A DNA stretch of 64,000 nucleotides from contig NZ_QTUC01000001.1 in the NCBI RefSeq assembly GCF_003386795.1, positions 3,534,001 through 3,598,000 of the forward strand, written 5' to 3'. This document shows, in pieces, positions 1-64,000 of this stretch (within the stretch, counting starts at the first letter, position 1; every line of letters starts with the position of its first letter). Both the position numbers and the translations under genes were made by a program. The notes beneath the pieces were generated by a model. The model did not search any database, was not told the origin of the DNA, and saw nothing but the letters and a program-made list of their open reading frames with translations. This DNA is from Thermasporomyces composti. Its GTDB lineage: Bacteria > Actinomycetota > Actinomycetes > Propionibacteriales > Actinopolymorphaceae.

Positions 1-290
1 CGCCGGGTCCGGGCGCGTGGTGCGGCGGGTGGACGCCGGTCGGTGTCCGGATCGGGTCTTTGGTCCTTTTTCTGGCCGATGCAACCGTTCGAGGGATTCG
101 TGGGTTTAGGTAGGTGAACGCGCCCGGGACGGCGGACTGGGAGAGGGGGAGGCTCCCGGGGGGACGCCGGATACGCCGAGGCAGCCGATGGAGGTCACCG
201 ATGTCGGTGCGACCCGGCGCCGACATCGGGTGAGAGGACCGGCTGTCGGTATCCGGTTCGCCGCCACAGGTGGGGTGCCGCGTGGGCACG

Positions 291-337
291 GTCTGGTCGG
301 CTGGGCGCGAGCCGGGGCGCGCCCTAGCCGACCAGAC
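291..337. terminator. Strong hairpin upstream of murI
   Basis: A 12-bp perfect arm pair (291-302 with 326-337) continues, after one bulged base at 325, into a 7-bp arm pair (303-309 with 318-324) around an 8-base loop. There is no U-tract, which is usual for actinobacterial hairpin terminators. It would close transcription entering from the left, before murI. Confidence 0.6.
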
Positions 338-409
338 CGGCCCCGAGGGCGATGGGTCGTGACGGGTCGCCAGAGCGCCGAAGCCGGCGTGCCGGCCCGA
401 CCGTCACCG

Positions 410-415
410 TAGGCT
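410..415 (+). promoter_or_regulatory. -10 box of leaderless murI
   Basis: TAGGCT lies 7 bases before the GTG start at 423, the spacing expected when transcription starts at the initiation codon. No Shine-Dalgarno sequence is seen. Confidence 0.55.
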
Positions 416-422
416 GACGCCC

Positions 423-1217
423 GTGTCAGACTCGCCGATCGGCATCTTCGACTCGGGGTTCGGCGGCCTCACGGTCGCGCGAGCCGTGATGGACCAGCTG
501 CCTCACGAATCCGTCCTGTACCTCGCGGACACCGCGCGCTATCCCTACGGCGAAAAGCGCATCGCCGACGTCCGCAAGTTCGCTCTCGAGTGCTTGGATC
601 ACCTCGTCGACCAAGGCGTCAAGCTCCTGGTGATCGCCTGCAACTCCGCCAGCGCCGCCGTCCTGCGCGACGCGCGGGAGCGTTACTCGGTGCCGGTGGT
701 CGAGGTGATCCTCCCGGCCGCCCGGCGAGCGGTCGCCACGACGCGCTCCGGCCGGGTCGGGGTGATCTGCACCCGCGCCACCGCCACGTCGATGGCGTAC
801 GAGGACGCGTTCGCGGCGGCCCCCCACATCTCGCTGTACACGCAGGCCTGCCCTAGGTTCGTGGAGTTCGTCGAGCGCGGCATCACCAGCGGGCCCGAGC
901 TGTTGTCCGTGGCTCACGAGTACCTGGATCCGCTCACCAAGGCGGGTGTTGACACGCTCGTCCTGGGCTGCACCCACTACCCTCTGCTCACCGGCGTGAT
1001 CTCCTACGTGATGGGCCCGGAGGTGACGTTGGTGTCCAGCGCGGAGGAGACCGCCAACGACGTCTACGCCCGACTCGTGCGCGACGGGTTGGAGCGTCCC
1101 CGCGACCTGCCGCCGCCGAAGCACCGCTTCCTCACCACCGGTGATCCGGAGGCGTTCATGGAGATCGGCGGGCGCTTTCTCGGGCCGGAGATCACGTTCG
1201 TGGAGGAGGTGGTCTGA
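423..1217 (+). CDS. murI: Glutamate racemase
   Basis: This 264-residue cytoplasmic enzyme interconverts L- and D-glutamate to supply D-Glu for peptidoglycan. The N-terminal DSGFGG motif is at residues 10-15. The two catalytic cysteines sit in their conserved settings, C73 in ACNSASA and C183 in GCTHYPLL. Length matches the family (about 260-270). The GTG start is set by the TANNNT box 7 bases upstream. In many actinomycetes murI is followed by rph and rdgB; here the same order holds, but three other genes are inserted between murI and rph. Confidence 0.97.
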
Positions 1218-1512
1218 GGGCCGGGCGGGTCGACGACGCGCCGGTGGCACGTGGAGAGCGGTTGCCGAGTGACGCCTCTCCACGCCTCATATGCGACGGC
1301 CTCACCGTGTCCGTCGGCTCGGACCACGCGCGGGTGACGCCGCTGCGCGAGCTGAGTCTGTCCGTGGGGGGGCCGACCACGCGGTGACCTGGTGGCGGCG
1401 AGCAGCCCGTTCGGGGATGCGCCGCTTGACGGTGCGTTCGTCTCGGCGAGCCGCGTCGCCAGCCGGGACGGCCGAGTGGACCGGGAGGGCCGATCGGACG
1501 GGCGCCGCGAAG

Positions 1513-1686
1513 TCACGGCTCACGGCGGCTGTTGGCGGTGATCGCGGCGACGGGAGGGATGACGGCGGCGACCGCGGACATGACGACCGCGGCGAGGACG
1601 GAGAACCTGCTCACCACCGCCCAGGCCAGGACGAACAGCGTGAGGCACACCGTCATGAGGACGAGGTAGAGCCGCCGGCGTCCCAT
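1513..1686 (-). CDS. Small DUF3099-like membrane protein
   Basis: A 57-residue protein with an N-terminal MGRRR cluster followed by two hydrophobic segments (roughly residues 6-27 and 29-50) and a short polar tail. Size, the two-helix layout and the ...AAITANSRR ending resemble the actinobacterial DUF3099 family of unknown function. The same frame is open far upstream, but that part is the antisense of the methyltransferase gene, so I start at the ATG at 1686. It is divergent from that methyltransferase gene, with 55 bases between the two starts. Confidence 0.6.
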   Translation of the reverse strand: MGRRRLYLVLMTVCLTLFVLAWAVVSRFSVLAAVVMSAVAAVIPPVAAITANSRREP

Positions 1687-1727
1687 GCCATTCAGCCTCG
1701 CGCGCTGGTCAGCCTCGCGCGCACTGG

Positions 1728-1733
1728 TAGCGT
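1728..1733 (+). promoter_or_regulatory. -10 box of the leaderless TrmA-family gene
   Basis: TAGCGT lies 8 bases before the GTG at 1742. It decides in favour of that GTG over the in-frame ATG at 1685, which would overlap the divergent small gene. Confidence 0.5.
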
Positions 1734-1741
1734 CGACGCTC

Positions 1742-3052
1742 GTGCGACCCGGCTCCGCGCAGGACCAGACCTCCGCCGCTCCTCCGGCTGACGGCACGCT
1801 GCTGGACCTGGACGTCGGTCCGGTAGCCCACGGCGGCTGGTGCGTCGCCCGGTACGACGGCAAGGTCGTCTTCGTCCGCCATGCCCTGCCAGGGGAGCGG
1901 GTTCGCGCCCGGGTCGTCGACACCACCACCCGGTTCGCCCGCGCTGAGGCGGTCGAGGTCCTGCGCGCGTCACCCGATCGAGTGGAGCCGCCGTGTCCGT
2001 TCGCCGGACCCGGCCGCTGCGGTGGCTGCGACTGGCAGCACGCGTCCCTGGAAGCCCAGCGACGGCTCAAGGCGGCGGTGGTCGAGGAGCAGCTGCGCCG
2101 GGTGGCCGGCATCGCGTGCTCTGTGACCGTCGAGGAGCTCCCACCGGTCGCGGGAGCTGACCCCGGTCTGGGGTGGCGGACCCGGGTGCGGTTCGCCGTC
2201 CGTGCGGACGGCGTGGTCGGGCTGCGTCGACACCGCTCACACGAGATCGAGCCGGTCGACCGGTGCCCGCTCGCCCATCCCGAGCTGGCTCGTCTCGGTA
2301 TCGGACGCCAGCGCTGGCCGGGCGTGACCGAGGTCGAGGCGGCCGTGTCGGCGACGACGGCCGACCGGGTGGTCGCCGTGTCCTCGCGGTCGGCGAAGCG
2401 CTCGCCGGCGGTGCCCCGGCTGGACGCGCCGGTCCGGGTCGTGCGCGGTGCTCCGGTGCCCGGACCCCACCTGCCGTACGTCCGCGAGCACGCGGCCGGT
2501 CGCCAGTGGCGGGTGAGCGCCACGAGCTTCTGGCAGGTCCATCCGGCCGCCGCGCAGACGCTTGCCGACGCGGTCGTCGCAGGCCTGGAGCCGCGTGAGG
2601 GTGAGCGGGTCCTCGACCTGTACGCCGGTGTGGGCCTCTTCGCCGGCGTCCTCGCCGGTCACGTGGGCCCGACGGGCCAGGTGACCGCGATCGAGGAGAG
2701 TCCTCTCGCTGTCCGCGACGCTCGCGTCAACCTGCGCGACCTGCCGAACGTCACGGTCGTGCCGGGCCGGGTCGAGCGCGTGCTGGGCCCCGGCGTCGAT
2801 CGCGAGCTCGCCGCGGACGTGGTGGTCCTCGACCCGCCGCGGTCGGGCGCGGGGCCGGAAGTGGTCCGACGGATCGCCGCCCTCGCCGGCCGGCGGATCG
2901 CGTACGTCTCGTGCGACCCGGCGACTCTGGCCCGCGACCTGAGCGCCTTCGGCGAGCTGGGCTGGACGGTGACGAACCTGCGGGCGTTCGACGCCTTCCC
3001 CATGACCCACCACGTCGAGGCGGTGGCGATCCTCCAGCGTCACGCGGGCTGA
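1742..3052 (+). CDS. TRAM-domain class I RNA methyltransferase (TrmA/RlmD family)
   Basis: Predicted SAM-dependent 5-methyluridine RNA methyltransferase, 436 residues. A TRAM-like N-terminus (about 20-75) precedes an iron-sulfur cysteine set C85-x7-C93-x2-C96 with a fourth candidate at C175. The SAM-binding segment LDLYAGVGLF is at about 290-299, the substrate motif VVLDPPRSG near 360, and the catalytic cysteine C390 is in YVSCDP. The family modifies rRNA or tRNA uridines; which base is targeted here cannot be told from sequence. It is followed 20 bases later by a permease gene on the same strand. Confidence 0.9.
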   Translation: MRPGSAQDQTSAAPPADGTLLDLDVGPVAHGGWCVARYDGKVVFVRHALPGERVRARVVDTTTRFARAEAVEVLRASPDRVEPPCPFAGPGRCGGCDWQHASLEAQRRLKAAVVEEQLRRVAGIACSVTVEELPPVAGADPGLGWRTRVRFAVRADGVVGLRRHRSHEIEPVDRCPLAHPELARLGIGRQRWPGVTEVEAAVSATTADRVVAVSSRSAKRSPAVPRLDAPVRVVRGAPVPGPHLPYVREHAAGRQWRVSATSFWQVHPAAAQTLADAVVAGLEPREGERVLDLYAGVGLFAGVLAGHVGPTGQVTAIEESPLAVRDARVNLRDLPNVTVVPGRVERVLGPGVDRELAADVVVLDPPRSGAGPEVVRRIAALAGRRIAYVSCDPATLARDLSAFGELGWTVTNLRAFDAFPMTHHVEAVAILQRHAG

Positions 3053-3072
3053 CCGCGACGGAGGGCGGAGCG

Positions 3073-4455
3073 ATGTCGGGAACCGAGCCACCGCAGCGTC
3101 CGAACCGTTCGGCCCGGCTGCGCCGCGACCTCGGGACGTTCGACGCGGTGGTCCTCGGGCTCGGCTCGATGCTGGGCGCGGGGGTGTTCGTGGCGTACGC
3201 GCCGGCCGCGGCGGCCGCTGGCCCCGGGCTCCTGCTCGGCCTGGTCGTCGCGGGTGTCGTCGCCTACGCCAACGCGACCGCCTCGGCCCGCCTCGCGGCG
3301 CGGCACCCGGAGGCCGGCGGGACCTACGTCTACGGCCGACGGCGTCTGGGTGACTTCTGGGGATACCTCGCCGGATGGGGCTTCGTCGTCGGCAAGACCG
3401 CGTCCTGCGCCGCGATGGCGCTCACCGTCGCCCACTACGTCGCGCCCGCGTTCCTGCGCCCGGTCGCCGCCGGCGTCGTGGTCGCCCTGACCGCGCTCAC
3501 CTACGCCGGCATCCGGAAGTCCGCCTGGCTGACCCGGGTCATCGTCGCGGTGACGCTCGGCGTGCTGACGTTCGTCGTCGTCGTCTGCCTCACGCTCCGG
3601 CCGGCCGACAGCGGGGACGCGGCGGCCGGGACGGAGCACGTCCCCCTCACGCTCGGCCAGGCCGGCACCTACGGGATCCTCCAGGCGGCAGGGCTGCTGT
3701 TCTTCGCCTTCGCCGGCTACGCCCGGATCGCGACGCTCGGGGAGGAGGTGCGCGACCCGGCCCACACGATTCCCCGCGCCATCACGCTCGCTCTGGGGAT
3801 CGTCGTCGCGGTGTACGCGGCGGTCGGCGTGGCGCTGCTCGTCGCCCTCGGCCCTGCTCGGTTGGCGACGGTCGCGGCGCCTTTGGACGCCGCCGTGCGC
3901 CTCATCGGGCTCGAGGCGGCGGCACCCGTGGTCCGGGTCGGCGCCGCCGTCGCCGCGCTCGGCAGCCTGCTCGCGCTGCTCCTCGGCGTCTCCCGCACCG
4001 TGCTCGCCATGGCCCGGGACGGCCACCTGCCCCGGGTGCTCGACACCGTCCATCCACGCACCGGGGTGCCGCACCACGCCGAGATCGCGGTCGGGGCCTG
4101 CGTGCTGGTCGTCGCGGTCAGCGTCGACCTGCGGGGGGCGATCGGCTTCTCGTCGTTCGGCGTGCTCACCTACTACGCGATCGCGAACGCGTCGGCGTGG
4201 AGGCTCCGACCGGACGAGAACCCGCCGCCCCGCTGGCTCCCCGGTGTCGGCCTCGTGGGGTGCGTCGTGCTCGCCGCCACCTTGCCGGTGCGGTCGGTCG
4301 CCTGGGGCGCGGCCGTTCTGGGCGTCGGGATCCTGGTGTGGGCGGCGCGAAGGCTGGCTCGACGACCGAAGCCGGGAAAACGTCCCAGCCGGGAGAAGGG
4401 CCGCGCGAGGAGACTCCTGTCACGCCGCCGCGGCCGCGGGCGACCCCACGGGTAG
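3073..4455 (+). CDS. APC-superfamily amino acid permease
   Basis: A 460-residue polytopic protein with about twelve hydrophobic segments. The first segment carries a GLGSMLGAGVF motif near residue 35, as in APC transporters (consensus GxGxxIGxGIF), and the C-terminal ~30 residues are very Arg/Lys-rich. It probably moves amino acids or amines by proton coupling; the substrate is not predictable. The ATG at 3073 was chosen because it follows GGAGCG and directly precedes the conserved N-terminus. The stop codon TAG is also the first three bases of the rph -10 box. Confidence 0.85.
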   Translation: MSGTEPPQRPNRSARLRRDLGTFDAVVLGLGSMLGAGVFVAYAPAAAAAGPGLLLGLVVAGVVAYANATASARLAARHPEAGGTYVYGRRRLGDFWGYLAGWGFVVGKTASCAAMALTVAHYVAPAFLRPVAAGVVVALTALTYAGIRKSAWLTRVIVAVTLGVLTFVVVVCLTLRPADSGDAAAGTEHVPLTLGQAGTYGILQAAGLLFFAFAGYARIATLGEEVRDPAHTIPRAITLALGIVVAVYAAVGVALLVALGPARLATVAAPLDAAVRLIGLEAAAPVVRVGAAVAALGSLLALLLGVSRTVLAMARDGHLPRVLDTVHPRTGVPHHAEIAVGACVLVVAVSVDLRGAIGFSSFGVLTYYAIANASAWRLRPDENPPPRWLPGVGLVGCVVLAATLPVRSVAWGAAVLGVGILVWAARRLARRPKPGKRPSREKGRARRLLSRRRGRGRPHG

Positions 4456-4458
4456 GGT
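4453..4458 (+). promoter_or_regulatory. -10 box of leaderless rph
   Basis: TAGGGT lies 6 bases before the rph ATG and overlaps the stop codon of the preceding permease gene. Confidence 0.5.
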
Positions 4459-4464
4459 CGGACC

Positions 4465-5208
4465 ATGACCAGAGTGGACGGTCGCGTCCCCGACGAACGA
4501 CGCCCGGTCCGAATCACCCGTGGCTGGCTCGAGCACGCCGAGGGGTCGGCACTCATCGAGTTCGGCCGCACCCGCGTGCTCTGCGCCGCCAGTGTCACCG
4601 AAGGTGTGCCGCGCTGGCGCCGCGACACCGGCCTCGGCTGGGTCACCGCCGAGTACGCCATGCTGCCCCGCGCCACCACGACCCGCAGCGAACGCGAGTC
4701 GGTCAAGGGCCGGCTCGGAGGCCGCACGATGGAGATCTCCCGGCTGGTCGGCCGGTCGCTGCGCGCGGTCGTCGACGTGGCGGCCCTGGGGGAGAACACC
4801 ATCGTGCTCGACTGCGACGTCCTCCAAGCCGACGGCGGCACTCGCACGGCAGCCATCACCGGCGCCTACGTCGCTCTCGTCGACGCGGTCCGCCACCTCG
4901 AACGGCAAGGCGTGCTGCAAGGCCAGGTGATCAAGGACTCGGTGAGCGCGATCTCGGTGGGCATCGTCGACGGCGTGCCGATGCTCGACCTGTGCTACGA
5001 GGAGGACGTCCGCGCCGAGACGGACATGAACGTCGTGATGACCGGCAGCGGTCGGTTCGTCGAGATCCAAGGCACCGCCGAGGGCGAGCCTTTCGACCGC
5101 AAGCAGTTGGACGACCTGCTCGACTTGGCGGCGGCCGGCTGTGCGGAGCTGGCCCGGGTGCAGGCCGATGCGCTGGCCGAGGAGCTCCCGGCGACGCCCG
5201 CTCGGTAA
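4465..5208 (+). CDS. rph: Ribonuclease PH
   Basis: Phosphate-dependent 3'-5' exoribonuclease that trims tRNA 3' ends, 247 residues, the usual length. Recognisable blocks are the N-terminal [28 protein letters not shown], the RGRTMEI-like stretch [34 protein letters not shown] and [19 protein letters not shown] near the C-terminus. The ATG is fixed by the overlapping TANNNT box. It is followed 58 bases downstream by rdgB, a standard actinobacterial pairing in RNA and nucleotide quality control. Confidence 0.97.
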
Positions 5209-5266
5209 CGGTGACGTCGCTCGGTCCAAGGCGTTCGACAAGGAGCGTTCGGTAAGGAGCGCGTTG

Positions 5267-5887
5267 GTGACGACGACCGTCCTGCTGGCGACCCACAACC
5301 GGAAGAAGCTCGACGAGCTCCGCCGGATCCTGCGTCCGCTCGTGCCCGACGTGAAGGTCCTCGGGTTGGACGACGTCCCGCCCTATGCCGAGCCGGCCGA
5401 GACCGAGCCGACGTTCGAGGGGAACGCCCGGCTCAAGGCTCAGGCCGCGGTAAGGCACACCAACCTGCCGTCGCTCGCGGACGACAGCGGCCTGTGCGTC
5501 GACGCCATGAACGGCATGCCTGGCGTCCTCTCCGCCCGGTGGGCGGGACGTCAGCCGGGCCGACCCCGTGAGTACGAGTTGCTGCTGGACCAGCTGGCGG
5601 ACGTTCCCGACGAACGCCGGGGCGCCGCGTTCGTGGCGTCGGTCGTCCTCGTGCTGCCGGATGGCACCGAGCACGTCGCCGAGGGCCGGCTGACCGGCCG
5701 CATCGCCCGTGAGCCACGTGGCCAAGGTGGGTTCGGGTACGACCCGGTGTTCATCCCGGACGGCGAGAGCCGCACGCTGGCGGAGATGACGCCGGAGGAG
5801 AAGGACGCGATCAGCCATCGAGGCCGCGCTCTGCGGCGCATCGCGCCGATCCTCGCGAAGGCGGCCGCCGAACGGGCACGCGGGTAG
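5267..5887 (+). CDS. rdgB: XTP/dITP diphosphatase (non-canonical purine NTPase)
   Basis: HAM1/RdgB-family housecleaning enzyme hydrolysing dITP and XTP to monophosphates, 206 residues. Motifs seen are LLATHNRKKLDELRRIL at the N-terminus, FEGNARLKAQAA, LADDSGLCVDAMNGMPGVLSAR, QGGFGYDPVF and the C-terminal SHRGRALR. The GTG at 5267 follows AAGGAG with 7-base spacing; an in-frame TTG is one codon earlier. Its end is only 12 bases from the convergent stop of the membrane glycosyltransferase gene. Confidence 0.96.
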   Translation: MTTTVLLATHNRKKLDELRRILRPLVPDVKVLGLDDVPPYAEPAETEPTFEGNARLKAQAAVRHTNLPSLADDSGLCVDAMNGMPGVLSARWAGRQPGRPREYELLLDQLADVPDERRGAAFVASVVLVLPDGTEHVAEGRLTGRIAREPRGQGGFGYDPVFIPDGESRTLAEMTPEEKDAISHRGRALRRIAPILAKAAAERARG

Positions 5888-5899
5888 CGCGTGGTGGTG

Positions 5900-7771
5900 T
5901 CACCAGGCCGGGAGGCCACGCGGGTAGGCGGGGTCGCCGGCCTTGCCGACCGGCGCGTAGACCAGGCAGCGGGCGGGGCGACGCTCCGCGGCCCCTCCCG
6001 GCATGACAGCCTGGACGGTGACCCGCCCACGCACGTGGTGCCAGACGACGTGGAAGCGTGACAGGAGCGGCGCGACGAGCGCGTACCGGCTGGGCACCCC
6101 CTGGTAGATGGGCACGACGTCGCCGGTCACCAACCAGATCCGGGGCGCGGTCGCCAGCACCTGGGGGAGAGGGCAGCGGTCCCGCTCGGTCGTGTCCGGT
6201 GAGGGCAGCGCGCGGAACGCCCGGTCGGTCGGCACGCCCAGTCGAGGGCCGTAGACCCGCACGGCCGCTCGGTCGCCCCCGCCCACCAGCAGGACGTCGC
6301 CCTCCTGCCACTTCTCCGCGACGAACGTCAGCGCGCTCCGGTAGTCGTCGACGCCGTAGAGGTACTCGAGGTCGTGCGTGAGCCGGGCGGGTGAGGTGAA
6401 GCAGCCGGCCACCACGACGGCCGCGGCGGTGGCGCCTGCGACACCGGCGGCGAGCCCCGGCGGCTTCACCCAGCGCCGCGCCCACCGGGCCACGCCCGCG
6501 GCGACCGTCTCGACGAGCACGCCCGGCAGCACCAGCAGACCGGGCACGCAGAACAACGCGAGCCGCCGTCCGAAGGGGTAGAAGCCGAGGACGCCGACCG
6601 TGTAGGCGGCGAGGAGCGGGAGTACGAGCAGGATCGCGGTCGCCGGCCGTCGACGCGCGGCGGCGGCGAAACCGGCGACGACGAGAAGCCACCCCCACGG
6701 GGTGGGGAAGCCGAGGACGTGGTGGGCGAAGTCGGCGAAGACGAAGCGGTGCCAGTCCAGCCACTGCCCGAGATCCGCCTCGCGGGGCCCCATGAAGCCC
6801 GCCCAATACGTGGTGAGGTCGCTGACCTGTCCGGTGAGGTGTCGGGCGTGCAGGGCGGCGCCCAGCACCGACGCCGCCGGCAACGCGAGCCGGGCCGCCA
6901 GGCGCGCCACTCCCACCTCGCGACGCCAGAGCTGGACGAGCGCGACCCAGCCCGCGAGGAACGGCGCGGTGAGCATGGCGGCGTGGGAGAACCACGGCAG
7001 GACGGCGAGCGCGAAGTACCAGACGTGCCACCGCGAGAGGCGCCACCGGCCGAGGCGGGGGCCGAGTCGCCTCCACCCACGACGCCGCTCGCTGCGTCCA
7101 GGGTGGTCGCTGCGTCCAGGGTGGTCGCTGTCGTTCCGCTGGTCGCTTCGAGACTCGTCGCCGTCCTCGGCTCGGTCGCTCGCCCGCTGATCGGTCCTCG
7201 CCGTGCGGTCACCCAGCATGTCGAGGCCGAGCAGGAGCAGCGCCGTGACGAGCAGGACGTCGCTGGCGTACTGCTTGGTCTGCGCGGTGTAGAAGACGAG
7301 CTGGGACAAGGTGGCCAGCAGCAGGAGGGGGACCAACGCCGCCCACCGGTGCCGCACGAGTCGGCAGGCGAGGACGGCGATGGCCGCGAGGGCGGCGCAG
7401 CCACTGACCAAGGCGACCAGGCGATAGGACTGCTCGCCGGTGCCGAGGACCCATGTGGTCGCTCGGACGAGGAGGAGCCAGCCCGGCGGCGCGGACTGCG
7501 CATCCGACAGCGGGCCGAGAAGCTCGGGGACCGAGTAGGCGTCCAGGCTCTGGACGAGCGCGAGCTCGTCGCGCCAGAAGGCGCGGTTCTGCCACCACAG
7601 GCCCACGCGCACCACGACCCCGGTGACGACGAGCAGGACGAGCGCGGCGGTGGCGGGGTCGAGGCGGGCGAGACGGCCCGTCGTTCGCTCACCAGCCGGT
7701 GCGCCCTCGGCTGGTGGGGATGGCCGCTCCTCGCTCAGCGTCCCGTCAGCCGGATGCGCAGCAGGATCCAC
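5900..7771 (-). CDS. GT-C fold membrane glycosyltransferase (ArnT/PMT-like)
   Basis: A 623-residue protein with a charged N-terminal tail, many hydrophobic segments and a ~130-residue C-terminal soluble domain. The first extracytoplasmic loop contains WRDELALV, the acidic pair typical of GT-C enzymes that use polyprenyl-phosphate sugars. The neighbouring gene encodes a dolichol-phosphate-mannose-synthase-like GT2, the enzyme type that would make such a donor, so the pair may glycosylate a lipid, glycan or secreted protein. The chosen ATG overlaps the GT2 gene by 37 bases; a later start is possible. An Arg/Asp/Ser-rich cytoplasmic loop near residue 225 contains an 18-bp tandem duplication. Confidence 0.75.
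   Translation of the reverse strand: MDPAAHPADGTLSEERPSPPAEGAPAGERTTGRLARLDPATAALVLLVVTGVVVRVGLWWQNRAFWRDELALVQSLDAYSVPELLGPLSDAQSAPPGWLLLVRATTWVLGTGEQSYRLVALVSGCAALAAIAVLACRLVRHRWAALVPLLLLATLSQLVFYTAQTKQYASDVLLVTALLLLGLDMLGDRTARTDQRASDRAEDGDESRSDQRNDSDHPGRSDHPGRSERRRGWRRLGPRLGRWRLSRWHVWYFALAVLPWFSHAAMLTAPFLAGWVALVQLWRREVGVARLAARLALPAASVLGAALHARHLTGQVSDLTTYWAGFMGPREADLGQWLDWHRFVFADFAHHVLGFPTPWGWLLVVAGFAAAARRRPATAILLVLPLLAAYTVGVLGFYPFGRRLALFCVPGLLVLPGVLVETVAAGVARWARRWVKPPGLAAGVAGATAAAVVVAGCFTSPARLTHDLEYLYGVDDYRSALTFVAEKWQEGDVLLVGGGDRAAVRVYGPRLGVPTDRAFRALPSPDTTERDRCPLPQVLATAPRIWLVTGDVVPIYQGVPSRYALVAPLLSRFHVVWHHVRGRVTVQAVMPGGAAERRPARCLVYAPVGKAGDPAYPRGLPAW
7091..7126. repeat. 18-bp tandem duplication inside the GT-C gene
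   Basis: Two identical 18-base units (7091-7108 and 7109-7126) lie in frame and double a DHPGRS-type hexapeptide in a polar loop between membrane segments. This keeps the frame and probably reflects replication slippage. Confidence 0.85.
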
Positions 7772-8421
7772 AGCGCCTCGACTCCGTCACGCCAGGTCAG
7801 CTTCTTGCCCTCGGCCCGGGTGCGAGCGCGGTAGGAGATGGGGACCTCGTACGGACGGTAGCCGCGGTGGAGGAGCTTGCCGGTCAGCTCCGCCTCCATG
7901 CCGAAGCCACTCGAGCGGATGTCGAGGCGACGGTAGAGGGACAGTGGCAGGAGCTTGAAGCAGGTCTCGAGGTCGCGGATGTAGGTGTTGAAGAGCAGGT
8001 TGGCGAAGGTGGTCACCGCGCGGTTGCCCACGACGAACCAGAACGAGTACGACGTGTGGCTGGAGAAGGTGCGGGTGCCGTAGACGACCTCCGCCTCTCC
8101 CTTCAGCACCGGGGCGAGAAGCTTCGGAATGTCGTCGGGGTCGTACTCCAAGTCGGCGTCGCAGATCGTCATGTAGTCGCCGGTGGCGACATTGCTCGCG
8201 GTGCGAATAGCGGCGCCCTTGCCCCGGTTGACCGCGTGGCGGTGCACGACGACTCGAGGGTCGTCGAGGTTGTCGAGCATCTCGCCGGTGCCGTCGGTGC
8301 TTCCGTCGTCGACGACCACCACCTCGAAGTCGCAGGGGTAGTCGACGTCGAGAATCCGCTTCAGGGCGCGGTCAAAGGTCGCCGCCTCGTTGTAGACGGG
8401 CACCAGGATCGACAGCTTCAC
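7735..8421 (-). CDS. Glycosyltransferase family 2, DPM1-like
   Basis: A 228-residue cytoplasmic GT-A enzyme. Typical motifs are LSILVPVYNE at the N-terminus, VVVVDDGSTDGTGE, the donor/metal motif CDADLEYDP and a late YGTRTF-SFWFVVGNRAVTTFANLLF stretch as in bacterial polyprenyl-phosphate mannose/glucose synthases. GTG at 8421 is preferred over the ATG at 8457 because a GGGGAG ribosome site precedes it and the conserved domain starts at once. It overlaps the downstream GT-C gene, suggesting translational coupling and a donor-synthase/transferase pair. Confidence 0.85.
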   Translation of the reverse strand: MKLSILVPVYNEAATFDRALKRILDVDYPCDFEVVVVDDGSTDGTGEMLDNLDDPRVVVHRHAVNRGKGAAIRTASNVATGDYMTICDADLEYDPDDIPKLLAPVLKGEAEVVYGTRTFSSHTSYSFWFVVGNRAVTTFANLLFNTYIRDLETCFKLLPLSLYRRLDIRSSGFGMEAELTGKLLHRGYRPYEVPISYRARTRAEGKKLTWRDGVEALWILLRIRLTGR

Positions 8422-8536
8422 GGCGGGACTCCCCACGGGGTTGGCGGACCCGGCCAAGGGCCGAGACCCAAGGGCTAGGACTGCCGGGACACGGTCTCAC
8501 GCGGACTCTCGAGCCACGCAACGCCGACGGGGAGCG

Positions 8537-8618
8537 TGCGAGAGGAGGGACTCGAACCCTCACGCCCGAGGGCACCGGATCCTAAGTCCGGCGCGTCTGC
8601 CAATTCCGCCACTCTCGC
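8537..8618 (-). tRNA. tRNA-Leu (anticodon UAG)
   Basis: A full cloverleaf can be drawn: a 7-bp acceptor stem (8612-8618 with 8538-8544), discriminator A, a T-loop GTTCGAA core, and an anticodon stem CCGGA/TCCGG enclosing loop CTTAGGA, giving anticodon TAG. A variable arm is present, as expected for class II leucine tRNAs. CCA is not encoded. Confidence 0.93.
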
Positions 8619-8735
8619 GTGTGACCCCGTCCGCGGCCGCCTAGTCTACGGCCACGAGTGGCCGCGCCGACCCGCCCCGAGCCGATCATGGAATCAGCTC
8701 GGAAGAGATCCACCGTCGCCCTGTCGGGCGCCCGG

Positions 8736-9209
8736 TCACAACCCGAGGTCGCGGCGAAGCTTCGCTACGTGTCCGGTCGCCCGGACGTTGTACTGTGCGA
8801 GCGCGATCGTCCCGTCCGGGTCGACGACGAAGGTCGACCGGATGACGCCGGTGATCGTCCTGCCGTACGACTGCTTCTCGCCGTAGGCGCCCCACTCCGA
8901 GAGCATCCGCTTGTCGGGGTCGGAGAGCAGGGGGAAGGTCAACCCCTCCTTCTCGCGGAACGCCTTGAGCTTGGCGGGCGAGTCGGGTGAGACCCCGAGC
9001 ACGGCGTAGCCGGCCGCCTGGAAGCTCTCCAGCGAGTCCCGGAAGTCGCATGCCTGCTTCGTGCACCCCGGGGTCATGGCCGCCGGGTAGACGTAGACGA
9101 TCACCTTCCGGCCGCGGTAGTCGGACAGGCGGACCGTCGTGCCGTCGGCGTCGCTGAGCTCGAAGTCGGGCGCGGGGTCGCCGGGACTGAGCCGAGGGGT
9201 GGGTGCCAC
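8736..9209 (-). CDS. bcp: Thiol peroxidase, Bcp/PrxQ-type peroxiredoxin
   Basis: A 157-residue thioredoxin-fold peroxidase reducing hydrogen and organic peroxides. The peroxidatic C49 and resolving C54 sit in MTPGCTKQACDFRD, the five-residue spacing of PrxQ/Bcp. Conserved GDPAPDFEL at the N-terminus and VVDPDG near the C-terminus are also visible. GTG at 9209 is favoured over an ATG at 9278 because a strong GGAGG site lies just upstream and the N-terminus then matches the family. Confidence 0.94.
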   Translation of the reverse strand: MAPTPRLSPGDPAPDFELSDADGTTVRLSDYRGRKVIVYVYPAAMTPGCTKQACDFRDSLESFQAAGYAVLGVSPDSPAKLKAFREKEGLTFPLLSDPDKRMLSEWGAYGEKQSYGRTITGVIRSTFVVDPDGTIALAQYNVRATGHVAKLRRDLGL

Positions 9210-9320
9210 GGATCCTCCAGAGCGGTGCTGGTCGTGCCACGGGGCACGCGGCGGTCGACGACCCCCATCATCCCCCACCGGCAGTCGCCCACCGATCTGA
9301 GAGGCTCCTTGATCGTCTTA

Positions 9321-9337
9321 TTGCACATTCCTTGCAT
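9321..9337. promoter_or_regulatory. Nur-like (nickel uptake regulator) box
   Basis: TTGCAC-N5-TTGCAT fits the Streptomyces Nur-box pattern tTGCaa-N5-ttGCAA in most positions. It sits 64 bases before the transporter's first gene, in a locally AT-rich promoter region. No cobalamin-riboswitch B12 box was seen in the leader. This suggests nickel-dependent control, by inference only. Confidence 0.5.
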
Positions 9338-9400
9338 GTAAGAATGTCTGGCAAATAGCTACACGACGGCAGCCGTCGTCCCGCAGGGGAGGAGCGAGCG

Positions 9401-10108
9401 GTGCACGTACCTGACGGATTCCTCGACGTCCCCACCTCGGTGGCCACCGGCGTCGTCGCGGCGGCCGCGATCGGCGTCTCGCTCCGAGGGGCCCGCCGCG
9501 AGCTCGACGACCGGACCGCGCCGCTGACCGGCCTGGTCGCGGCGTTCGTCTTCGCCGTCCAGATGCTCAACTTCCCCGTCGGCGCCGGCACGAGCGGCCA
9601 CCTCCTCGGCGGCGCGCTCGCCGCCGTCCTCGTCGGGCCCTGGACGGGCGTGCTGTGTATGAGCGTGGTCCTCCTCGTCCAGGCGCTGTTCTTCGCCGAC
9701 GGCGGGATCACCGCGCTCGGCACCAACGTGGTGCTCATGGGCGTGCTCACCGTCGCCGCGGGCTGGCTCGTCTTCCGGCTGGCGCTCCGCCTGCTCCCGG
9801 CCCGGCGGTCCTCGACGGTCCCCGCGTCCTTCGTGGCCGGCCTGATCTCGGTGCCGGTCTCCGCGCTGGGGTTCGTCGCGCTCTACGCGGTCGGCGGCAC
9901 GGCCGACATCTCCCTCGCGGCTCTGGCCACCGCCATGCTGGGGTGGCACGTCCTCATCGGCCTGGGCGAGGCGGCCATCACGGCGGCCACGGTCGCGACC
10001 GTCCTCGCCGTCCGTCCCGACCTCGTCTACGGCGCGCGGAAGTTCCTCGCCGGCCAGGAGCTCACCATTCGCACCGGTCCCGTCGTGTCCAAGGAGGTCA
10101 GCTCGTGA
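9401..10108 (+). CDS. cbiM: Nickel/cobalt ECF transporter S component, CbiM/NikM type
   Basis: A 235-residue integral membrane substrate-capture protein. The N-terminus is MHVPDGFL, the metal-binding Met-His segment essential in CbiM/NikM, followed by about six hydrophobic segments and the conserved FAVQMLNFPVGAGTSGHLLGG block. The GTG start follows a GGGGAGGAG site. It overlaps the next gene by four bases (GTGA) and leads a four-gene operon cbiMNQO. Metal preference cannot be read from the protein alone; the upstream Nur-like box points to nickel. Confidence 0.92.
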   Translation: MHVPDGFLDVPTSVATGVVAAAAIGVSLRGARRELDDRTAPLTGLVAAFVFAVQMLNFPVGAGTSGHLLGGALAAVLVGPWTGVLCMSVVLLVQALFFADGGITALGTNVVLMGVLTVAAGWLVFRLALRLLPARRSSTVPASFVAGLISVPVSALGFVALYAVGGTADISLAALATAMLGWHVLIGLGEAAITAATVATVLAVRPDLVYGARKFLAGQELTIRTGPVVSKEVSS

Positions 10109-10470
10109 AGACGCCGGTTCGGACCACGACGCTCCTCGTGGCTGGGTTGCTGGTCAGCCTGGCGCTCGCGGGCCTCGTGAGCTACTACGCCTCCGCGAGC
10201 CCTGACGGCCTGAACCGAGTGGCTGAGGATCTCGGCTTCCACGTGACCGAGAAGGAGAGCGCCACCGCCGGCTCGCCCCTCGCCGACTACGGCGTCGCCG
10301 GTGTGGACAACGCCTTCCTCTCCGGCGGGCTCGCCGGTGTCATCGGCGTGCTTCTCGTCCTGGCTGTCGGAAGCGGGCTCGCCTACGCTGTGCGCCGGCG
10401 CGAACGCGCGTCCGCGCCGGCGACGGAGCGCCAGCCAGAGGAGGCCGAGGAGGCGGGACGAGGACGCTGA
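10105..10470 (+). CDS. PDGLE-domain transporter component (CbiN/NikN-like)
   Basis: A 121-residue protein with two membrane helices (about 7-27 and 72-93) flanking an extracytoplasmic loop. After the first helix comes SPDGLNRVAEDLGF, the PDGL(E) motif of the small subunits that accompany CbiM in metal ECF transporters. The C-terminus is Arg/Glu-rich and cytoplasmic. The GTG start overlaps the cbiM stop, and AAGGAGG lies 8 bases upstream inside cbiM, so translation is coupled. Confidence 0.88.
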   Translation: MKTPVRTTTLLVAGLLVSLALAGLVSYYASASPDGLNRVAEDLGFHVTEKESATAGSPLADYGVAGVDNAFLSGGLAGVIGVLLVLAVGSGLAYAVRRRERASAPATERQPEEAEEAGRGR

Positions 10471-10471
10471 G

Positions 10472-11233
10472 GTGACGCACGGGCTCACTCATCGGCTCTA
10501 TGTGGACCGGGACTCCCCGGTCCACCGGCTGCCGGCGGAGTGCAAGATCGCGGCTGTCCTCAGCTTCGTGCTCGTCGTCGTGGCGACACCGCCCACGGAG
10601 TACGCGGCGTTCGCCTGCTTCGCTCTGCTGCTGGTCGCGGTCACCGCCCTCGCCCGCGTCCCTCTCCGCGTGGTGGTGCCGAGACTCGTCGTCGAGACAC
10701 CCGTCGTCGTCTTCGCGCTGCTCCTGCCGTTCGTCGCCGAGGGACGCCGGACCGAGGTGATCGGCCTGTCGCTGTCGGTGTCCGGGCTCCTGTCGAGCTG
10801 GAACGTCGTGGCCAAAGCCACGGTGGGCGTGCTCGCGTCGATCCTGCTGGCCGCGACGACCAGCCAGCGAGACCTGCTCGTCGGGCTCCAGCGGCTCAAG
10901 GTCCCGGCCCTCGTTGTCCAGATTGTCGCGTTCATGGTGCGCTACATTGACGTGATCGCCGACCAGATGGCGCGAATGCGTCTCGCCCGGGCGGCCCGCG
11001 GCTTCGTCCCGCGGGGACCCCGGTCGTGGCCTGTCCTCGCGCGGTCGGCTGGAGCGTTGTTCATCCGCTCCTTCGAGCGAGGCGAGCGCGTCCACCTCGC
11101 GATGCTGTCCCGCGGCTACACGGGAGCACTACCGGAGCTCTCAGGCCAGCGAGGAACGCTCAGGGCCTGGGCCTCTGCCGCTGCCCTCCCTCTCGCCGCC
11201 GTCGTCACCCTCGCCGTCTCGGTGGCGCGATGA
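10472..11233 (+). CDS. cbiQ: ECF transporter T component CbiQ
   Basis: A 253-residue membrane coupling protein. The N-terminus carries YVDRDSPVHRLPAECK, as in CbiQ proteins. Two cytoplasmic ARG-type coupling motifs are visible: ARMRLARAARGF near residue 170 and the later MLSRGYTG. It transmits ATP hydrolysis by CbiO to the metal-binding component. The GTG start is separated by one base from the preceding stop, and the stop overlaps the ATG of cbiO. Confidence 0.92.
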   Translation: MTHGLTHRLYVDRDSPVHRLPAECKIAAVLSFVLVVVATPPTEYAAFACFALLLVAVTALARVPLRVVVPRLVVETPVVVFALLLPFVAEGRRTEVIGLSLSVSGLLSSWNVVAKATVGVLASILLAATTSQRDLLVGLQRLKVPALVVQIVAFMVRYIDVIADQMARMRLARAARGFVPRGPRSWPVLARSAGALFIRSFERGERVHLAMLSRGYTGALPELSGQRGTLRAWASAAALPLAAVVTLAVSVAR

Positions 11234-11982
11234 GCGATCCCGTCGTCCAGGTCACCGGCCTCGCCTACGCCTACCCCGACGGCCACCAGGCCCTCTACGG
11301 CGTCGACCTCACCGTCGGGCGGGGGGAGCGGGTGGCCCTGCTCGGACCGAACGGAGCCGGCAAGACGACGCTGGTGCTCCACCTCAACGGCATCCTCACC
11401 CCGGGACGGGGATCGGTCCGGATCGACGGGCTGGAGGTGCGGGACGAGAACCTCCGCGAGGTCCGGCGGCGCGTCGGGGTGGTGTTCCAGGACCCCGACG
11501 ACCAGCTGTTCATGCCCACCGTCTGGGACGACGTCGCCTTCGGGCCGGCCAACCTCGGCCTGCGCGGCGCCGAGCTCGACGTTCGGGTGCGGGAAGCACT
11601 GCGCCTGGTCGGCATGGAGGAGCACGCCGAGCGCCCGCCCCACCACCTGTCGTTCGGCCAGCGGCGTCGGGTGGCAGTCGCGACCGTGTTGGCGATGGAG
11701 CCGTCGATCCTTGTCCTCGACGAGCCGTCGAGCAACCTGGACCCCGCCAGCCGGAGGGAGCTGGCTGAGATCCTACGCCGGCTCGACGTGACCGTGCTCC
11801 TCGTCACCCACGACCTGCCGTACGCGCTGGAGCTGTGCGAGCGGGCGGTCGTCCTCGACGAGGGTCGCGTCGTGGCCGATGGTCCCACCGCGGCGATCCT
11901 CGCGGACGCTGACCTCATGGCCGCGCATCGCCTGGAGCTGCCGTACGGCTTCGACCCCCGGTTCGCGACGCGCGACCGCTGA
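11230..11982 (+). CDS. cbiO: ECF transporter ATPase CbiO
   Basis: A 250-residue ABC ATPase. Walker A GPNGAGKTT is near residue 40, Q-loop VVFQDPDDQLF, an LSFGQRRRVAVA signature and Walker B ILVLDEPSSNLDP, then an H-loop TVLLVTHD. The DPDDQLF element is typical of ECF energy-coupling ATPases. ATGA overlap with cbiQ completes a tightly coupled operon. No metallochaperone, urease or hydrogenase gene follows in the window. Confidence 0.94.
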   Translation: MSDPVVQVTGLAYAYPDGHQALYGVDLTVGRGERVALLGPNGAGKTTLVLHLNGILTPGRGSVRIDGLEVRDENLREVRRRVGVVFQDPDDQLFMPTVWDDVAFGPANLGLRGAELDVRVREALRLVGMEEHAERPPHHLSFGQRRRVAVATVLAMEPSILVLDEPSSNLDPASRRELAEILRRLDVTVLLVTHDLPYALELCERAVVLDEGRVVADGPTAAILADADLMAAHRLELPYGFDPRFATRDR

Positions 11983-12222
11983 GCAGACCGCCGCCCGTCC
12001 TGCGGCTTGACTCCGCTCACGGCTCAGGGTCCGGCCCCGTGCGACGTGCGTGGCGGGACGTCCCTGGTGTCCGGGCCGCGTGGCTTCGTCCGGTCTGGAG
12101 TCGGTGGAAGTCAGCGACGAGCGAGCCCCGCGCCAGGCGGATCTGAAACACTGAGGTGATCACATTCGGCGTGCTGGGTGGCCGTGCTGGTGGTATGGGC
12201 AGCGCGATCGGAAGGGGTCATC

Positions 12223-12522
12223 GTGGGCGACACGACGAGGCGGGCGATTCCGGAGCAGAAGCGACCCTCCGAGGACAACCGGACGCCGCAGGAGATCGAG
12301 GCCGACTTGGCGGAGACCCGGGAGCGGCTGGCGGCCACCGTCGACGCCCTGGTGCAGCGTGTCCAACCGAGAGAGCTGGCCTCGCGCGGGGCGCAGCGAG
12401 CGAAGCTGACGGTCATGACACGGGACGGTCAGCTCCGGACCACGCGCGTCGTGGTGGCCGTGGCAGTGGCCGTCGCGGTGGTGGGCGTCATCGTCCTGAG
12501 GAAGCGCCGCGGCCGTTCCTAG
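12223..12522 (+). CDS. DUF3618-domain membrane-anchored protein
   Basis: A 99-residue protein. Residues about 20-50 contain IEADLAETRERLAATVDAL followed by QRVQP, the DUF3618 signature found in actinobacterial proteins of unknown role. A single membrane helix rich in Val/Ala (about 72-91) follows, then a short KKRRGR-like basic tail, so the N-terminal helix probably faces one side as a coiled coil. The GTG at 12223 follows GAAGGGG. It stands alone between cbiO and a convergent gene. In other actinomycetes such genes often neighbour phage-holin-like (DUF1469) proteins; none is seen here. Confidence 0.75.
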   Translation: MGDTTRRAIPEQKRPSEDNRTPQEIEADLAETRERLAATVDALVQRVQPRELASRGAQRAKLTVMTRDGQLRTTRVVVAVAVAVAVVGVIVLRKRRGRS

Positions 12523-12615
12523 GCGAGCCGCTCCGGTGGGCGGCCCGGGTGCGCCGCCTCGGTGTCGCCTCGGGAGGTGAGCCACTTCGGCCCAACGCTC
12601 CCCCGCTGGTCGCGT

Positions 12616-13212
12616 TCAGCCCGTCGGCCGTCGGCGCCGGCGCCACAGCCACCAGGCGCCGGTCGCGAGGACACCGATCCCGGCGATGCCGGCGGTCCAT
12701 GGCCACTGTCGCGCGGTGACCGACGGGGGTGCCGGATCGGAGGCCGGTATCCGTGCGAGCATCCGCCGAATCTCCGCCGTCACTGGACCCGTGCCGTTGC
12801 ACCGGTGAGCGGCGAGCTGCCCCTCGGCGGGAGTCGGGTCGGTGCCGTCCGTGGAAGCGAACACGACGAACGGCTCGGAGCCCTCGAGGTCGAGACCACA
12901 GGCTGTGCTCTGGGCGTGGGAGACCACCTCCTGCCGCCGTCGCACCTCTCCCTTGTAGACCTCGCTCACCTCGAAGGTCCACACCGCCGTGTCGCTGCCG
13001 AGGGACGTGAACCAGGGGCGCTTGACCTCCACGACCTGTCCGATGAAGACAGCATCGGCGCGCTCGAACGCCTCCGACGCGGACGGTTGCCCGCAATCGC
13101 ACGCGCACGCCGCGTCGGGCGTCGCGACGAGGGTCCCGGCGGCGCACAGCGTGATGACGAGGGCGGTCGTGACGCGCCGGACGAGGCGTGCGAGCCCGCG
13201 CCAACGGTCCAT
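12616..13212 (-). CDS. Secreted/anchored netrin (TIMP)-like protein
   Basis: A 198-residue protein. It has an N-terminal signal sequence (hydrophobic about 14-33), then ACACDCGQ and FERADAVFIGQVVEVKR, resembling the N-terminal CxC of tissue-inhibitor-of-metalloproteinase/netrin domains found in bacteria. Further cysteines (in STACGLD and HRCNG) would form disulfides outside the membrane. The C-terminus has a predicted helix (about 170-188) followed by RRRRR, typical of a membrane anchor. Function in bacteria is not established. The same frame stays open far upstream, but that is antisense to two plus-strand genes; the ATG at 13212 directly precedes the signal peptide. Confidence 0.7.
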   Translation of the reverse strand: MDRWRGLARLVRRVTTALVITLCAAGTLVATPDAACACDCGQPSASEAFERADAVFIGQVVEVKRPWFTSLGSDTAVWTFEVSEVYKGEVRRRQEVVSHAQSTACGLDLEGSEPFVVFASTDGTDPTPAEGQLAAHRCNGTGPVTAEIRRMLARIPASDPAPPSVTARQWPWTAGIAGIGVLATGAWWLWRRRRRPTG

Positions 13213-13396
13213 GACACCTCCACGAACGTCTCGGCTCTCCCGCACAGACGCGCAGAGGACCCCCGCGGGTTGAACGACGCGCAGGCGATCCGGCCAGTCG
13301 TCGCCGTGCGAATGACCACGGTTCGTCACCGTGTCGGCGGGGTTGGCGACATTCGCGAGGCCCGGCCCCCCTTGGCGGGACGCCGGCCGGCCGCCG

Positions 13397-13402
13397 TACC
13401 CT
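13397..13402 (+). promoter_or_regulatory. -10 box of the leaderless GroES-fold gene
   Basis: TACCCT lies 8 bases before the GTG at 13411, with no ribosome site. It supports that start over the in-frame ATG at 13435. Confidence 0.45.
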
Positions 13403-13410
13403 CTCACAAC

Positions 13411-13758
13411 GTGACCGACACGCCGACCGGACGGATGAGCACCGAGAAGCTGCCGATCCGGATGTTGCACGACCGAGTTCTCGTCGTCGTCGACGCCGAG
13501 ACGGGTGAGCGTCGATCGTCGGCGGGGATTGTCATCCCTGCGACGGCGAAGATGGGCAAGCGGCTCGCCTGGGCGAGGGTGGTGGCGATCGGGCCCCACG
13601 TGCGGACCATCGTCGTCGGCGACAGGGTGCTGTTCGATCCGGAGGACAGGGCCGAGATCGAACTGCACGCGCAGGAGTACATCCTGCTCCGGGAACGCGA
13701 CATCCACGCGGTGGCGTCGGAGCGCCTGGAGGACGACCAGACCGGCCTCTACCTGTAG
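13411..13758 (+). CDS. GroES-fold co-chaperonin-like protein
   Basis: A 115-residue protein resembling Cpn10: IRMLHDRVLVVVD at the start (compare PLxDRVLV), a mobile-loop-like RRSSAGIVIPATAK, then ARVVAIGP, VGDRVLFDPED and a final YILLRERDIHAV. It differs from canonical GroES by missing the hydrophobic IVL tripeptide context and by the C-terminal tail. No groEL is adjacent. It is likely one of the actinobacterial GroES paralogs of uncertain partner, annotated as co-chaperone family by similarity only. Confidence 0.75.
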   Translation: MTDTPTGRMSTEKLPIRMLHDRVLVVVDAETGERRSSAGIVIPATAKMGKRLAWARVVAIGPHVRTIVVGDRVLFDPEDRAEIELHAQEYILLRERDIHAVASERLEDDQTGLYL

Positions 13759-13926
13759 CACGGATCTCCTCGTCGCGGCCGCTCGTCTCGCGTTCGGGCA
13801 CGACGTCACCAAGACTCCGCCGCCGGGTGAGGAGGCCGGGCGGTGGCTTTTCGTGTCGGGCTTTCCCTGTCCGGCTTCCCGTGTTCGGCTCCCTGGGACG
13901 AGGCTCGGCGTGCAACCCTGCAGGTG

Positions 13927-15081
13927 ATGGCACGTCGACGGCAGGGTGCGACCGGACTCGCACGGCGGATCGACGAGGCCGCGCGGCGTTACGAGCCTTC
14001 GATGGCGACGCGGCTTCAGGCCCTGACGTCCAGCCTCTTCCCGATTGTGCAGTGCGCGCTCGCCGCGGCGCTCGCGTGGTTCGCGGCGGCCAGGCTGGTC
14101 GGTCACGACCAGCCCTTCTTCGCGCCGATCGCCGCGGTCATCTCCCTGGGCGTCTCCTTCGGGCAACGCTTGCGGCGGTCGATCGAGCTGGTCATCGGCG
14201 TCGCGCTCGGCATCCTCATCGCCGACCTGCTCATCCGTCTCATGGGACGCGGAACCTGGCAGATCGGCCTGGTCGTGGTGCTGGCGATGGCCGCCGCGGT
14301 CCTGGTGGGCGGCGGCCCGCTGCTGGTCAACCAGGGAGCGGTGTCGGCCGTCCTCGTCGTGGCGCTGGCGACGGGTGCCGGCGGGCCGACTCGCTTCGTC
14401 GACGCGGTCATCGGTGGCGGTGTCGGCCTTCTGGTCAACGCCGTCCTGCTGCCGGTCAACCCGATCTCCGTCGCGCGCCGGGCAGCGAACCGGACGTTGA
14501 GTGCGCTGGCGGCTCGACTGGACGAGCTGGCCAGCGTCCTCGAGGCGGGCGACGTCCAGCGAGCGAAGGCGGCCTTGGCCCGAGCACGACAAAGCGACAG
14601 GTCGACGCGGGAGTTCCGGGACGCGACGACGGCGGGAACGGAGATCGCGCGGATCGCTCCGCTGCGCTGGCGGACCCGCCGACACGTGGCGATGTACGAC
14701 CAAGCGGTCGCACACGTGGAGTTCGCGTCCCGCAACGTGCGGGTCCTCGCCAGGCGCGCCGTGGCGGCGCTGCGTGCCGGGGAACCAATTCCGGAACGAC
14801 TGCCGTCCGCGCTGCGCCAGCTGGCGGCAGCGGCCCGGGCCATGCGTGAGGAGCTCGCGCGGGGACAGGAGCCGGTCCGGGCGGGGGAGGGCGCACTGGA
14901 AGCGGCGCGGGAGGCGACCGCCACGATCGGGGAGGGCGGCTTCTCGACCGACGTGATCGTGGCCCAAGTCCGCTCCATCGCGCACGATCTGCTGCGTGCT
15001 TCCGGCTTGCCCTGGGACGAGGTGGTCGAGCTCATGGCCGAGCCCGAGCAGCTGCGACATCGCCACGGCAGCCAGCTGTGA
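13927..15081 (+). CDS. FUSC-like aromatic-acid-exporter-family membrane protein
   Basis: A 384-residue protein. The N-terminal half holds about five or six hydrophobic segments (about 40-185), including FFAPIAAVISLGVSFGQRLRRSIEL, a hallmark of FUSC/ArAE-type proteins. The C-terminal half is a long helical cytoplasmic region rich in Ala/Arg/Glu. The family is linked to export of aromatic acids or other small molecules, but single-half proteins like this are poorly characterised. The ATG at 13927 is preceded by an adjacent in-frame GTG; either could be used. Confidence 0.7.
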   Translation: MARRRQGATGLARRIDEAARRYEPSMATRLQALTSSLFPIVQCALAAALAWFAAARLVGHDQPFFAPIAAVISLGVSFGQRLRRSIELVIGVALGILIADLLIRLMGRGTWQIGLVVVLAMAAAVLVGGGPLLVNQGAVSAVLVVALATGAGGPTRFVDAVIGGGVGLLVNAVLLPVNPISVARRAANRTLSALAARLDELASVLEAGDVQRAKAALARARQSDRSTREFRDATTAGTEIARIAPLRWRTRRHVAMYDQAVAHVEFASRNVRVLARRAVAALRAGEPIPERLPSALRQLAAAARAMREELARGQEPVRAGEGALEAAREATATIGEGGFSTDVIVAQVRSIAHDLLRASGLPWDEVVELMAEPEQLRHRHGSQL

Positions 15082-15129
15082 CGTCACTGGGCCGCCGTGT
15101 CGAGACCGCAGGGACGCCCAACCGAAACG

Positions 15130-16692
15130 TCAGCGCTCGACCGCGGACGTGGTCGTCGAAGCTCCGGCGACAGCGGACGGGCCAGGGGCATCCGCCGGCT
15201 CGATGCGCACAGGCAGGTCGTGCTTGTGGCACAGGGCGCGGACGGCGTGGGCGTCATACAGCCGCAGTGGCCGCCCGTGGGCGTACTCGAACGCCTGTGG
15301 GTGGAGGCCGTTCGTGGTGAGCAGGATGCCTGCGTTGGCGCGTTCATGGCGGACCGCCGACTGCAGCGCTCGCACCTGCGACACGTCCAGCATCCCAGTC
15401 GCGCGCCGGACGTGGACGACCGTGCGTTCCTCTCCCGACGAGGTCGTCCGACTGGCGAGGTACTCGCCGGAGGACTCGAGCTGTGCGACCGTGTAGCCCA
15501 TCCGCTCCAGCAGCCGCTCCATGAGGCGGTTGACGTCCTCGATCGGCGCGGTCCACAGGTTGGGCGCCCGGGTCGGTGGTGGTGGGGTGAGGGTCGGGTC
15601 CGCGAGCTCGTACGGAAGGACGGGAGTGACCCCGGCGTACTCGTCGGGATAGGCGGAGATCACACCTCCGCAGTGCTTGCGGATCGTCTCCACGGCGTCG
15701 TCGATGTTGGTGAGGTTGAGCCGTGCGAAGTGTCGACGGGAGATGCTCATGCTGATGAGGCACGTGCCGCTGGCGTCGGCGGTCCCGGTCGCCGGCTGGA
15801 CGCCGGACCGTGCCGCTCCATCGTCCGGGACCACGCCATTGAAGACCAGCGTCTCGACCAGCGACGCGGGATCGGACCCGAACGCCACGAACGCCGCCCG
15901 CAGCGCCAGTTGGGCAAGCACGTCACGGTAGATGGCGCGGACCTCAGCGATCGATCGCCACTTGTGGACACCGACGGAGTCCGTCGCCTTGTTGTAGCGG
16001 AACTCCTTCTCCCGGGGCACGATGTCGGCCTTCGGCACCTGCCACTCGATGAGGAGCAGCTTGGACTCTGGCACGTAGGCGAAACGCCGACCGGTGGGGA
16101 AGCCACGGTCGACGATCGGCTCGAAGACCCGTGCGTAGTACTCGCTGACGCCTTGCCGGTCGCCGGCGAAGACCCGTTCACGGAAATGGTCGATCTCCGC
16201 GTTGTGTCGGCGAAGCATCTCCAGTTCCGCGGCCCGGGTCGTCTCGTACTCGCGTCGCCGCTCTTCGACTCGGCGTTCCCGCGCGGCCTCCTCGCTGCGG
16301 TAGCGTTCGAGGGCTTTGGCGAACGCTTCTTCCGCCTCGGCCAGGCTGGGTTGCCGTCGCGATGGGAACGGGAGCAGGCGTCGGATCAGACTGACGGGCT
16401 TGGGGGCGTACTCCTCCCACTTCGGAACGGGGAGGGGAGTGGCGTCGCTTCCGAGGTCGATCTCCGGCAGTTTGCGTTTCGCCTGCTCGAAGTCGAAAGG
16501 CTGGACCCCCCGTGAGACCGCCGCGTGGAGCAGGACACGAAGCCGTTGGACTTTCAGGTCGACCTTCTCAGTCTGAACCACCGCATTCTCAGTCAGCTCT
16601 TGAACGCGTAACAGGTGGCGTTGGAACTCGCGTTCCTCCTGGCCCCTGTCTGTCGCGGACTTCTTTCGTCGCACGGCTCGGCCCCTTCCCAT
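15130..16692 (-). CDS. Mrr-like restriction-endonuclease-fold protein, catalytic site degenerate
   Basis: A 520-residue protein. A highly charged N-terminal region (about 10-190), much of it predicted coiled coil, leads to a middle domain containing YVPESKLLLIEWQVP and YRDVLAQLALRAAFVAF, then an Mrr_cat-like C-terminal domain (about 385-490). That domain has LMERLLERMGYTV at its start and AGILLTTNGLHPQAFEYA at its end, both as in Mrr. Where active Mrr enzymes have D...(E/Q)xK, this one reads SSGEYLASRTTSSGEERTVV then HVRR, so the catalytic D and the QxK lysine are not evident. It may bind DNA without cutting. No partner methyltransferase is nearby. Confidence 0.65.
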   Translation of the reverse strand: MGRGRAVRRKKSATDRGQEEREFQRHLLRVQELTENAVVQTEKVDLKVQRLRVLLHAAVSRGVQPFDFEQAKRKLPEIDLGSDATPLPVPKWEEYAPKPVSLIRRLLPFPSRRQPSLAEAEEAFAKALERYRSEEAARERRVEERRREYETTRAAELEMLRRHNAEIDHFRERVFAGDRQGVSEYYARVFEPIVDRGFPTGRRFAYVPESKLLLIEWQVPKADIVPREKEFRYNKATDSVGVHKWRSIAEVRAIYRDVLAQLALRAAFVAFGSDPASLVETLVFNGVVPDDGAARSGVQPATGTADASGTCLISMSISRRHFARLNLTNIDDAVETIRKHCGGVISAYPDEYAGVTPVLPYELADPTLTPPPPTRAPNLWTAPIEDVNRLMERLLERMGYTVAQLESSGEYLASRTTSSGEERTVVHVRRATGMLDVSQVRALQSAVRHERANAGILLTTNGLHPQAFEYAHGRPLRLYDAHAVRALCHKHDLPVRIEPADAPGPSAVAGASTTTSAVER

Positions 16693-17127
16693 GAAGCGGA
16701 CAACCTGGACGAGACGTCGTGGGAGTCGGTGGCGGTCGGGTCGAGGGCAGGGCGTGCTCACGGGCGCCCGTCGTGTGGGCGGAGGACGAACGCGCACTCG
16801 ATGTGGTGGTGATGCGAGGCGGGCGACAAGCGTACTGGCGTCGTGACGCGCGCGACGTGCAGCGATATGAGCCCGTGCCGCGATATGAGCCACGGTGGTG
16901 GCGACTGCGTCTCATCGGGGCGCCTCCGGGGATCTCCAGGCGTCCGATCACGCTCGGTTCGTATCTTGTAACATGTCGCTCCTACCCAGGCCAAGAGCGC
17001 GTATCGCAGGTCGAACGCGCCGTGGTGGGGCGCCCTCGCCGTCTGAGTGCTCTTCTCCAGAATCCTGAGCGCTCTCACCAGCAAATGTCGCGGTGAAGCG
17101 GGGTTCGGTGGAGGGTAGAGGATTTGG
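16693..17127. other. Divergent intergenic region with a 12-bp direct repeat
   Basis: About 435 bases between the divergent Mrr-like and P-type ATPase genes with no supported gene. It contains two copies of GCGATATGAGCC at 16862-16873 and 16880-16891 (18-base period), a layout seen for tandem binding of a regulator. A GGAGGG/AGAGGA stretch at 17110-17121 would serve the ATPase gene. Confidence 0.5.
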
Positions 17128-19023
17128 GTGACCATCGTCCCGGGCGTCGTGCGCTATCCGGTGGTCTGGCTGACGATCGTCGTTGGGCTGGCGGTTCTCG
17201 TGCTCACCGCCGTGGGTCTGCCCGAGGTGGGGAGATGGACCGCTACGGCGTACGTCGCCGGGATCATCGGCTGGGCAGGCGTCGGCATGGTCAAGGCGGC
17301 TCTGCGCGGCCGGTGGGGAATCGATGTCCTGGCCATCATGGCGATGGTCGCCACGTTGGCCGTCGGCGAGTACGTCGCCGCCCTCATCGTGGTGTTGATG
17401 CTGTCCGGCGGACACGCCTTGGAGGAGTACGCCGAGCGTCGCGCCAAGCACGACCTCAGCGCGTTGCTCGACCGCTCCCCGCGGATGGCGCACGTCGTCA
17501 CGGCCGCGCCGGACGGTTCGCGGGTCTACCGCGACGTTCCAGTCACCGAGGTTCGCCCGGGTGACGTCTTGCTGGTCCGCCCGGCGGAAATCGTGCCAGT
17601 CGACGGCGAGCTCTTGTCCGACACTGGCACGTTCGACGACTCGTCGTTGACCGGCGAGAGCCTACCCGTCGTCCGAGAACGCGGCGAGGACGTGTACTCC
17701 GGGTCGGTCAACGGCGAGCGCGCGGTGCGAGTTCGCGCTTTGCGCTCGAGCGCTGAAAGCCAGTACCAGCAAATCGTCGAACTGGTGAAAGCTGCGCAGG
17801 AGTCCCGGGCGCCTGTGGTCAGGCTGGCCGACCGATTCGCAGTTCCATTCACGGTGGTGTCGCTGGCTATCGCAGGCGCCGCCTATCTCATGTCGCACGA
17901 TGTCGTACGGATCGCGGAGGTCCTCGTCCTCGCGACGCCTTGCCCCCTTCTCATCGCGGCGCCTGTGGCGTTCCTGGGTGGAATGTCGCGCGCGTCGAGA
18001 GCCGGCGTCATCGTGAAGGGCGGGGGCGTGCTCGAGCTTCTCGCCCGCACCCGATCCGCGGCGTTCGACAAGACCGGCACACTCACCCAGGGCAATCCCG
18101 ACGTCGTGGACATTCGTGCCCGCTCCGGCTTCGACGCCTGTGACCTGCTGTCCTTCGCCGCGTCAGCCGAGCAGTACTCCACGCATGCCTTCGCCGGAGC
18201 GATCGTCCGCGCCGCCACCGAGCGAGGTGTTCCCGTGCGTTCGGCACGGGAGGCCCGTGAGGAAGCCACGAATGGTGTGGTCGCGGACGTCGAGGGACGT
18301 GAGGTGGCCGTCGGGAAGCGCGCCTTCGTCGAGGCGGTCGCGGGGCCGATCGGCCCGGAGCCGGTCGGGGCCGGCCACGCCACCGCGTTCGTCGCGATCG
18401 ACGGCACCTACGCCGGTGTGCTCGTCCTGGCCGACCAGATCAGGCCCGAGGCGCCCGCTGTCGTGTCCTGGCTGCGGGATCACGACGTTCGCCGCGTCGC
18501 CATGCTGACCGGCGACAGCGCGGGCACGGCTCAGGGCATCGCCGCGCAGGTAGGCATCACCGAGGTCCACGCCGAGCTGCTCCCCACGGACAAGGTGGAC
18601 CTGGCGACGGCGATGACGCCGCGCCCCACCTTGGTCGTCGGTGACGGGGTCAACGACGCCCCGGTCCTGGCGGCGGCCGACGTCGGTGTCGCGATGGGAG
18701 CCCGCGGGTCGACGGCGGCCGGCGACGCCGCGGACGTGGTGCTGCTGCGGAACTCCCTCGACGGTGTCGTCGACGCTCACGCGGTGAGCCGCCGCACGCT
18801 GCGGGTCGCGCGCCAGTCGATCTGGATCGGTGTCACGCTCAGCGTCGGCCTCATGCTCGTCGCAACCACCGGAGCGATTCCCGCGGTGGCCGGCGCGCTC
18901 ATCCAGGAGCTGGTCGACCTCGCCACCATCCTGAACTCGCTCCGCGCCCTGCGCGGGCCGACGCCCTTCCGGCCGACGGCTGAACCGCCGTCCTCCACGT
19001 CTCTCGCGGCGACCGCGAGCTAG
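17128..19023 (+). CDS. Heavy-metal-type P1B ATPase lacking an HMA domain
   Basis: A 631-residue cation pump. The actuator-domain TGES is at about 175-178, the membrane metal-binding motif TPCPL at about 270-274, the phosphorylated Asp at D314 in DKTGTLT, and the ATP-domain GDGVNDAP near residue 507. There is no N-terminal CxxC metal-binding domain, and the protein is shorter than typical CopA/ZntA. In place of the SEHPLA signature it reads STHAFA, so the conserved HP dipeptide is HA. Metal specificity is therefore uncertain. GTG start after AGAGGA; transcribed alone. Confidence 0.85.
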   Translation: MTIVPGVVRYPVVWLTIVVGLAVLVLTAVGLPEVGRWTATAYVAGIIGWAGVGMVKAALRGRWGIDVLAIMAMVATLAVGEYVAALIVVLMLSGGHALEEYAERRAKHDLSALLDRSPRMAHVVTAAPDGSRVYRDVPVTEVRPGDVLLVRPAEIVPVDGELLSDTGTFDDSSLTGESLPVVRERGEDVYSGSVNGERAVRVRALRSSAESQYQQIVELVKAAQESRAPVVRLADRFAVPFTVVSLAIAGAAYLMSHDVVRIAEVLVLATPCPLLIAAPVAFLGGMSRASRAGVIVKGGGVLELLARTRSAAFDKTGTLTQGNPDVVDIRARSGFDACDLLSFAASAEQYSTHAFAGAIVRAATERGVPVRSAREAREEATNGVVADVEGREVAVGKRAFVEAVAGPIGPEPVGAGHATAFVAIDGTYAGVLVLADQIRPEAPAVVSWLRDHDVRRVAMLTGDSAGTAQGIAAQVGITEVHAELLPTDKVDLATAMTPRPTLVVGDGVNDAPVLAAADVGVAMGARGSTAAGDAADVVLLRNSLDGVVDAHAVSRRTLRVARQSIWIGVTLSVGLMLVATTGAIPAVAGALIQELVDLATILNSLRALRGPTPFRPTAEPPSSTSLAATAS

Positions 19024-19068
19024 CTGGCCGGACGGCTGGTCACCTCGCCACGAGGCAGGTGCACCATC

Positions 19069-19101
19069 GCCTCTGACCTGTCATTTCCGCAGGCCAGAGG
19101 C
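19069..19101. terminator. Hairpin terminator between the P-type ATPase gene and tRNA-Lys
   Basis: Arms 19069-19080 and 19090-19101 pair over 12 bp with one G-T pair around a 9-base loop. It lies 46 bases after the ATPase stop and 7 bases after the 3' end of the convergent tRNA-Lys, so it may serve both. Confidence 0.65.
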
Positions 19102-19107
19102 GGTTTG

Positions 19108-19170
<63 letters not shown>

Positions 19171-19180
<10 letters not shown>

Positions 19181-20754
19181 TCGGCCTCCGGAATGCTAGC
19201 AGTGCCCCTCCCAGCGACGAAATCGAGGACCGCCTTCGCCGCGTTGTGGCCCCCGATCCCGCTGACCCCGCCGCCTCGCCGGGCCCCGCTGCCACAGATC
19301 AGCAGGTTCGGCACGGCGGTCTCGACACCCCACGTCCCCACCTCGTCCTCGGCCTCGGCCCACGGCCAGGCGAGGTCGCCGTGGAAAATGTGGCCGCCCG
19401 GCATCCCGATCGAGCTCTCGATGTCGAGGGGACTCCGCACCTCCAGGCACGGTCGGCCGTCGGCGTCGCGGGCGAGGCAGTCCTCGATGGGCTCCTCGAG
19501 GTAGGCGTTGAGGGCGGAGAGGCAGGCCTGGGCGGCCTTGTCCCGTTGGTCGGGATCGTCGAACAACCGCGCCGGCGTCTGCAGGCCGAAGAGCGTCACG
19601 GTGTGCCAGCCCTGCTCGACGAGCTCTGGGGCGAGGATGCTCGGGTCGGTGAGGGTGTGGCAGTAGAGCTCGCTCGGCATCCGGCTCGGGAGCTGACCCG
19701 CGGCCGCCTCGTCGTAGGCCTGCCGCAGCGCCGTGTAGCCCTCGTCGATGTGCAGGGTGCCCGCGAAGGCCTGCGCGGGGTCGACTCCCGAGCGGAACCT
19801 GGGCAGCCGGGTGAGCAGCAGGTTGATCTTGATCTGGCACCCCTCGGGGACGTGCTCCGGTGTGCGGCCGAGAAGCCGATCGAGTGTGGCCGGGGCCACA
19901 CCCGCCAGGACGTACGCCGCGGAGACGGCCTCGTCCTGCTCGTTCGCCACATAGCGGACCTCAGCGGAGCGACCGTCGGTGTCGATGCGGATGACCTTCG
20001 CGCCGGTGCGCAGCGTCGCGCCCGCCGAGCGGGCGGCCCGGGCCAGTTCGTCCGTCACCGCGCCCATGCCGCCGACCGGCACGCGCCACTCACCGGTGCC
20101 GTTGCCGATCACGTGGTAGAGGAAGCAGCGGTTCTGCCGCAGCGACGGGTCGTGGGCGTGGGTGAAGGTTCCGATGAGCGCGTCGGTCAGGACCACGCCT
20201 CGCACGGTGTCGTCTCGGAACGCCTCCTCGATCGCCACGCCGACCGGTGTCGCGACGAAGCGTTCCCACGTCTCTGCGCCCACCAGGGCGCGCATCTCGT
20301 GGGCCGGCCGGAGTGGCTCCAGCATCGTCGGGGCGAGGGTGCGGGCCATCGCCCCGAGCTCGCCGTAGAAGCGTCGCCAGGCGGCGTACTCCGTGTCTCC
20401 GCCGGTGAGCGCTCGAAACGACGCCTCGGTCGCCGGTCCCGGGTCGCGTTCGACGAGCAGGCCGGTGTGCGCCCCATGCCGGATGACGGGTGTGTAGGAG
20501 GCGACCGCTCGGGATGCCAGCCTGACCTTGAGTCCGAGGTCGGCGACGATCTGGTCGGGGAGCAGGCTGACCAAGTAGGAGTACCGCGACAACCTGGCGT
20601 CCAGCCCGGGGAAGACACGCTCGCTCACCGCTGCTCCGCCGATGTGGTCGAGACGTTCCAAGACCAGCACCGACAGGCCGGCCTTGGCCAGGTAGGCGGC
20701 CGCGACCAGGCCGTTGTGCCCGCCGCCGACCACGACCGCGTCGTATCGCTCCAT
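19171..20754 (-). CDS. CrtI-like NAD(P)/FAD-dependent oxidoreductase
   Basis: A 527-residue flavoprotein. The N-terminal dinucleotide-binding motif VVVGGGHNGLVAAAYLAKAG is at residues 7-26, followed by VLERLDHIGGAAVSE; the C-terminal FAD motif LLICGSGARRGGGVSGIGG is near residue 490. This fits the phytoene-desaturase/PYROXD2-like branch, not amine oxidases. No carotenoid genes are near, so the substrate is unknown. ATG start is supported by a leaderless -10 box. The reading frame ends inside the following tRNA-Lys gene. Confidence 0.85.
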
Positions 20755-20761
20755 AGCCGCG

Positions 20762-20767
20762 AGCCTA
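20762..20767 (-). promoter_or_regulatory. -10 box of the leaderless CrtI-like gene
   Basis: Read on minus, TAGGCT precedes the ATG by 7 bases. It is divergent from the murE-like pseudogene, 98 bases away. Confidence 0.5.
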
Positions 20768-20864
20768 CGTGGGGCACGCCGGCGCGTCGCGTGCTCGAGA
20801 CTGGGGCAGGTTCGCCACGGACGCGGTCGAGCAGGCCCGGTCGAGACGTCGCCCGAGGCGGGAG

Positions 20865-22180
20865 ATGATCACCGTCAAGGACATCCTGGCCGTTCTTCCC
20901 GACGACGCGCGAGCTGTGCGTCAGCTCGCCCTCGACGACGTCGTGACGGGCGTGCAGGTGGACTCCCGGCGGGTCACCTCGGGCGCGGTCTTCGTCTCCT
21001 TGGCGAAGGTGCCGACGGCTCGAGTCGCCCACATCGCCCAGGCGCGCGCCGCCGGCGCGACCGCTGTGATCGGACCGCCGGGGTCGGATGCGGACATCCA
21101 CGTCACCGATCCCGCGGCCGCCGCGGCGGCGGTGGCGTGCGCGTTCTACCGCTACCCGGCACGGAAGCTGTCGGTCGTCGCGGTCACCGGCTCCAACGGC
21201 AAGAGCTCCGTGAGCTACGCGCTGGGCGGTGTCCTGCGGACGCTGGGCGCCAGGGTGGGGGTGATCGGCACGATCGGCATCTCCGTGGACGGCGTGGAGC
21301 TGGATGTCGAGCGGCGCACGCCGACCACGCCGGAGTCGGTCGATGTCCAGAGCCTCCTCCGTCGGTTCGCCGACGGCGGCGTGACGCACGTGGTGGTGGA
21401 GGCGTCCTCGATCGCGCTCGCCGAGCGGCGGTGGCCAACGCCGACGATCCCGTCGGCCGCCGGATCGAGCGGCGCTGGAACGCCCGCACGTTCGCGCTGC
21501 GGTCGGACGCCGAGCTCGTCGCCACCGACCTACGGCGAAGGGTCGACGGGACGGTGTTCGTCGTGCACGCGGACGGTCAGGCGGTGCCGGCGTCGGTGCG
21601 CGGGTTCGGCGAGTTCAGCGTCTCCAACGCGCTGGCCGTCCTCGCCACGGCGGTCGAGCTCGGCGTCCCACTCGACGACGCGGTGCGCCGTTGGCCGCGC
21701 AGCTGGGTCCGCCGGGCCGGATGCAGGTGGTGCCGGTGAACCGGCCGTACACGGTGGTGGTGGACTACGCGCACAGCCCGGACGCCTTGGAGCAGGTGCT
21801 GCGGACACTGCGCACCGGCGCGACGGGTCGCCTCGTGACGGTGTTCGGCTGTGGCGGGGACCGGGATCGCGCCAAGCGTCCGGCCATGGGACGGATCGCG
21901 GCCGAGCTGTCCGACCAGGTCGTCGTCACCAGCGACATCCTCGGACGGAGGATCCGCTGCGGATCATCGGCGACGTCCTCGCCGGCACGACGGCGCGCGG
22001 ACCGCGTTCACGCGATCCCCGACCGCGCCGAGGCGATCGCGCACGCCATGGCCACGGCCCGCCCGGGGTGACCTCATCCTCATCGCCGGCAAGGGCAGCG
22101 AGCCCTGCCAGATCGTCGGCGACACGAAGGTGCCGTACAGCGATGAGGCCACGGTGCTCTCGCTCGCGTCGGACGGGTGA
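20865..22180 (+). pseudogene. Decayed MurE-like Mur ligase
   Basis: Fragments of a UDP-MurNAc-tripeptide-synthetase homolog are spread over all three plus frames. The first intact stretch (20865 to about 21440) has DSRRVTSGAVFVSL, Walker-type AVTGSNGKSSVSYALG and [11 protein letters not shown]. It then jumps directly to [10 protein letters not shown], so the roughly 60-residue segment with the TNLGRDHLD region is deleted. Further frame changes occur near 21690, 21945, 21990 and 22068, before [48 protein letters not shown] and [15 protein letters not shown]. At least four frameshifts plus a deletion make function very unlikely. No division-cluster genes are nearby, so this was a paralog. Confidence 0.88.
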
Positions 22181-22204
22181 GCCGGCGCGCCGGGACCGGC
22201 CCGG

Positions 22205-22843
22205 TCAGCAGACGATCTTGAGCGCGCTGGCGAACCCGGTGCCGAGCGTGAACTGCGCGCTGATGTGCAGGAAGGCCGCCGCCTCGAGGAAGCGCGCGCG
22301 GCTCAACGGACCCGCGTCGATCGGGCGCATCCCGCCGGACTCCACCAGGCTGGCCACGGTGGCTTTGGCCTCCGCGTCGTCGCCGGCGAGGAAGACGTCC
22401 AAGGGCATGCCGGCGACCTGCCCAGTCAGCAGCGTGCCGGCGAAGGTGGTGTTGAACGCCTTGACGATGCGCGCACCAGGGTCCGCGGCCTTGGCGATCT
22501 CCTCCGCCGCCGAGCTGTCGGCGGGTGTGAGGAGGCCGTCGTAGCTGGACTTGATCGGGTTGGTCACGTCGATGACGGTCAGCCCGTTGAGCTGGTCGCC
22601 GTACTGCTTGACCAGCCCGAGCGTCGCGACGTAGGGGACGGCGAGGACCACGACAGAGCCCAGCAGGGGGTCGCCGATCGTTCCCGCCGAGACCCGGCCC
22701 TCGGACGCGCTGCGCAGCTCGTCCACCAGGATGGCGGACTGGCCGGCATCCCTGTCCAGGATGTGCACCTGGTGGTTTCCCACCAGCAGACGGGTCGCGA
22801 TCCCTCGAGCCATGTTGCCCGCGCCGAGAATGGTCACCTGCAC
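22205..22843 (-). CDS. NPDG/F420H2:NADP+ oxidoreductase-like protein
   Basis: A 212-residue Rossmann protein. The N-terminus VQVTILGAGNMARGIATRLL is the NADP-binding GxGxxA segment of the F420-dependent NADP reductase / pyrroline-carboxylate-reductase-like family. Later come VVVLAVPY, VIDVTNPIK, KAFNTTFAG (family KAFNT) and DVFLAGDD. It may transfer hydride between NADPH and F420, but several actinobacterial paralogs have unknown substrates. GTG at 22843 was chosen for its GGGAGG site 7 bases upstream and the match of the N-terminus to the family. Confidence 0.82.
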   Translation of the reverse strand: MQVTILGAGNMARGIATRLLVGNHQVHILDRDAGQSAILVDELRSASEGRVSAGTIGDPLLGSVVVLAVPYVATLGLVKQYGDQLNGLTVIDVTNPIKSSYDGLLTPADSSAAEEIAKAADPGARIVKAFNTTFAGTLLTGQVAGMPLDVFLAGDDAEAKATVASLVESGGMRPIDAGPLSRARFLEAAAFLHISAQFTLGTGFASALKIVC

Positions 22844-23382
22844 CAGCGGACCTCCCGTCAGGAGACATCGGCCTGCCAACCCTGCGCATACCCAAGCCCC
22901 GACGACGGGGAACGAGGCGAGGATTCCGCCGTACCGACGTCACCGCCTGCGACCGCTCGCGCGGTTGTGTCAGCCAGCCGTTGTGTCAGCCAGCTTCGAG
23001 TCAGGCAGCGTGTGATCGGTGAGCGCAGTGGGTACCGACCACCTGGTCCTTCGCTGGCTCGGCGTGGCCGGCGAGCCGCTTGGCCACGTCTTCGAGGACA
23101 CCGAGCAAGCCGGGTGGTTCGGCAAGGTCGTCAAGCTGGCCTTGCGTCGCGTCCATCGCGGCGGTGGCGAGGGAGCGGATCGCGCTGGCGCTCTGGTGGA
23201 GCAGCGTGAGCGATCGCACATCGACGTCCCCGTGGAGGCGCCGCCGCTCAGCCTTCCAACGGCCGTGGCTTCGCGTGCCCGTCGAGAGGATTCCGAGCCG
23301 TCCTTCGCCGGGGATCCGGGCTGGCTCTGTGCTCTCGGGGCGACGACGCGGCGTAGTCCTTCGCCGTGCGGAGTGACCAGGC
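22844..23382. other. Intergenic stretch with at most one weak small gene
   Basis: About 540 bases. The only candidate is a 72-residue minus-strand frame at 23001-23219, listed separately with low confidence. I see no repeats, RNA genes or strong hairpins in the rest. Confidence 0.4.
23001..23219 (-). CDS. Possible small helical protein, unrecognised
   Basis: A 72-residue frame whose middle (LLHQSASAIRSLATAAMDA, then LLGVLEDVAKRLAGHAEP) looks like two amphipathic helices, with composition closer to real protein than to the usual Arg/Pro-rich shadow frames here. The frame continues open upstream, so the start is uncertain and the piece could be the end of a decayed longer gene. No family is recognised and no ribosome site is convincing. 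Treat as hypothetical. Confidence 0.25.
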   Translation of the reverse strand: MRSLTLLHQSASAIRSLATAAMDATQGQLDDLAEPPGLLGVLEDVAKRLAGHAEPAKDQVVGTHCAHRSHAA

Positions 23383-23562
23383 CTACGGGTCGCGCCGGTC
23401 GGAGGCGCCTTGTTGTTGGTCGAGGTACGCCTCGAGCGCGGTCATGATGAGCGCGGACATGGTGAGTCTGCGGGCGCGCGCGTAAGACTCGGCGCGACGC
23501 CACAGGTCGACGTCAGACGCCCTCACGTAGATCGTCTTCTGTTCACCTCGCTGCTCGGCCAC
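23383..23562 (-). CDS. Ribbon-helix-helix (CopG/Arc-like) DNA-binding protein
   Basis: A 59-residue protein. QKTIYVRASDVDLWRRAES resembles the beta-strand plus first helix of ribbon-helix-helix repressors, and RRLTMSALIMTALEAYLDQ the second helix. Such small proteins are antitoxins, plasmid-partition or autoregulatory repressors. A GTG start is used. A nested palindrome lies 22-48 bases upstream, in the divergent promoter region shared with the small zinc-binding protein, consistent with self-repression. No toxin gene is recognisable beside it. Confidence 0.75.
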   Translation of the reverse strand: MAEQRGEQKTIYVRASDVDLWRRAESYARARRLTMSALIMTALEAYLDQQQGASDRRDP

Positions 23563-23583
23563 GCGGATACCTTGCCTGTCTAA

Positions 23584-23610
23584 GTGGATCTACTTTGATC
23601 CACGTAGTAG
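23584..23610. promoter_or_regulatory. Nested palindromic operator between two divergent small genes
   Basis: Arms GTGGATC (23584-23590) and GATCCAC (23597-23603) form a perfect 7-bp inverted repeat with a 6-base spacer. A second pair CTACT (23590-23594) and AGTAG (23606-23610) is interleaved with it. It is the natural binding site for the ribbon-helix-helix protein encoded next to it. Confidence 0.6.
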
Positions 23611-23696
23611 TCTTCGCTTACCCGGCGTGGCGGTCGGTTGACCGCTCGGCCACGCCGTCCCGGCCGCCACGCCGTACCCAGCCTGGTGGAGGAGCC

Positions 23697-23936
23697 ATGG
23701 GTGAGCTGGTGCCGTACCACGAGCTACTGGACTCCGGGCGGCTCGATTGGCTCTGGGATGGTCGCCTGCACACGATGTACGGCTACACGTCCCACGACCT
23801 CGCGACGTTCGCGCGGGTCCTGGCACGGCCGTGCCCGGACTGCGGCGCGGGTCAGGCGGAGCGCTGTCGCACGACGAGTGGACGGGAGCTGATGGCGCTC
23901 GACGAGCAGCACCTGTCGCGCCGGCTGCGACGATGA
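23697..23936 (+). CDS. Small zinc-finger-like protein
   Basis: A 79-residue protein. The C-terminal half has a CPDCGAGQAERCRTTSGREL stretch followed by DEQHLSRRLRR, matching the CPxCGA...C...G......H..R pattern of short zinc-binding domains common in actinobacterial and phage proteins. Two Cys pairs or Cys3-His would bind zinc. The N-terminal half (DWLWDGRLHTMYGYTSHDLATFA) is unrecognised. ATG with GGAGGAG just upstream. It is divergent from the ribbon-helix-helix gene across the palindromic operator, so the two may be co-regulated. Confidence 0.65.
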   Translation: MGELVPYHELLDSGRLDWLWDGRLHTMYGYTSHDLATFARVLARPCPDCGAGQAERCRTTSGRELMALDEQHLSRRLRR

Positions 23937-24044
23937 GAACCCGACGATGAGAACCGGCGGCCACGTGATTACACGAGAGGCTCTCGCGTAAGCACTCCGA
24001 CCGCCGCGACCGCGTTTCCGCAGGTCAGAGGCATGATCGCTTGG

Positions 24045-24118
24045 GGTGAGTGACGGGACTTGAACCCGCGACACCTGGGACCACAACCCAGTGCTCTACC
24101 AGCTGAGCTACACCCACC
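24045..24118 (-). tRNA. tRNA-His (anticodon GUG)
   Basis: The cloverleaf has acceptor arms 24111-24117 and 24046-24052 (one G-T pair), discriminator C and a possible extra G at 24118 (G-1, characteristic of tRNA-His). Anticodon stem CTGGG/CCCAG encloses loop TTGTGGT (anticodon GTG), with a GTTCAAG T-loop. It lies next to orn, a common actinobacterial arrangement. Confidence 0.94.
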
Positions 24119-24289
24119 ACGTCGTACGGAACGCTCCGTACGGACGACTGCCGCGGATGTTCTCCGCGGCGGCCCCTAGTGTAGCCCCACCGGTTCGCGG
24201 ACCCGACACCGAGATCGAGGGTCGACAGCGCGCCCGGTCGCGGGCCCGCGCACGGCGCGTCCGCGGGGCCCGCGCGGCGCTCGGCGTCC

Positions 24290-25033
24290 TCACTCGCCTC
24301 GAAGGGCCGCGTCCCCGTGGTTCTCCGACGCGTTCTCGGCGGACGTCGCGACGCCGTTCGGCGCGTCGGGCTCCGACGGTGCCGGAGTGTCGGGCTCGGC
24401 GTCCGTGGCCGCCTTCGCGGCCGAGGCACCACCCGTCGGATGGCCCATGATCTGCTCCGCGATCGCCTTCGCCGCCTCCGAGTCCGGACCGGGCTGCGGC
24501 ACGAAGACCGCCGCGCGGTAGTAACGCAGCTCGTCGATCGACTCCCGAATGTCGGCCAGGGCGCGGTGGTTGCCGACCTTGCTCGGGCTGGCGAAGTAGA
24601 CCCGCGGGTACCAGCGCCGGACCAGCTCCTTGATGGAGGAGACGTCGACGTTGCGGTAGTGCAGGTGCTTCTCGACCGCTGGCATGTCGCGCGCCAGGAA
24701 CGCCCGATCCGTCGCGATCGAGTTGCCCGCGAGCGGGGCCTTCCCGGCTTCCGGGGCGTAGGTGCGGATGTAGGACAGCACCCGCTCCTCCGCCTCAGCG
24801 AGCGACACCCCCTTCGACAGCTCGTCCAGCAGCCCGGACGCCGTGTGCATCTCGCGGACGACGTCGCGCATCTGGTCGAGCGCCTGCTGGGGCGGCTTGA
24901 CTACGAGATCGACGCCGTCCCCGAGGACGTTGAGATCGCCATCGGTGACGAGCGCGGCCACCTCGATCAACGCATCGGTCTCGAGGTCGAGGCCTGTCAT
25001 CTCGCAGTCGATCCATACCAACCGGTCGTACAT
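24290..25033 (-). CDS. orn: Oligoribonuclease
   Basis: DEDDh 3'-5' exoribonuclease that degrades RNA dinucleotides and nanoRNA, including pGpG from c-di-GMP turnover. 247 residues; the catalytic domain is residues 1-200 with D9 and E11 in IDCEMTGLD, later [30 protein letters not shown] and [14 protein letters not shown]. An extra ~45-residue Ala/Glu/Asp-rich C-terminal tail is absent from E. coli Orn. ATG start; a TANNNT box 8 bases upstream and an AGGAGG in the spacer are both present. Confidence 0.97.
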
Positions 25034-25041
25034 GGCCTCCT

Positions 25042-25047
25042 ACCCTA
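25042..25047 (-). promoter_or_regulatory. -10 box close upstream of orn
   Basis: On minus, TAGGGT precedes the ATG by 8 bases. The spacer itself contains AGGAGG, which would be removed or truncated if transcription starts at the usual distance, so the mode of initiation is ambiguous. Confidence 0.4.
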
Positions 25048-25063
25048 TGCGGTCCGCGTCAGG

Positions 25064-27082
25064 TCAGGCGGACCGGCGGAAGCCCTGCCGCGAGCGCAGG
25101 TAGTCAGCCACGACGTACTCACCCAATCGGTCGATGTCCGGCGTGAAGACGCGGCCACCGGCGCGACGCGCCACGGCGTCGACAAACCTCGCGAGTCCCT
25201 CGTCCTCGCCCAGCATGAAGATGTTCAACGTCGCGCCGTACCGGGTGAGCGCATCCACCTCGGCGATCGTCGCCCGCAGGGTCTCGTAGGTGGTCGGCCA
25301 CGAGAAGAAGGGCGTGCCGTCCGGTTCCAGGTGCGCGGTCGGCTCGCCGTCGGTGACGACGAGGACGACCGGCTCGGCGTCCGGATGCCGTCGCACGTGC
25401 CGGCTGGCGAGCATGAGCGCGTGCTGCAGGTTCGTGCCCTGGACCCACTCCGGCTCGACCTCGGCGAGCTGTACGGGGGACAATCGGCGAGCCATCCGGT
25501 CGAAGCCGATGATCTCCAGCGCGTCCTGGCGGTACCGCGTCGACACCAGGTGCGACAACGCCAACGCCGTCTGCTTCATCGGCCCCCAACGGCCCTCCAG
25601 GACCATCGAGTAGGACAGGTCGACGCAGAGGGCGACCGCCGCCGACGCTCGGCGCTCGGTCTCGGTGATCGCGAAGTCCTCGACCTGGAGGCGCACTCGA
25701 GGACGCGCCACCGCGCCGGCCCCTGCGGTCTGGAGGGAGCCCGGTGCCGACGCGCGCTCGCTCGCGGTGCGGAGCACGGCGTTGTGCACCGTGCGCGTGG
25801 CGTCGATCGGATGCTCGTCGCCGAAGCGCCACTCCCGGGTGGTCCCGGTCGGCTCGTCGGCCGCTCCGGTCCGTCGGTCGTCGTGGTCGCCCCGGCTCGG
25901 TGCCGTCATGTGCTGGAAGACCCGGCGGAGCGCGGTCTCGCCGAGCCGACGCAGCGCCTTCGGTGTGAGCCGCAGGCCGTCGGGGCCCCGCCCGAGGTAG
26001 CCCTGCCGCTCGAGCTCCCGCTCCAGCTCGCGCAACGCCTGCAGGTCGACGGCCGCGCCCTGGCCGAGCTGCCGCTCGAGAGTCTCGACGTCCACGTCGT
26101 CCAAGGTCGCGCCCGGGTGCTCCTGCGCGAGCTGTTCCGCCAGGGCCTCCAGGTCGGCCAGGTCGGCCACCGCCTCGACCGCCTCGCTGTAGCCGAGCGG
26201 CTGCTGCCCCTGGATGCGGGCCCGGGTCTGCGCGTCCAGACCCGGGCGGAGTGCGCGCAGGTTGTCCCGCAGGCGGGCGAGCTGGCCGGCGAGCTCGGGG
26301 TCGCTGAGGGCATGCCGCATGAGCTCGCTGAGCTCCTCGCGCTGCTCAGGTGACAGCGAGCGCATGAGACGTTCGGCGGCGGCCGCCCGGCGGGCCAGGG
26401 AGTCGATGAGCTCGTCGGTGTTCCGCGGGTTCTCCGGGAAGAGAGCCCCGTGGCGCTCCATGAAGGCGTTGAAGCGGTCAGTGGTGTCCTCGCCTCGCGC
26501 GTGGGCCTCGAGCAGGTCGTTGAGGTCGGCGAGCATCTCCCGGACCGCCTCGCTGGCCGCCGGATCCTGCCCCGACAGCGCCTGCTTGAGGCCGGCGAAC
26601 TGCGCGTCGAGCACCTCTCGGCGCAGCATCGCCTGGATCTGGCGGTAGATCTGGCGCGCTTCGTCAGAACGCCACTCGTACGACGCGAGCTCCCGAACCG
26701 CGCGGGCCGTCTCTCGCGGCAGGGTGTCCAGCTCCATCTCCCGCAGGCGGGCGTCGTCGCTGGGGTCGTGCGCGAGGACGTCCTTCTCGGCGGCCAACGC
26801 TTGGTCGAGCATCTGACGTACTCGGTCGATGATCCCGGCCAGGTCACCGCGGCGACGGACCTCCTCGCGGCGACGCCGGACTTGGTCGGCGAGCTCGTCG
26901 AGGCCGCGCCGGCCTTGGAGGCCGCGACGAAGGAGCTCGCGCAGCGCCTCGCGCAGGCTCGACCCCTCCAGCACCCGCCGGCCGAGCTCGTCGACCGCCG
27001 CCCGAACGTCGTACGGCGGGGCCAGCGGGTCAGGGCCGCCGCTCCAGGGGCCGTAGCGGAAGCGACGTGGGCGCTGGCTCAT
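25064..27082 (-). CDS. VWA-domain protein, chelatase-like partner of the AAA+ gene
   Basis: A 672-residue protein. The N-terminal two thirds are charged and helical (Arg/Glu-rich, many Leu heptads). The C-terminal VWA domain starts near residue 470 with a MIDAS-type VALCVDLSYSMVLEG and has further VVLVVTDGEPT. It probably works with the AAA+ ATPase encoded 30 bases upstream, as in magnesium-chelatase/MoxR-VWA pairs that use ATP to insert metal or remodel targets. The target is unknown. Both genes are on minus and likely one operon. Confidence 0.82.
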   Translation of the reverse strand: MSQRPRRFRYGPWSGGPDPLAPPYDVRAAVDELGRRVLEGSSLREALRELLRRGLQGRRGLDELADQVRRRREEVRRRGDLAGIIDRVRQMLDQALAAEKDVLAHDPSDDARLREMELDTLPRETARAVRELASYEWRSDEARQIYRQIQAMLRREVLDAQFAGLKQALSGQDPAASEAVREMLADLNDLLEAHARGEDTTDRFNAFMERHGALFPENPRNTDELIDSLARRAAAAERLMRSLSPEQREELSELMRHALSDPELAGQLARLRDNLRALRPGLDAQTRARIQGQQPLGYSEAVEAVADLADLEALAEQLAQEHPGATLDDVDVETLERQLGQGAAVDLQALRELERELERQGYLGRGPDGLRLTPKALRRLGETALRRVFQHMTAPSRGDHDDRRTGAADEPTGTTREWRFGDEHPIDATRTVHNAVLRTASERASAPGSLQTAGAGAVARPRVRLQVEDFAITETERRASAAVALCVDLSYSMVLEGRWGPMKQTALALSHLVSTRYRQDALEIIGFDRMARRLSPVQLAEVEPEWVQGTNLQHALMLASRHVRRHPDAEPVVLVVTDGEPTAHLEPDGTPFFSWPTTYETLRATIAEVDALTRYGATLNIFMLGEDEGLARFVDAVARRAGGRVFTPDIDRLGEYVVADYLRSRQGFRRSA

Positions 27083-27112
27083 GGCCGTCCTCCCAGGATC
27101 ATTCCGGCGGGC

Positions 27113-28495
27113 TCACGACCCGTAGTAGGTGACGCCGTCGATGGTCTCCTTGGACAGGCGTTTGGTCAGGTGCAGACCTTCGAGGACGAACTCCACCGCG
27201 GCGGCGACCTCGCCGGGCTCCGCGGCGTCACCCATCCCGAGCCGGTCCAAGACCTTGGCCAGGCCGGGCACGGTGCCCATCTGCTCAAGCAGCTCGTCGG
27301 CCCGGGTCAGCTCGCTCGTCTCGACGACCGTTCCCTCGGTGAACCGCTCGGTGAAGCCCGTGAGGTCGAGCCCACGCAGGTGCTCGCGGAACGACTCGGC
27401 CGTGGCGAGTCTGAGCTGGTGCTCGAAGATCTCAGCCTCGCGGCCCTCCTCGCCCATCTCGAACTCGACCTTGCCGTGCAGGGTGGGCAGCATGCCCGGC
27501 AGGTCACAGACGCGGGCGACCGGCGTCTGTTCCCCGGTCAAGGCCGCGCGGCGCAGCGCCGAGGCGGCCACGCTCTCCGCCGCGCTGATCGCGAACCGCG
27601 CCGACACCCCGGAGCGCTGGTCGACGGACGGAGACTCGCGGAGCCCTCGGGTGAGGCGGGCCACGATGTCGAGCAGGTGGTCGGGCACTGGCGCGACCAG
27701 TCGAGCCTCCTGGCGGATGAGCGCCACCTCGTCCTCGACCCGGAGCGGGTAGTGCGTGCGGATCTCGGCGCCGAAGCGGTCCTTGATCGGGGTGATGATC
27801 CGGCCGCGGTTGGTGTAGTCCTCCGGGTTCGCCGAGGCGATCAGGAGCAGGTCGAGGGGCAGGCGCAGGGTGTACCCCCGGATCTGGATGTCCCGCTCCT
27901 CCAAGACGTTGAACAACGCCACCTGGATGCGTTCGGCCAGGTCGGGAAGCTCGTTGATCGCGAAGATGCCCCGGTTGGTGCGGGGGACCAGACCGTAGTG
28001 GACCGTCTCGGGGTCACCGAGCGTCCGTCCCTCGGCGACCCGGATCGGGTCGACGTCCCCCACCAAATCCCCGACGCTGGTGTCCGGCGTCGCGAGCTTC
28101 TCGCCGTAGCGCTCCTCGCGGTGCTTCCACGCGACCGGAAGGTCGTCGCCGGCCTCCTGGGCCAGGCGCCGGCAGCGGGCACACACCGGAGCGTACGGGT
28201 GGTCGTTGATCTCGCAGCCGTCGATGACCGGCGTCCATTCGTCGAGCAACCCGACCAGGGTTCGCATCAGCCGGGTCTTGCCTTGCCCGCGCTCGCCGAG
28301 CAGCACGGTGTCGTGGCCGGCGAGCAGCGCGCGCTGCAGCTGGGGCACGACGGTCTCGTCGAAGCCCACGATGCCGGGGAACGGGTTCCTGCCCTCGCGA
28401 AGGGCGGCGAGCAGGTTCCGCCGGATCTCTTCCTTGACGGTGCGGTGCTCGTGGTTGGTGGCGCGCAGCGCGCCCAAGGTCGTGGGTCGAGTCAC
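27113..28495 (-). CDS. AAA+ ATPase, magnesium-chelatase I-like (MoxR-type)
   Basis: A 460-residue ATPase. Walker A GERGQGKTRLM is near residue 88; a CARCRR cysteine pair follows near 130; Walker B region GIFAINELPDL; sensor element LLLIASANPEDYTNRGRI; C-terminal lid domain. The two-cysteine insertion is a feature of this subgroup. It precedes the VWA gene by 30 bases. The GTG start has a TANNNT box 7 bases upstream and no ribosome site, so it is probably leaderless. Confidence 0.85.
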   Translation of the reverse strand: MTRPTTLGALRATNHEHRTVKEEIRRNLLAALREGRNPFPGIVGFDETVVPQLQRALLAGHDTVLLGERGQGKTRLMRTLVGLLDEWTPVIDGCEINDHPYAPVCARCRRLAQEAGDDLPVAWKHREERYGEKLATPDTSVGDLVGDVDPIRVAEGRTLGDPETVHYGLVPRTNRGIFAINELPDLAERIQVALFNVLEERDIQIRGYTLRLPLDLLLIASANPEDYTNRGRIITPIKDRFGAEIRTHYPLRVEDEVALIRQEARLVAPVPDHLLDIVARLTRGLRESPSVDQRSGVSARFAISAAESVAASALRRAALTGEQTPVARVCDLPGMLPTLHGKVEFEMGEEGREAEIFEHQLRLATAESFREHLRGLDLTGFTERFTEGTVVETSELTRADELLEQMGTVPGLAKVLDRLGMGDAAEPGEVAAAVEFVLEGLHLTKRLSKETIDGVTYYGS

Positions 28496-28502
28496 GACCT
28501 CG

Positions 28503-28508
28503 ACCGTA
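28503..28508 (-). promoter_or_regulatory. -10 box of the leaderless AAA+/VWA operon
   Basis: On minus, TACGGT lies 7 bases before the GTG at 28495. Confidence 0.5.
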
Positions 28509-28565
28509 CGTCGACCGTCTCCATTCCGGGAGGGCTTGGCGCCAAATGTCGAGGCGCCGGACCCG

Positions 28566-30200
28566 TCAAAGGTCGTCGGGGAGAGGGCTGGCGCGGATCT
28601 CCACGCGGTTCTTGCCCTGTCGCTTCGCCCGCAGCAGCGCCTCGTCGGCGGCGGCGAGCAGCTGGGTCCGTGTCGCGCCGTTCCAGGACTGCGCGAGCCC
28701 CGCGGTGATCCGGATGCGACGGCCTTCCGGCAGGCAGTTCCACACCCGGTCGGCGATCCGCTGCCGAAGACCGTCGATCAGCTCGTACGCCTGCTCCGCG
28801 GTGCGGTTGGGCAGGACGATGACGAACTCCTCCCCGCCGAAGCGCGCGATCGCGTCGTCGGAGGACAGTGCGGCACGCATCTCCTGGGCGAGCTCGCGGA
28901 GCAGGTCGTCCCCGACCAGGTGGGACAGCTCGTCGTTGACGCTCTTGAAGTCGTCGATGTCGATGAACGCCACCGAGAGGGGGCGCCGGGTCGCGGCCGA
29001 CTCGACCAGCAGCTCCGGCAGCCGGATCTCGATCAGCCGGCGGTTGCCGAGGCCGGTCAGCGGGTCGGTGAGGTAGGCGGCCGCCCGACGGCGCAGCTCG
29101 TCTTGGACCCGCTCGGTGGCCAGGCGTTCCTCGAACGACTGGACTCGGGCGCGCCGCTCCTCCCATCGGTCGCGGACGAGGACCTCGGTGAGCCGGGCGA
29201 AGGCCTCGGTCGCCGGCGAGGTGCCCTCCCTGCGGCGGACCAGCTCGGCGTACTCGCGATAGGCGCGCGCCGTGGCGACGTGCAGGCGGGGGAGAGAGTC
29301 GCCGAGGGTCCTGGCGTGCTCGGCGTACTCGAGCGCCCGGTCGAGGTCGCCCGCGTTGGCCCACGCGCGAGCCAGGGCGAGGTGCCCCACCAGGGTGGCC
29401 TCATAGCGTTGGGTGGAGGTGACCGCCCCGATGTTGGCGCGCAGCTCCGGGATGACGCTCTCACCTTCGCCGAGCATGGCCCGCGCGGCGCAGGCCTGCA
29501 CGACGACCTCGCGTGGCCAGTACGACCGGTCGATCACGTCGACTCCCCGTGGGGCCGACTGGAACGCCTCGAGCGTCAGGCGGTAGTGCTCGCGGGCCTC
29601 GTCGAGCTCGCCGATGAGCTCCAGCTCCGAGGCCCAGTTCAGCTGAAGCCAGCCGCTGTTGTACGCGTACAGGGTGTGCAGCATGGCGTCGGAGAGCTCC
29701 TCGGCCACCCCGCGGAGCCGCTCCAGCCACGCCATGGCGAACTCGTAGAGGTCGAGCCGGACCATCGCCAACACCGCCGCGTTGATGGCGTGCCCCATGG
29801 CGTAGCCAGGGGTGGTCTGCTGCTCCTCGAGGAGCACGACGGCCCGGGCCAGCTGGTCGTACGCCGGCTCGAAACGGTTACGCAGCAGGAGAGCCATGGA
29901 GCGGAGGGCGTGGCCGAACGCCTCCCAGATCCGGTCGCCGCCGAGTGGCTCGGCGAGCCGGATCATCTCCTGGGCTTCCTCGTCGGCCGCGTCGAGCAGG
30001 TGGAGCTCATGGAAGGACGCGAACCTGACGAATCGCAGCCACTGAGCGCGGTCGTATGCGTGCTGGTTGAGCGCCTCGGCGAGCAGACCGTCGACTTCGG
30101 TCAGGACGTGGCGGGCCTCCCCTGACTGGGCTCGCACCAGCAGCCTGGTGATGTCGGCGAGCTCGGCCGGACGCGGCTTCATCTGCGCCACCTCGCTCAC
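28566..30200 (-). CDS. Diguanylate cyclase (GGDEF) with helical-repeat N-terminus
   Basis: A 544-residue cytoplasmic protein. Residues about 1-360 are an all-helical TPR-like array (repeated Ala/Leu-rich helix pairs, e.g. ALARAWANAGDLDRALEYAEHA). The GGDEF domain begins with YLTDPLTGLGNRRLIEIRL and carries RFGGEEFVIVLPN as active site. The allosteric I-site RxxD, expected five residues before GGEEF, is SSDD here, so product inhibition by c-di-GMP is probably absent. No membrane segment. GTG start at 30200; an ATG six codons later is an alternative. It is separate from the AAA+ gene by 70 bases. Confidence 0.9.
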   Translation of the reverse strand: MSEVAQMKPRPAELADITRLLVRAQSGEARHVLTEVDGLLAEALNQHAYDRAQWLRFVRFASFHELHLLDAADEEAQEMIRLAEPLGGDRIWEAFGHALRSMALLLRNRFEPAYDQLARAVVLLEEQQTTPGYAMGHAINAAVLAMVRLDLYEFAMAWLERLRGVAEELSDAMLHTLYAYNSGWLQLNWASELELIGELDEAREHYRLTLEAFQSAPRGVDVIDRSYWPREVVVQACAARAMLGEGESVIPELRANIGAVTSTQRYEATLVGHLALARAWANAGDLDRALEYAEHARTLGDSLPRLHVATARAYREYAELVRRREGTSPATEAFARLTEVLVRDRWEERRARVQSFEERLATERVQDELRRRAAAYLTDPLTGLGNRRLIEIRLPELLVESAATRRPLSVAFIDIDDFKSVNDELSHLVGDDLLRELAQEMRAALSSDDAIARFGGEEFVIVLPNRTAEQAYELIDGLRQRIADRVWNCLPEGRRIRITAGLAQSWNGATRTQLLAAADEALLRAKRQGKNRVEIRASPLPDDL

Positions 30201-30916
30201 CGTCTTCCTCGACGGCTGTCGATCAACTGGCGCGTGGTCCCCCCGGCAGGAACCATCACGGTCTCCTCACATTGTCGTCGCGTCAGTCACTTGATCAGCG
30301 CTTTCTGCTATTCGGCTGTTCGTCGGACCGATGTGCTGTTCATACCGGACCCGGTGGTCGACGCTCTCGCGAGGTCCGGTTTCGGAACGGCCCGCCGCTC
30401 CAAAGTCACGACACACCGGACGATTCGCACGCGCAGGGTACCGAGCGGGCGACATGGCGCGTTCCGCGGGCGGGTTTCGTGGGGCCAGACTGCCCACGGT
30501 CGTCAGGCGGGCCGCTGGTGGCGATGCCGGGGAAGTGGCCCCTCCTCGACGATGGGCAGCCTCACGGGTTTCGATGATCGAATCGGTCGGCAAGAGCGAG
30601 GCTCGCCATTGTCTCGACCTCAGCGACGAGTGACCGACAATCGGACACCCGTGGGCGAATCAAGATCCACTCATCTCACGACCGGTCATTCGGTCAGTGT
30701 CGCTGTGACAGTCAATCGTCAATTTGGTATTGACGCTTCATCGCCGACACTCGGTCGCCGTGCGGTCACCTCGTCGTGGGTGACGACCAGATCGGTGTGC
30801 ACGTCGTGGGACGGGGTAGAACCGAGACGGCGGTCGTGCGTCTGCCTGGCGGCAACCCGGGACGCGTCCCGGGCGCTGCGCGCACCTCGGCGGCGTCGCG
30901 GGGAGGGGGGGTTGCC
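30201..30916. other. Long divergent intergenic region upstream of dps
   Basis: About 715 bases without a supported gene. Just before dps there are several short inverted repeats: GACCG/CGGTC at 30681-30696 (6-base spacer) and GTCAAT...ATTGAC around 30712-30734. These lie in a locally AT-richer stretch that probably contains the dps promoter. Nothing else is recognised. Confidence 0.5.
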
Positions 30917-31381
30917 GTGGGTGCACATCGAGCCTCGCCCCTCGGGCCCGGCTCCAAGGTGGCGAGGTTCCTGCAGCCGATGCTCGTCGACCTGCTCGCC
31001 CTGGTGCTGAACGGCCGTCAGGCGCTGTGGCACCTACGCGGGCATCAACGCGTTCGCTTCCGACTGGAGCTCCTCGTCAGCGATGCCTGGCGGTTCGCCG
31101 ACGAGGTTGCCGCACGCATGGTGTCTCTCGGGGTGCCGGCGGACGGTCGTCCGAGCACGGTGACGACGACAACGAGCGTGCCCGAGCTCGTGGCCGGTTT
31201 CCTCACCGAGGACAAGACCGTCAGCGCCGTCGTGGACCAGGTCGAGGCCGTCCTCGCCCGAGCTCGGGACGCGGTCGCCTGCCTGGCGGAGGTCGACCCG
31301 GTGAGTCGCGGCGTCGCCGTCGACCTCGTCCGGCGGCTCGAGAGCCACCGGGTCGTGCTCGTCGGCCGCCAGCCGCTGTGA
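30917..31381 (+). CDS. Dps-family ferritin-like protein
   Basis: A 154-residue four-helix-bundle protein. LVDLLALVLNGRQALWHLRG corresponds to the first helix with the W-H ferroxidase-type ligands, and RLELLVSDAWRFADEVAARMVSLG to the second, with the conserved D...E positions. PADGR then follows as in Dps (VPxDGR). It probably stores iron and protects DNA from oxidants. GTG at 30917 has a purine-rich GGGAGGGG site about 7 bases upstream; the frame stays open further upstream, but without similarity. It is convergent with the sulfatase gene, 13 bases apart. Confidence 0.78.
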   Translation: MGAHRASPLGPGSKVARFLQPMLVDLLALVLNGRQALWHLRGHQRVRFRLELLVSDAWRFADEVAARMVSLGVPADGRPSTVTTTTSVPELVAGFLTEDKTVSAVVDQVEAVLARARDAVACLAEVDPVSRGVAVDLVRRLESHRVVLVGRQPL

Positions 31382-31394
31382 CGCGGTGAGGCGG

Positions 31395-32825
31395 TCAGCT
31401 CGGCAAAAGGGTCAAAGGCTGTCGACCTGGGACGAGATCGGCCCCTTCGACGTAGCCCTCGGGACGGCCCCGCAGCTCGCCGATCAGCCGCGCTCGCCAG
31501 GCCGCCAGCTCGTCGCGGTGCGCGGAGTAGCTGGCGAGGTTGCGAGTCTCGTGGGGGTCAGCGGTGAGGTCGAAGAGCTGCTCGGTGCCCGTCCCGGACA
31601 TCCAGACGTACTTGCGTCGACCGTCGGTCAACCATTGCAGGGACTGGCCGAGCAAGGTGTGCTCACCGTGAAGGTACGGTCGCCAGCCGTCGACGCGCTG
31701 CCCGCGGGCGAGCGGCGCGACACTGCGTCCCTCCACCTGGTCGGGGATGGGGAGGCCGGCGAGGTCGAGCAGGGTCGGCATGACGTCGCGCAGCTCGACC
31801 ACCTCGTCGCGCACGATGCCAGGTCCCAGGCCAGGGCCGGCCAGCAGGAAGGGGATCCGGGCCGAGCCCTCGTACGGGAAGCCCTTGCGGAACAGGTGGT
31901 GCTCACCGAGCATCTCGCCGTGGTCGGCGACGAAGCACACGTAGGTGTTGTCGGCCAGCCCGAACTCGGCCAGGTGCTCGAGGAACCGGTTGATCTGCAG
32001 GTCAATGTGGGCCATGTGGCCGTAGTAGCCGGCGCGGGCGCGCTGGAGCACCGGCTGCGGCATCCGCGCGACGAACGCGTCGTGACGGTGGTCCTCACGG
32101 TGCTCGGCGTAGTCGTCCACCCACGATCCGACGATCGGCTCGTACGGCGGCGTGTCGAGGTACTGCTCGAACGCCCACCGAGGCGGGTCGTACGGCGGAT
32201 GGGGACGGTGGAACGACAGGTACAGGAAGAACGGCGCCGTCGGGTCCCGCCGATACAGCCATGAGATGGCCTGCGTCACCACCCACGTGGTCGGGTGCAG
32301 CGACTCGTCCTTGTCCCAGGGGCGGGCCACCACGGAGTTGCAGTTGACGCCGTGGTCGAAGTAGTCGGCGACGGCGCTCTGTCCCGCCTGCTCCCGGAGC
32401 CACGGCAGGTAGTCGTCGTACTCCTCGACCGGCCGGGACCGGCGCCGGTTGAAGTGGGAGTAGCCGTCGTGGAGCAGCACGTTGTCGAAGCCGATCCGGG
32501 CACGAGTCGGATGGACGTGCATCTTGCCGATCGCCTGGGTCTGGTAGCCGTGCCGCCGGAACTCGCCCGGCAAGGTCGTCTTGACGTCGAAGGGAACGCC
32601 GTCCTGGTATCCGACCCGGCGGTGCGTGCGCTGGGAGAGCCCGGTCATCAGCGCCATGCGTGCGGGGACGCAGGTGGGCGTCGCGGAGTAGGCGCGCCGG
32701 AACCGGGCCCCACGCTGGGCGAGCTGGTCCAGGTGCGGCGTGTGGACGACCGGATGTCCGTCGGCCGAGAGACAGTCACCGCGCCACTGGTCGACGCAGA
32801 TCAGGACGACGTTGGGTGGTGTCAT
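31395..32825 (-). CDS. Type I sulfatase
   Basis: A 476-residue alkaline-phosphatase-fold hydrolase. N-terminal NVVLICVDQWRGD supplies metal-binding aspartates; the formylglycine motif CVPAR is at residues 52-56 (C52 is converted by a maturase encoded elsewhere). Later VADHGEMLGEHHL carries the second metal-ligand pair and IGKMHVHP the conserved lysine. No signal peptide is seen, so it is probably cytoplasmic. It likely cleaves a small organic or carbohydrate sulfate ester. The ATG at 32825 is preferred to an in-frame ATG seven codons upstream because the conserved strand begins there. Confidence 0.9.
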   Translation of the reverse strand: MTPPNVVLICVDQWRGDCLSADGHPVVHTPHLDQLAQRGARFRRAYSATPTCVPARMALMTGLSQRTHRRVGYQDGVPFDVKTTLPGEFRRHGYQTQAIGKMHVHPTRARIGFDNVLLHDGYSHFNRRRSRPVEEYDDYLPWLREQAGQSAVADYFDHGVNCNSVVARPWDKDESLHPTTWVVTQAISWLYRRDPTAPFFLYLSFHRPHPPYDPPRWAFEQYLDTPPYEPIVGSWVDDYAEHREDHRHDAFVARMPQPVLQRARAGYYGHMAHIDLQINRFLEHLAEFGLADNTYVCFVADHGEMLGEHHLFRKGFPYEGSARIPFLLAGPGLGPGIVRDEVVELRDVMPTLLDLAGLPIPDQVEGRSVAPLARGQRVDGWRPYLHGEHTLLGQSLQWLTDGRRKYVWMSGTGTEQLFDLTADPHETRNLASYSAHRDELAAWRARLIGELRGRPEGYVEGADLVPGRQPLTLLPS

Positions 32826-32951
32826 CGCCCGCCCTTCGTGCCACACGTGGATGGAAACGACGCCCGAACGTATCGGCCCGGTTGAGCGAGGCTCAACGCC
32901 GTGTTCGGTGATCCGGACGGGCTGGCCGGTGCTGGCCGCGAGCTCTCCAGG

Positions 32952-33524
32952 TCAGCGGACGTCCTCCGACGCCTCCGTGGAGGTGCGCCCCTCCTGGGCA
33001 GCGCGTGCGGTGGCCAGCGCGCGGAGAACGTCGAGCTGTCCGACGGCGCGCGCGGTCTCCTGAATGACGTGGGCGTAGATCCAGCGCACGGTACGACGCT
33101 TGCCGCCGACGAGGTTGGGTGTCGTGCTGTCGGCGCGCAGGCCCGACAGCGTCTGGTCGGAGCGGCTCCACTCGGCGCGGTAGTCCTCCACCACGCTGTG
33201 GGGAGTGTCGGTGTCGGTCAGCTGAACGTCGGGATCGGTGTCGGCGTCCTGCGACAGGAGGGGCAGGTCGGAGCCACCCGTGACGATCGAGATCCACCAG
33301 CGCTCGAGCGCGGTCAGTCGCTTGATCACACCGAGCGGGCTGGGCAGCGAGGGCAAGGGTGGGGTACGAAGATCGACCGGATCCAGCCCGGCGAGCTGGT
33401 TGACCGCGGTGACCCGCAGGAACTGCAGCAGCTCGCGCTGGAGGCGGAGCTCGTCGTGGGCCCACGTCGCGGGTTCCTCCACGCTCAGCGGCTCGATGCG
33501 ATCATTCGAACTCGCGTTCGACAT
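32952..33524 (-). CDS. DinB-family (DUF664-like) protein
   Basis: A 190-residue four-helix protein of the DinB/mycothiol-dependent-enzyme superfamily. Residues about 15-170 match the actinobacterial pattern with LVGGKRRTVRWIYAHVIQETARAVGQLDVLRAL near the C-terminus, which contains the H-x3-E/H metal-ligand region. Such proteins often act as metal-dependent thiol transferases using mycothiol; the substrate is unknown. ATG at 33524 is set by a leaderless -10 box; an ATG five codons earlier would lie before it. Confidence 0.8.
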   Translation of the reverse strand: MSNASSNDRIEPLSVEEPATWAHDELRLQRELLQFLRVTAVNQLAGLDPVDLRTPPLPSLPSPLGVIKRLTALERWWISIVTGGSDLPLLSQDADTDPDVQLTDTDTPHSVVEDYRAEWSRSDQTLSGLRADSTTPNLVGGKRRTVRWIYAHVIQETARAVGQLDVLRALATARAAQEGRTSTEASEDVR

Positions 33525-33530
33525 GTGTTC

Positions 33531-33536
33531 ACTGTA
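33531..33536 (-). promoter_or_regulatory. -10 box of the leaderless DinB-family gene
   Basis: On minus, TACAGT lies 6 bases before the ATG at 33524. Confidence 0.5.
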
Positions 33537-33705
33537 CATCCCGCGCGATCACCGGCGGATCGTGGCACCGGCCGCCTGGCGCTGACGAGCGGCGGTACCG
33601 GGCCACATCGTCGGGCCGCTCCGTTCGTGGCGGAGGGGTGGCCCTCGGCGCCAGGGACCACCGTCATCTCGCCGCAGGTCCCAGGGCAGGGGCCGGTGTG
33701 GGACC

Positions 33706-33724
33706 TAAGGTGAGGCTCGCCTTA
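33706..33724. promoter_or_regulatory. IdeR/DtxR-type iron box
   Basis: A 19-base imperfect palindrome reading TAAGGTGAGGCTCGCCTTA. It matches the iron-box consensus TTAGGTTAGGCTAACCTAA at 14 of 19 positions, including the AGGxxAGGCT core. It ends 41 bases before the start of the unknown gene at 33766, a repressing position, and implies induction under iron limitation. Confidence 0.7.
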
Positions 33725-33765
33725 CCATCGGTGCCGCATCTGGGAGAAGACGACGAAGCGAGGTC

Positions 33766-34296
33766 ATGGTGTCGGGCGACATGGCGCCGGTGATCGCGGC
33801 GACCACGCGCTGGCTGCTCGGCGCGTACGCCGCGCCCGAGGGCCCGTTCAGCTCGGCGCTCGCGGAGGCCCAGGCTCGACAGGCGGTGACCGTCGCGGCC
33901 TACCTGCGCTACCCGACGGCGGTCGACGCCGCCCTCCTCGTCATGGCCGGACCGGGTGGATCAGCCCGCCTTGACCGGCTGTGCCTCGGTCACACCGAGA
34001 TCGACTACCTCGACGAGCGTCACGCCTGGCGGACCTGGGTCGACGAGGTTCTCGCGAGCTGGGCCGCCTGCTTGCTGTCCGATCACGGACTCGCCCGTCG
34101 CGCCGTGGCAGCGGTCGCGCGGTCCGAGCACCTGGCTGGACTCTGCCGCGAGTTCCGCTGCCTGACCGCCCCCGACGACACCGAGTGCCGGGCGGCCGCG
34201 TTGCTGCGCCACCCGGATCTCCTGGCGCCGGTCGCGGACCTCCATCGTGCCGAGCTCCTGCGACACCTGGAGCTCGGCACCGTCGACGCGGCCTGA
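33766..34296 (+). CDS. Unrecognised protein under a probable iron box
   Basis: A 176-residue, Ala/Leu-rich, mostly helical soluble protein with no signal peptide or membrane segment. Notable features are DERHAWRTWVDEVLASWAACL in the middle and several Cys and His residues (about five of each) that could bind metal or cofactor. I recognise no family. The iron box immediately upstream suggests a role in iron acquisition, siderophore release or iron-sparing. It is convergent with the hemerythrin gene and not part of a longer operon. Confidence 0.7.
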   Translation: MVSGDMAPVIAATTRWLLGAYAAPEGPFSSALAEAQARQAVTVAAYLRYPTAVDAALLVMAGPGGSARLDRLCLGHTEIDYLDERHAWRTWVDEVLASWAACLLSDHGLARRAVAAVARSEHLAGLCREFRCLTAPDDTECRAAALLRHPDLLAPVADLHRAELLRHLELGTVDAA

Positions 34297-34357
34297 GAAC
34301 CCCGGTGTGCCGGCAGGGCAGCACGCGCGGACAGTCGGGACCGGTCCGTCGGACGGC

Positions 34358-34927
34358 TCAGCCGCCCCGAGACGCGCGCCGGCTGCGGAGAGCGTCCTGG
34401 ATCCTGTCGACGATGCCCAGGGGTGGCCCGGCCAGCATGTTGGCGAGGGCGGACTCCCCGGCGGCTGGATGCGGGCGCGTGGGCGCCATGGCCTCCGCGG
34501 TACGGACCGCCCCGGCCATCTTCCGCAGCTGCTCGGCGGGAAAGGTCTCCCGCATCGCCGGGAACTCCTCGGTCTCCTCCTGCGTCGCGTGCGCGATCAC
34601 GATCTCGGCCAGGGCGGCGCACTTCCGCTCGAACTCGGGATGGTCGGGCCCGAGCCTGACCAGCTCGGCCAGGGCGTGCTTTGCCTCACGTTCCTCACGC
34701 AGCCGCTCCCGAATCACCCGGTCGCCCCGGTCGATCTTGCGGCGCGCCATCGGATGGACGATCTCCTCCTCCGCGGCCTCGTGCGCGGTCAGCAGCCGGA
34801 CCAGGTCCCTGAACAGCTCGTGCCGGCGGGTGCCTCCCGCGGAGACCACGCGGGTGAACAGATCCTTGATCTCGTTGTGTTGGTCGATCAACAGGTCGAC
34901 CACGTCCTTGTCCCGCGCCCTGGCCAT
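34358..34927 (-). CDS. Hemerythrin HHE-domain protein
   Basis: A 189-residue protein with a hemerythrin-like helical bundle (about 8-140). LLIDQHNEIKDLF provides the first histidine, LVRLLTAHEAAEEEIVHPMA the H-x3-E...H set, and EIVIAHATQEETEEFPAM the later H-x-x-x-E. These residues would hold a di-iron site for oxygen, NO or redox sensing. The Ala/Pro/Arg-rich C-terminal ~50 residues are unrecognised. ATG at 34927 was chosen; upstream codons in frame lack similarity. Confidence 0.88.
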   Translation of the reverse strand: MARARDKDVVDLLIDQHNEIKDLFTRVVSAGGTRRHELFRDLVRLLTAHEAAEEEIVHPMARRKIDRGDRVIRERLREEREAKHALAELVRLGPDHPEFERKCAALAEIVIAHATQEETEEFPAMRETFPAEQLRKMAGAVRTAEAMAPTRPHPAAGESALANMLAGPPLGIVDRIQDALRSRRASRGG

Positions 34928-35036
34928 GCACTGCCTCCGGTGTCGCCTTGGCACACTTGGCTACGAACCTTCCCGGAGGCTGCGCGTGTCACCCGCACGT
35001 CGGCCAAGTGCGGACCGCCAGGGCGCGGGGTGAGGG

Positions 35037-35594
35037 TCAGGCCGCGGCTCGGGCGGCGGCGAACTGTGCGACGATCGCCCTGCAGAACGCGGGCAGGTCC
35101 GCAGGAGACCGGCTCGTCGTGAACTGCTGGTCGACCACGACCTCCTCGTCGACCACCTCGGCGCCGGCGTTCCGCAGATCGGTGCGCACGCTCGGCCAGG
35201 AGGTGATCCGGCGACCACGCACCACGTCGGCTTCCGCCAGCATCCACGGCCCGTGACAGATCGCCGCGACCGGCTTCCCACTCTCGACGAACGACCGGAC
35301 GAACTCGACCGCCTCGCGGTTCATGCGCAGCTGGTCCGGGTTCATCGTGCCGCCCGGGAGGAACAGCGCGTCGTAGTCGTCGACGGAGGCATCGCTGACC
35401 AGCCGGTCGACGGGCAAGGTTCCGGCGGGGTGCATGTCGAACTGACGTGCCTGGATCTCGCCCGGGTGCAGGGACACCAGTTCGGTCTCGGCGCCGGCGG
35501 CGTGCAGGGCACCCCGCGGCTGGTCCACCTCGACCCGTTCGACGCCGTCCGTGGCCAGGATCGCGACCTTCGTACCGTCAAGTTCGTGCGCCAT
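35037..35594 (-). CDS. DJ-1/PfpI-family protein (general stress protein 18-like)
   Basis: A 185-residue glutamine-amidotransferase-fold protein. The nucleophile elbow AICHGPWMLA places the reactive cysteine at about C113 with adjacent H114, and the acidic partner is in DGVERVE near the N-terminus. ALFLPGGTMNPDQLR and the late DEEVVVDQQFTTSRSPADLPAF are typical of the PfpI/YraA branch, linked to stress protection, deglycation or peptidase activity. GAGGATC precedes the ATG. Confidence 0.9.
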   Translation of the reverse strand: MAHELDGTKVAILATDGVERVEVDQPRGALHAAGAETELVSLHPGEIQARQFDMHPAGTLPVDRLVSDASVDDYDALFLPGGTMNPDQLRMNREAVEFVRSFVESGKPVAAICHGPWMLAEADVVRGRRITSWPSVRTDLRNAGAEVVDEEVVVDQQFTTSRSPADLPAFCRAIVAQFAAARAAA

Positions 35595-35689
35595 GGTGAT
35601 CCTCCTTCACGTCGGGGAGGGCGGCGCAAGGCGTCCTTGCCCTCATGCTAGGAACGCCCGCCGTCAGGTGGTCAAGGCACGGACGTCGC

Positions 35690-36574
35690 TCATCCTGACG
35701 GCGTCTCCTCCTGGAGCATTCGAGCCAGCTGGGCGGCGTTGACCTGGGCGTAGTCGCGGTAGCAGTTGTTCATGACGACGTAGGTGGTGGACGCTCGCTC
35801 GGCGAGGCGGGGCAGTCGCCTGGCCCACTCGCGAAGCTCCTCCTCGGAGTACCGGTAGCCGAAGCGTTCGTAGATGTTCTTGCTCTCCCAACGGTCGCTG
35901 TGACCGTGGAACCGCACCACCGCTGTCGGAGCGGTGGCTGCGAGCACCGGGGGAACCGAGGACCGGTAGCCCTGCGGCATGTCGACGCACACCAGGGGAA
36001 CGGCGTAGGAGGTGAGGAAGTCCAGGGTTTCGGCGCGGTTCTCCTCACCCAGCCACCGGTTGTTGCGGAACTCCACCGCCACGGTGTACGGATCGCACCG
36101 TTCCTTGGCGCGCAGGATGTACTCCTTGTTCCGTCGGTTGAGGGTGAACCACGGCGGGAACTGGAAGAGCAGCACCCCGAGCTTGCCCGCTTCATACAGC
36201 GGAGTGAGCGCTTGCAGGAAGCGGTCCCACACCGTCTCCACGGCGTCGGAGTCCAAGTCCTTGAGGTAGACGTTCTTTTTGTCCGTCGTCGGTCGGATGT
36301 CCTTGTAGAGCGCGGCGGTCCGGGTCGGATGTTGCGTCAGCAGGGAGAACGCCTTGACGTTGAACGTGAAGCCTGCCGGCGTGCGGTCCACCCACAGCTC
36401 GGCGTTCCGTTCGGCGGGTGGTGTGTAGTAGGTCGAGTCCACCTCAACGAGGGGAAACACCGACGAGTAGTACCGGAGCCGCTCTTCCGGGGTGTCGACG
36501 TCCGGCGGGTACCAGCCGGACGCGATGAGCGTCTTGTCGGTCCACGACGCCGTCCCGACCTTGATGTTCGCCAC
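35690..36574 (-). CDS. DUF72-domain protein (YecE-like)
   Basis: A 294-residue TIM-barrel-like protein. It has IKVGTASWTDKTLIASGWYPP at the start, EVDSTYYTPP, FNVKAFSLLTQHPTR, GVLLFQFPPWF, VAVEFRNNRW and the C-terminal VVMNNCYRDYAQVNA, all diagnostic of DUF72. The biochemical role is unknown. GTG at 36574 is chosen because the conserved domain starts three residues later and the longer frame is low-complexity Arg/Pro. A TACGCG near-match to a -10 box lies 6 bases upstream. Confidence 0.9.
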   Translation of the reverse strand: MANIKVGTASWTDKTLIASGWYPPDVDTPEERLRYYSSVFPLVEVDSTYYTPPAERNAELWVDRTPAGFTFNVKAFSLLTQHPTRTAALYKDIRPTTDKKNVYLKDLDSDAVETVWDRFLQALTPLYEAGKLGVLLFQFPPWFTLNRRNKEYILRAKERCDPYTVAVEFRNNRWLGEENRAETLDFLTSYAVPLVCVDMPQGYRSSVPPVLAATAPTAVVRFHGHSDRWESKNIYERFGYRYSEEELREWARRLPRLAERASTTYVVMNNCYRDYAQVNAAQLARMLQEETPSG

Positions 36575-36635
36575 GCCAGTCGCGTACCACCGCGGTCGAC
36601 GTGGAAACCCGCCCGGCCCGTCCACGGCGGTCGCC

Positions 36636-37094
36636 TCAACGGGCGGGATCCATGCGATGGATCAGCCAGTTGTTGTCGTGGGTGTGGATGAGCGCGTACC
36701 GGCCCTGCGCCGGTCCCTTTCCGTGGAGGACGACCTTGACCTCCCGGTCGTCCCATCGTTCACAGACGTACGTGCCATGGTCCCAGATGGTCACGGTGCC
36801 CGCGCCGTACTCGCCTCGCGGGATCTCCCCTTCGAAGGTGGCGTACTCGAGGGGGTGGTCTTCGGTCTGCACCGCGAGGTGGTTCTTCTTCGGATCCGTT
36901 GGAAGTCCTTTGGGCAGCGCCCACGAGACCAACACGCCCTCGCGCTCGAGTCGAAAGTCCCAGTGCAGTCGGCGCGCGTGGTGCTCCTGGATCACGAAGG
37001 TCGCGCCCCGTTGACCGGTGGCGTCGGAGGGCATGGGCTCCGGAGTCCGCTCCGACGAGCGCTTCGCGCGGTACCTCGACAGACGGTCAGTCAC
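36636..37094 (-). CDS. Stand-alone LigD-type 3'-phosphoesterase domain
   Basis: A 152-residue protein equivalent to the phosphoesterase module of bacterial NHEJ ligase D. FVIQEHHARRLHWDFRLE carries the catalytic His/His/Asp set, then VSWALPKGLP, HLAVQTEDHPLEYATFEGEIP and IWDHGTYV. It trims 3'-phosphates or ribonucleotides at DNA ends. No ligase, polymerase or Ku gene is adjacent, so it acts alone or with partners elsewhere. GTG start at 37094. Confidence 0.92.
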   Translation of the reverse strand: MTDRLSRYRAKRSSERTPEPMPSDATGQRGATFVIQEHHARRLHWDFRLEREGVLVSWALPKGLPTDPKKNHLAVQTEDHPLEYATFEGEIPRGEYGAGTVTIWDHGTYVCERWDDREVKVVLHGKGPAQGRYALIHTHDNNWLIHRMDPAR

Positions 37095-37160
37095 CCCGAG
37101 GGCGTACCCGCGCGGGTCCGCTCCTCACCTCGCGGGCCCGACGATGCCGATCCGTGACGT

Positions 37161-37172
37161 ATCGTTGACGAT
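37161..37172. promoter_or_regulatory. Candidate operator ATCGT-TG-ACGAT
   Basis: Perfect 5-bp inverted arms with a 2-base centre, 95 bases before the substrate-binding-protein gene. It matches the 12 bases at 54848-54859 in 10 of 12 positions; that second site also precedes a sugar ABC operon. Confidence 0.4.
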
Positions 37173-37266
37173 TCTCACTCAGCGCCCCTAGTGTCCAGCC
37201 TCGACCGGTCTCGCGCGATCGTGACGCGCGGAAGGGAGCGGTCCACCACGTGCTCGGGGAGCGGAT

Positions 37267-38292
37267 ATGCGGACGTCGAGGTTGGTAGCGGCGTTGGTCG
37301 TACCCCTGGTCTTGGTCGCGAGCGCGGTCGGATGCACGAAGAAGACCGACACCACGACCACGGGCGACTCGGCGGGGAGCGACCAGGTCACCGTGGCGTT
37401 CGTCCCGAAGCTGCAGGGCATCCCCTACTTCGAGGCGATGAACACCGGTGGTCAGAAGGCGGCGAAGGAGCTCGGCCTGCGGTGGATCTACAAGGGCGCG
37501 ACGACGGCTGACCCGGGCGCGCAGACCGACATCGTGAAGTCGCTCATCCAACAGGGCGTCGATGTCCTGGTGGTCGCGCCGAACGACCCGGACTCCATGG
37601 CACCTGTCCTCGCCCAGGCCAAGGAGCGCGGCATCCACGTCATGACCTCCGACACCGACGCGCCGAACTCGGTTCGCGAGGTGTTCGTCAACCAGGCGAC
37701 GGCGGAGGGAATCGGCACCGCGATCATGGACGCCCTCGCGGAGGCGATGGGAGGAGAAGGCAAGTACGCCATCGTGTCCTGCGGGCAGACCGCGGCGAAC
37801 CTCAACTCCTGGATCGAGGTGGAGAAGAAGGTCAACGCCGAGAAGTACCCCGACATGGAGCTGGTCGACGTCGTCTACGCAGGCGAGGACGAGCCTCGGG
37901 CGGTGTCGATGGCGAAGGACCTGATCAACGCCCACCCCGATCTGAAGGGGTTGATCGGCCAGTGCACCTCGTCGGCGCCGGCGGTGGCCAAGGCCGTGCG
38001 GGAGACGGGCAAGATCGGGCAAGTCTTCACGGTCGGGTTGGGAACGCCGCAGGCGATGAAGGACTACCTGGCGGACGGCTCGTCCAGCGCCTCGATCCTG
38101 TGGGACGTGGAGAACCTCGGCTACCTCACCGCGTGGGCCGGCTGGAAAGTGAGCCAAGGGGAGAGCTTCGAGGAGGTCAACCGCGTCTCCGACGCCATTC
38201 CGGACGCACGGTGGTTCCCCGACCAGAAGATGCTGCTCCTCGGTGACCCACTGGTCATCACCAAGGACAACGCCGACAACTACGACTACTGA
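37267..38292 (+). CDS. Sugar ABC transporter substrate-binding lipoprotein (RhaS/LsrB type)
   Basis: A 341-residue secreted lipoprotein with a signal peptide and lipobox ending at C23 (SAVGC). The mature part begins VTVAFVPKLQGIPYFEAMNTG and contains QGVDVLVVAPNDPDS, QTAANLNSWIEV and LIGQCTSSAPAVAKAV, as in rhamnose- and autoinducer-2-type type I periplasmic-binding proteins. The exact sugar is not certain. It leads an operon with an ATPase and two permeases. Confidence 0.87.
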   Translation: MRTSRLVAALVVPLVLVASAVGCTKKTDTTTTGDSAGSDQVTVAFVPKLQGIPYFEAMNTGGQKAAKELGLRWIYKGATTADPGAQTDIVKSLIQQGVDVLVVAPNDPDSMAPVLAQAKERGIHVMTSDTDAPNSVREVFVNQATAEGIGTAIMDALAEAMGGEGKYAIVSCGQTAANLNSWIEVEKKVNAEKYPDMELVDVVYAGEDEPRAVSMAKDLINAHPDLKGLIGQCTSSAPAVAKAVRETGKIGQVFTVGLGTPQAMKDYLADGSSSASILWDVENLGYLTAWAGWKVSQGESFEEVNRVSDAIPDARWFPDQKMLLLGDPLVITKDNADNYDY

Positions 38293-38304
38293 CGGTCTGG
38301 CGCG

Positions 38305-39968
38305 GTGACGAACGAGGCGGTGCCGGCGGGCGGTGACGTCCGTGACGGACCTCCGGCGTCTGTCACGGAGCCCTTGGGGCGCACAGCACCACCGCCCGAG
38401 CAGGCGACGGAATCCGGTGGTATCGCGGAGCCGCTCGTGCGCATGGCGGGAGTCGTCAAGCGGTACGGCGGGGTCCAGGCGCTGCGTGGTGTCGACTTCG
38501 AGGTCCGCGGGGGCGAGGTCCACGCGCTCGTCGGTGAGAACGGTGCCGGAAAGTCGACGCTCATGCGAATACTCGCCGGCGCCGAGCGTGCGGACGCCGG
38601 CACGGTCGCGGTCGCGGGCGAGACGCTCGCGGGCGGCAGCACGCAGGCGGCGATCGCCGCCGGTGTCGCCGCCGTCTACCAGGAGCCCGCCCTGTTCGGC
38701 GAGCTGACCGTCGCCGAGAACGTCTTCCTCGGTAGAGAGCTGCGCAAGCGGAGTCTCGGGGGTCTGCGCAGGGTCGACTGGGCCGCCCAACGGCGGCGCG
38801 TCACGGAGCTGCTGGAACGGCTCGGCCTCGATCCCTCGCTCGCCGACGTCCGGGTCGCGACCTGGCGGTCGCCGAGCAGCAGCTGGTGTCCATCGCCAAG
38901 GCGTTCGCTCACTCGGCGCGGGTGCTCATCCTCGACGAACCGTCGGCGATCCTCACCGACCGGGAGATCGAGGTGCTGTTCGGCGTCGTTCGGACCCTGC
39001 GCCAGGAGGGCGTGGGGGTGGTCTACATCAGCCACCGGCTGGACGAGCTAGCCAGGATCAGTGACCGCGTGACCGTCCTGCGCGACGGCGTCGTGGTGGC
39101 GACCCGACCGACGCGGGAGCTGTCGGTTCGCGCCGTCGCCGAGCTCATGGTGGGTCACGAGCTTCCGGCCGACAACCGCGTGCGTGCCGCCACGGGGTCG
39201 ACGTCAGCCGCGGGGTCGACGTCAGCCGCGGAGCCCGTCCTGGAGGTGCGCCGTCTCGGTCGGGCCGGCGTGTTCGAGGACGTCGACCTGCGTGTCGGGG
39301 CGGGCGAGATCGTTGCCCTCTACGGCCTGGTCGGCTCGGGCGTGGCGGACATCGCCCGCGCCTTGTTCGGCGTCGCGCCCGCCGACCGCGGCACGGTCAG
39401 CGTCGACGGCCGCGTCGTCCGCCTGCGCAGCCCTCTCGACGCGACGCGCGCCGGCATTGCGATGCTGCCGGGCAACCGCGCCACCCAGGGTGTCTTCGCC
39501 TCCAAGTCCATCGCGTTCAACCTCTCCAGCGCCCACCTGGGTTTCCTGTCTCGGTGGGGCTGGCTCGACCGGGCACGCGAGCGCCGGGTCACGGAGCAGC
39601 TGATGGCTCGGCTCCGGGTCCGGGCGCGCGGACCCGCCACACTGGTCAGCGCGCTGTCGGGAGGGAACCAGCAGAAGACCGTCATCGCTCGGCAGCTCGT
39701 CCGCACCCCTCGGGTCCTGGTGCTCGAGGAGCCGACGCAGGGCGTGGACGTCGGCGCCAAGGAGGAGATCCACCGGATCGTCACCGACCTCGCCGAGTCC
39801 GGGAGCACGGCGGTGGTGCTGGTGTCGAGTGACCTGCCCGAGGTGCTGCGGCTCGCGACACGGGTGCTCGTGGTCCGACGGGGGAGGGTCGTGGCGGAGT
39901 TCGACGGGGGAGCGCGCCAAGCCGACGTCCTCGCGGCCGCCGCAGGGGACCAGGAGCAGGAACGATGA
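38305..39968 (+). pseudogene. Sugar ABC transporter ATPase (double-domain), frameshifted
   Basis: Homolog of RbsA/RhaT-type ATPases with two nucleotide-binding domains. The first frame (from GTG 38305) has Walker A GENGAGKST and runs to about 38859. A single missing G there shifts the frame: the expected VRVADLAVAEQQLVSIAKAF is recovered only by moving to the second frame, which continues through ILDEPSAILTDREIEV to the end at 39968. The second domain keeps SGGNQQK and LVLEEPTQGVDVG. Unless recoded or a sequencing error, no full ATPase is made. The flanking genes are intact and overlap it. A GSTSAA linker is duplicated (18-bp repeat near 39194-39229). Confidence 0.82.
39194..39229. repeat. 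18-bp tandem duplication in the interdomain linker
   Basis: Two adjacent identical 18-base copies encode a doubled GSTSAA linker between the two ATPase domains, without disturbing the frame. Confidence 0.75.
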
Positions 39969-40957
39969 CGACGGTGGCGCACACGCTTCGCGCGCGACGG
40001 CCGGCTGCCCGCCCGATCGAGGGACAAGAGCTCGCGCTGCTGGGTGTCCTCGTCGTCCTCTGGGGCGTGCTCGGTCTCGCGACCGACACCTTCCTGACCG
40101 GCTCCAACGTCCAGGCGATCCTCTACAACGTCGCGCCGATCGCGCTCATCGGTATCGGTATGACGGCGGTCATCGTGACGGCCGGCATCGACGTCTCCGT
40201 CGGCAGCGCCCTCGCGGTCGTCATGGTCGTCGTCGCCAAGCTGATCCGCGACGTGGGGGTGCCCGCGCCGCTGGCCATCCTCGTCGCGGTTGCGCTCGGG
40301 ACCTGCCTGGGAGCGATCAACGGCGCGCTCGTGGCGTTCGGTCGGATCCACCCGATCATCGTCACGTTCGCCACGCTCAACGTGTTCCGGTTCGTCGCGT
40401 TGCGCATCTTCGACGGCCGACAGGTGACCGGCGTCCCCGACACCTTGAAGTCTCTCGGCGGAGGCGCGGACGGCCGCATCTGGGGCCTGCCCACCGCGTG
40501 GCTGCTCGCGGTGCTCCTCGGGGCGGCGATGTGGTGGTACATGCGCTCCTGGCCCACCGGCCGGCACCTGTACGCGGTCGGCGGTGACGCGAGGGCGGCT
40601 CGACTCGCCGGTGTGCGCGTGCGGCGGCGTCTGGTGTTCGCGTACGTCCTCACGGGCGCCCTCGTCGGGCTCGCCGGCTGCGTGCTCATCGGAAGCGGTG
40701 GTCTGGTCAGCCAGAACGCCGGGGAAGGACTGGAGCTCCAGGTCATCGCGGCGGTGGTCATCGGCGGCACGAGCATCATGGGCGGCCGCGGCACGGTACT
40801 GGGGACCATGCTGGGGGCCTTGCTCGTCGGCACGGTCACCAGCGCGGTGACCCTGCTGGGCTGGCCGAGCGAGCTCACGCCGCTGTTCGTCGGTGTGTTC
40901 ATCCTCGTGGCGGTGGGCGTCGACCTGGTGCGAGCTCGCCGGAGGGAGGCGCGGTGA
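39965..40957 (+). CDS. Sugar ABC transporter permease 1 (RbsC/RhaP-like)
   Basis: A 330-residue permease with about nine hydrophobic segments of the BPD_transp_2 family. GIDVSVGSALAVVMVV and the late VVIGGTSIMGGRGTVLGTMLGALL are family hallmarks, the latter being the ATPase-docking region. The ATG overlaps the ATPase stop by four bases. It would form a heterodimer with the next permease. Confidence 0.9.
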   Translation: MTTVAHTLRARRPAARPIEGQELALLGVLVVLWGVLGLATDTFLTGSNVQAILYNVAPIALIGIGMTAVIVTAGIDVSVGSALAVVMVVVAKLIRDVGVPAPLAILVAVALGTCLGAINGALVAFGRIHPIIVTFATLNVFRFVALRIFDGRQVTGVPDTLKSLGGGADGRIWGLPTAWLLAVLLGAAMWWYMRSWPTGRHLYAVGGDARAARLAGVRVRRRLVFAYVLTGALVGLAGCVLIGSGGLVSQNAGEGLELQVIAAVVIGGTSIMGGRGTVLGTMLGALLVGTVTSAVTLLGWPSELTPLFVGVFILVAVGVDLVRARRREAR

Positions 40958-42000
40958 CGGCAGCGGAGTCGACGACGAACGCTCGCGAGCGCGCTCGCCT
41001 CGCCCAGCTCCTCGAGTACCTGCTGACCGAGCGGGCGGTGCTGTTGGCCGTCCTGCTCGTCGGCGTCCTCGTGTGGTTCAAGGTCCTCGAGGCCGGGCAG
41101 TACCTCGTCGCGCCGTACGACCTCGGCTACCTCGCCTCGGCCCTGGAGTCCCTGGTACCGCTGTGTCTGCTGGCGTTGGCGGAGCTGCTGGTGATCGTGT
41201 CCGGGCGGGGTGGCATCGACCTGTCCGTCGGCGCCATCGTGAGCCTGGCCGGCATGGTGTTCGGGTTCTGCGTGGCCGGGGGTTGGCCGGTCCCGCTGGC
41301 CATCCTGGTCTGCCTCGTCACGGGAACACTGCTCGGCGCTGTCAACGGTGTCCTGACGGCGTACCTGCGGTTCCCCCCGCTGATCGCGACGTTGGCGACG
41401 TACTACGCATACTCGTCCCTGGCGATGGTGAGCAACGACCGAGCGCCGATCTCCACCGAGCCGGTGCAGCGGCTCTCTGCCCTCACTCGGCCGATCGACG
41501 TGTTCGGACTGTATGTGCCAAGGCACGTGTTCACGATCCTGCTGCCGTGCCTGGTCGTGGTCTGGCTCGTCGTCAACCGCTCCACGTACGGCCGGAAGCT
41601 CTACGCGGTGGGCACCAACGACGTGGCGGCGACGTTCGCGGCGCTGTCCGTCGCCCGGGTTCGGCTCGCCGCCTACACCGGCGCCGGCCTGCTCGCCGGT
41701 GTGGTGGCCGTGGTCACCGTCGCGCAGTTCGCCTCGGCTCGACCTGACGCCGGCACGGTCGGCAACGGGATGGCACTGCCGGCGATCACGATCGCGGTGC
41801 TCGGCGGTGTCGCCATCCAAGGCGGCATCGGCACGGTCGGTGGAGTGGCGATGGCCGCGCTGTTGGTGACCTGGCTCAACGCCGGTCTGCTGCTGGCGTT
41901 CGAAGGTTCGGAGGGCAGCCAGTACCAGCTGCTCGCGCTCGGGGTGGTGCTCGTCGGGTCGGCCCTGCTGAACACGATCAGCTTGCGCCGTTACGGGTGA
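40954..42000 (+). CDS. Sugar ABC transporter permease 2 (RhaQ-like)
   Basis: A 348-residue BPD_transp_2 permease. [16 protein letters not shown] and a later AVLGGVAIQGGIGTVGGVAM correspond to the conserved blocks seen in its partner. GTG start overlapping the preceding stop. This is the last gene of the operon; rhamnose isomerase, kinase or aldolase genes that usually follow such transporters are absent, and base composition drops right after the stop. Confidence 0.9.
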   Translation: MTAAESTTNARERARLAQLLEYLLTERAVLLAVLLVGVLVWFKVLEAGQYLVAPYDLGYLASALESLVPLCLLALAELLVIVSGRGGIDLSVGAIVSLAGMVFGFCVAGGWPVPLAILVCLVTGTLLGAVNGVLTAYLRFPPLIATLATYYAYSSLAMVSNDRAPISTEPVQRLSALTRPIDVFGLYVPRHVFTILLPCLVVVWLVVNRSTYGRKLYAVGTNDVAATFAALSVARVRLAAYTGAGLLAGVVAVVTVAQFASARPDAGTVGNGMALPAITIAVLGGVAIQGGIGTVGGVAMAALLVTWLNAGLLLAFEGSEGSQYQLLALGVVLVGSALLNTISLRRYG

Positions 42001-42124
42001 TCGCCTTAGTGACGCCAGAGAGGGCGATGGTCGCTTACTGAACGGCAAAACCCATCTATCCCGGGCGCACACATGACCCCGTCGTCGGGATGTGAACGCA
42101 GCACGGCCTTACGGTCGGTACGCT

Positions 42125-42940
42125 CTAAGTCTTCGCACCTACGACGACGTACATCAGCAACCTCACCTCCACGGACGATTCACCGACAACTCCGAGAATC
42201 GCACTACGGAGCTGTTGGCGCTCGCACGGAGTCATGTTAGCGATGTGACCTAGCGAAAGCTGAAGTGACGCGAACCGTTCCGGTGACATCGGAACAATTC
42301 GGTCCATCCACCAGTGTACTGAAGGTCTAAAGTAGCCACTGGACGACATCTCAGTTCGACCTTCAGCACACAGCAATTGAAGCTGATCGACAAAGTCATC
42401 GTCGCGGACCAAATCCGGGCTTAGGTCGTGAAAAATCGAGTTCAGCGCCCGCCTAAGCTGCTGGTCGGCGGCGTAGGGAAATCTCCAGAGAAGAATCAGC
42501 TTACCATTCGCGGTGGTGAGTCTCGACGCGAGCTCGTAACCCAAGGCGGGGTCGACCCAGTGGAAGGCATCACACGACCAAATTTCGTCCAGCGATCCAG
42601 CTTCTACGTCATCGTCGACCTCTTCGAACTTCACCGGTAAGATACGAAGAGAGCCTCGGGAAACATACTCGGAGAGCAGTGAAGCAAGGATTCCTCGAAA
42701 CGTAGCATCAGGTTCGAGTGCGGTCAGGTGTTGCGGCTGCCTCACCAAAGCTCTTGTTAACTGACCAGTCCCGGCACCGATTTCTAGGACTCGACTAAAT
42801 CGAGCCGAAATACCTTCACCATGAGCACGCGTTCGAATGTATTCGACTTCCGCAGAAGAAACTTGGAAGCGTCCCGTTTGATAGTCATCGGCAAGTCGAC
42901 CAAAACTAAGCGCACCGCTCCGGTTCGTATTAGCGCGCAT
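42125..42940 (-). CDS. Class I SAM-dependent methyltransferase
   Basis: A 271-residue protein. The SAM-binding motif I is VLEIGAGTGQLTRAL at residues 51-65, with motif II ALEPDATF and an acidic LDEIWSCDAFHWVD later, similar to the small-molecule methyltransferases of the UbiE/trans-aconitate type. The substrate is unknown. It starts seven bases after the stop of the phosphoribosyltransferase-like gene, so the two are co-transcribed. Composition is lower in G+C than the chromosome. It could modify a product made by the other island proteins. Confidence 0.8.
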   Translation of the reverse strand: MRANTNRSGALSFGRLADDYQTGRFQVSSAEVEYIRTRAHGEGISARFSRVLEIGAGTGQLTRALVRQPQHLTALEPDATFRGILASLLSEYVSRGSLRILPVKFEEVDDDVEAGSLDEIWSCDAFHWVDPALGYELASRLTTANGKLILLWRFPYAADQQLRRALNSIFHDLSPDLVRDDDFVDQLQLLCAEGRTEMSSSGYFRPSVHWWMDRIVPMSPERFASLQLSLGHIANMTPCERQQLRSAILGVVGESSVEVRLLMYVVVGAKT

Positions 42941-42946
42941 ACTTTT

Positions 42947-44245
42947 TCAATGTCCTTTCATTCCATGACGCGCCTGAAACAATTCTACCACACGCTGGAC
43001 GCGTCCTGAAATCGCCGATGCCCTCCTTGCCATTAGCCACTCCCGCTTCTTGCGCGCATTAACCCAACCGGGAGGACGCTCCTCATCTCCGATCATTAGC
43101 AAGTATTCGTCACGGTTGAGCTCTCGCGCGGTGTGCTTGAGCATGGCGTAAACCAGGCAAGGTAATTCGGCGATACGACCTAGCTGATGAATTAGGGACC
43201 ACAGGGCGGGTGTAGGCAAGTCAAAATCACATAAAAGACCAGCCATCAATTCGATTGGACTACCAACACAATCACCATGGAGTGTCAATGCGCTGACAAA
43301 GACGAGGTGCTTGCCGTGCAATAGCCGGAGGTGTCTACAGGCGGCGTTACTGGGCATGGCTGTATACGACATCGCCAATTTTGTTGAAGGGACTAAGGAT
43401 GCTACTTGGCGAACTAACACTTCGAAATTGACGGAAGGAGAAGCTTGCGCAATCCGTTGCAGTAACATGTTCGCCGCTTTCCAGTAATCGTCCGGAAGTA
43501 CCTGAAAGCTTATTGCCCGGTTATGACGCTTTGTAATAACTTGAATCAAATGGTCGAAGTTCAGCGTCTTCGAAAAATCACTCTCCTTTACCGGTGTAGG
43601 CAAGTACGGCTCCATGGCAAAGTCGCCGACGAGTTCAATACCAAGTCCTGACACTTTGGCGTCGTTGCGCGCTTGTGTGCGAGCCAGCCTACTGCTACCT
43701 ACGTACCTTACTACTTTAGTCGCCGTGGTGGACTTATCTGTCCACAATAGTGGAAAGGGGCGAGGCTTGCCGCTAAGGCTCGAAGCTTCCGTTACAAGAG
43801 CACTCGTTGACCCAGTGGTACGCTGCATCGAGTCAAATTGACCTCGCCTTTCCCATAGATCGCCACCTACCTCGCCTGCTGCACCGACAAGAGCAAAGTC
43901 GAAACCTTGCTCGCTGAGGAGGTGTTTTACGACATCTTTTTGGAATTCGGCGAGACAGATCGCGCCTACTAATGCATTGCGAGGACGTTGAGCCTGAATT
44001 GCGAGCCGTAGAGCTCCTGCTGTCTGCCCAGAACCGATCAAGTCATCAACGACCAAAATTAGGTCAGCAGAACCTACTCTTGCGATCTCGATAAACGTGT
44101 AATCTTGCGGAAGTGTAATACGCTTAAGCCCGGTCCACTCGCCGCGAATCGGGTGTCCTCGCACTGGTCTATAACGACGGATGTAGTCAGTGGTATGGTA
44201 GTGAGGTCGGCTTGTGGACGGTGTCCGGAAGTGGTCTCGAGTCAC
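42947..44245 (-). CDS. Phosphoribosyltransferase-domain protein with a long unrecognised C-terminus
   Basis: A 432-residue protein. LILVVDDLIGSGQTAGALRL at about 62-81 is a type I phosphoribosyltransferase PRPP loop (consensus DDxxxxG/TxT). Only about 60 residues precede it, fewer than usual, and an in-frame stop two codons before the GTG rules out extension. Residues about 230-430 (e.g. HGKHLVFVSALTLHGDCVGS, then LIHQLGRIAELPCLVYAMLKHTA) match nothing I know. It may transfer a ribosyl-phosphate or nucleotide moiety, or act as a conflict-system effector; both are inference. It heads the minus operon. Confidence 0.65.
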   Translation of the reverse strand: MTRDHFRTPSTSRPHYHTTDYIRRYRPVRGHPIRGEWTGLKRITLPQDYTFIEIARVGSADLILVVDDLIGSGQTAGALRLAIQAQRPRNALVGAICLAEFQKDVVKHLLSEQGFDFALVGAAGEVGGDLWERRGQFDSMQRTTGSTSALVTEASSLSGKPRPFPLLWTDKSTTATKVVRYVGSSRLARTQARNDAKVSGLGIELVGDFAMEPYLPTPVKESDFSKTLNFDHLIQVITKRHNRAISFQVLPDDYWKAANMLLQRIAQASPSVNFEVLVRQVASLVPSTKLAMSYTAMPSNAACRHLRLLHGKHLVFVSALTLHGDCVGSPIELMAGLLCDFDLPTPALWSLIHQLGRIAELPCLVYAMLKHTARELNRDEYLLMIGDEERPPGWVNARKKREWLMARRASAISGRVQRVVELFQARHGMKGH

Positions 44246-44427
44246 GGGTTACGTGATCTTGCTTCATTAGGAAAAAAGATATAGGCTATCCATCCGGATG
44301 CATTATCGCGATGACGGAGAAAGGGGCGACTAGGTCTGAGGGACCGAGGGAACGGTTAGGTAGCTAGACATCGGAAAGGGGAATGGGAAAGCGCGTCCAA
44401 TATCGGGCGCCAAGCCCCTAGAGCTCA

Positions 44428-45657
44428 ATGAGTTCTTTGCCACGTGACGTACGACTACTCCTTCTTGGCCAGACCGGTGCGTCGCTTGGTGCTGCAGTTG
44501 CTTGGTTCGCTATACCGATTTTGGTGTTTGGGATAACTCATTCTCCTGTGAAGGCAGGTCTAGTAGGAACAATTTTTTATGTAACGCAACTGATCACTGC
44601 GGCGCTAGCTGGGCCTGCGGTCGACCGGCTCGACCGTAAACGGATCATGGTCATCAGTCAAGTGATACAGGGCGTTGTTTATGGTGCAGCTAGCTTTGTG
44701 ATAGTGTTTAAGCCGTCCTATGTTTTGTTCGTTGTGCTTGCATGCATCGGCGGCGTTTGCACGGCTGTATATATTACCGCTGAAAATGCAGTACTGCCAA
44801 GGTTGGCGGATTCGATTCAACTGCCGAAAGCTCTTACACTGAGTAATGCTCGACATTCCTTCGCCTCCCTTTCAGGAGGGCCGACAGGCGGCGTGCTACT
44901 TAGTGCGTCAACTTGGCTTCCGTTATTCGCGAACTTTATTGGAAGCATAATTGGCGCCGTTACGGCAGGGCTCATCCGAAAGTCGGGCGGTACAAAAAGT
45001 GTGCGCATCAAGCCCTGGACAGTAACAGAGACTTTCGACGGATTCACAAACATCATTAGAACCCCGCCGATACGCTCCTATGCTATTGTGTCAAGTTTAA
45101 ACAGTCTCGGCGGAGGTGCTATAGTTATCACGCTTCCTATTTATTGGGCCGATAAGGGATTGGATGCCGAAGTCATTGGTATTTTCACATTTACATTCGC
45201 TTCCGCTGGACTCGTTGGCGCAGTACTTGCAGCGCCCATCGTTGCCAAATTTCGGCCGTTTTTCGCGCTAACATTTGGTCTTGCTGTTTGGTCAACGGCG
45301 TCGGTGGTCGCTTGCCTTGATGTGTCAGACTACGTTGTCGTGACTGTTTTCTGCGCGGCTAGTCTTGTGACACCCGTGATGACGACGCCGATGACTGCGT
45401 GGATAGCGCGAAGTGTTCCCGATCACTTGCTGGGGAGAACGCAGTCAGCTCTATGGGTGTTGATCCGTTTGCTGGGAGCGGCGGCGCCCGGCGCAGGTGG
45501 TTGGCTGCTGGCTCAGAGCCGGGGAGCATCGGCGGCTTTCATTCCGTTCGCAATTGTCCAGATTGTAGTGCTTTTGTGCTGCCTGACAAGTAGGCATTTA
45601 AGGTCGATTCCGTCATCAGCACCTCAAGTGGCCGGAAGGTTTCAACCCAGTCCATAG
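44428..45657 (+). CDS. MFS transporter, exporter-like
   Basis: A 409-residue transporter with about twelve hydrophobic segments. VDRLDRKRIMVISQ between helices 2 and 3 is the MFS DRxxRR-type motif, and the overall pattern is close to enterobactin-exporter/multidrug MFS proteins (MFS_3). It probably exports a small molecule. Strong Shine-Dalgarno is not evident before the ATG. The gene lies 11 bases ahead of the nucleotidyltransferase-like gene, forming an operon divergent from the minus pair across a 182-base promoter region. Confidence 0.85.
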   Translation: MSSLPRDVRLLLLGQTGASLGAAVAWFAIPILVFGITHSPVKAGLVGTIFYVTQLITAALAGPAVDRLDRKRIMVISQVIQGVVYGAASFVIVFKPSYVLFVVLACIGGVCTAVYITAENAVLPRLADSIQLPKALTLSNARHSFASLSGGPTGGVLLSASTWLPLFANFIGSIIGAVTAGLIRKSGGTKSVRIKPWTVTETFDGFTNIIRTPPIRSYAIVSSLNSLGGGAIVITLPIYWADKGLDAEVIGIFTFTFASAGLVGAVLAAPIVAKFRPFFALTFGLAVWSTASVVACLDVSDYVVVTVFCAASLVTPVMTTPMTAWIARSVPDHLLGRTQSALWVLIRLLGAAAPGAGGWLLAQSRGASAAFIPFAIVQIVVLLCCLTSRHLRSIPSSAPQVAGRFQPSP

Positions 45658-45668
45658 CGGAGGAAAGC

Positions 45669-47198
45669 ATGTACGCTGAATCGCTTCAACGTGCCTCAGT
45701 GGTCAATATTCTTTCTGCCATCGCGATTGGCAAATGTCCAAATGAATCTGATCTCAGAGCTGTACCTTGGAGTGACCTGGCTGATTGTCTTGAGTATCAC
45801 GGAGTGCTTGGTCGAGTTGCAAATATTTTGGAGACGTGGCCTAAGTGGCCAGAGCGGAGATTGTTCGAAAGTGAAGTTCGACGTCGCATAATGAATCATC
45901 GCGCTCGGACGGTGGCGCAGGTTGAACGAGTGCGATCGCTGTTTCGGGGTCATCCTATTTCGCCTGTCGTTATTAAAGGCCCTACGACGGCGGCGCTTTT
46001 CGACACGGCGTACAGAATGAGGTGGAGCACTGATATCGATCTTTTTGTGGTTGATGCGACGTTGAAACAAATGGTTCATAATGCAGAAGTTCAGATGGTG
46101 GAGTCGAAATCTGAGCACGAGTTCGGTCTGCTTCGGGCAGGAGACACTATTTTCGATTTGCATCGTTATTATCCAGCTTTTTCGTACAGAAAGGACGTCG
46201 AAGGTCCTGTCAGTCACGGCGACGTGTTTTCGTGTCTGTGTAAAGATACTGCGATGTATCGGCGCACGATTGATTCGGAGGTGGTAATGGATTCTGCAGT
46301 GTGCGTCACCTCAGGCTGGGCAGAAGGTGTGCGATTTGTGCATCCTTCGATCGCCGCTGTTATTGCAGCGTGTCATTTGTTCAATAGTAGCCAATATGCG
46401 GCATCGTTCCCTCGAATTAGACTATCTGAGATCTTGGATTATCTTGAGTTGAGAAGACACTCAGATTTCGATAATCAGCTTTTCGATTCAATTGTAGAAA
46501 AAACACAGGCTCACGATGCAATTCAATTCCTGGAGCGATTTGTTGAGGAAATTTTGACATCTTGCGGATCACGCGAGTCGTGTGGTTTTCTTCAGGATCT
46601 GTGGCCGGGTCTCGCAATGGACGGATTTGTTTTTCGAATTGGATCGAAATCCTATTGGCAAAACTTGCTTTGCCGTCATGTTGAGATGGATTCCATTCTT
46701 GCGGCAACGGGGAGTACCGAACTTCAGTCATGTGAAGGTAAGCCGCAGTGGGCGCAGGTTAGGCCGTGTCGGCTTGGATGGCGTGAAGGGCAGATTGCGT
46801 CTCATGTGATCGGTGATGGAGCCGATCTAGATGTCTCGGTGTCGGCTGTACGCCACGATAACGGCTTGCGGATATACATGGCTGCGTGCCCGGCTAGTTT
46901 CGATGGAGCGGCGTTTCTCGTACTGCTGGGGAATTTGTATTTTGAGGTTCTATATGAGAATGGGGAGTGTTATATTAATGCTCAACGACAGTGGAAAGCC
47001 TGGCTGCAGGAGGATTATGAGCTTCGTGTTACAGATACTCGGCGTGGCGGACTGGAGTTCACACTAAATATTCCATGGCCGATAGTTTTAAGTGTCACCT
47101 CAGGTAGAATGATTCCCGGGCTTTTAGGTGCTAGAACTTGGCCGACGACCAGTACGGCGCGAAGTGGTCATTTGTTTGGCATACGTATCAAACTTTAG
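45669..47198 (+). CDS. NTP_transf_5-family nucleotidyltransferase-like protein
   Basis: A 509-residue protein. PVVIKGPTTAALFDTAYRM (K103) and STDIDLFVV (D122 and D124) reproduce the lysine-glycine and acidic DxD elements of the uncharacterised NTP_transf_5 family, seen near peptide and natural-product biosynthesis genes in actinobacteria. The C-terminal ~150 residues look like beta-sandwich (ending TWPTTSTARSGHLFGIRIKL) and are unrecognised. GGAGGAAAGC precedes the ATG, the best ribosome site in the island. No leader peptide gene was found nearby. Confidence 0.72.
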   Translation: MYAESLQRASVVNILSAIAIGKCPNESDLRAVPWSDLADCLEYHGVLGRVANILETWPKWPERRLFESEVRRRIMNHRARTVAQVERVRSLFRGHPISPVVIKGPTTAALFDTAYRMRWSTDIDLFVVDATLKQMVHNAEVQMVESKSEHEFGLLRAGDTIFDLHRYYPAFSYRKDVEGPVSHGDVFSCLCKDTAMYRRTIDSEVVMDSAVCVTSGWAEGVRFVHPSIAAVIAACHLFNSSQYAASFPRIRLSEILDYLELRRHSDFDNQLFDSIVEKTQAHDAIQFLERFVEEILTSCGSRESCGFLQDLWPGLAMDGFVFRIGSKSYWQNLLCRHVEMDSILAATGSTELQSCEGKPQWAQVRPCRLGWREGQIASHVIGDGADLDVSVSAVRHDNGLRIYMAACPASFDGAAFLVLLGNLYFEVLYENGECYINAQRQWKAWLQEDYELRVTDTRRGGLEFTLNIPWPIVLSVTSGRMIPGLLGARTWPTTSTARSGHLFGIRIKL

Positions 47199-47607
47199 AA
47201 TTCGATCTTTTGAAGTAATGTAAGTACGTCGAGTGAGGTGGAGATTTGCAAGGCAGGGTGAGCAGCTCCTGGCCACCATCTCGGTCACCGGACCGAGCGT
47301 CCGTTTCGATCTGGCGGCGATGGACGCGATCCTGCCCGACCTGCTAAGGCCGCCCACCAGGTCACGGTTGAGGTCGGCGGAACGTCCCCGCGCCTGTCGT
47401 CACAGCCGCACGGCTCGACCTCCCGCTAGGACTCCGGTCGTAGGACTCCGGTAGGACGACGGCTGCGCCCATCTCCGGGGGTCGTCTCGCCATCCGGTGT
47501 GGTAGGTGTGGGAGCGGTGCCGACTGAGGCACCGTGAGACGTGGCCAGTCAAGGGACCCCAGCGATGTGGCCTGTCTGGCCTGAAGCGATCCAAGGGATG
47601 GGAACGG
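47199..47607. other. Island right boundary with a possible host-gene remnant
   Basis: Composition returns to high G+C at about 47240. From there a frame reading RQGEQLLATISVTGPSVRFD then LAAMDAILPDLL (47245-47340) looks like the end of a real protein but has no start of its own and soon degenerates into Arg-rich sequence; it may be a remnant of a gene interrupted by the island. A 12-bp direct repeat TAGGACTCCGGT follows at 47427-47438 and 47441-47452. No other feature is seen. Confidence 0.35.
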
Positions 47608-48951
47608 TTGCACACGACCGAACACGGCTCCGCGCCTAGCTCATCATCATCGACCACACCGGCGATCTCCCACGCGGCGTCCTCACCCACGCTGCTCGCG
47701 TGGCTCCGCTCGAGGCCCCTCGCGGTCACCAACGCCACCTACGCGTTGCTGTACGCCGTCGACGGTGCGCTCCTTCCTTTCTTGAGTGTGTTCCTGGCGT
47801 ACGAGCACGGTTTCAGCGCCAGCCAGATCGGCATGGTGTTGGCCGCGTCCAGCGTCGCTGGTCTCATGGCGCCGCCGATTCTCACCATGCTCGCCGACCG
47901 CCACGGACGAGCCGAGCTGCTGTTCATCTGGGTCCTCGTCGCCTCGGCGGCGACCCTGCTCGTCTTCTCCGTGGTCGAGGGCTACTGGTGGCTGCTCGTC
48001 GTCTACACCGCTTTCTGCCTCGCCCGTGAGCCCTCGAGGCCACTCCTGGACGGCATCTTCTTCGCTGCGCAACGCAGGATTCCCGCACTCGCCGATGTGA
48101 GCTATCACCGGGTGCGGATCTGGGGGACCGTCGGCTACATGATCCCCGGCATCCTCCTCTACATCTCTCTCACCGACGACAGCTCCCTTGACGTGCTGCC
48201 GGTCATCGCGTGCGGATTGGCTCTCCTCGGAATCGTCGTGGCGTGGTTCCTGCCCACCCGGCACGTTGGCCGCACGGCCGGTTCACCGCCCAGCGGCTCC
48301 GGCACGGACCAAGCGGTCCGGTCCCGGTCACGTGCGGGCCATGGCGGAGGGACGTCGCTGTCTGAGGTGGTGCGAGTCGCGGGCCGGTTGCTCCGGCGGC
48401 CGACGACGGTGACGTTCCTCGCCTCGATGTTCCTGCTCCAGGTCGGCCAGTCGGTGTACTTCGCCTTCTACCCCCTGTTGGCCACCGACGTCGTCGGGCT
48501 CGCGCCGCGCTGGCTCGGGCTCGTGACGAATGTCGGGGTGATCATCGAGCTCGCCTACATGGCTGGCTACGGATGGCTCGTCCGGCGGCTGGGGTGGCGC
48601 TGGCTGATGGTGCTCGGCTCGCTGGCCGCGGTGGCACGGTTCGCCTTGCTCGCCGCGTCCCCCTCGGTCGCTGTCATCGTGGGGACGCAGGTCGTCCACG
48701 GCTTGGTGATCATCGGCACGATGGTGGCCGGCCGGGTGATCCTGGACATGCAGGCGCCCGACGAGATCCGGCACACCGCGCAAGGCATCTACGCCATCGT
48801 GCTGGGCGGAGGACGGATGGCCGGCGCCGCGGCGGGAGGCCTGGTCGCGGCCGCGTCGTTGGCCGCGGTGTTCTGGTGGGCGGCCGCCGTCGGGCTGCTG
48901 GCCGCGCTCGGCATGGCCTGGGCACTCCGGGACGAACCCAAGCCGGTCTGA
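47608..48951 (+). CDS. MFS transporter (LacY/HcaT-like)
   Basis: A 447-residue protein with about twelve hydrophobic segments of the MFS_1_like family. TLLAWLRSRPLAVTNATYALLYA begins the first helix and LADRHGRAELLF is the motif A loop. A long Ser/Gly/Arg-rich cytoplasmic loop follows helix 6. The substrate could be a sugar or aromatic compound. The start is uncertain: TTG 47608 is the first sensible codon, while the frame stays open back to a GTG at 47506. A TetR-family gene follows 61 bases later and may regulate it. Confidence 0.78.
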   Translation: MHTTEHGSAPSSSSSTTPAISHAASSPTLLAWLRSRPLAVTNATYALLYAVDGALLPFLSVFLAYEHGFSASQIGMVLAASSVAGLMAPPILTMLADRHGRAELLFIWVLVASAATLLVFSVVEGYWWLLVVYTAFCLAREPSRPLLDGIFFAAQRRIPALADVSYHRVRIWGTVGYMIPGILLYISLTDDSSLDVLPVIACGLALLGIVVAWFLPTRHVGRTAGSPPSGSGTDQAVRSRSRAGHGGGTSLSEVVRVAGRLLRRPTTVTFLASMFLLQVGQSVYFAFYPLLATDVVGLAPRWLGLVTNVGVIIELAYMAGYGWLVRRLGWRWLMVLGSLAAVARFALLAASPSVAVIVGTQVVHGLVIIGTMVAGRVILDMQAPDEIRHTAQGIYAIVLGGGRMAGAAAGGLVAAASLAAVFWWAAAVGLLAALGMAWALRDEPKPV

Positions 48952-49012
48952 CGATGGTCCGGGACGCCGTTGCCGGCGCCGACCACGGGCTGCGTGGGGC
49001 AAGAATGGTCGC

Positions 49013-49828
49013 GTGACGACGGAGTACGCCAGCACCGGCGATCCTCGCCGTGGCATCGAGCTGCTGTGGGGACTCCGGGAGCCCGCTCGCAAGGGACCCA
49101 AGCCCCGGCTGAGCGTCGAGCGGATCGCTCGGGCGGCGATCGAGATCGCGGACGCGGAGGGCCTGGCGGCGTTGTCGATGCGGCGGGTCGCTGAGCGGCT
49201 CGGCGTCACCGCGATGTCGCTCTACACCTACGTGCCCAGCAAGGCAGAGCTGCTCGACGTCATGCTCGACACGGTCTACGCCGAGGTGACCGGGCGCGGC
49301 GACGGCGACGACGAAGGAGGGTGGCGGGCCAAGCTCGCGCGGGTGGCTCGCGAGAACTGGGCTCTCTACCGTCGCCATCCCTGGCTGTTGCAGGTGTCGA
49401 CGAGACGGCCGGTGCTGGGCCCCAACCTCATCGCCAAGTACGACCGCGAGCTCTCCGCCGTCGACGGCATCGGATTGACCGATGTCGAGATGGACTTGGT
49501 GGTGTCCCTCGTCTCCGACTACGTCCATGGTGCCGTGCGTGGGGCGGTGCAGGCGGACGCGCTCGTCGAGCGCACCGGGATGACCGACGAGGAGTGGTGG
49601 CGACGGGCCGGTCCGATCCTCGCCGAGGTGCTGGAGCCGGAGCGCTACCCGCTCGCCGCTCGCGTGGGCGCCGCGGCCGGCGCGGAGTACGGCGCGGCGT
49701 CGGATCCGGAGCGGTCGTTCGAGTTCGGCTTGAGCATCCTCCTCGACGGCATCGAGACGCTCCTGCGCGCCAAGTCGGCGACGACCGCCGGTCATGACTC
49801 CGGCGCCGGAACCGACGCCACGTCCTGA
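49013..49828 (+). CDS. TetR-family transcriptional regulator (TetR_C_1 type)
   Basis: A 271-residue regulator. The helix-turn-helix is in IARAAIEIADAEGLAALSMRRVAERLGVTAMSLYTYV (about 39-76), followed by a ligand-binding C-terminal domain of the tetracycline-repressor-like class, with an unusual leading extension GLREPARKGPKPRLS. It probably senses a small molecule and represses the neighbouring MFS gene. GTG start; an AAGAAT weak -10 box lies 6 bases upstream, so it may be leaderless. Confidence 0.9.
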   Translation: MTTEYASTGDPRRGIELLWGLREPARKGPKPRLSVERIARAAIEIADAEGLAALSMRRVAERLGVTAMSLYTYVPSKAELLDVMLDTVYAEVTGRGDGDDEGGWRAKLARVARENWALYRRHPWLLQVSTRRPVLGPNLIAKYDRELSAVDGIGLTDVEMDLVVSLVSDYVHGAVRGAVQADALVERTGMTDEEWWRRAGPILAEVLEPERYPLAARVGAAAGAEYGAASDPERSFEFGLSILLDGIETLLRAKSATTAGHDSGAGTDATS

Positions 49829-49854
49829 CCCCTCGGCGACTAGACCCTCGGCGG

Positions 49855-51369
49855 CTAGACCTTCGCCGGTGTGGTCGCCTCGGGGCGTGACGGCTCGTCG
49901 GCGCTCAGCGCCTCGAGGATGGAGTCCACCGGTTCGACACGTTCCCGGCGCGTCAGCAGACCGACCAGTCCTGCCGCGCCGTACAGCACGAGCGACACCA
50001 GGACCGGGTAGGTCGTGATCTGCGCGGTGCTCAGCTCGAGCGCGTACTTGACCACGACGAAGGTCGCCAAGCCACCGCCGATCGACAAGAACGCGCTCAC
50101 CTGCCCTGCGCGCCGGAACAGCGGCAGCATGCCGAACAGCATTGGGATCGCCATGGGACCGACGAGCCCGCCGAACCATTCGAGGATGAGCGTGAGCACG
50201 CCGCCGAAGCGGTCGGCGTTGAGCGCGATCAGCACCGTCGAGACGCTGAACCCCACCGTGACCAGCCGAGCGGCCAGGAGGCGCACCCGGGGGTTGGCGG
50301 TCGCCAACCGGGGTGAGAGAGCCGGCAGGACGTCCCTGGTGATGACCGACGAGATGGCGTTGGACTCCGACGTCGTCATGGCCATCGTGTGCGCGAACAC
50401 CGACGCGAGGACGAGGCCGACCAGGCCCGCAGGAAGGTACTCGCGGGCCATCAACGCGTAGACCTCGTTGGGGTTCTCCACGTCCGGCAGGAGCAGGGGA
50501 GCGGCCCACATGGGGAAGAACAGCACCAGCGGCCAGAGGAGGTAGATCACCGACGACAAGAAGGCCGCCTTGCGCGCCTCAGATCCCTGCGGGGAGGACA
50601 TGAAGCGCTGCGCCAGGTTCCAGGTACCGCCCGAGTAACTGAGGAAGTTGATGACGAGGTACGGGAGGACGTAGGAGAGCGGGTACTCATCGGGGAACGG
50701 GTTCGTGCGGTCGGCCGGCAGCCGGTCCCAGATCCCCACGATGGCGGAGAGGCCGCCCAGCTCGCCCAGGACGACGACCAGCAAGGCGACGCCCGCGACG
50801 AACTGGACGACGAACTGCGTCAAGTCCGTGGCCACGTCGGCCCACATCCCGCCGATGGCGGAGTAGAAGATGCCGATGGCGCCGCAGATGACGATCGCCC
50901 ACGGCAACGGGATGCCGGAGAGCACGGACAGCACGATGCCCATGCCGGCGAACTTCGTGGCGTTGGAGACCAGGTTGAGCGCCGTGCCCGCCCAGGCCAG
51001 CGTCTGCTGCGTCGGCTTGCCGTATCGCTGCGCCAGGTACTCCAACGGCGACTCGAACCCGTACCGCTGTCGCAGCCGCGCCCAGCGGGGTGCGATGAAG
51101 AGCGCGCCGAGGAAGGTGCCGAACGCGATGCCGAAGGCCCACCAGATGTAGATGGTGATGCCGTAGGCGTACGCGACCCCGGCGAACGCGGTGAACACGA
51201 CCGCGCTGTAGCCGGACATGTGGTGGGAGATGCCGAGCAGCCACCAGGGCATCCGCCCGCCCGCGACGTAGAAGTCCCGTGTCGTGGCGACCTTCCGCTT
51301 CGACCAGACCCCGATGCCGATCATCAGCAGGAAGTAGAGCGCGAGCGCGGTGTGGTCGAGTGGGTGCAC
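49855..51369 (-). CDS. Sodium:solute symporter family (SSS) transporter
   Basis: A 504-residue membrane protein with about thirteen helices. DFYVAGGRMPWWLLGISHHMSGYSA is the conserved N-terminal signature of the SSS/SSF family (VxGRxxxWxxxGxSxxxxxxSA), and NFLSYSGGTWNLAQRFMSS a central loop typical of sugar and organic-acid members. Probably sodium-coupled uptake of a sugar, polyol or carboxylate. GTG at 51369 follows GAGGAGG. A perfect LacI-type operator lies 116 bases upstream. Confidence 0.9.
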   Translation of the reverse strand: MHPLDHTALALYFLLMIGIGVWSKRKVATTRDFYVAGGRMPWWLLGISHHMSGYSAVVFTAFAGVAYAYGITIYIWWAFGIAFGTFLGALFIAPRWARLRQRYGFESPLEYLAQRYGKPTQQTLAWAGTALNLVSNATKFAGMGIVLSVLSGIPLPWAIVICGAIGIFYSAIGGMWADVATDLTQFVVQFVAGVALLVVVLGELGGLSAIVGIWDRLPADRTNPFPDEYPLSYVLPYLVINFLSYSGGTWNLAQRFMSSPQGSEARKAAFLSSVIYLLWPLVLFFPMWAAPLLLPDVENPNEVYALMAREYLPAGLVGLVLASVFAHTMAMTTSESNAISSVITRDVLPALSPRLATANPRVRLLAARLVTVGFSVSTVLIALNADRFGGVLTLILEWFGGLVGPMAIPMLFGMLPLFRRAGQVSAFLSIGGGLATFVVVKYALELSTAQITTYPVLVSLVLYGAAGLVGLLTRRERVEPVDSILEALSADEPSRPEATTPAKV

Positions 51370-51697
51370 GGTCCCTCCTCCAGGCCGACTGACGACCGGC
51401 GGAGTCCCGGCACCCGTGGCCGACGGCACCGGCACCCGCCGGGCGGCGTGGTCCGCGCCGACGGAACGCGCACGCCGACGCCGGATCTGCAACCGGTTGC
51501 AGATGGCCCGGCAGACTGCCGTGCGAGGGAGGCCGCGGTCAAGAAGCCCGACGTGCCGATGTCGGTCACGCGGTGCGTGTGCGTGGGGAGGGGCCGTCGA
51601 GGGCAGCGGCGCCCTCGGCAGGCCGTCAGGCCCGTGGTGACCTTCGCCGTCAGGCCCGTGGTGACCTTCGCCGTCGGGCCTGCGGCGTACTTCGCTG
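51370..51697. other. Intergenic region with operator and tandem repeats
   Basis: About 330 bases between the SSS gene and the upstream FGGY kinase gene. It holds the LacI-type palindrome at 51485-51504 and most of a 24-bp tandem repeat array at 51622-51717. No gene is supported. Confidence 0.6.
51485..51504. promoter_or_regulatory. Perfect 20-bp LacI/GalR-type operator
   Basis: ATCTGCAACCGGTTGCAGAT is its own reverse complement over all 20 bases and has the central TGCAACCGGTTGCA layout (CG at the dyad) of LacI/GalR-family sites. It controls the SSS transporter gene by position. No LacI-family gene is in the window. Confidence 0.7.
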
Positions 51698-51717
51698 TCA
51701 GGCCTGCGGTGTGCTCA
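51622..51717. repeat. 24-bp tandem repeat array, four units
   Basis: Units begin GCCGTC or GCTGTC at 51622, 51646, 51670 and 51694. The first two are identical; the third and fourth are diverged. The last unit contains the kinase stop codon at 51698-51700, so the array starts within the end of the coding region and runs into the spacer. Confidence 0.8.
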
Positions 51718-53212
51718 GCGCGCGGAGGCGAGAGAGCTGGGGGAACAGGCTCCGCAGGGTCGGGTAGAGCTCGGCGTAGACGCGCGCCGCCTCGCGGTAC
51801 ACCGCACCTCGAGCGGCGTCGGGGTAGCGGACGTGCGCGACGCGCGTCATCCGCCCGGTCGCCTCCTCGACGCTCTTGACACCCTCGAGGCCGACCGCCG
51901 CGGCGGCGAGGATCGCGGCGCCCAGCGCCGTCGTCTCGACCTCGGCGGCGACCGCCACGGGCCGTTCGAGGACGTCGGCGAGGAGCTGGGTGAACAGCCG
52001 CGACCGAGACGCGCCGCCCATGGCGACGAGGCTGACAACGCTCTGGCCGGTCGACTGTTCGATGAGGGAGAGGCTGAGCCGCTCCTCGTACGCCAGGCCC
52101 TCGAGCACCGCCCGGTACATCTCGGGTCGGCCGTGCTCGTCGGTGAGGCCGACGAACGCCGCCCGCGCGTCGGCGTCCCAGTACGGCGTCTCGGCGCTCG
52201 TGAGGTAGGGGAGGAAGAGCAGCCCACGGGCGCCGATCGGCACCTCGGCGGCCATCCGCTCCAGTCGCTCCTCCCGGTCGTCGCCGGTCAGTCCGGACAG
52301 CGCGTCACGGAACCAGGCGATGGACAACGCGCCGGAGGACAGCAGGGACTCCAGGGTGTAGGCGCCGGCGACCGGACTGGCCAAGGTTCGATACGCACGG
52401 TCCCACCGGTACGACGCGGAGTGCACGCCCATGGTGAGGCCGGTCCCGAGGTTGAGGTAGGCGCGGTCGGCGGTGAGGACGCCCGCGCCGAGTCCCGCGC
52501 ACTGGCCGTCGCCGGCGCCCGCGACGACCGGCAGACCCGCGGGGAGCCCGGTGCGCTCGGCCGCGGTTCCGGAGACCGTTCCGATGACCGACCCGGGGGC
52601 CACGAGCCGGGGCAGCCGGTCGAGGGTGAGGCCCGCCGCCGTGACGAGCTGCGGCGACCAGGTGAAGGTCGCCATGTCGAGCAGCGACATCGGGTCCGCG
52701 CAGGCCCAGCTCGTGGCGACCTCCCCGGTCAGCTTCTGGACGAGGTAGCCGTGGACGTCCAGGACGAGCGCGGTGCGCGTGAGCACGTCCGGCTCGTGCT
52801 CGGCCAGCCAGGCGAGCTTGTACAGGCTCGGCGTGGTGGACGGCGGCTTGCCGGACAGCCGGTGAACCTCCGGCGACCCGAGCCGGGCGATCTGCTCGCC
52901 GGCCCGGGTGTCCAGCCACAGGATCGCCGGCCGCAGCGGCTCTCCGCGCTCGTCCAGGCACACGAACGTCTCCCGCTGGTGGGTGATCCCCAACGCCATC
53001 GGCGGGGACGAGAGGGACGTCACGACGTCGCGGATGGCGTCCGCGGTGGCGTTCCACCAGTCGGCCGCGTCCTGCTCCTGCCAACCAGGACGGGGGGAGC
53101 GGCGCGGATACGGGCGGCGCGCCTCAGCGACAGCCACACCGTCGGCGTCGAAGGCGACGGCCTTGCTGCCGGTGGTGGAACAGTCGACGGCGATGACGAC
53201 GGGACGGGTCAT
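51698..53212 (-). CDS. FGGY-family carbohydrate kinase (xylulokinase/erythritol-kinase-like)
   Basis: A 504-residue sugar or polyol kinase. The N-terminal ATP-fold reads VIAVDCSTTGSKAVAFDADG, with WQEQDAADWWNA and GITHQRETFVCLDE; the C-terminal FGGY-like region contains LVAMGGASRSRLFTQLLADVL. Context suggests phosphorylation of a C4 or C5 polyol. ATG at 53212; an in-frame ATG three codons earlier also exists. It lies 37 bases behind the GpsA-like gene in the same minus operon. Confidence 0.85.
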   Translation of the reverse strand: MTRPVVIAVDCSTTGSKAVAFDADGVAVAEARRPYPRRSPRPGWQEQDAADWWNATADAIRDVVTSLSSPPMALGITHQRETFVCLDERGEPLRPAILWLDTRAGEQIARLGSPEVHRLSGKPPSTTPSLYKLAWLAEHEPDVLTRTALVLDVHGYLVQKLTGEVATSWACADPMSLLDMATFTWSPQLVTAAGLTLDRLPRLVAPGSVIGTVSGTAAERTGLPAGLPVVAGAGDGQCAGLGAGVLTADRAYLNLGTGLTMGVHSASYRWDRAYRTLASPVAGAYTLESLLSSGALSIAWFRDALSGLTGDDREERLERMAAEVPIGARGLLFLPYLTSAETPYWDADARAAFVGLTDEHGRPEMYRAVLEGLAYEERLSLSLIEQSTGQSVVSLVAMGGASRSRLFTQLLADVLERPVAVAAEVETTALGAAILAAAAVGLEGVKSVEEATGRMTRVAHVRYPDAARGAVYREAARVYAELYPTLRSLFPQLSRLRALSTPQA

Positions 53213-53248
53213 CGGGACCACCTCACCTGGGGAGCGCGGTGCGGCGGC

Positions 53249-54292
53249 TCAGCCGCGTGGGAGGACGGCGTCGGCGACCCGCTGCGCGGGATCGCTGTGG
53301 CCGTCGAGGATGTCGAGGATGGCAGACAGCAGAGGCAGGTCGGGCCAGGCGCCGGGGTTTCGTTGGTCGACCAGGGAGCGCGCGAGCCGCGCGGCGGGCA
53401 CACCCTCGACGGTCTGCTCGGCGGCGGCCATCTCCGCGAGCGCCCGGTCGGCGGGCTCGCCGCGGCCGATTCGAGCGCCGTACACCTTGTTGCGGCCCGA
53501 CAGCCCGGTGACCTCGAGATCGCCGGCGCCGGCCAGCCCGGTCGCGGTGACGGGGTCGCCGCCCACCATGTGCGTCAAGACGACGAGCTCGCGGACCGCC
53601 TGGGCGAAGGTGGCCGCCTTCAGGTCGTGGTGCGGCTCGCCATGGCGTTCGCCGAGTCCGTCGGCCAGGCCCAGCGCGATGGCGTAGACGTTCTTCATCG
53701 GCGCGCAGATCTCGACGCCTGCCTCGTCGCTCGTGACTTCCGCCCGATACGCCGGGGTCGCCACCGCCTTCGCCATCTCCTCGGCGACGCTCTCGTCCCG
53801 GCAGCCGAAGATCGCGGCCGTCCAGCGGCCGGCGGCCACCTCGTTGGCCTTGCACGGTCCGCCGACCGCGACGATGGGAGGCAGCTCGACGCCCTCCTCG
53901 GCGGCGAGGTCACGCAACGCGTCAGGCAGGAGCTGAACGTGACCCTCGTCGTTCGGCGCGAAGCCCTTGCTGGTGAGCAGGAGCGCGCGGGTGCGGCTGA
54001 TGTTCGGCAGGGCGCGGCGTACGACGTCCAGGACGCCCTGCGAGGCGATGGCCACCACCGTGAGGTCGGCCCCGGTGAAGGCCTCGTCGAGCTGGTCACT
54101 GGCGTAGAGCCGGGTGCCGGCGGCGAGGCGAACCCCGGTGCGGGGATGCGGCTCGCCGGCCTGGCACGCCGCGAGCAGGTGGTCGTCGAGCCAGGTGCCC
54201 CAGAGATGGACCTCCCAGCCGGCGGCGGACAACGGCGTCGCCAGGGCGGAGCCCATGGCCCCGGCGCCCAGGATCGTCACGGTCCCCGGCAT
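53249..54292 (-). CDS. GpsA-like NAD(P)-dependent glycerol-3-phosphate-type dehydrogenase
   Basis: A 347-residue dehydrogenase. N-terminal VTILGAGAMGSALATPLSAAG binds NAD(P); ICAPMKNVYAIALGLADGLG supplies the catalytic lysine in KNV; later VTATGLAGAGDLEVTGLSGRN is the substrate-binding block of GpsA. Being within a polyol operon, it may oxidise a polyol phosphate instead of making glycerol 3-phosphate for lipids. The ATG overlaps the rpiB-like stop (ATGA), so the two are coupled. Confidence 0.85.
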   Translation of the reverse strand: MPGTVTILGAGAMGSALATPLSAAGWEVHLWGTWLDDHLLAACQAGEPHPRTGVRLAAGTRLYASDQLDEAFTGADLTVVAIASQGVLDVVRRALPNISRTRALLLTSKGFAPNDEGHVQLLPDALRDLAAEEGVELPPIVAVGGPCKANEVAAGRWTAAIFGCRDESVAEEMAKAVATPAYRAEVTSDEAGVEICAPMKNVYAIALGLADGLGERHGEPHHDLKAATFAQAVRELVVLTHMVGGDPVTATGLAGAGDLEVTGLSGRNKVYGARIGRGEPADRALAEMAAAEQTVEGVPAARLARSLVDQRNPGAWPDLPLLSAILDILDGHSDPAQRVADAVLPRG

Positions 54293-54777
54293 CACGCCGG
54301 CTCCTTCGTCGACGCCGCCCGCAGCTTCTCGTCGAGCTGCTCGAGCTTGCGCACCTTGGGCGCCGACCGTCCGCCCTCGAACTCGGAGGCGAGCCAGGCG
54401 TCCACGATGCTGCGAGCGAGCTCGGGCCCCACGGTTCGGGCGCCGATCGTGAGCACCTGGGCGTTGTTGGACTTGCGCGCCCGCTCCGCGCTGTAGGTGT
54501 CCGCGGCCTGCGCGGCGCGCACCCCTGGCACCTTGTTGGCGGCGATGGCCATGCCGATCCCGGTGCCGCAGAGCAACAGAGCGCGATCGTACGTACCCGC
54601 TGCGACACGGGTCGCCACCTCGTACGCGACGTCGGGGTAGTCGACTTTGGTGTCCGCGGACTCGGGTCCGAACAGGTCCACCTCGTAGCCCCGGGCCCGC
54701 AGGTGGTCGGCGAGGAGCTCGCGGAGGGTGACCGCGGCCTCGTCGTTACCGAGGGCGATGCGCTTGCGGTCGGTCAA
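54292..54777 (-). CDS. RpiB/LacAB-family sugar-phosphate isomerase
   Basis: A 161-residue isomerase. The catalytic cysteine is C70 in LLLCGTGIGMAIAANKVPGVRAA, with KSNNAQVLTIGARTVG behind. In place of the SDHAG element of ribose-5-phosphate isomerase B it reads GNDEAA, losing the histidine, so substrate preference may differ; related isomerases act on tetrulose 4-phosphates in erythritol and threitol pathways. First gene of the minus operon (isomerase, dehydrogenase, kinase). Confidence 0.85.
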   Translation of the reverse strand: MTDRKRIALGNDEAAVTLRELLADHLRARGYEVDLFGPESADTKVDYPDVAYEVATRVAAGTYDRALLLCGTGIGMAIAANKVPGVRAAQAADTYSAERARKSNNAQVLTIGARTVGPELARSIVDAWLASEFEGGRSAPKVRKLEQLDEKLRAASTKEPA

Positions 54778-54846
54778 GGCACACTCCTGTTCACTTTTGC
54801 GGCGGTTGATCTCACGTCACTCTACGGTCGAGGACGAGAGTTCTAA

Positions 54847-54857
54847 CATCGTCGATG
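54847..54857. promoter_or_regulatory. Palindromic candidate operator in the divergent polyol promoter
   Basis: CATCG-T-CGATG is a perfect inverted repeat in the AT-rich spacer between the isomerase gene (minus) and the ABC ATPase gene (plus), 70 bases upstream of the former. The overlapping 12-mer 54848-54859 resembles the site at 37161. It is a plausible target for the DeoR regulator encoded in this locus. Confidence 0.45.
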
Positions 54858-54998
54858 ATAAAAACTTGTATCGCAAGGGTTGCTTGTGAGACGTCGCTTA
54901 TCTAGCGTTCACCTCACCGTCACGTGACGGGGTGCGGCGAGCGACGCATCGCTCGGCGCGGAGGCGTCCAAGCCTGGTCACTGTGGGAGGTGGTCTGG

Positions 54999-56528
54999 TT
55001 GCCCTCGGCACTCGAGGTGCGCGGGCTCGCCAAGAGCTTCGGGGGCGTTCCGGTCCTGCGAGGCGTCTCGTTCGCCGTGCGCGCGGGGACACTGACCGTC
55101 CTGGCCGGCGAGAACGGCGCGGGCAAGTCGACGTTGATGAAGATCGTCACCGGCCAGCTCGCGCCGGACCAGGGCGAGGTGTGGGTCCAGGGCGAGCGAC
55201 TCTCGCAGGCCGACCCGAGGGCGGCGCGCGCGCTCGGCGTCGGCATCGTGCCGCAGGAGCTGGCGCCGTACCCGGACCTCACCGTCTACGAGAACCTCTT
55301 CGTCGGCCGGGAGCTGCGCACCCGGGCCGGCCTCCTCGACCGGCGTCGGATGATCGCCGAGGCGCGTCGCATGCTCGCCGTCTTCGACGTCGACATCGAT
55401 CCGCGGGTGCGCATGGGTCGCCTGTCGGTCGCGCTGACCCAGCTGGTCGAGATCGCCAAGGCGACCACCTGGGGTGCGAAGGTCCTCCTGCTGGACGAGC
55501 CCACCTCGGCGATCCCCGACCGGGAGGTCGCGCGGCTGCACGCGGTCGTGCGCAAGCTCAAAGACCAGGGCGTGGCGATGGTCTACACCACCCACCGCAT
55601 GGCCGAGATCGAGGAGCTGGCCGACCACGTGGTCGTCCTCCGCGACGGGCAACTCGTCCTTGACGAGCCGGCGAGCCAGACCACGGAGCAGTCCATCGTC
55701 CGGGCCATGATCGGGCGTGACCTCGACGCCCTGTTCCCGACGGTGGCGCCTCCCCAGGACGAGGTGGCGCTCGAGGTCCGCGACCTGGCGCTCGAACGCA
55801 ACGCGCCAGGTGTGACATTCAACGTCCGACGTGGTGAAATCCTCGGGATCGGCGGCCTCGTCGGCGCGGGCCGGACCGAGCTGCTCGAGGCGCTGTTCGG
55901 CATCCGCCGCTCCGCTCGGGGTGAGGTCGTCGTCGCGGGGAAGCCCGTCCGACGGAACGCTCCGGCCGAGAGCATCCGGGCGGGGGTCGCGCTCGTGCCC
56001 GAGGACCGCAAGGGCGCCGGGCTGGTGCTCAGCCGCTCCGTCCTGGACAACGGGAGCCTGCCTCACCTGTCGTCCTTCACCACCATCGGGTGGATCAGGA
56101 GCCGCCGCCGGCGCGGCGCGGTCAAGGCGGCCACCGAGCGGGTCGCCCTGCGCTCGCGCGGCATGGACCAGCTCGCCGGCACGCTCTCCGGCGGGAACCA
56201 GCAGAAGCTCGTCCTCGCCCGGTGGCTCACCCACGACACCAAGGTCCTGCTCCTCGACGAGCCCACCCGCGGCGTCGACGTCGGCGCTCGGGGAGAGATC
56301 TACCGCATCATCCGCGACCTCGCCGCGGCCGGGCTGGCCGTGGTGCTGGTCAGCTCCGACATGCCCGAGCTCATCGGCTTGAGCCATCGGGCGCTCGTCC
56401 TACGCGGAGGCCAGGTGGCCGGGGAGCTCTCCCGCGCCGACCTGGACCGGGAAGACGTCCAGGAAGTCATGTTCCGCCTCGCCAGCGGACAGCAGACGAC
56501 CGCCGGGGAGGGGGGAGCGGCGGCATGA
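54999..56528 (+). CDS. Sugar ABC transporter ATPase (double-domain, RbsA/XylG-like)
   Basis: A 509-residue protein with two nucleotide-binding domains. First domain: Walker A GENGAGKST near 39, VALTQLVEIAKA (degenerate signature) and LLLDEPTSAI. Second domain: GLVGAGRTELLEALFG (divergent Walker A), SGGNQQKLVLARWL and LLLDEPTRGVDVGA. It energises the adjacent permease. TTG at 54999 is chosen because GGGAGG lies 9 bases upstream; a GTG at 54990 would sit on that site. Frame intact, unlike the homolog at 38305. Confidence 0.88.
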   Translation: MPSALEVRGLAKSFGGVPVLRGVSFAVRAGTLTVLAGENGAGKSTLMKIVTGQLAPDQGEVWVQGERLSQADPRAARALGVGIVPQELAPYPDLTVYENLFVGRELRTRAGLLDRRRMIAEARRMLAVFDVDIDPRVRMGRLSVALTQLVEIAKATTWGAKVLLLDEPTSAIPDREVARLHAVVRKLKDQGVAMVYTTHRMAEIEELADHVVVLRDGQLVLDEPASQTTEQSIVRAMIGRDLDALFPTVAPPQDEVALEVRDLALERNAPGVTFNVRRGEILGIGGLVGAGRTELLEALFGIRRSARGEVVVAGKPVRRNAPAESIRAGVALVPEDRKGAGLVLSRSVLDNGSLPHLSSFTTIGWIRSRRRRGAVKAATERVALRSRGMDQLAGTLSGGNQQKLVLARWLTHDTKVLLLDEPTRGVDVGARGEIYRIIRDLAAAGLAVVLVSSDMPELIGLSHRALVLRGGQVAGELSRADLDREDVQEVMFRLASGQQTTAGEGGAAA

Positions 56529-56580
56529 CGCCCACCTCGCTTCGACGAATCGACGACGACATCGCCCCAGGGAGCCACCT

Positions 56581-57603
56581 GTGACTACGACGCAGACGCA
56601 GACTCGGCCGGAGGCTCCAAGGCCTGTGGAGGAGCAGGCCAAGCCGGCCCTGTTGAGCGCAGCTCGTCTCCAGGACCTGCTGATTCGCAACGCCATGGTG
56701 GTCGTGCTGCTGCTCGTGATGGCCTACTTCAGCTACGAGAGCGCGCGGTTCGCCACCGTGGCGAACGTCCGAACGATCCTCATCGCCGCCGCGCCGTTCG
56801 CGCTCGTCGCGCTGGGGCAGACCCTCGTCATCCTCACGGGTGGCATCGACCTGTCCGTCGGCAGCGTCATCGCGGTGAGCGCCATGACGGCGGCGAAGAT
56901 CGTGCTGGGCCACCCCGAGCGGCTCTGGCTGGCGCTCGGTGCCGCGATCGCGGTGGGCATCCTGTGCGGCCTCATCAACGGGTTGCTGGTGAGCCGACTC
57001 AACGTGCCGCCGTTCGTCGCGACACTCGGCATGATGACCGCCGCCTCTGGCGCGGCGTTCGTCATCGGTGACGGCGCACCGATCAACGGCCTCCCCGCGG
57101 AGTTCGGGCGGATCGCGAACACCCGGGTGCTCGGCTTCCCGGCACCCGTGTGGGTCATGCTCGTCGGGTTCGCGATCGTCGCCCTCGTCATGCACCGCAC
57201 GTCCTTCGGGCTGCGGGTCTACGCGGTCGGCGGCAACCGCACCGCCGCCGAGGTGGCCGGCGTCAACGTGCGACGGACCCTCACCACCGTCTACGTCGTG
57301 AGCGGGGCGCTCGCGGGCATCTCGGGTGTGATCCTCGCCTCGCGGGTCATCTCCGGCCCGCCCACGCTCGGGCAGGGCTACGAGCTGGACGCGATCGCGG
57401 CCGTCGTCATCGGTGGCGCGAGCCTCATGGGTGGCCGGGGAACGGTGTGGGGGACCGCGCTCGGCCTCCTGCTCATCCAGACCCTCAACAACGGCCTCGA
57501 CCTGCTGGTCGTCCCCGCCTACTGGCAGCAGGTCATCAAGGGCGTGCTCATCGCCGCGGCTGTCGCCGTCGACATGTGGGCGACGAAGCGGCGAAGCACT
57601 TGA
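56581..57603 (+). CDS. Sugar ABC transporter permease (RbsC-like)
   Basis: A 340-residue BPD_transp_2 permease with eight to ten hydrophobic segments. [18 protein letters not shown] and [24 protein letters not shown] are diagnostic. A single permease gene here implies a homodimer, unlike the two-permease operon at 40 kb. GTG start at 56581. Confidence 0.92.
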
Positions 57604-57745
57604 CACACCTCACCACAGTCGTCCCCGGCAGTGGCGAACGGTCCGGTGGCACCAGCCAGCAGGGGCCATCGGCGGCGCCGCCAGTGCGGCGGGGCGGGGC
57701 GAGTCGAACCCATCTGCAGTGGCACTAACGGAGAAGGAGACCCGA

Positions 57746-58792
57746 ATGCTGCGGAAGATGATCCGAAGGGGGGTCGTCGCTCTGGGCACGGTGCTCGTCC
57801 TCGTCGCGGCAGCTGCCTGCGGCGCCGGAGACGAGACCGCCCGGGGCGCGGACGGCGGGGGCAAGATCCGCGTTGGCGTGACCGTCTATGACATGTCCTC
57901 GTTCATCACGCAGGGCCAGGAGGGCATGCGCGCCTACGCCAAGGCCAATGACATCGAGCTGCTCTGGAACTCGGCCGGCGGTGACGTCGCCACCCAGGCC
58001 AACCAGGTCGAGCAGCTCATCAACCAGGGCGTGGACGCCATCATCATCGTCCCCGTCCAGGCCGACTCGCTTGGGCCGCAGATCCAGATGGCCAAGGACG
58101 CCGGAATTCCGGTCATCGCGGTGAACACGACCCTGTCGAACGAGGAGGGCCTGGCCTCCGCCGTGCTGCCCGACGACGTCGCCGCCGGCCGTCAGGAGAT
58201 GGAGATGATGGCCAAGGAGCTCGGCGGCAAGGGCAACATCGTCATCCTCCAGGGTCCGCTCGGCTCCTCGCCGGAGCTCGACCGCACCAAGGGCATCGAG
58301 GAGGTGCTGAAGAAGTACCCCGACATCAAGGTGCTCGCCAAGGACACCGCGAACTGGAAGCGTGACGAGGCCGTCAACAAGGTCAAGAACTGGCTGTCCA
58401 GCTTCGGTGACGACATCGACGGCATCGTCTCGGAGAACGACGACATGGGGCTCGGCGCACTCCAGGCGCTCCAGGAGGCCGGGAAGAAGATCCCGATCGT
58501 GGGGATCGACGGCATCGAGGACGGCCTGCGCGCGGTCCAGCGGGGTGACTTCATCGGCTCGAGCCTGCAGCACGGCCGGGTCGAGCTGGCCGCTGGCCTG
58601 GCGGTGGCCAAGCGGATCGTCGAGGGCAAGCCGGTGGAGAAGAAGTACACCTACGTGATGCCCCCGATCACGCCGGACAACGTCGAGCAGTACCTGAAGA
58701 ACGTGGTGACGGAGAAGGACGCCTTCCTCGAGCGGCTGCCCGAGCTCATCGAGCGGAACCTCGAGTCGGGCGACATCGCCAACGAGCAGTGA
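57746..58792 (+). CDS. Sugar/polyol ABC transporter substrate-binding lipoprotein (RbsB type)
   Basis: A 348-residue secreted lipoprotein: signal peptide then lipobox AAAC at about residue 26. The binding fold begins [21 protein letters not shown], with [32 protein letters not shown] and [18 protein letters not shown], all as in RbsB-like periplasmic-binding proteins. The ATG follows AGAAGGAGA. The locus suggests a polyol ligand. A strong hairpin follows the stop. Confidence 0.92.
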
Positions 58793-58816
58793 GAAGGCGA
58801 GCTGTGAGGAGGTGAG

Positions 58817-58859
58817 TGAGGGCAGGGTCGGCAGAATAGGGTCGCCGGCCCTGCCCTCA
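58817..58859 (+). terminator. Strong hairpin after the substrate-binding-protein gene
   Basis: Arms 58817-58832 and 58844-58859 pair over 16 bp with one G-T pair around an 11-base loop, 24 bases after the stop. No U-tract follows. It probably ends the ABC operon or protects the abundant binding-protein transcript, and separates it from the regulator gene. Confidence 0.75.
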
Positions 58860-58906
58860 GGCGCCGTGCTCGCCTCCACCGGCTGTGACAGGGAGTGCTG
58901 ACGACG

Positions 58907-59770
58907 ATGGCCAGCAAGGTGAAGCGGCAACCGCGACGGCGGTCCGCGGCCGCCGGCGCCGCGTTGAACGGCGACCAGCCTGGCCTGGGCCAAGCCGAGC
59001 GTCACAACGCGATTGTCCAGCTCATCATGAGCCAGGGCACCGTGCGCACCGAGGAGCTGGCGGAACGCTTCGGCGTCAGCATGATGACGATCCACCGCGA
59101 CCTGGACACCCTCGAAGCCCGCGGGCTGTTGCGCAAGTCGCGAGGGGTCGCGACCGCGGTGGCGACCAGCCTTGTTGAGGCCAGCACGGCGTACCGGATG
59201 ACGCAGAACGTCCCGGAGAAGCGCGCGCTCGCGAGGGCGGCATTCGAGTTCGTCGAGCCCGGCCAAGCCATCATCATGGACGACTCGACGACCGGCCTCT
59301 TCCTCGCCGAGCTGCTCCCGCAGCGGCAGCCGATGAGCGTGATCACCAACTTCCAGATGGTGCTGAACGCGCTGAGCGGTAAGCCGGGGGTCACGCTGAT
59401 CTCGCTCGGCGGTCAGTACTACCAGTGGTGTGACGCCTACATGGGCAACCTCACCATCAACGCGATGCGGGGGCTGCGGGCGGACGTGTTGTTCATGTCC
59501 ACCTCGGCGATCACCGACGACGTCTGCTTCCACCAGGCGCACGACACCGTGCTGGTCAAGCGCGCGATGTTCGACTCCGCGAAACGGCGGATTCTCTACG
59601 TCGACCACACCAAGTTCCGCCGACGCGCCTTGCACGCACTGGTCGCGCTGAGTGAGTTCGACGTCGTCATCGTCGACGACAAGACTGATCCGGAAGATCT
59701 GCGCCGTCTCGAGCGGACCGGGGTGACCGTCGCCGTCGCGCAGACGAACCAGGAGGAGGATGCAGGATGA
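58907..59770 (+). CDS. DeoR-family transcriptional regulator
   Basis: A 287-residue regulator. The winged helix is in RHNAIVQLIMSQGTVRTEELAERFGVSMMTIHRDLDTLEARGLL (DeoR signature), followed by the sugar-phosphate-binding domain with IIMDDSTTGLFLAELLP and a C-terminal DVVIVDDKTDPEDLRRL. It probably senses a phosphorylated polyol intermediate and controls the surrounding operons. ATG at 58907; a GTG four codons earlier overlaps the possible ribosome site. It overlaps the next gene by four bases. Confidence 0.88.
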   Translation: MASKVKRQPRRRSAAAGAALNGDQPGLGQAERHNAIVQLIMSQGTVRTEELAERFGVSMMTIHRDLDTLEARGLLRKSRGVATAVATSLVEASTAYRMTQNVPEKRALARAAFEFVEPGQAIIMDDSTTGLFLAELLPQRQPMSVITNFQMVLNALSGKPGVTLISLGGQYYQWCDAYMGNLTINAMRGLRADVLFMSTSAITDDVCFHQAHDTVLVKRAMFDSAKRRILYVDHTKFRRRALHALVALSEFDVVIVDDKTDPEDLRRLERTGVTVAVAQTNQEEDAG

Positions 59771-61476
59771 TCGGCTCGTCCAAGCTCGGACCCGAGCAGC
59801 GTGCCGAGGCGTGGCGCCGACTCGACGGTGGTCAGTTCGACGTCCTCGTCATCGGGGGTGGCGTCACCGGTGCCGGGGTGGCGCTCGACGCGGCTACCCG
59901 AGGCTTGTCGGTCGCGCTCGTCGAGGCGCGCGACTTCGCGAGCGGGACGTCGTCCCGCTCGAGCAAGCTCTTCCACGGCGGCCTGCGCTACCTGGAGCAG
60001 CTCAACTTCTCCCTCGTCGCCGAGGCGTTGCGCGAACGCGACCTCATGCTCACGCGCATCGCTCCCCACCTGGTCAAGCCGGTGTCGTTCCTCTACCCGC
60101 TGACGCACCGGCTCTGGGAGCGGCCCTACGTCGGCGCGGGCCTCATCCTCTACGACACGATGGGCGGGTCTCGCGCGGTGCCGCGTCACCGGCACCTGAC
60201 CCGCACGAAGGCACGCGCGCTCGCGCCGGCGCTGCGCCGCGACATTCTCGTCGGCGCCATCCGCTACTACGACGCCCAGGCGGACGACGCTCGCCACACG
60301 CTCACGGTGATCCGGACGGCGGCGAGCTACGGCGCGGTCGTCCGGAACTCCACCGAGGTCGTCGGCCTGCTGCGGGAAGGCGGCAGGGTCGTGGGCGCCG
60401 AGATCCGTGACGTGGAGACGGGCGCGACCGCCAAGGTGCGTGCCTCGGTGACCGTCAACTGCACGGGCGTGTGGACCGACGACATCCAGCGGATGAGCGA
60501 GGGGCGTGGACGGTTCAAGGTCCGCGCCTCCAAGGGCGTCCACATCGTCGTGCCGCGGGACCGGATCGCCTCCGAGACCGGCATCATCCTGCGCACGGAG
60601 AAGTCGGTGCTGTTCGTCATCCCGTGGGGCAACCGCTGGATCGTGGGCACGACCGACACCGACTGGACGCTGGACAAGGCGCACCCGGCCGCGACAAGGG
60701 CGGACATCGACTACATCCTCGAGCGGGTCAACCGGGTGCTCACCCAGCCGCTCACCCACGACGACATCATCGGGGTCTACGCGGGTCTGCGCCCGCTGCT
60801 GGCGGGGGAGTCGGAGGAGACCAGCCAGCTGTCCCGCGAGCACGCGATCGCCCGGCCGCTTCCTGGGCTGATCTCCGTCGCGGGCGGCAAGTACACGACC
60901 TACCGGGTGATGGCCAAGGACGCGATCGACGCCGCGGTCGCGGACCTGGCCCGTCCGGTGCCGCGCTGCGTCACCGACCGGACGCCTCTGCTGGGCGCGG
61001 AGGGCTACCACGCGTTGGTGAACCGCGTCGACGAGCTCGCTGCCCAGTACCACCTGCCGCGCTGGCGCATCCAGCGTCTGCTCGACCGCTACGGCTCACT
61101 GGTCCACGAGGTGCTCGAGGCGGCCGGCGAGGACCCGTCCCTGCTCCAGCCGGTGCCCGGCGCGGACGAGTACCTCATGGCCGAGGTGCGGTATGCCGTG
61201 ACGCACGAGGCCGCGCTGCACGTCGACGACCTGCTCACCCGGCGGACGCGCATCTCGATCGAGGTGCCGCACCGGGGCACCGAGTCCGCTCGCCCGGTGG
61301 CCGAGGCGGTGGCCGACGTCCTCGGTTGGGACGCGGCGCGGGTGGAGGAGGAGGTCCGCACCTACGAGGCCCGGGTCGCGGCCGAGCGTGCCTCGCAGGA
61401 GCAGCGGGACGACGAATCGGCCGACGCGGTGCGACGCAACGCTCCCGACACCCGGCACCTCCGCCTTGTCGGCTAG
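59767..61476 (+). CDS. GlpD/EryB-like FAD-dependent polyol-phosphate dehydrogenase
   Basis: A 569-residue flavoprotein. N-terminal FDVLVIGGGVTGAGVALDAATRG binds FAD; ASGTSSRSSKLFHGGLRYLEQ is the GlpD-specific block; WIVGTTDTDW and VAGGKYTTYRVMAKD occur later, with a C-terminal GlpD domain. In erythritol pathways EryB oxidises erythritol 4-phosphate or its enantiomer; here glycerol 3-phosphate is equally possible. It overlaps the regulator stop and would feed electrons to the respiratory chain. Membrane-associated but without helices. Confidence 0.9.
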   Translation: MIGSSKLGPEQRAEAWRRLDGGQFDVLVIGGGVTGAGVALDAATRGLSVALVEARDFASGTSSRSSKLFHGGLRYLEQLNFSLVAEALRERDLMLTRIAPHLVKPVSFLYPLTHRLWERPYVGAGLILYDTMGGSRAVPRHRHLTRTKARALAPALRRDILVGAIRYYDAQADDARHTLTVIRTAASYGAVVRNSTEVVGLLREGGRVVGAEIRDVETGATAKVRASVTVNCTGVWTDDIQRMSEGRGRFKVRASKGVHIVVPRDRIASETGIILRTEKSVLFVIPWGNRWIVGTTDTDWTLDKAHPAATRADIDYILERVNRVLTQPLTHDDIIGVYAGLRPLLAGESEETSQLSREHAIARPLPGLISVAGGKYTTYRVMAKDAIDAAVADLARPVPRCVTDRTPLLGAEGYHALVNRVDELAAQYHLPRWRIQRLLDRYGSLVHEVLEAAGEDPSLLQPVPGADEYLMAEVRYAVTHEAALHVDDLLTRRTRISIEVPHRGTESARPVAEAVADVLGWDAARVEEEVRTYEARVAAERASQEQRDDESADAVRRNAPDTRHLRLVG

Positions 61477-61827
61477 CCGGGACGTCGCGCCATTCTCCGC
61501 GTCTGCCAGCTCGCGGACCTGGTGTCCGCCACGGAGCGCCGCCCTCACTCGTGTCGGGGCGGGGTTGTCGATGACGAACCGGGCCGGTCCGGTAGCGGCA
61601 CCACGACCCACGCTGGCCCTGGGCTGACGGGTCCGCGCAGTCGACCGTGCCGTCAACCTGACCTTGCCGTCGACGGGCTTGGGGGAAGCCGACGCTGGCG
61701 GCCGCCACCGACAGTCGGGGCGTAGGACCACACACCGTGCCGGCCCTGGAACGCGTTCCCGGGCCGGCAGCCTGCGTCGGTCCTGGAGGTCAGGAACCGC
61801 GTACGTGCCGCTTCGTCGGGGGGTGAC
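61477..61827. other. Intergenic stretch, nothing recognised
   Basis: About 350 bases between convergent genes. Open frames here are antisense or Arg/Pro-rich with no domain. No clear hairpin or repeat was found by eye. Confidence 0.5.
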
Positions 61828-62268
61828 CTAGCTGCCGAAGTGACGGACGAAGCGGCGCTGCCACGGCGCCTCCACCGCACGCGGTGAGTAGTGGGTGCGG
61901 ACGTAGTCGACAGCCTGGTCGGCGGGGACGCCGTCGAGCACGGCGAGGCACGCCAGCGCGGTCCCGGTGCGACCGTACCCACTGCCACAGGCGACCTCGA
62001 CACGCTCGGTGGCCGACCGGGTCCAGGCCTCACGGAGAGCGTCGGCGGTGGCGCGCGGATCCGACGGCAGCCAGAAGTCGCGCCAGCGCAGCCACCGGTA
62101 CTCCCACGGGAGTGGTGGCGGTTCCTTGCCGAGCAGGTAGAGGCCGAACGTCGGCGCGGGGCCGGAGAGGAGTGGAGGACGCACTCCTCGGCCGCGGACG
62201 AGGCGCCCAGACGGGAGACGGAGGACGCCCGGTGCCGTGGGCTCCCAGGTGGCGCTGACCGAGGACAT
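61828..62268 (-). CDS. Protein-tyrosine-phosphatase-fold protein
   Basis: A 146-residue cytoplasmic protein. The signature is VEVACGSGYGRTGTALACL, i.e. C94-x5-R100, a P-loop of dual-specificity/PTP enzymes. The usual His before the cysteine is Ala here, which may lower activity. FWLPSD upstream resembles the general-acid loop. The substrate (phosphotyrosine or phosphoinositide-like) is unknown. ATG start is supported by a leaderless -10 box. Confidence 0.75.
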   Translation of the reverse strand: MSSVSATWEPTAPGVLRLPSGRLVRGRGVRPPLLSGPAPTFGLYLLGKEPPPLPWEYRWLRWRDFWLPSDPRATADALREAWTRSATERVEVACGSGYGRTGTALACLAVLDGVPADQAVDYVRTHYSPRAVEAPWQRRFVRHFGS

Positions 62269-62275
62269 ACCCGGC

Positions 62276-62281
62276 AGCGTA
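62276..62281 (-). promoter_or_regulatory. -10 box of the leaderless phosphatase gene
   Basis: On minus, TACGCT lies 7 bases before the ATG at 62268. Confidence 0.5.
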
Positions 62282-62483
62282 GTGCCGGTGATCGACTCGG
62301 GTCCCCGCCGGACCAGCGACGGGCCAGGCCGGTGACACACTTACGCGCCCGTCCGGAATTGGACGCGGTTCGCGAGATGATCAATGGCCGCCCCACCTCC
62401 TAGATTAGGCCATGACCGGAAGTGGGGGCGGTGTCGCCGCTGTGCCGTCGCGCTCCGCCTCGACCGAACCGAAGGAGGACCCG

Positions 62484-64000
62484 GTGTCCGCACTCCGATC
62501 AACCCTGCTGCCAGGAGTCGCGGCACTCGCGCTGGTCTGCGCCGGGACCGTGGCGGTCCCCCCGTCGGCGCAGGCGCACCGGCACGAGCCGCCGCTCGGA
62601 ACCGTCACCGACTTCGGCGTCCAGGCGGAGGCGTTGACGCTGCACGAGGGGTACTTCGGCGTCGACGGTGACGGCCGGCCCGTCGTCTACGGCATCCAGA
62701 TGGGCACCCCAGGCGTCATCTCCGTGGTCGACCCGATCGGCAGGGAGCTGATCCGCACGGTGCAGATGCCCGGCTCGTCTGGAGGGTGGGGCATCACCCA
62801 GGCCAGCGACGGGCGGGTCTACGGCGGCACGTACAGCGAAGGTCACCTCTACCAGTACGACCCGGCGACCGACACGCTCACCGACCTGGGGCAAGCCGTC
62901 GAGGGGCAGAGCTACATCTACGGTCTGAGGCCCGGCGCGGACGGTCGGGTCTACGGCGGCACCTACCCGGACGCCCACGTGTTCTCCTACTCGCCGTCAG
63001 AGGGGTTCCACGACTACGGCCCGATGGTCGAGGGGGAGATGTACGCCATCGACACGGCGGTCGACCCCGAGCGGCAGGTGCTGTGGGCGGCCATCGGGAC
63101 CGGCGGGCACCTCGTGCGACTGGACCTCGCCACCGGCGAGAAGCGGGACATCTGGCCCGCTGAGCTGCGCGGCGACCCGAACTACCCCTACGACATCAAC
63201 CTCATCGGCGACCGGCTCTTCGTCAAGCGCAACCGGCTCGACGCGCTCGTGCTCAACCCGGACACCGGCGAGGTGATCGCGGACGAGTTCACGATCACCT
63301 CCCGGGGCACCTCGCCGCTGTCCCCGGACGGCAGGTACGTGTACTTCACCTCGACCGGCAACCAGCTCTGGCGCTACGACCTCACGACGGACACGCCGGA
63401 GCCCGTCCTCGACTCCTCCGGCAACCCCATCCCCGCCGGAGGGCCGGGTGTCGGATGGGGCTTCATCGACGGCGTGCTCTACGCCGCGATCGGCAACTAC
63501 GCCGGCCAGGCGCTGTGGTACGACCCGGCGACCGGTGAGTACGAGCGGTTCACTCTGCCGTTCCCGCCGCAGGCCATCGACATCGGCAACCTCACCGCCG
63601 GCCCGGATGGCAAGGTCTACACCAACCTGTTCATCAACGGGAACCTGTCCACCTTGGAGCCGGACACCGGCACCGTCACCACGCTCGGTCGGCTCGGTCA
63701 GGCCGACGGCTTCGGCTGGCACGACGGTCTGCTCTACGCCGGCGTGTACCCCTACGGCGGCGTCCTCGTCTACGACCCGTCCCAGCCGTACCAGCTCGGG
63801 ACCAACCCACGTGAGCTCTTCCGGCTCCAGGACGACCACGGCCAGAACCGACCGGTGGCGATCGTGTCGACACCGACGACGCTCTACGTCGGCAGCACCC
63901 CGGACTACGGCCAGTGGGGTGGCGCGCTTACCGCGTACGACCACGCGAGCGGCACCCACACCGTGCGCCGGAACATCGTGCCCGACCAGGGCGTGACGTC
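62484..64000 (+). CDS. Secreted beta-propeller-like protein (3' end outside the window)
   Basis: The frame is open to the window edge, at least 505 residues. GTG at 62484 has AAGGAGG 5 bases upstream and gives a clean signal peptide ending PPSAQA; an ATG at 62412 would add an unrelated tail. The mature part is a series of repeats with motifs such as DGRVYGGTYSEGHLYQYDPATDTLTDLG and DGRVYGGTYPDAHVFSYSP, typical of beta-propeller/PQQ-like sequences. No catalytic residues are identifiable; it may bind or process extracellular glycans. The C-terminus, and any further domain, is not visible. Confidence 0.8.
   Translation, partial: MSALRSTLLPGVAALALVCAGTVAVPPSAQAHRHEPPLGTVTDFGVQAEALTLHEGYFGVDGDGRPVVYGIQMGTPGVISVVDPIGRELIRTVQMPGSSGGWGITQASDGRVYGGTYSEGHLYQYDPATDTLTDLGQAVEGQSYIYGLRPGADGRVYGGTYPDAHVFSYSPSEGFHDYGPMVEGEMYAIDTAVDPERQVLWAAIGTGGHLVRLDLATGEKRDIWPAELRGDPNYPYDINLIGDRLFVKRNRLDALVLNPDTGEVIADEFTITSRGTSPLSPDGRYVYFTSTGNQLWRYDLTTDTPEPVLDSSGNPIPAGGPGVGWGFIDGVLYAAIGNYAGQALWYDPATGEYERFTLPFPPQAIDIGNLTAGPDGKVYTNLFINGNLSTLEPDTGTVTTLGRLGQADGFGWHDGLLYAGVYPYGGVLVYDPSQPYQLGTNPRELFRLQDDHGQNRPVAIVSTPTTLYVGSTPDYGQWGGALTAYDHASGTHTVRRNIVPDQGVT

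Follow-up and report, generated by a model that had tools for sequence, protein, structure and literature searches.

What gene did this stretch of DNA once carry at a place where the motifs of a single enzyme still follow one another in order, spread over all three forward reading frames, and how did it come to be broken? The window, that is, the whole stretch of 64,000 nucleotides that was analysed, comes from the genome of Thermasporomyces composti (G000; 4.37 Mb, single contig), and its segment 20865-22180 on the plus strand corresponds to one MurE-type ligase gene with an ATG at 20865 and a TGA that ends at 22180. The enzyme MurE is essential, is usually encoded by a single gene copy and serves as a target for antibiotics. 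The pieces of this gene and the two genes that flank it are listed below, and the reference for the identities is the intact homolog of Actinopolymorpha alba (A. alba), a protein of 484 aa.

19171-20754, minus strand: FAD-dependent oxidoreductase gene, open (NAD_binding_8, Amino_oxidase), left flank; from ORF and Pfam
20865-21431, plus strand: N-terminal domain and first part of the middle domain, frame 1, beginning with ATG; Walker A motif GSNGKSS kept; 68% identity to A. alba residues 1-189
21417-21435, plus strand: junction of a 127-nt deletion, within a short repeat; TNLxxDHLD and the catalytic-lysine region lost; from DNA alignment
21422-21687, plus strand: remaining middle domain, frame 2; 73% identity to A. 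alba residues 229-318; from Pfam
21691-21936, plus strand: C-terminal domain with DYAHSPDAL and a further 12-residue stretch, frame 3, terminating in a damaged DNPR motif; from translation, Pfam, NCBIfam and tblastn
21942-21998, plus strand: short piece with a 15-residue stretch, frame 1 again; from translation and DNA alignment
22000-22068, plus strand: piece of 23 residues, frame 3; from translation, tblastn and DNA alignment
22073-22180, plus strand: C-terminal end with AGKGSEPCQ and the stop, frame 2; 85% identity to A. alba over 39 aa
22205-22879, minus strand: F420_oxidored (NpdG-like) gene, open, right flank; from ORF, Pfam and NCBIfam

A tRNA-Lys gene (CTT) at 19107-19180 on the minus strand overlaps the final bases of the FAD-dependent oxidoreductase gene, which ends at 19171.

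Remains of a MurE-type gene and its lesions

The sequence-only reading had claimed that Mur-ligase motifs occur in order in three different frames, and this was borne out by forward translation, by Pfam and by tblastn with the A. alba protein. Mur_ligase_M was matched on 20865-21434 with 50.9 bits and again on 21434-21718 with 26.2 bits (cut-off 24), and Mur_ligase_C was matched on 21691-21960 with 81.8 bits (cut-off 28.4). For the N-terminal domain, Mur_ligase (PF01225), the score was 13.8 bits at a cut-off of 21, and the 35-aa C-terminal piece gave no Pfam match when searched alone. The three larger pieces had MurE models as their top NCBIfam matches. When the A. alba protein was aligned with the locus, four pieces were collinear with a combined E of 3e-162, which excludes a chance match, and the pieces were 68-77% identical to the intact protein.

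Comparison with the A. alba DNA confirmed that the gene has suffered a deletion and at least four frameshifts, as had been noticed from the letters. The deletion removed 127 nt at about 21420, and four small indels result in net frame shifts of -1 at about 21687, -1 at about 21936, -2 at about 21999 and +1 at about 22058; there are also two 3-nt differences besides the frame-breaking indels. The deleted stretch corresponds to A. alba residues from about 190 to 228, including FTNLSHDHLD and the catalytic lysine, and thus the region expected to read TNLGRDHLD is indeed gone, and the DNPR motif is damaged by one small indel. With homology to an intact gene, several frame-breaking lesions and the loss of catalytic residues, the locus is a pseudogene. 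Near-identical direct repeats of 15 and 16 nt, with starts 126 nt apart, lie on either side of the deleted stretch in A. alba, and one of the two persists at the deletion junction of the pseudogene. Because such repeats flank the stretch, the deletion likely arose by slippage between them.

Relation to the resident murE and age of the inactivation

The intact Mur ligases of G000 lie in a dcw-like run at 200-209 kb, where the canonical murE is open at C1:207539-208942, and its product is 41% identical to the A. alba homolog of the broken gene. In a first tree the homologs of the broken gene formed one clade (99/98), and the canonical MurE proteins of those genomes fell outside it; a pseudogene piece was out of frame in this tree and the long branch of the pseudogene row is an artefact. 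In a wider tree, in which the pieces were in the right frames and a Verrucomicrobia row served as outgroup, this clade was likewise separate from canonical MurE with an SH-aLRT of 96. By these relationships the pseudogene is placed as a decayed member of a separate orphan MurE subfamily, which we name MurE2. That a second Mur ligase was lost is therefore supported by the intact canonical murE elsewhere in the genome and by the intact homolog in A. alba.

The pseudogene still has the signatures of a coding sequence. GC3 was 0.91-0.96 in the five pieces measured, in agreement with the retained high G+C that had been reported for the locus, and the differences from A. alba MurE2 numbered 73, 49 and 153 at codon positions 1, 2 and 3, respectively. 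Between these two copies dN was 0.157 and dS was 0.61, which gives a dN/dS of about 0.26, and for five other genes compared between these two genomes dN/dS was 0.13-0.38. The codon-position differences and a dN/dS that falls within the context of these control genes indicate that most of the divergence arose under selection. Since the GC3 and dN/dS signatures are kept, the inactivation was probably recent, and these signs of selection together with the intact A. alba homolog favor the relatively recent loss proposed from the sequence alone. By hand arithmetic, branch-wise dN/dS of MurE2 was about 0.32 here, 0.16 in A. alba and 0.34 in A. rutila, and the FAD control gene gave 0.21, 0.26 and 0.32, so that the MurE2 branches are not clearly beyond it. 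Because this control gene alone spans 0.21-0.32, the time of death is loose and "recent" is meant without a date.

The bootstrap range of the MurE2 dS between G000 and A. alba was 0.50-0.74, and between G000 and A. rutila the dS was 0.66 (0.54-0.80). The five other genes had dS values of 0.59-0.86 and 0.59-0.80 for these two pairs, respectively, and the MurE2 dS of 0.51 between A. alba and A. rutila was near the bottom of the range for six other genes (0.50-0.74). As these values are within the range of other genes, the MurE2 copies parted about when the species did, with the limit that a dS near 0.6 is partly saturated and hence does not firmly separate vertical descent from an old transfer.

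Occurrence and genomic sites of MurE2

Among the eight genomes of Actinopolymorphaceae (G000-G007) searched at E <= 0.001, MurE2 sequence is present in four, one copy being intact and three being broken or remnants, and it lies at three different sites. The remaining four genomes (G001, G002, G004 and G007) had no MurE2 at this threshold and only Mur ligases of the canonical type. The copy of A. alba (G005) is the intact one. The copy of A. rutila (G006; L042:7215-8666) is full length and contains two cancelling frameshifts, between which about 90 aa that include the ATP-binding motif are read in the wrong frame; it is either another dying copy or the outcome of sequencing errors. In G003 a C-terminal remnant of 63-69 aa is left.

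A search for an intact ortholog at the same locus had been suggested as a check, and no such ortholog was found there. The FAD and F420 genes that flank the pseudogene lie directly next to each other in five of the six genomes from genus g3 (matches 26-103 nt apart), the A. alba MurE2 sits elsewhere, between PBP and YqeY, and the 543-nt gap between the FAD and F420 genes of A. alba holds a small gene read by eye as thioredoxin-like (L214). The idea was rejected on the flank adjacency in g3 and on this different small gene in the A. alba gap. The intergenic site may tolerate single-gene inserts. In G001, which belongs to another genus, the two flanking genes are far apart; the adjacency in g3 could for this reason be derived, and the polarity of the pseudogene site is uncertain. 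Each of the six other genomes compared at the PBP-YqeY pair, a set without G001, lacks a MurE2 between these two genes. In G003 about 0.25 kb separate the remnant from a DEAD/DSHCT helicase gene, the A. rutila MurE2 is about 5 kb from that same helicase and beside an ABC transporter, and in G002 this ABC transporter is 1 kb from the helicase without a MurE2.

When flanks of less than 0.7 kb a side are compared, the homology at the DNA level among G000, A. alba and A. rutila stops inside MurE2. No repeat pair clearly bordering the pseudogene was found, and no flanking element, recombinase or terminal repeats, as expected of cargo of a mobile element, were seen to move with the gene. The simplest reading would be that MurE2 is an old gene of the family that changed its place and is repeatedly being lost, with old transfers as the alternative; relocation is preferred here over transfer inside the family.

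Beyond the family MurE2 is patchy. A profile made from 11 MurE2 proteins (A2) and searched over 394 genomes of the class matched 16 of them at 830-895 bits, the next best score being 452 bits, which leaves a clean gap from canonical MurE; the broken copy of G000 was unmatched. These 16 genomes belong to families f20 (7) and f22 (9), and only one of them, G394, has a TGA inside the MurE2 frame (L247 / L273). The MurE2 of G394 adjoins a gene that resembles one for a phage tail sheath. With the A. alba protein as query, 13 of 297 f20 genomes were matched at E <= 1e-95, the 293 genomes of the order gave two matches (A. alba and A. rutila; the broken copy of G000 was below threshold), and at a stricter E of 1e-105 one of the 394 class genomes was matched. 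All six f20 genomes tested hold MurE2 in addition to canonical MurE.

The best 5 of 94 plasmid records with any match were from Streptomyces, at 45.6-47.9% identity over 80% of the query, and the three of these that were translated all show the MurE2 motifs; two are plasmids of 127 and 177 kb and the third is a 1.6-Mb record labelled plasmid. In the wider tree the f20 and f22 rows are intermixed with moderate support, and a plasmid carries a MurE2 almost the same as that of G401, which lies on a 9.7-Mb contig. This mixing and this near-identical pair show that transfer of MurE2 happens. Two Streptomyces plasmids have a recombinase gene about 1.2 kb away from MurE2 (L232:12377-13201; L233:10375-11223), and in A. 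alba a phage-type integrase gene (Phage_int_SAM_3, L041:11583-12707) lies about 2 kb beyond MurE2. Phage records gave no close match, the identities being 33-39% in the 10 listed out of 28 records, and PADLOC gave no hits on three MurE2 proteins.

Among 28 neighbourhoods, no gene family was found repeatedly next to MurE2 at unrelated loci, and the Pfam matches of immediate neighbours (23 of 36 listed) have no common theme. A conserved partner gene was therefore rejected, as the recurrences are mainly within genus g47 and between G094 and NBC_01237, whose MurE2 rows are close in sequence and which have neighbours in common. Other recurrences extend to two to four genomes, for example an F420-reductase-like gene in G000 and G225 and the helicase gene in G003 and G006. 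The gene in G225 (L265) resembles the F420 reductase that flanks the pseudogene, possibly by chance since such genes are common. In two genomes of genus g91 a kinase-like gene stands beside MurE2, in G353 as read by eye and without a Pfam match. In G609 the MurE2 lies between two genes on the same strand that resemble antibiotic kinases (APH and APH_6_hur; L157:6796-7770 and 9553-10491), with Pfam matches on both sides. A resistance context is possible for MurE2 in G609, the one genome with Pfam support for it.

Weighing of explanations and the predicted role of MurE2

The explanation that we prefer, with a probability of about 0.85, is that the locus is a dead stand-alone accessory MurE2, formerly under selection beside the murE of the dcw cluster and broken by a slippage deletion and by indels, and that the intact members are DAP-type ligases. 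The lineage would have carried this second ligase next to its dcw-cluster murE and kept it under purifying selection until fairly recently, when slippage would have taken out the catalytic-lysine region and small indels would have accumulated; from the dead locus no product of its own would be expected.

A recent transfer, in which a MurE2 copy arrived broken or broke at once, would agree with the plasmid-borne copies in Streptomyces, with the mixing of families in the tree and with the position of the insert between genes that are adjacent in most g3 genomes, but the dS values to A. alba and A. rutila lie inside the range of five other genes, and we consider such a transfer unlikely. That an intact second murE only appears broken through sequencing or assembly error is very unlikely. 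Some long-read assemblies typically carry small indels, the locus is known here from an assembled contig, and the A. rutila homolog likewise has a paired frameshift; however, a deletion of 127 nt between direct repeats is no base-calling slip, and the FAD, F420 reductase, PBP, YqeY and dcw Mur ligase genes of G000 align without inner stops, which is why we take the lesions to be real. Frame 1 is open from 20769 to 22544 (591 aa), and one could suppose that a truncated N-terminal domain or a fused product of this frame is still of use. The open frame is no evidence of a product, as most of the middle and C-terminal parts are outside frame 1, the catalytic-lysine region is gone, DNPR is damaged, and the frame extends into the F420 reductase gene on its antisense strand; useful remains are highly improbable. 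A decayed duplicate of the resident murE would be of the same common protein family, but the N-terminal piece shares 68% identity with A. alba MurE2 against 38% with the resident MurE, and the tree separates the two clades. With these identities and this separation from canonical MurE, duplication of the resident gene was rejected, and it has next to no probability left.

Going on with a dead accessory MurE2 as the preferred explanation, what the enzyme did has to be read from its intact relatives. Canonical MurE, the UDP-MurNAc-L-Ala-D-Glu:DAP ligase (E. coli 1E8C, M. tuberculosis 2WTZ), is matched by intact MurE2 over most of its length, and like it MurE2 keeps GTNGK, the catalytic lysine, DNPR and the final GKGxE and passes TIGR01085. 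Over 18 rows (14 MurE2, 4 canonical) the columns G109, T110, G112 and K113 of Walker A, the catalytic lysine K221, and D401, N402, P403 and R404 of DNPR are invariant, and GTNGK is kept in all 14 MurE2 rows. DNPR is a DAP-binding motif, and the catalytic lysine is carbamylated in S. aureus MurE, as has been described (PMC3829189). For TIGR01085 (murE) the A. alba protein scored 427.9 against a cut-off of 257.3 and all five further proteins (3 MurE2, 2 canonical) passed at full length; for the DAP-ligase model NF001126 it scored 435.4 against 373 and the same 5 of 5 passed. The other DAP-ligase model, NF001124 (cut-off 476), was passed by both canonical proteins and by one of four MurE2 (477.9; the others 421.2, 433.2 and 444.1), those under the cut-off being the A. 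alba protein and two of the three further MurE2 tested.

Unlike canonical MurE, MurE2 is a second, solitary gene outside dcw with 38-42% identity to the actinobacterial canonical MurE compared; its N-terminal Pfam domain is weak, and the copy here is broken. GKGHE is replaced by GKG(S/A/C)E and SSHAL by (S/T)S(M/I)(A/G)L in 14 of 14 MurE2 rows. PF01225 was over its gathering score in 4 of 4 canonical proteins and in 2 of 5 MurE2, the other three having 15.2-18.6 against 21, and in A. alba MurE2 this domain is absent from the Pfam matches at E <= 0.001. Judged by these scores, the N-terminal UDP-sugar domain has drifted in most MurE2 members tested. We infer that MurE2 would be a dispensable amide ligase of the DAP type that serves as an accessory enzyme and binds its acceptor in a changed way, and intact members would most likely add a DAP-like diamino acid, with ATP, to an acceptor like the MurNAc-dipeptide as a dispensable second enzyme. 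A putative role in cell-wall variation or in another amide-ligase pathway, as proposed earlier, is plausible.

More tentatively, and at well under even odds, MurE2 could be an undescribed, self-contained family of accessory ligases that passes between filamentous actinobacteria as a lone gene, with the DAP site kept and the acceptor domain changed. Its members would then build a different stem peptide, for instance in spores or from a different isomer of DAP, stand in for MurE when an inhibitor from the host or from neighbours is present, or use an acceptor other than UDP-MurNAc-dipeptide. If so, the repeated decay of MurE2 within Actinopolymorphaceae would indicate that the condition for which it is kept has disappeared there. 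The dead copy here suggests that cells can do without MurE2 and that one family loses it repeatedly. As a pseudogene the locus is ordinary, and it is a modest find; the interesting part is the subfamily, since a solitary, plasmid-borne second MurE lineage with a drifted acceptor domain raises the question what use a spare MurE is.

Several described proteins invite comparison. PAP11, the MurE-like protein of plastids, is a subunit of the plastid RNA polymerase; it is a relative of MurE known from solved complexes and not a solitary bacterial gene like MurE2. The "second murE" of Streptomycetaceae that carries DUF1727 is of the MurT type. It has the Mur-ligase fold, is annotated murE and is shorter, about 400 aa, in the accessible part of its description (PMC7601586), whereas MurE2 has MurE architecture and no DUF1727 among its Pfam matches. 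The same source mentions, without description in that part, an additional full-length MurE homolog of 490 aa in Kitasatospora azatica that is a tree outlier (PMC7601586). Being a second full-length MurE of about MurE2 length, it possibly belongs to MurE2. In the literature on second or orphan murE genes that was covered, largely outside subscription journals and partly in excerpt, no description of MurE2 was found and this outlier was the nearest case. The accessible part of a survey of glycopeptide resistance (PMC8698665) mentions murF-like genes and gave no lead to MurE2. The murC1 and murC2 genes of Frankia are an example of a second Mur ligase in actinobacteria of which one copy was lost in some lineages (PMC7231273); as far as that source could be consulted, they differ from MurE2 in being MurC, perhaps in one operon with murG in cluster-2 strains, and not a scattered orphan gene.

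Elsewhere in the window, at 42125-47198, there is a low-GC island of 52-55% against about 70%, which contains genes for a methyltransferase, a 432-aa protein without a Pfam match, an MFS transporter and an NTP_transf_5 protein, and which by its composition looks horizontally acquired.
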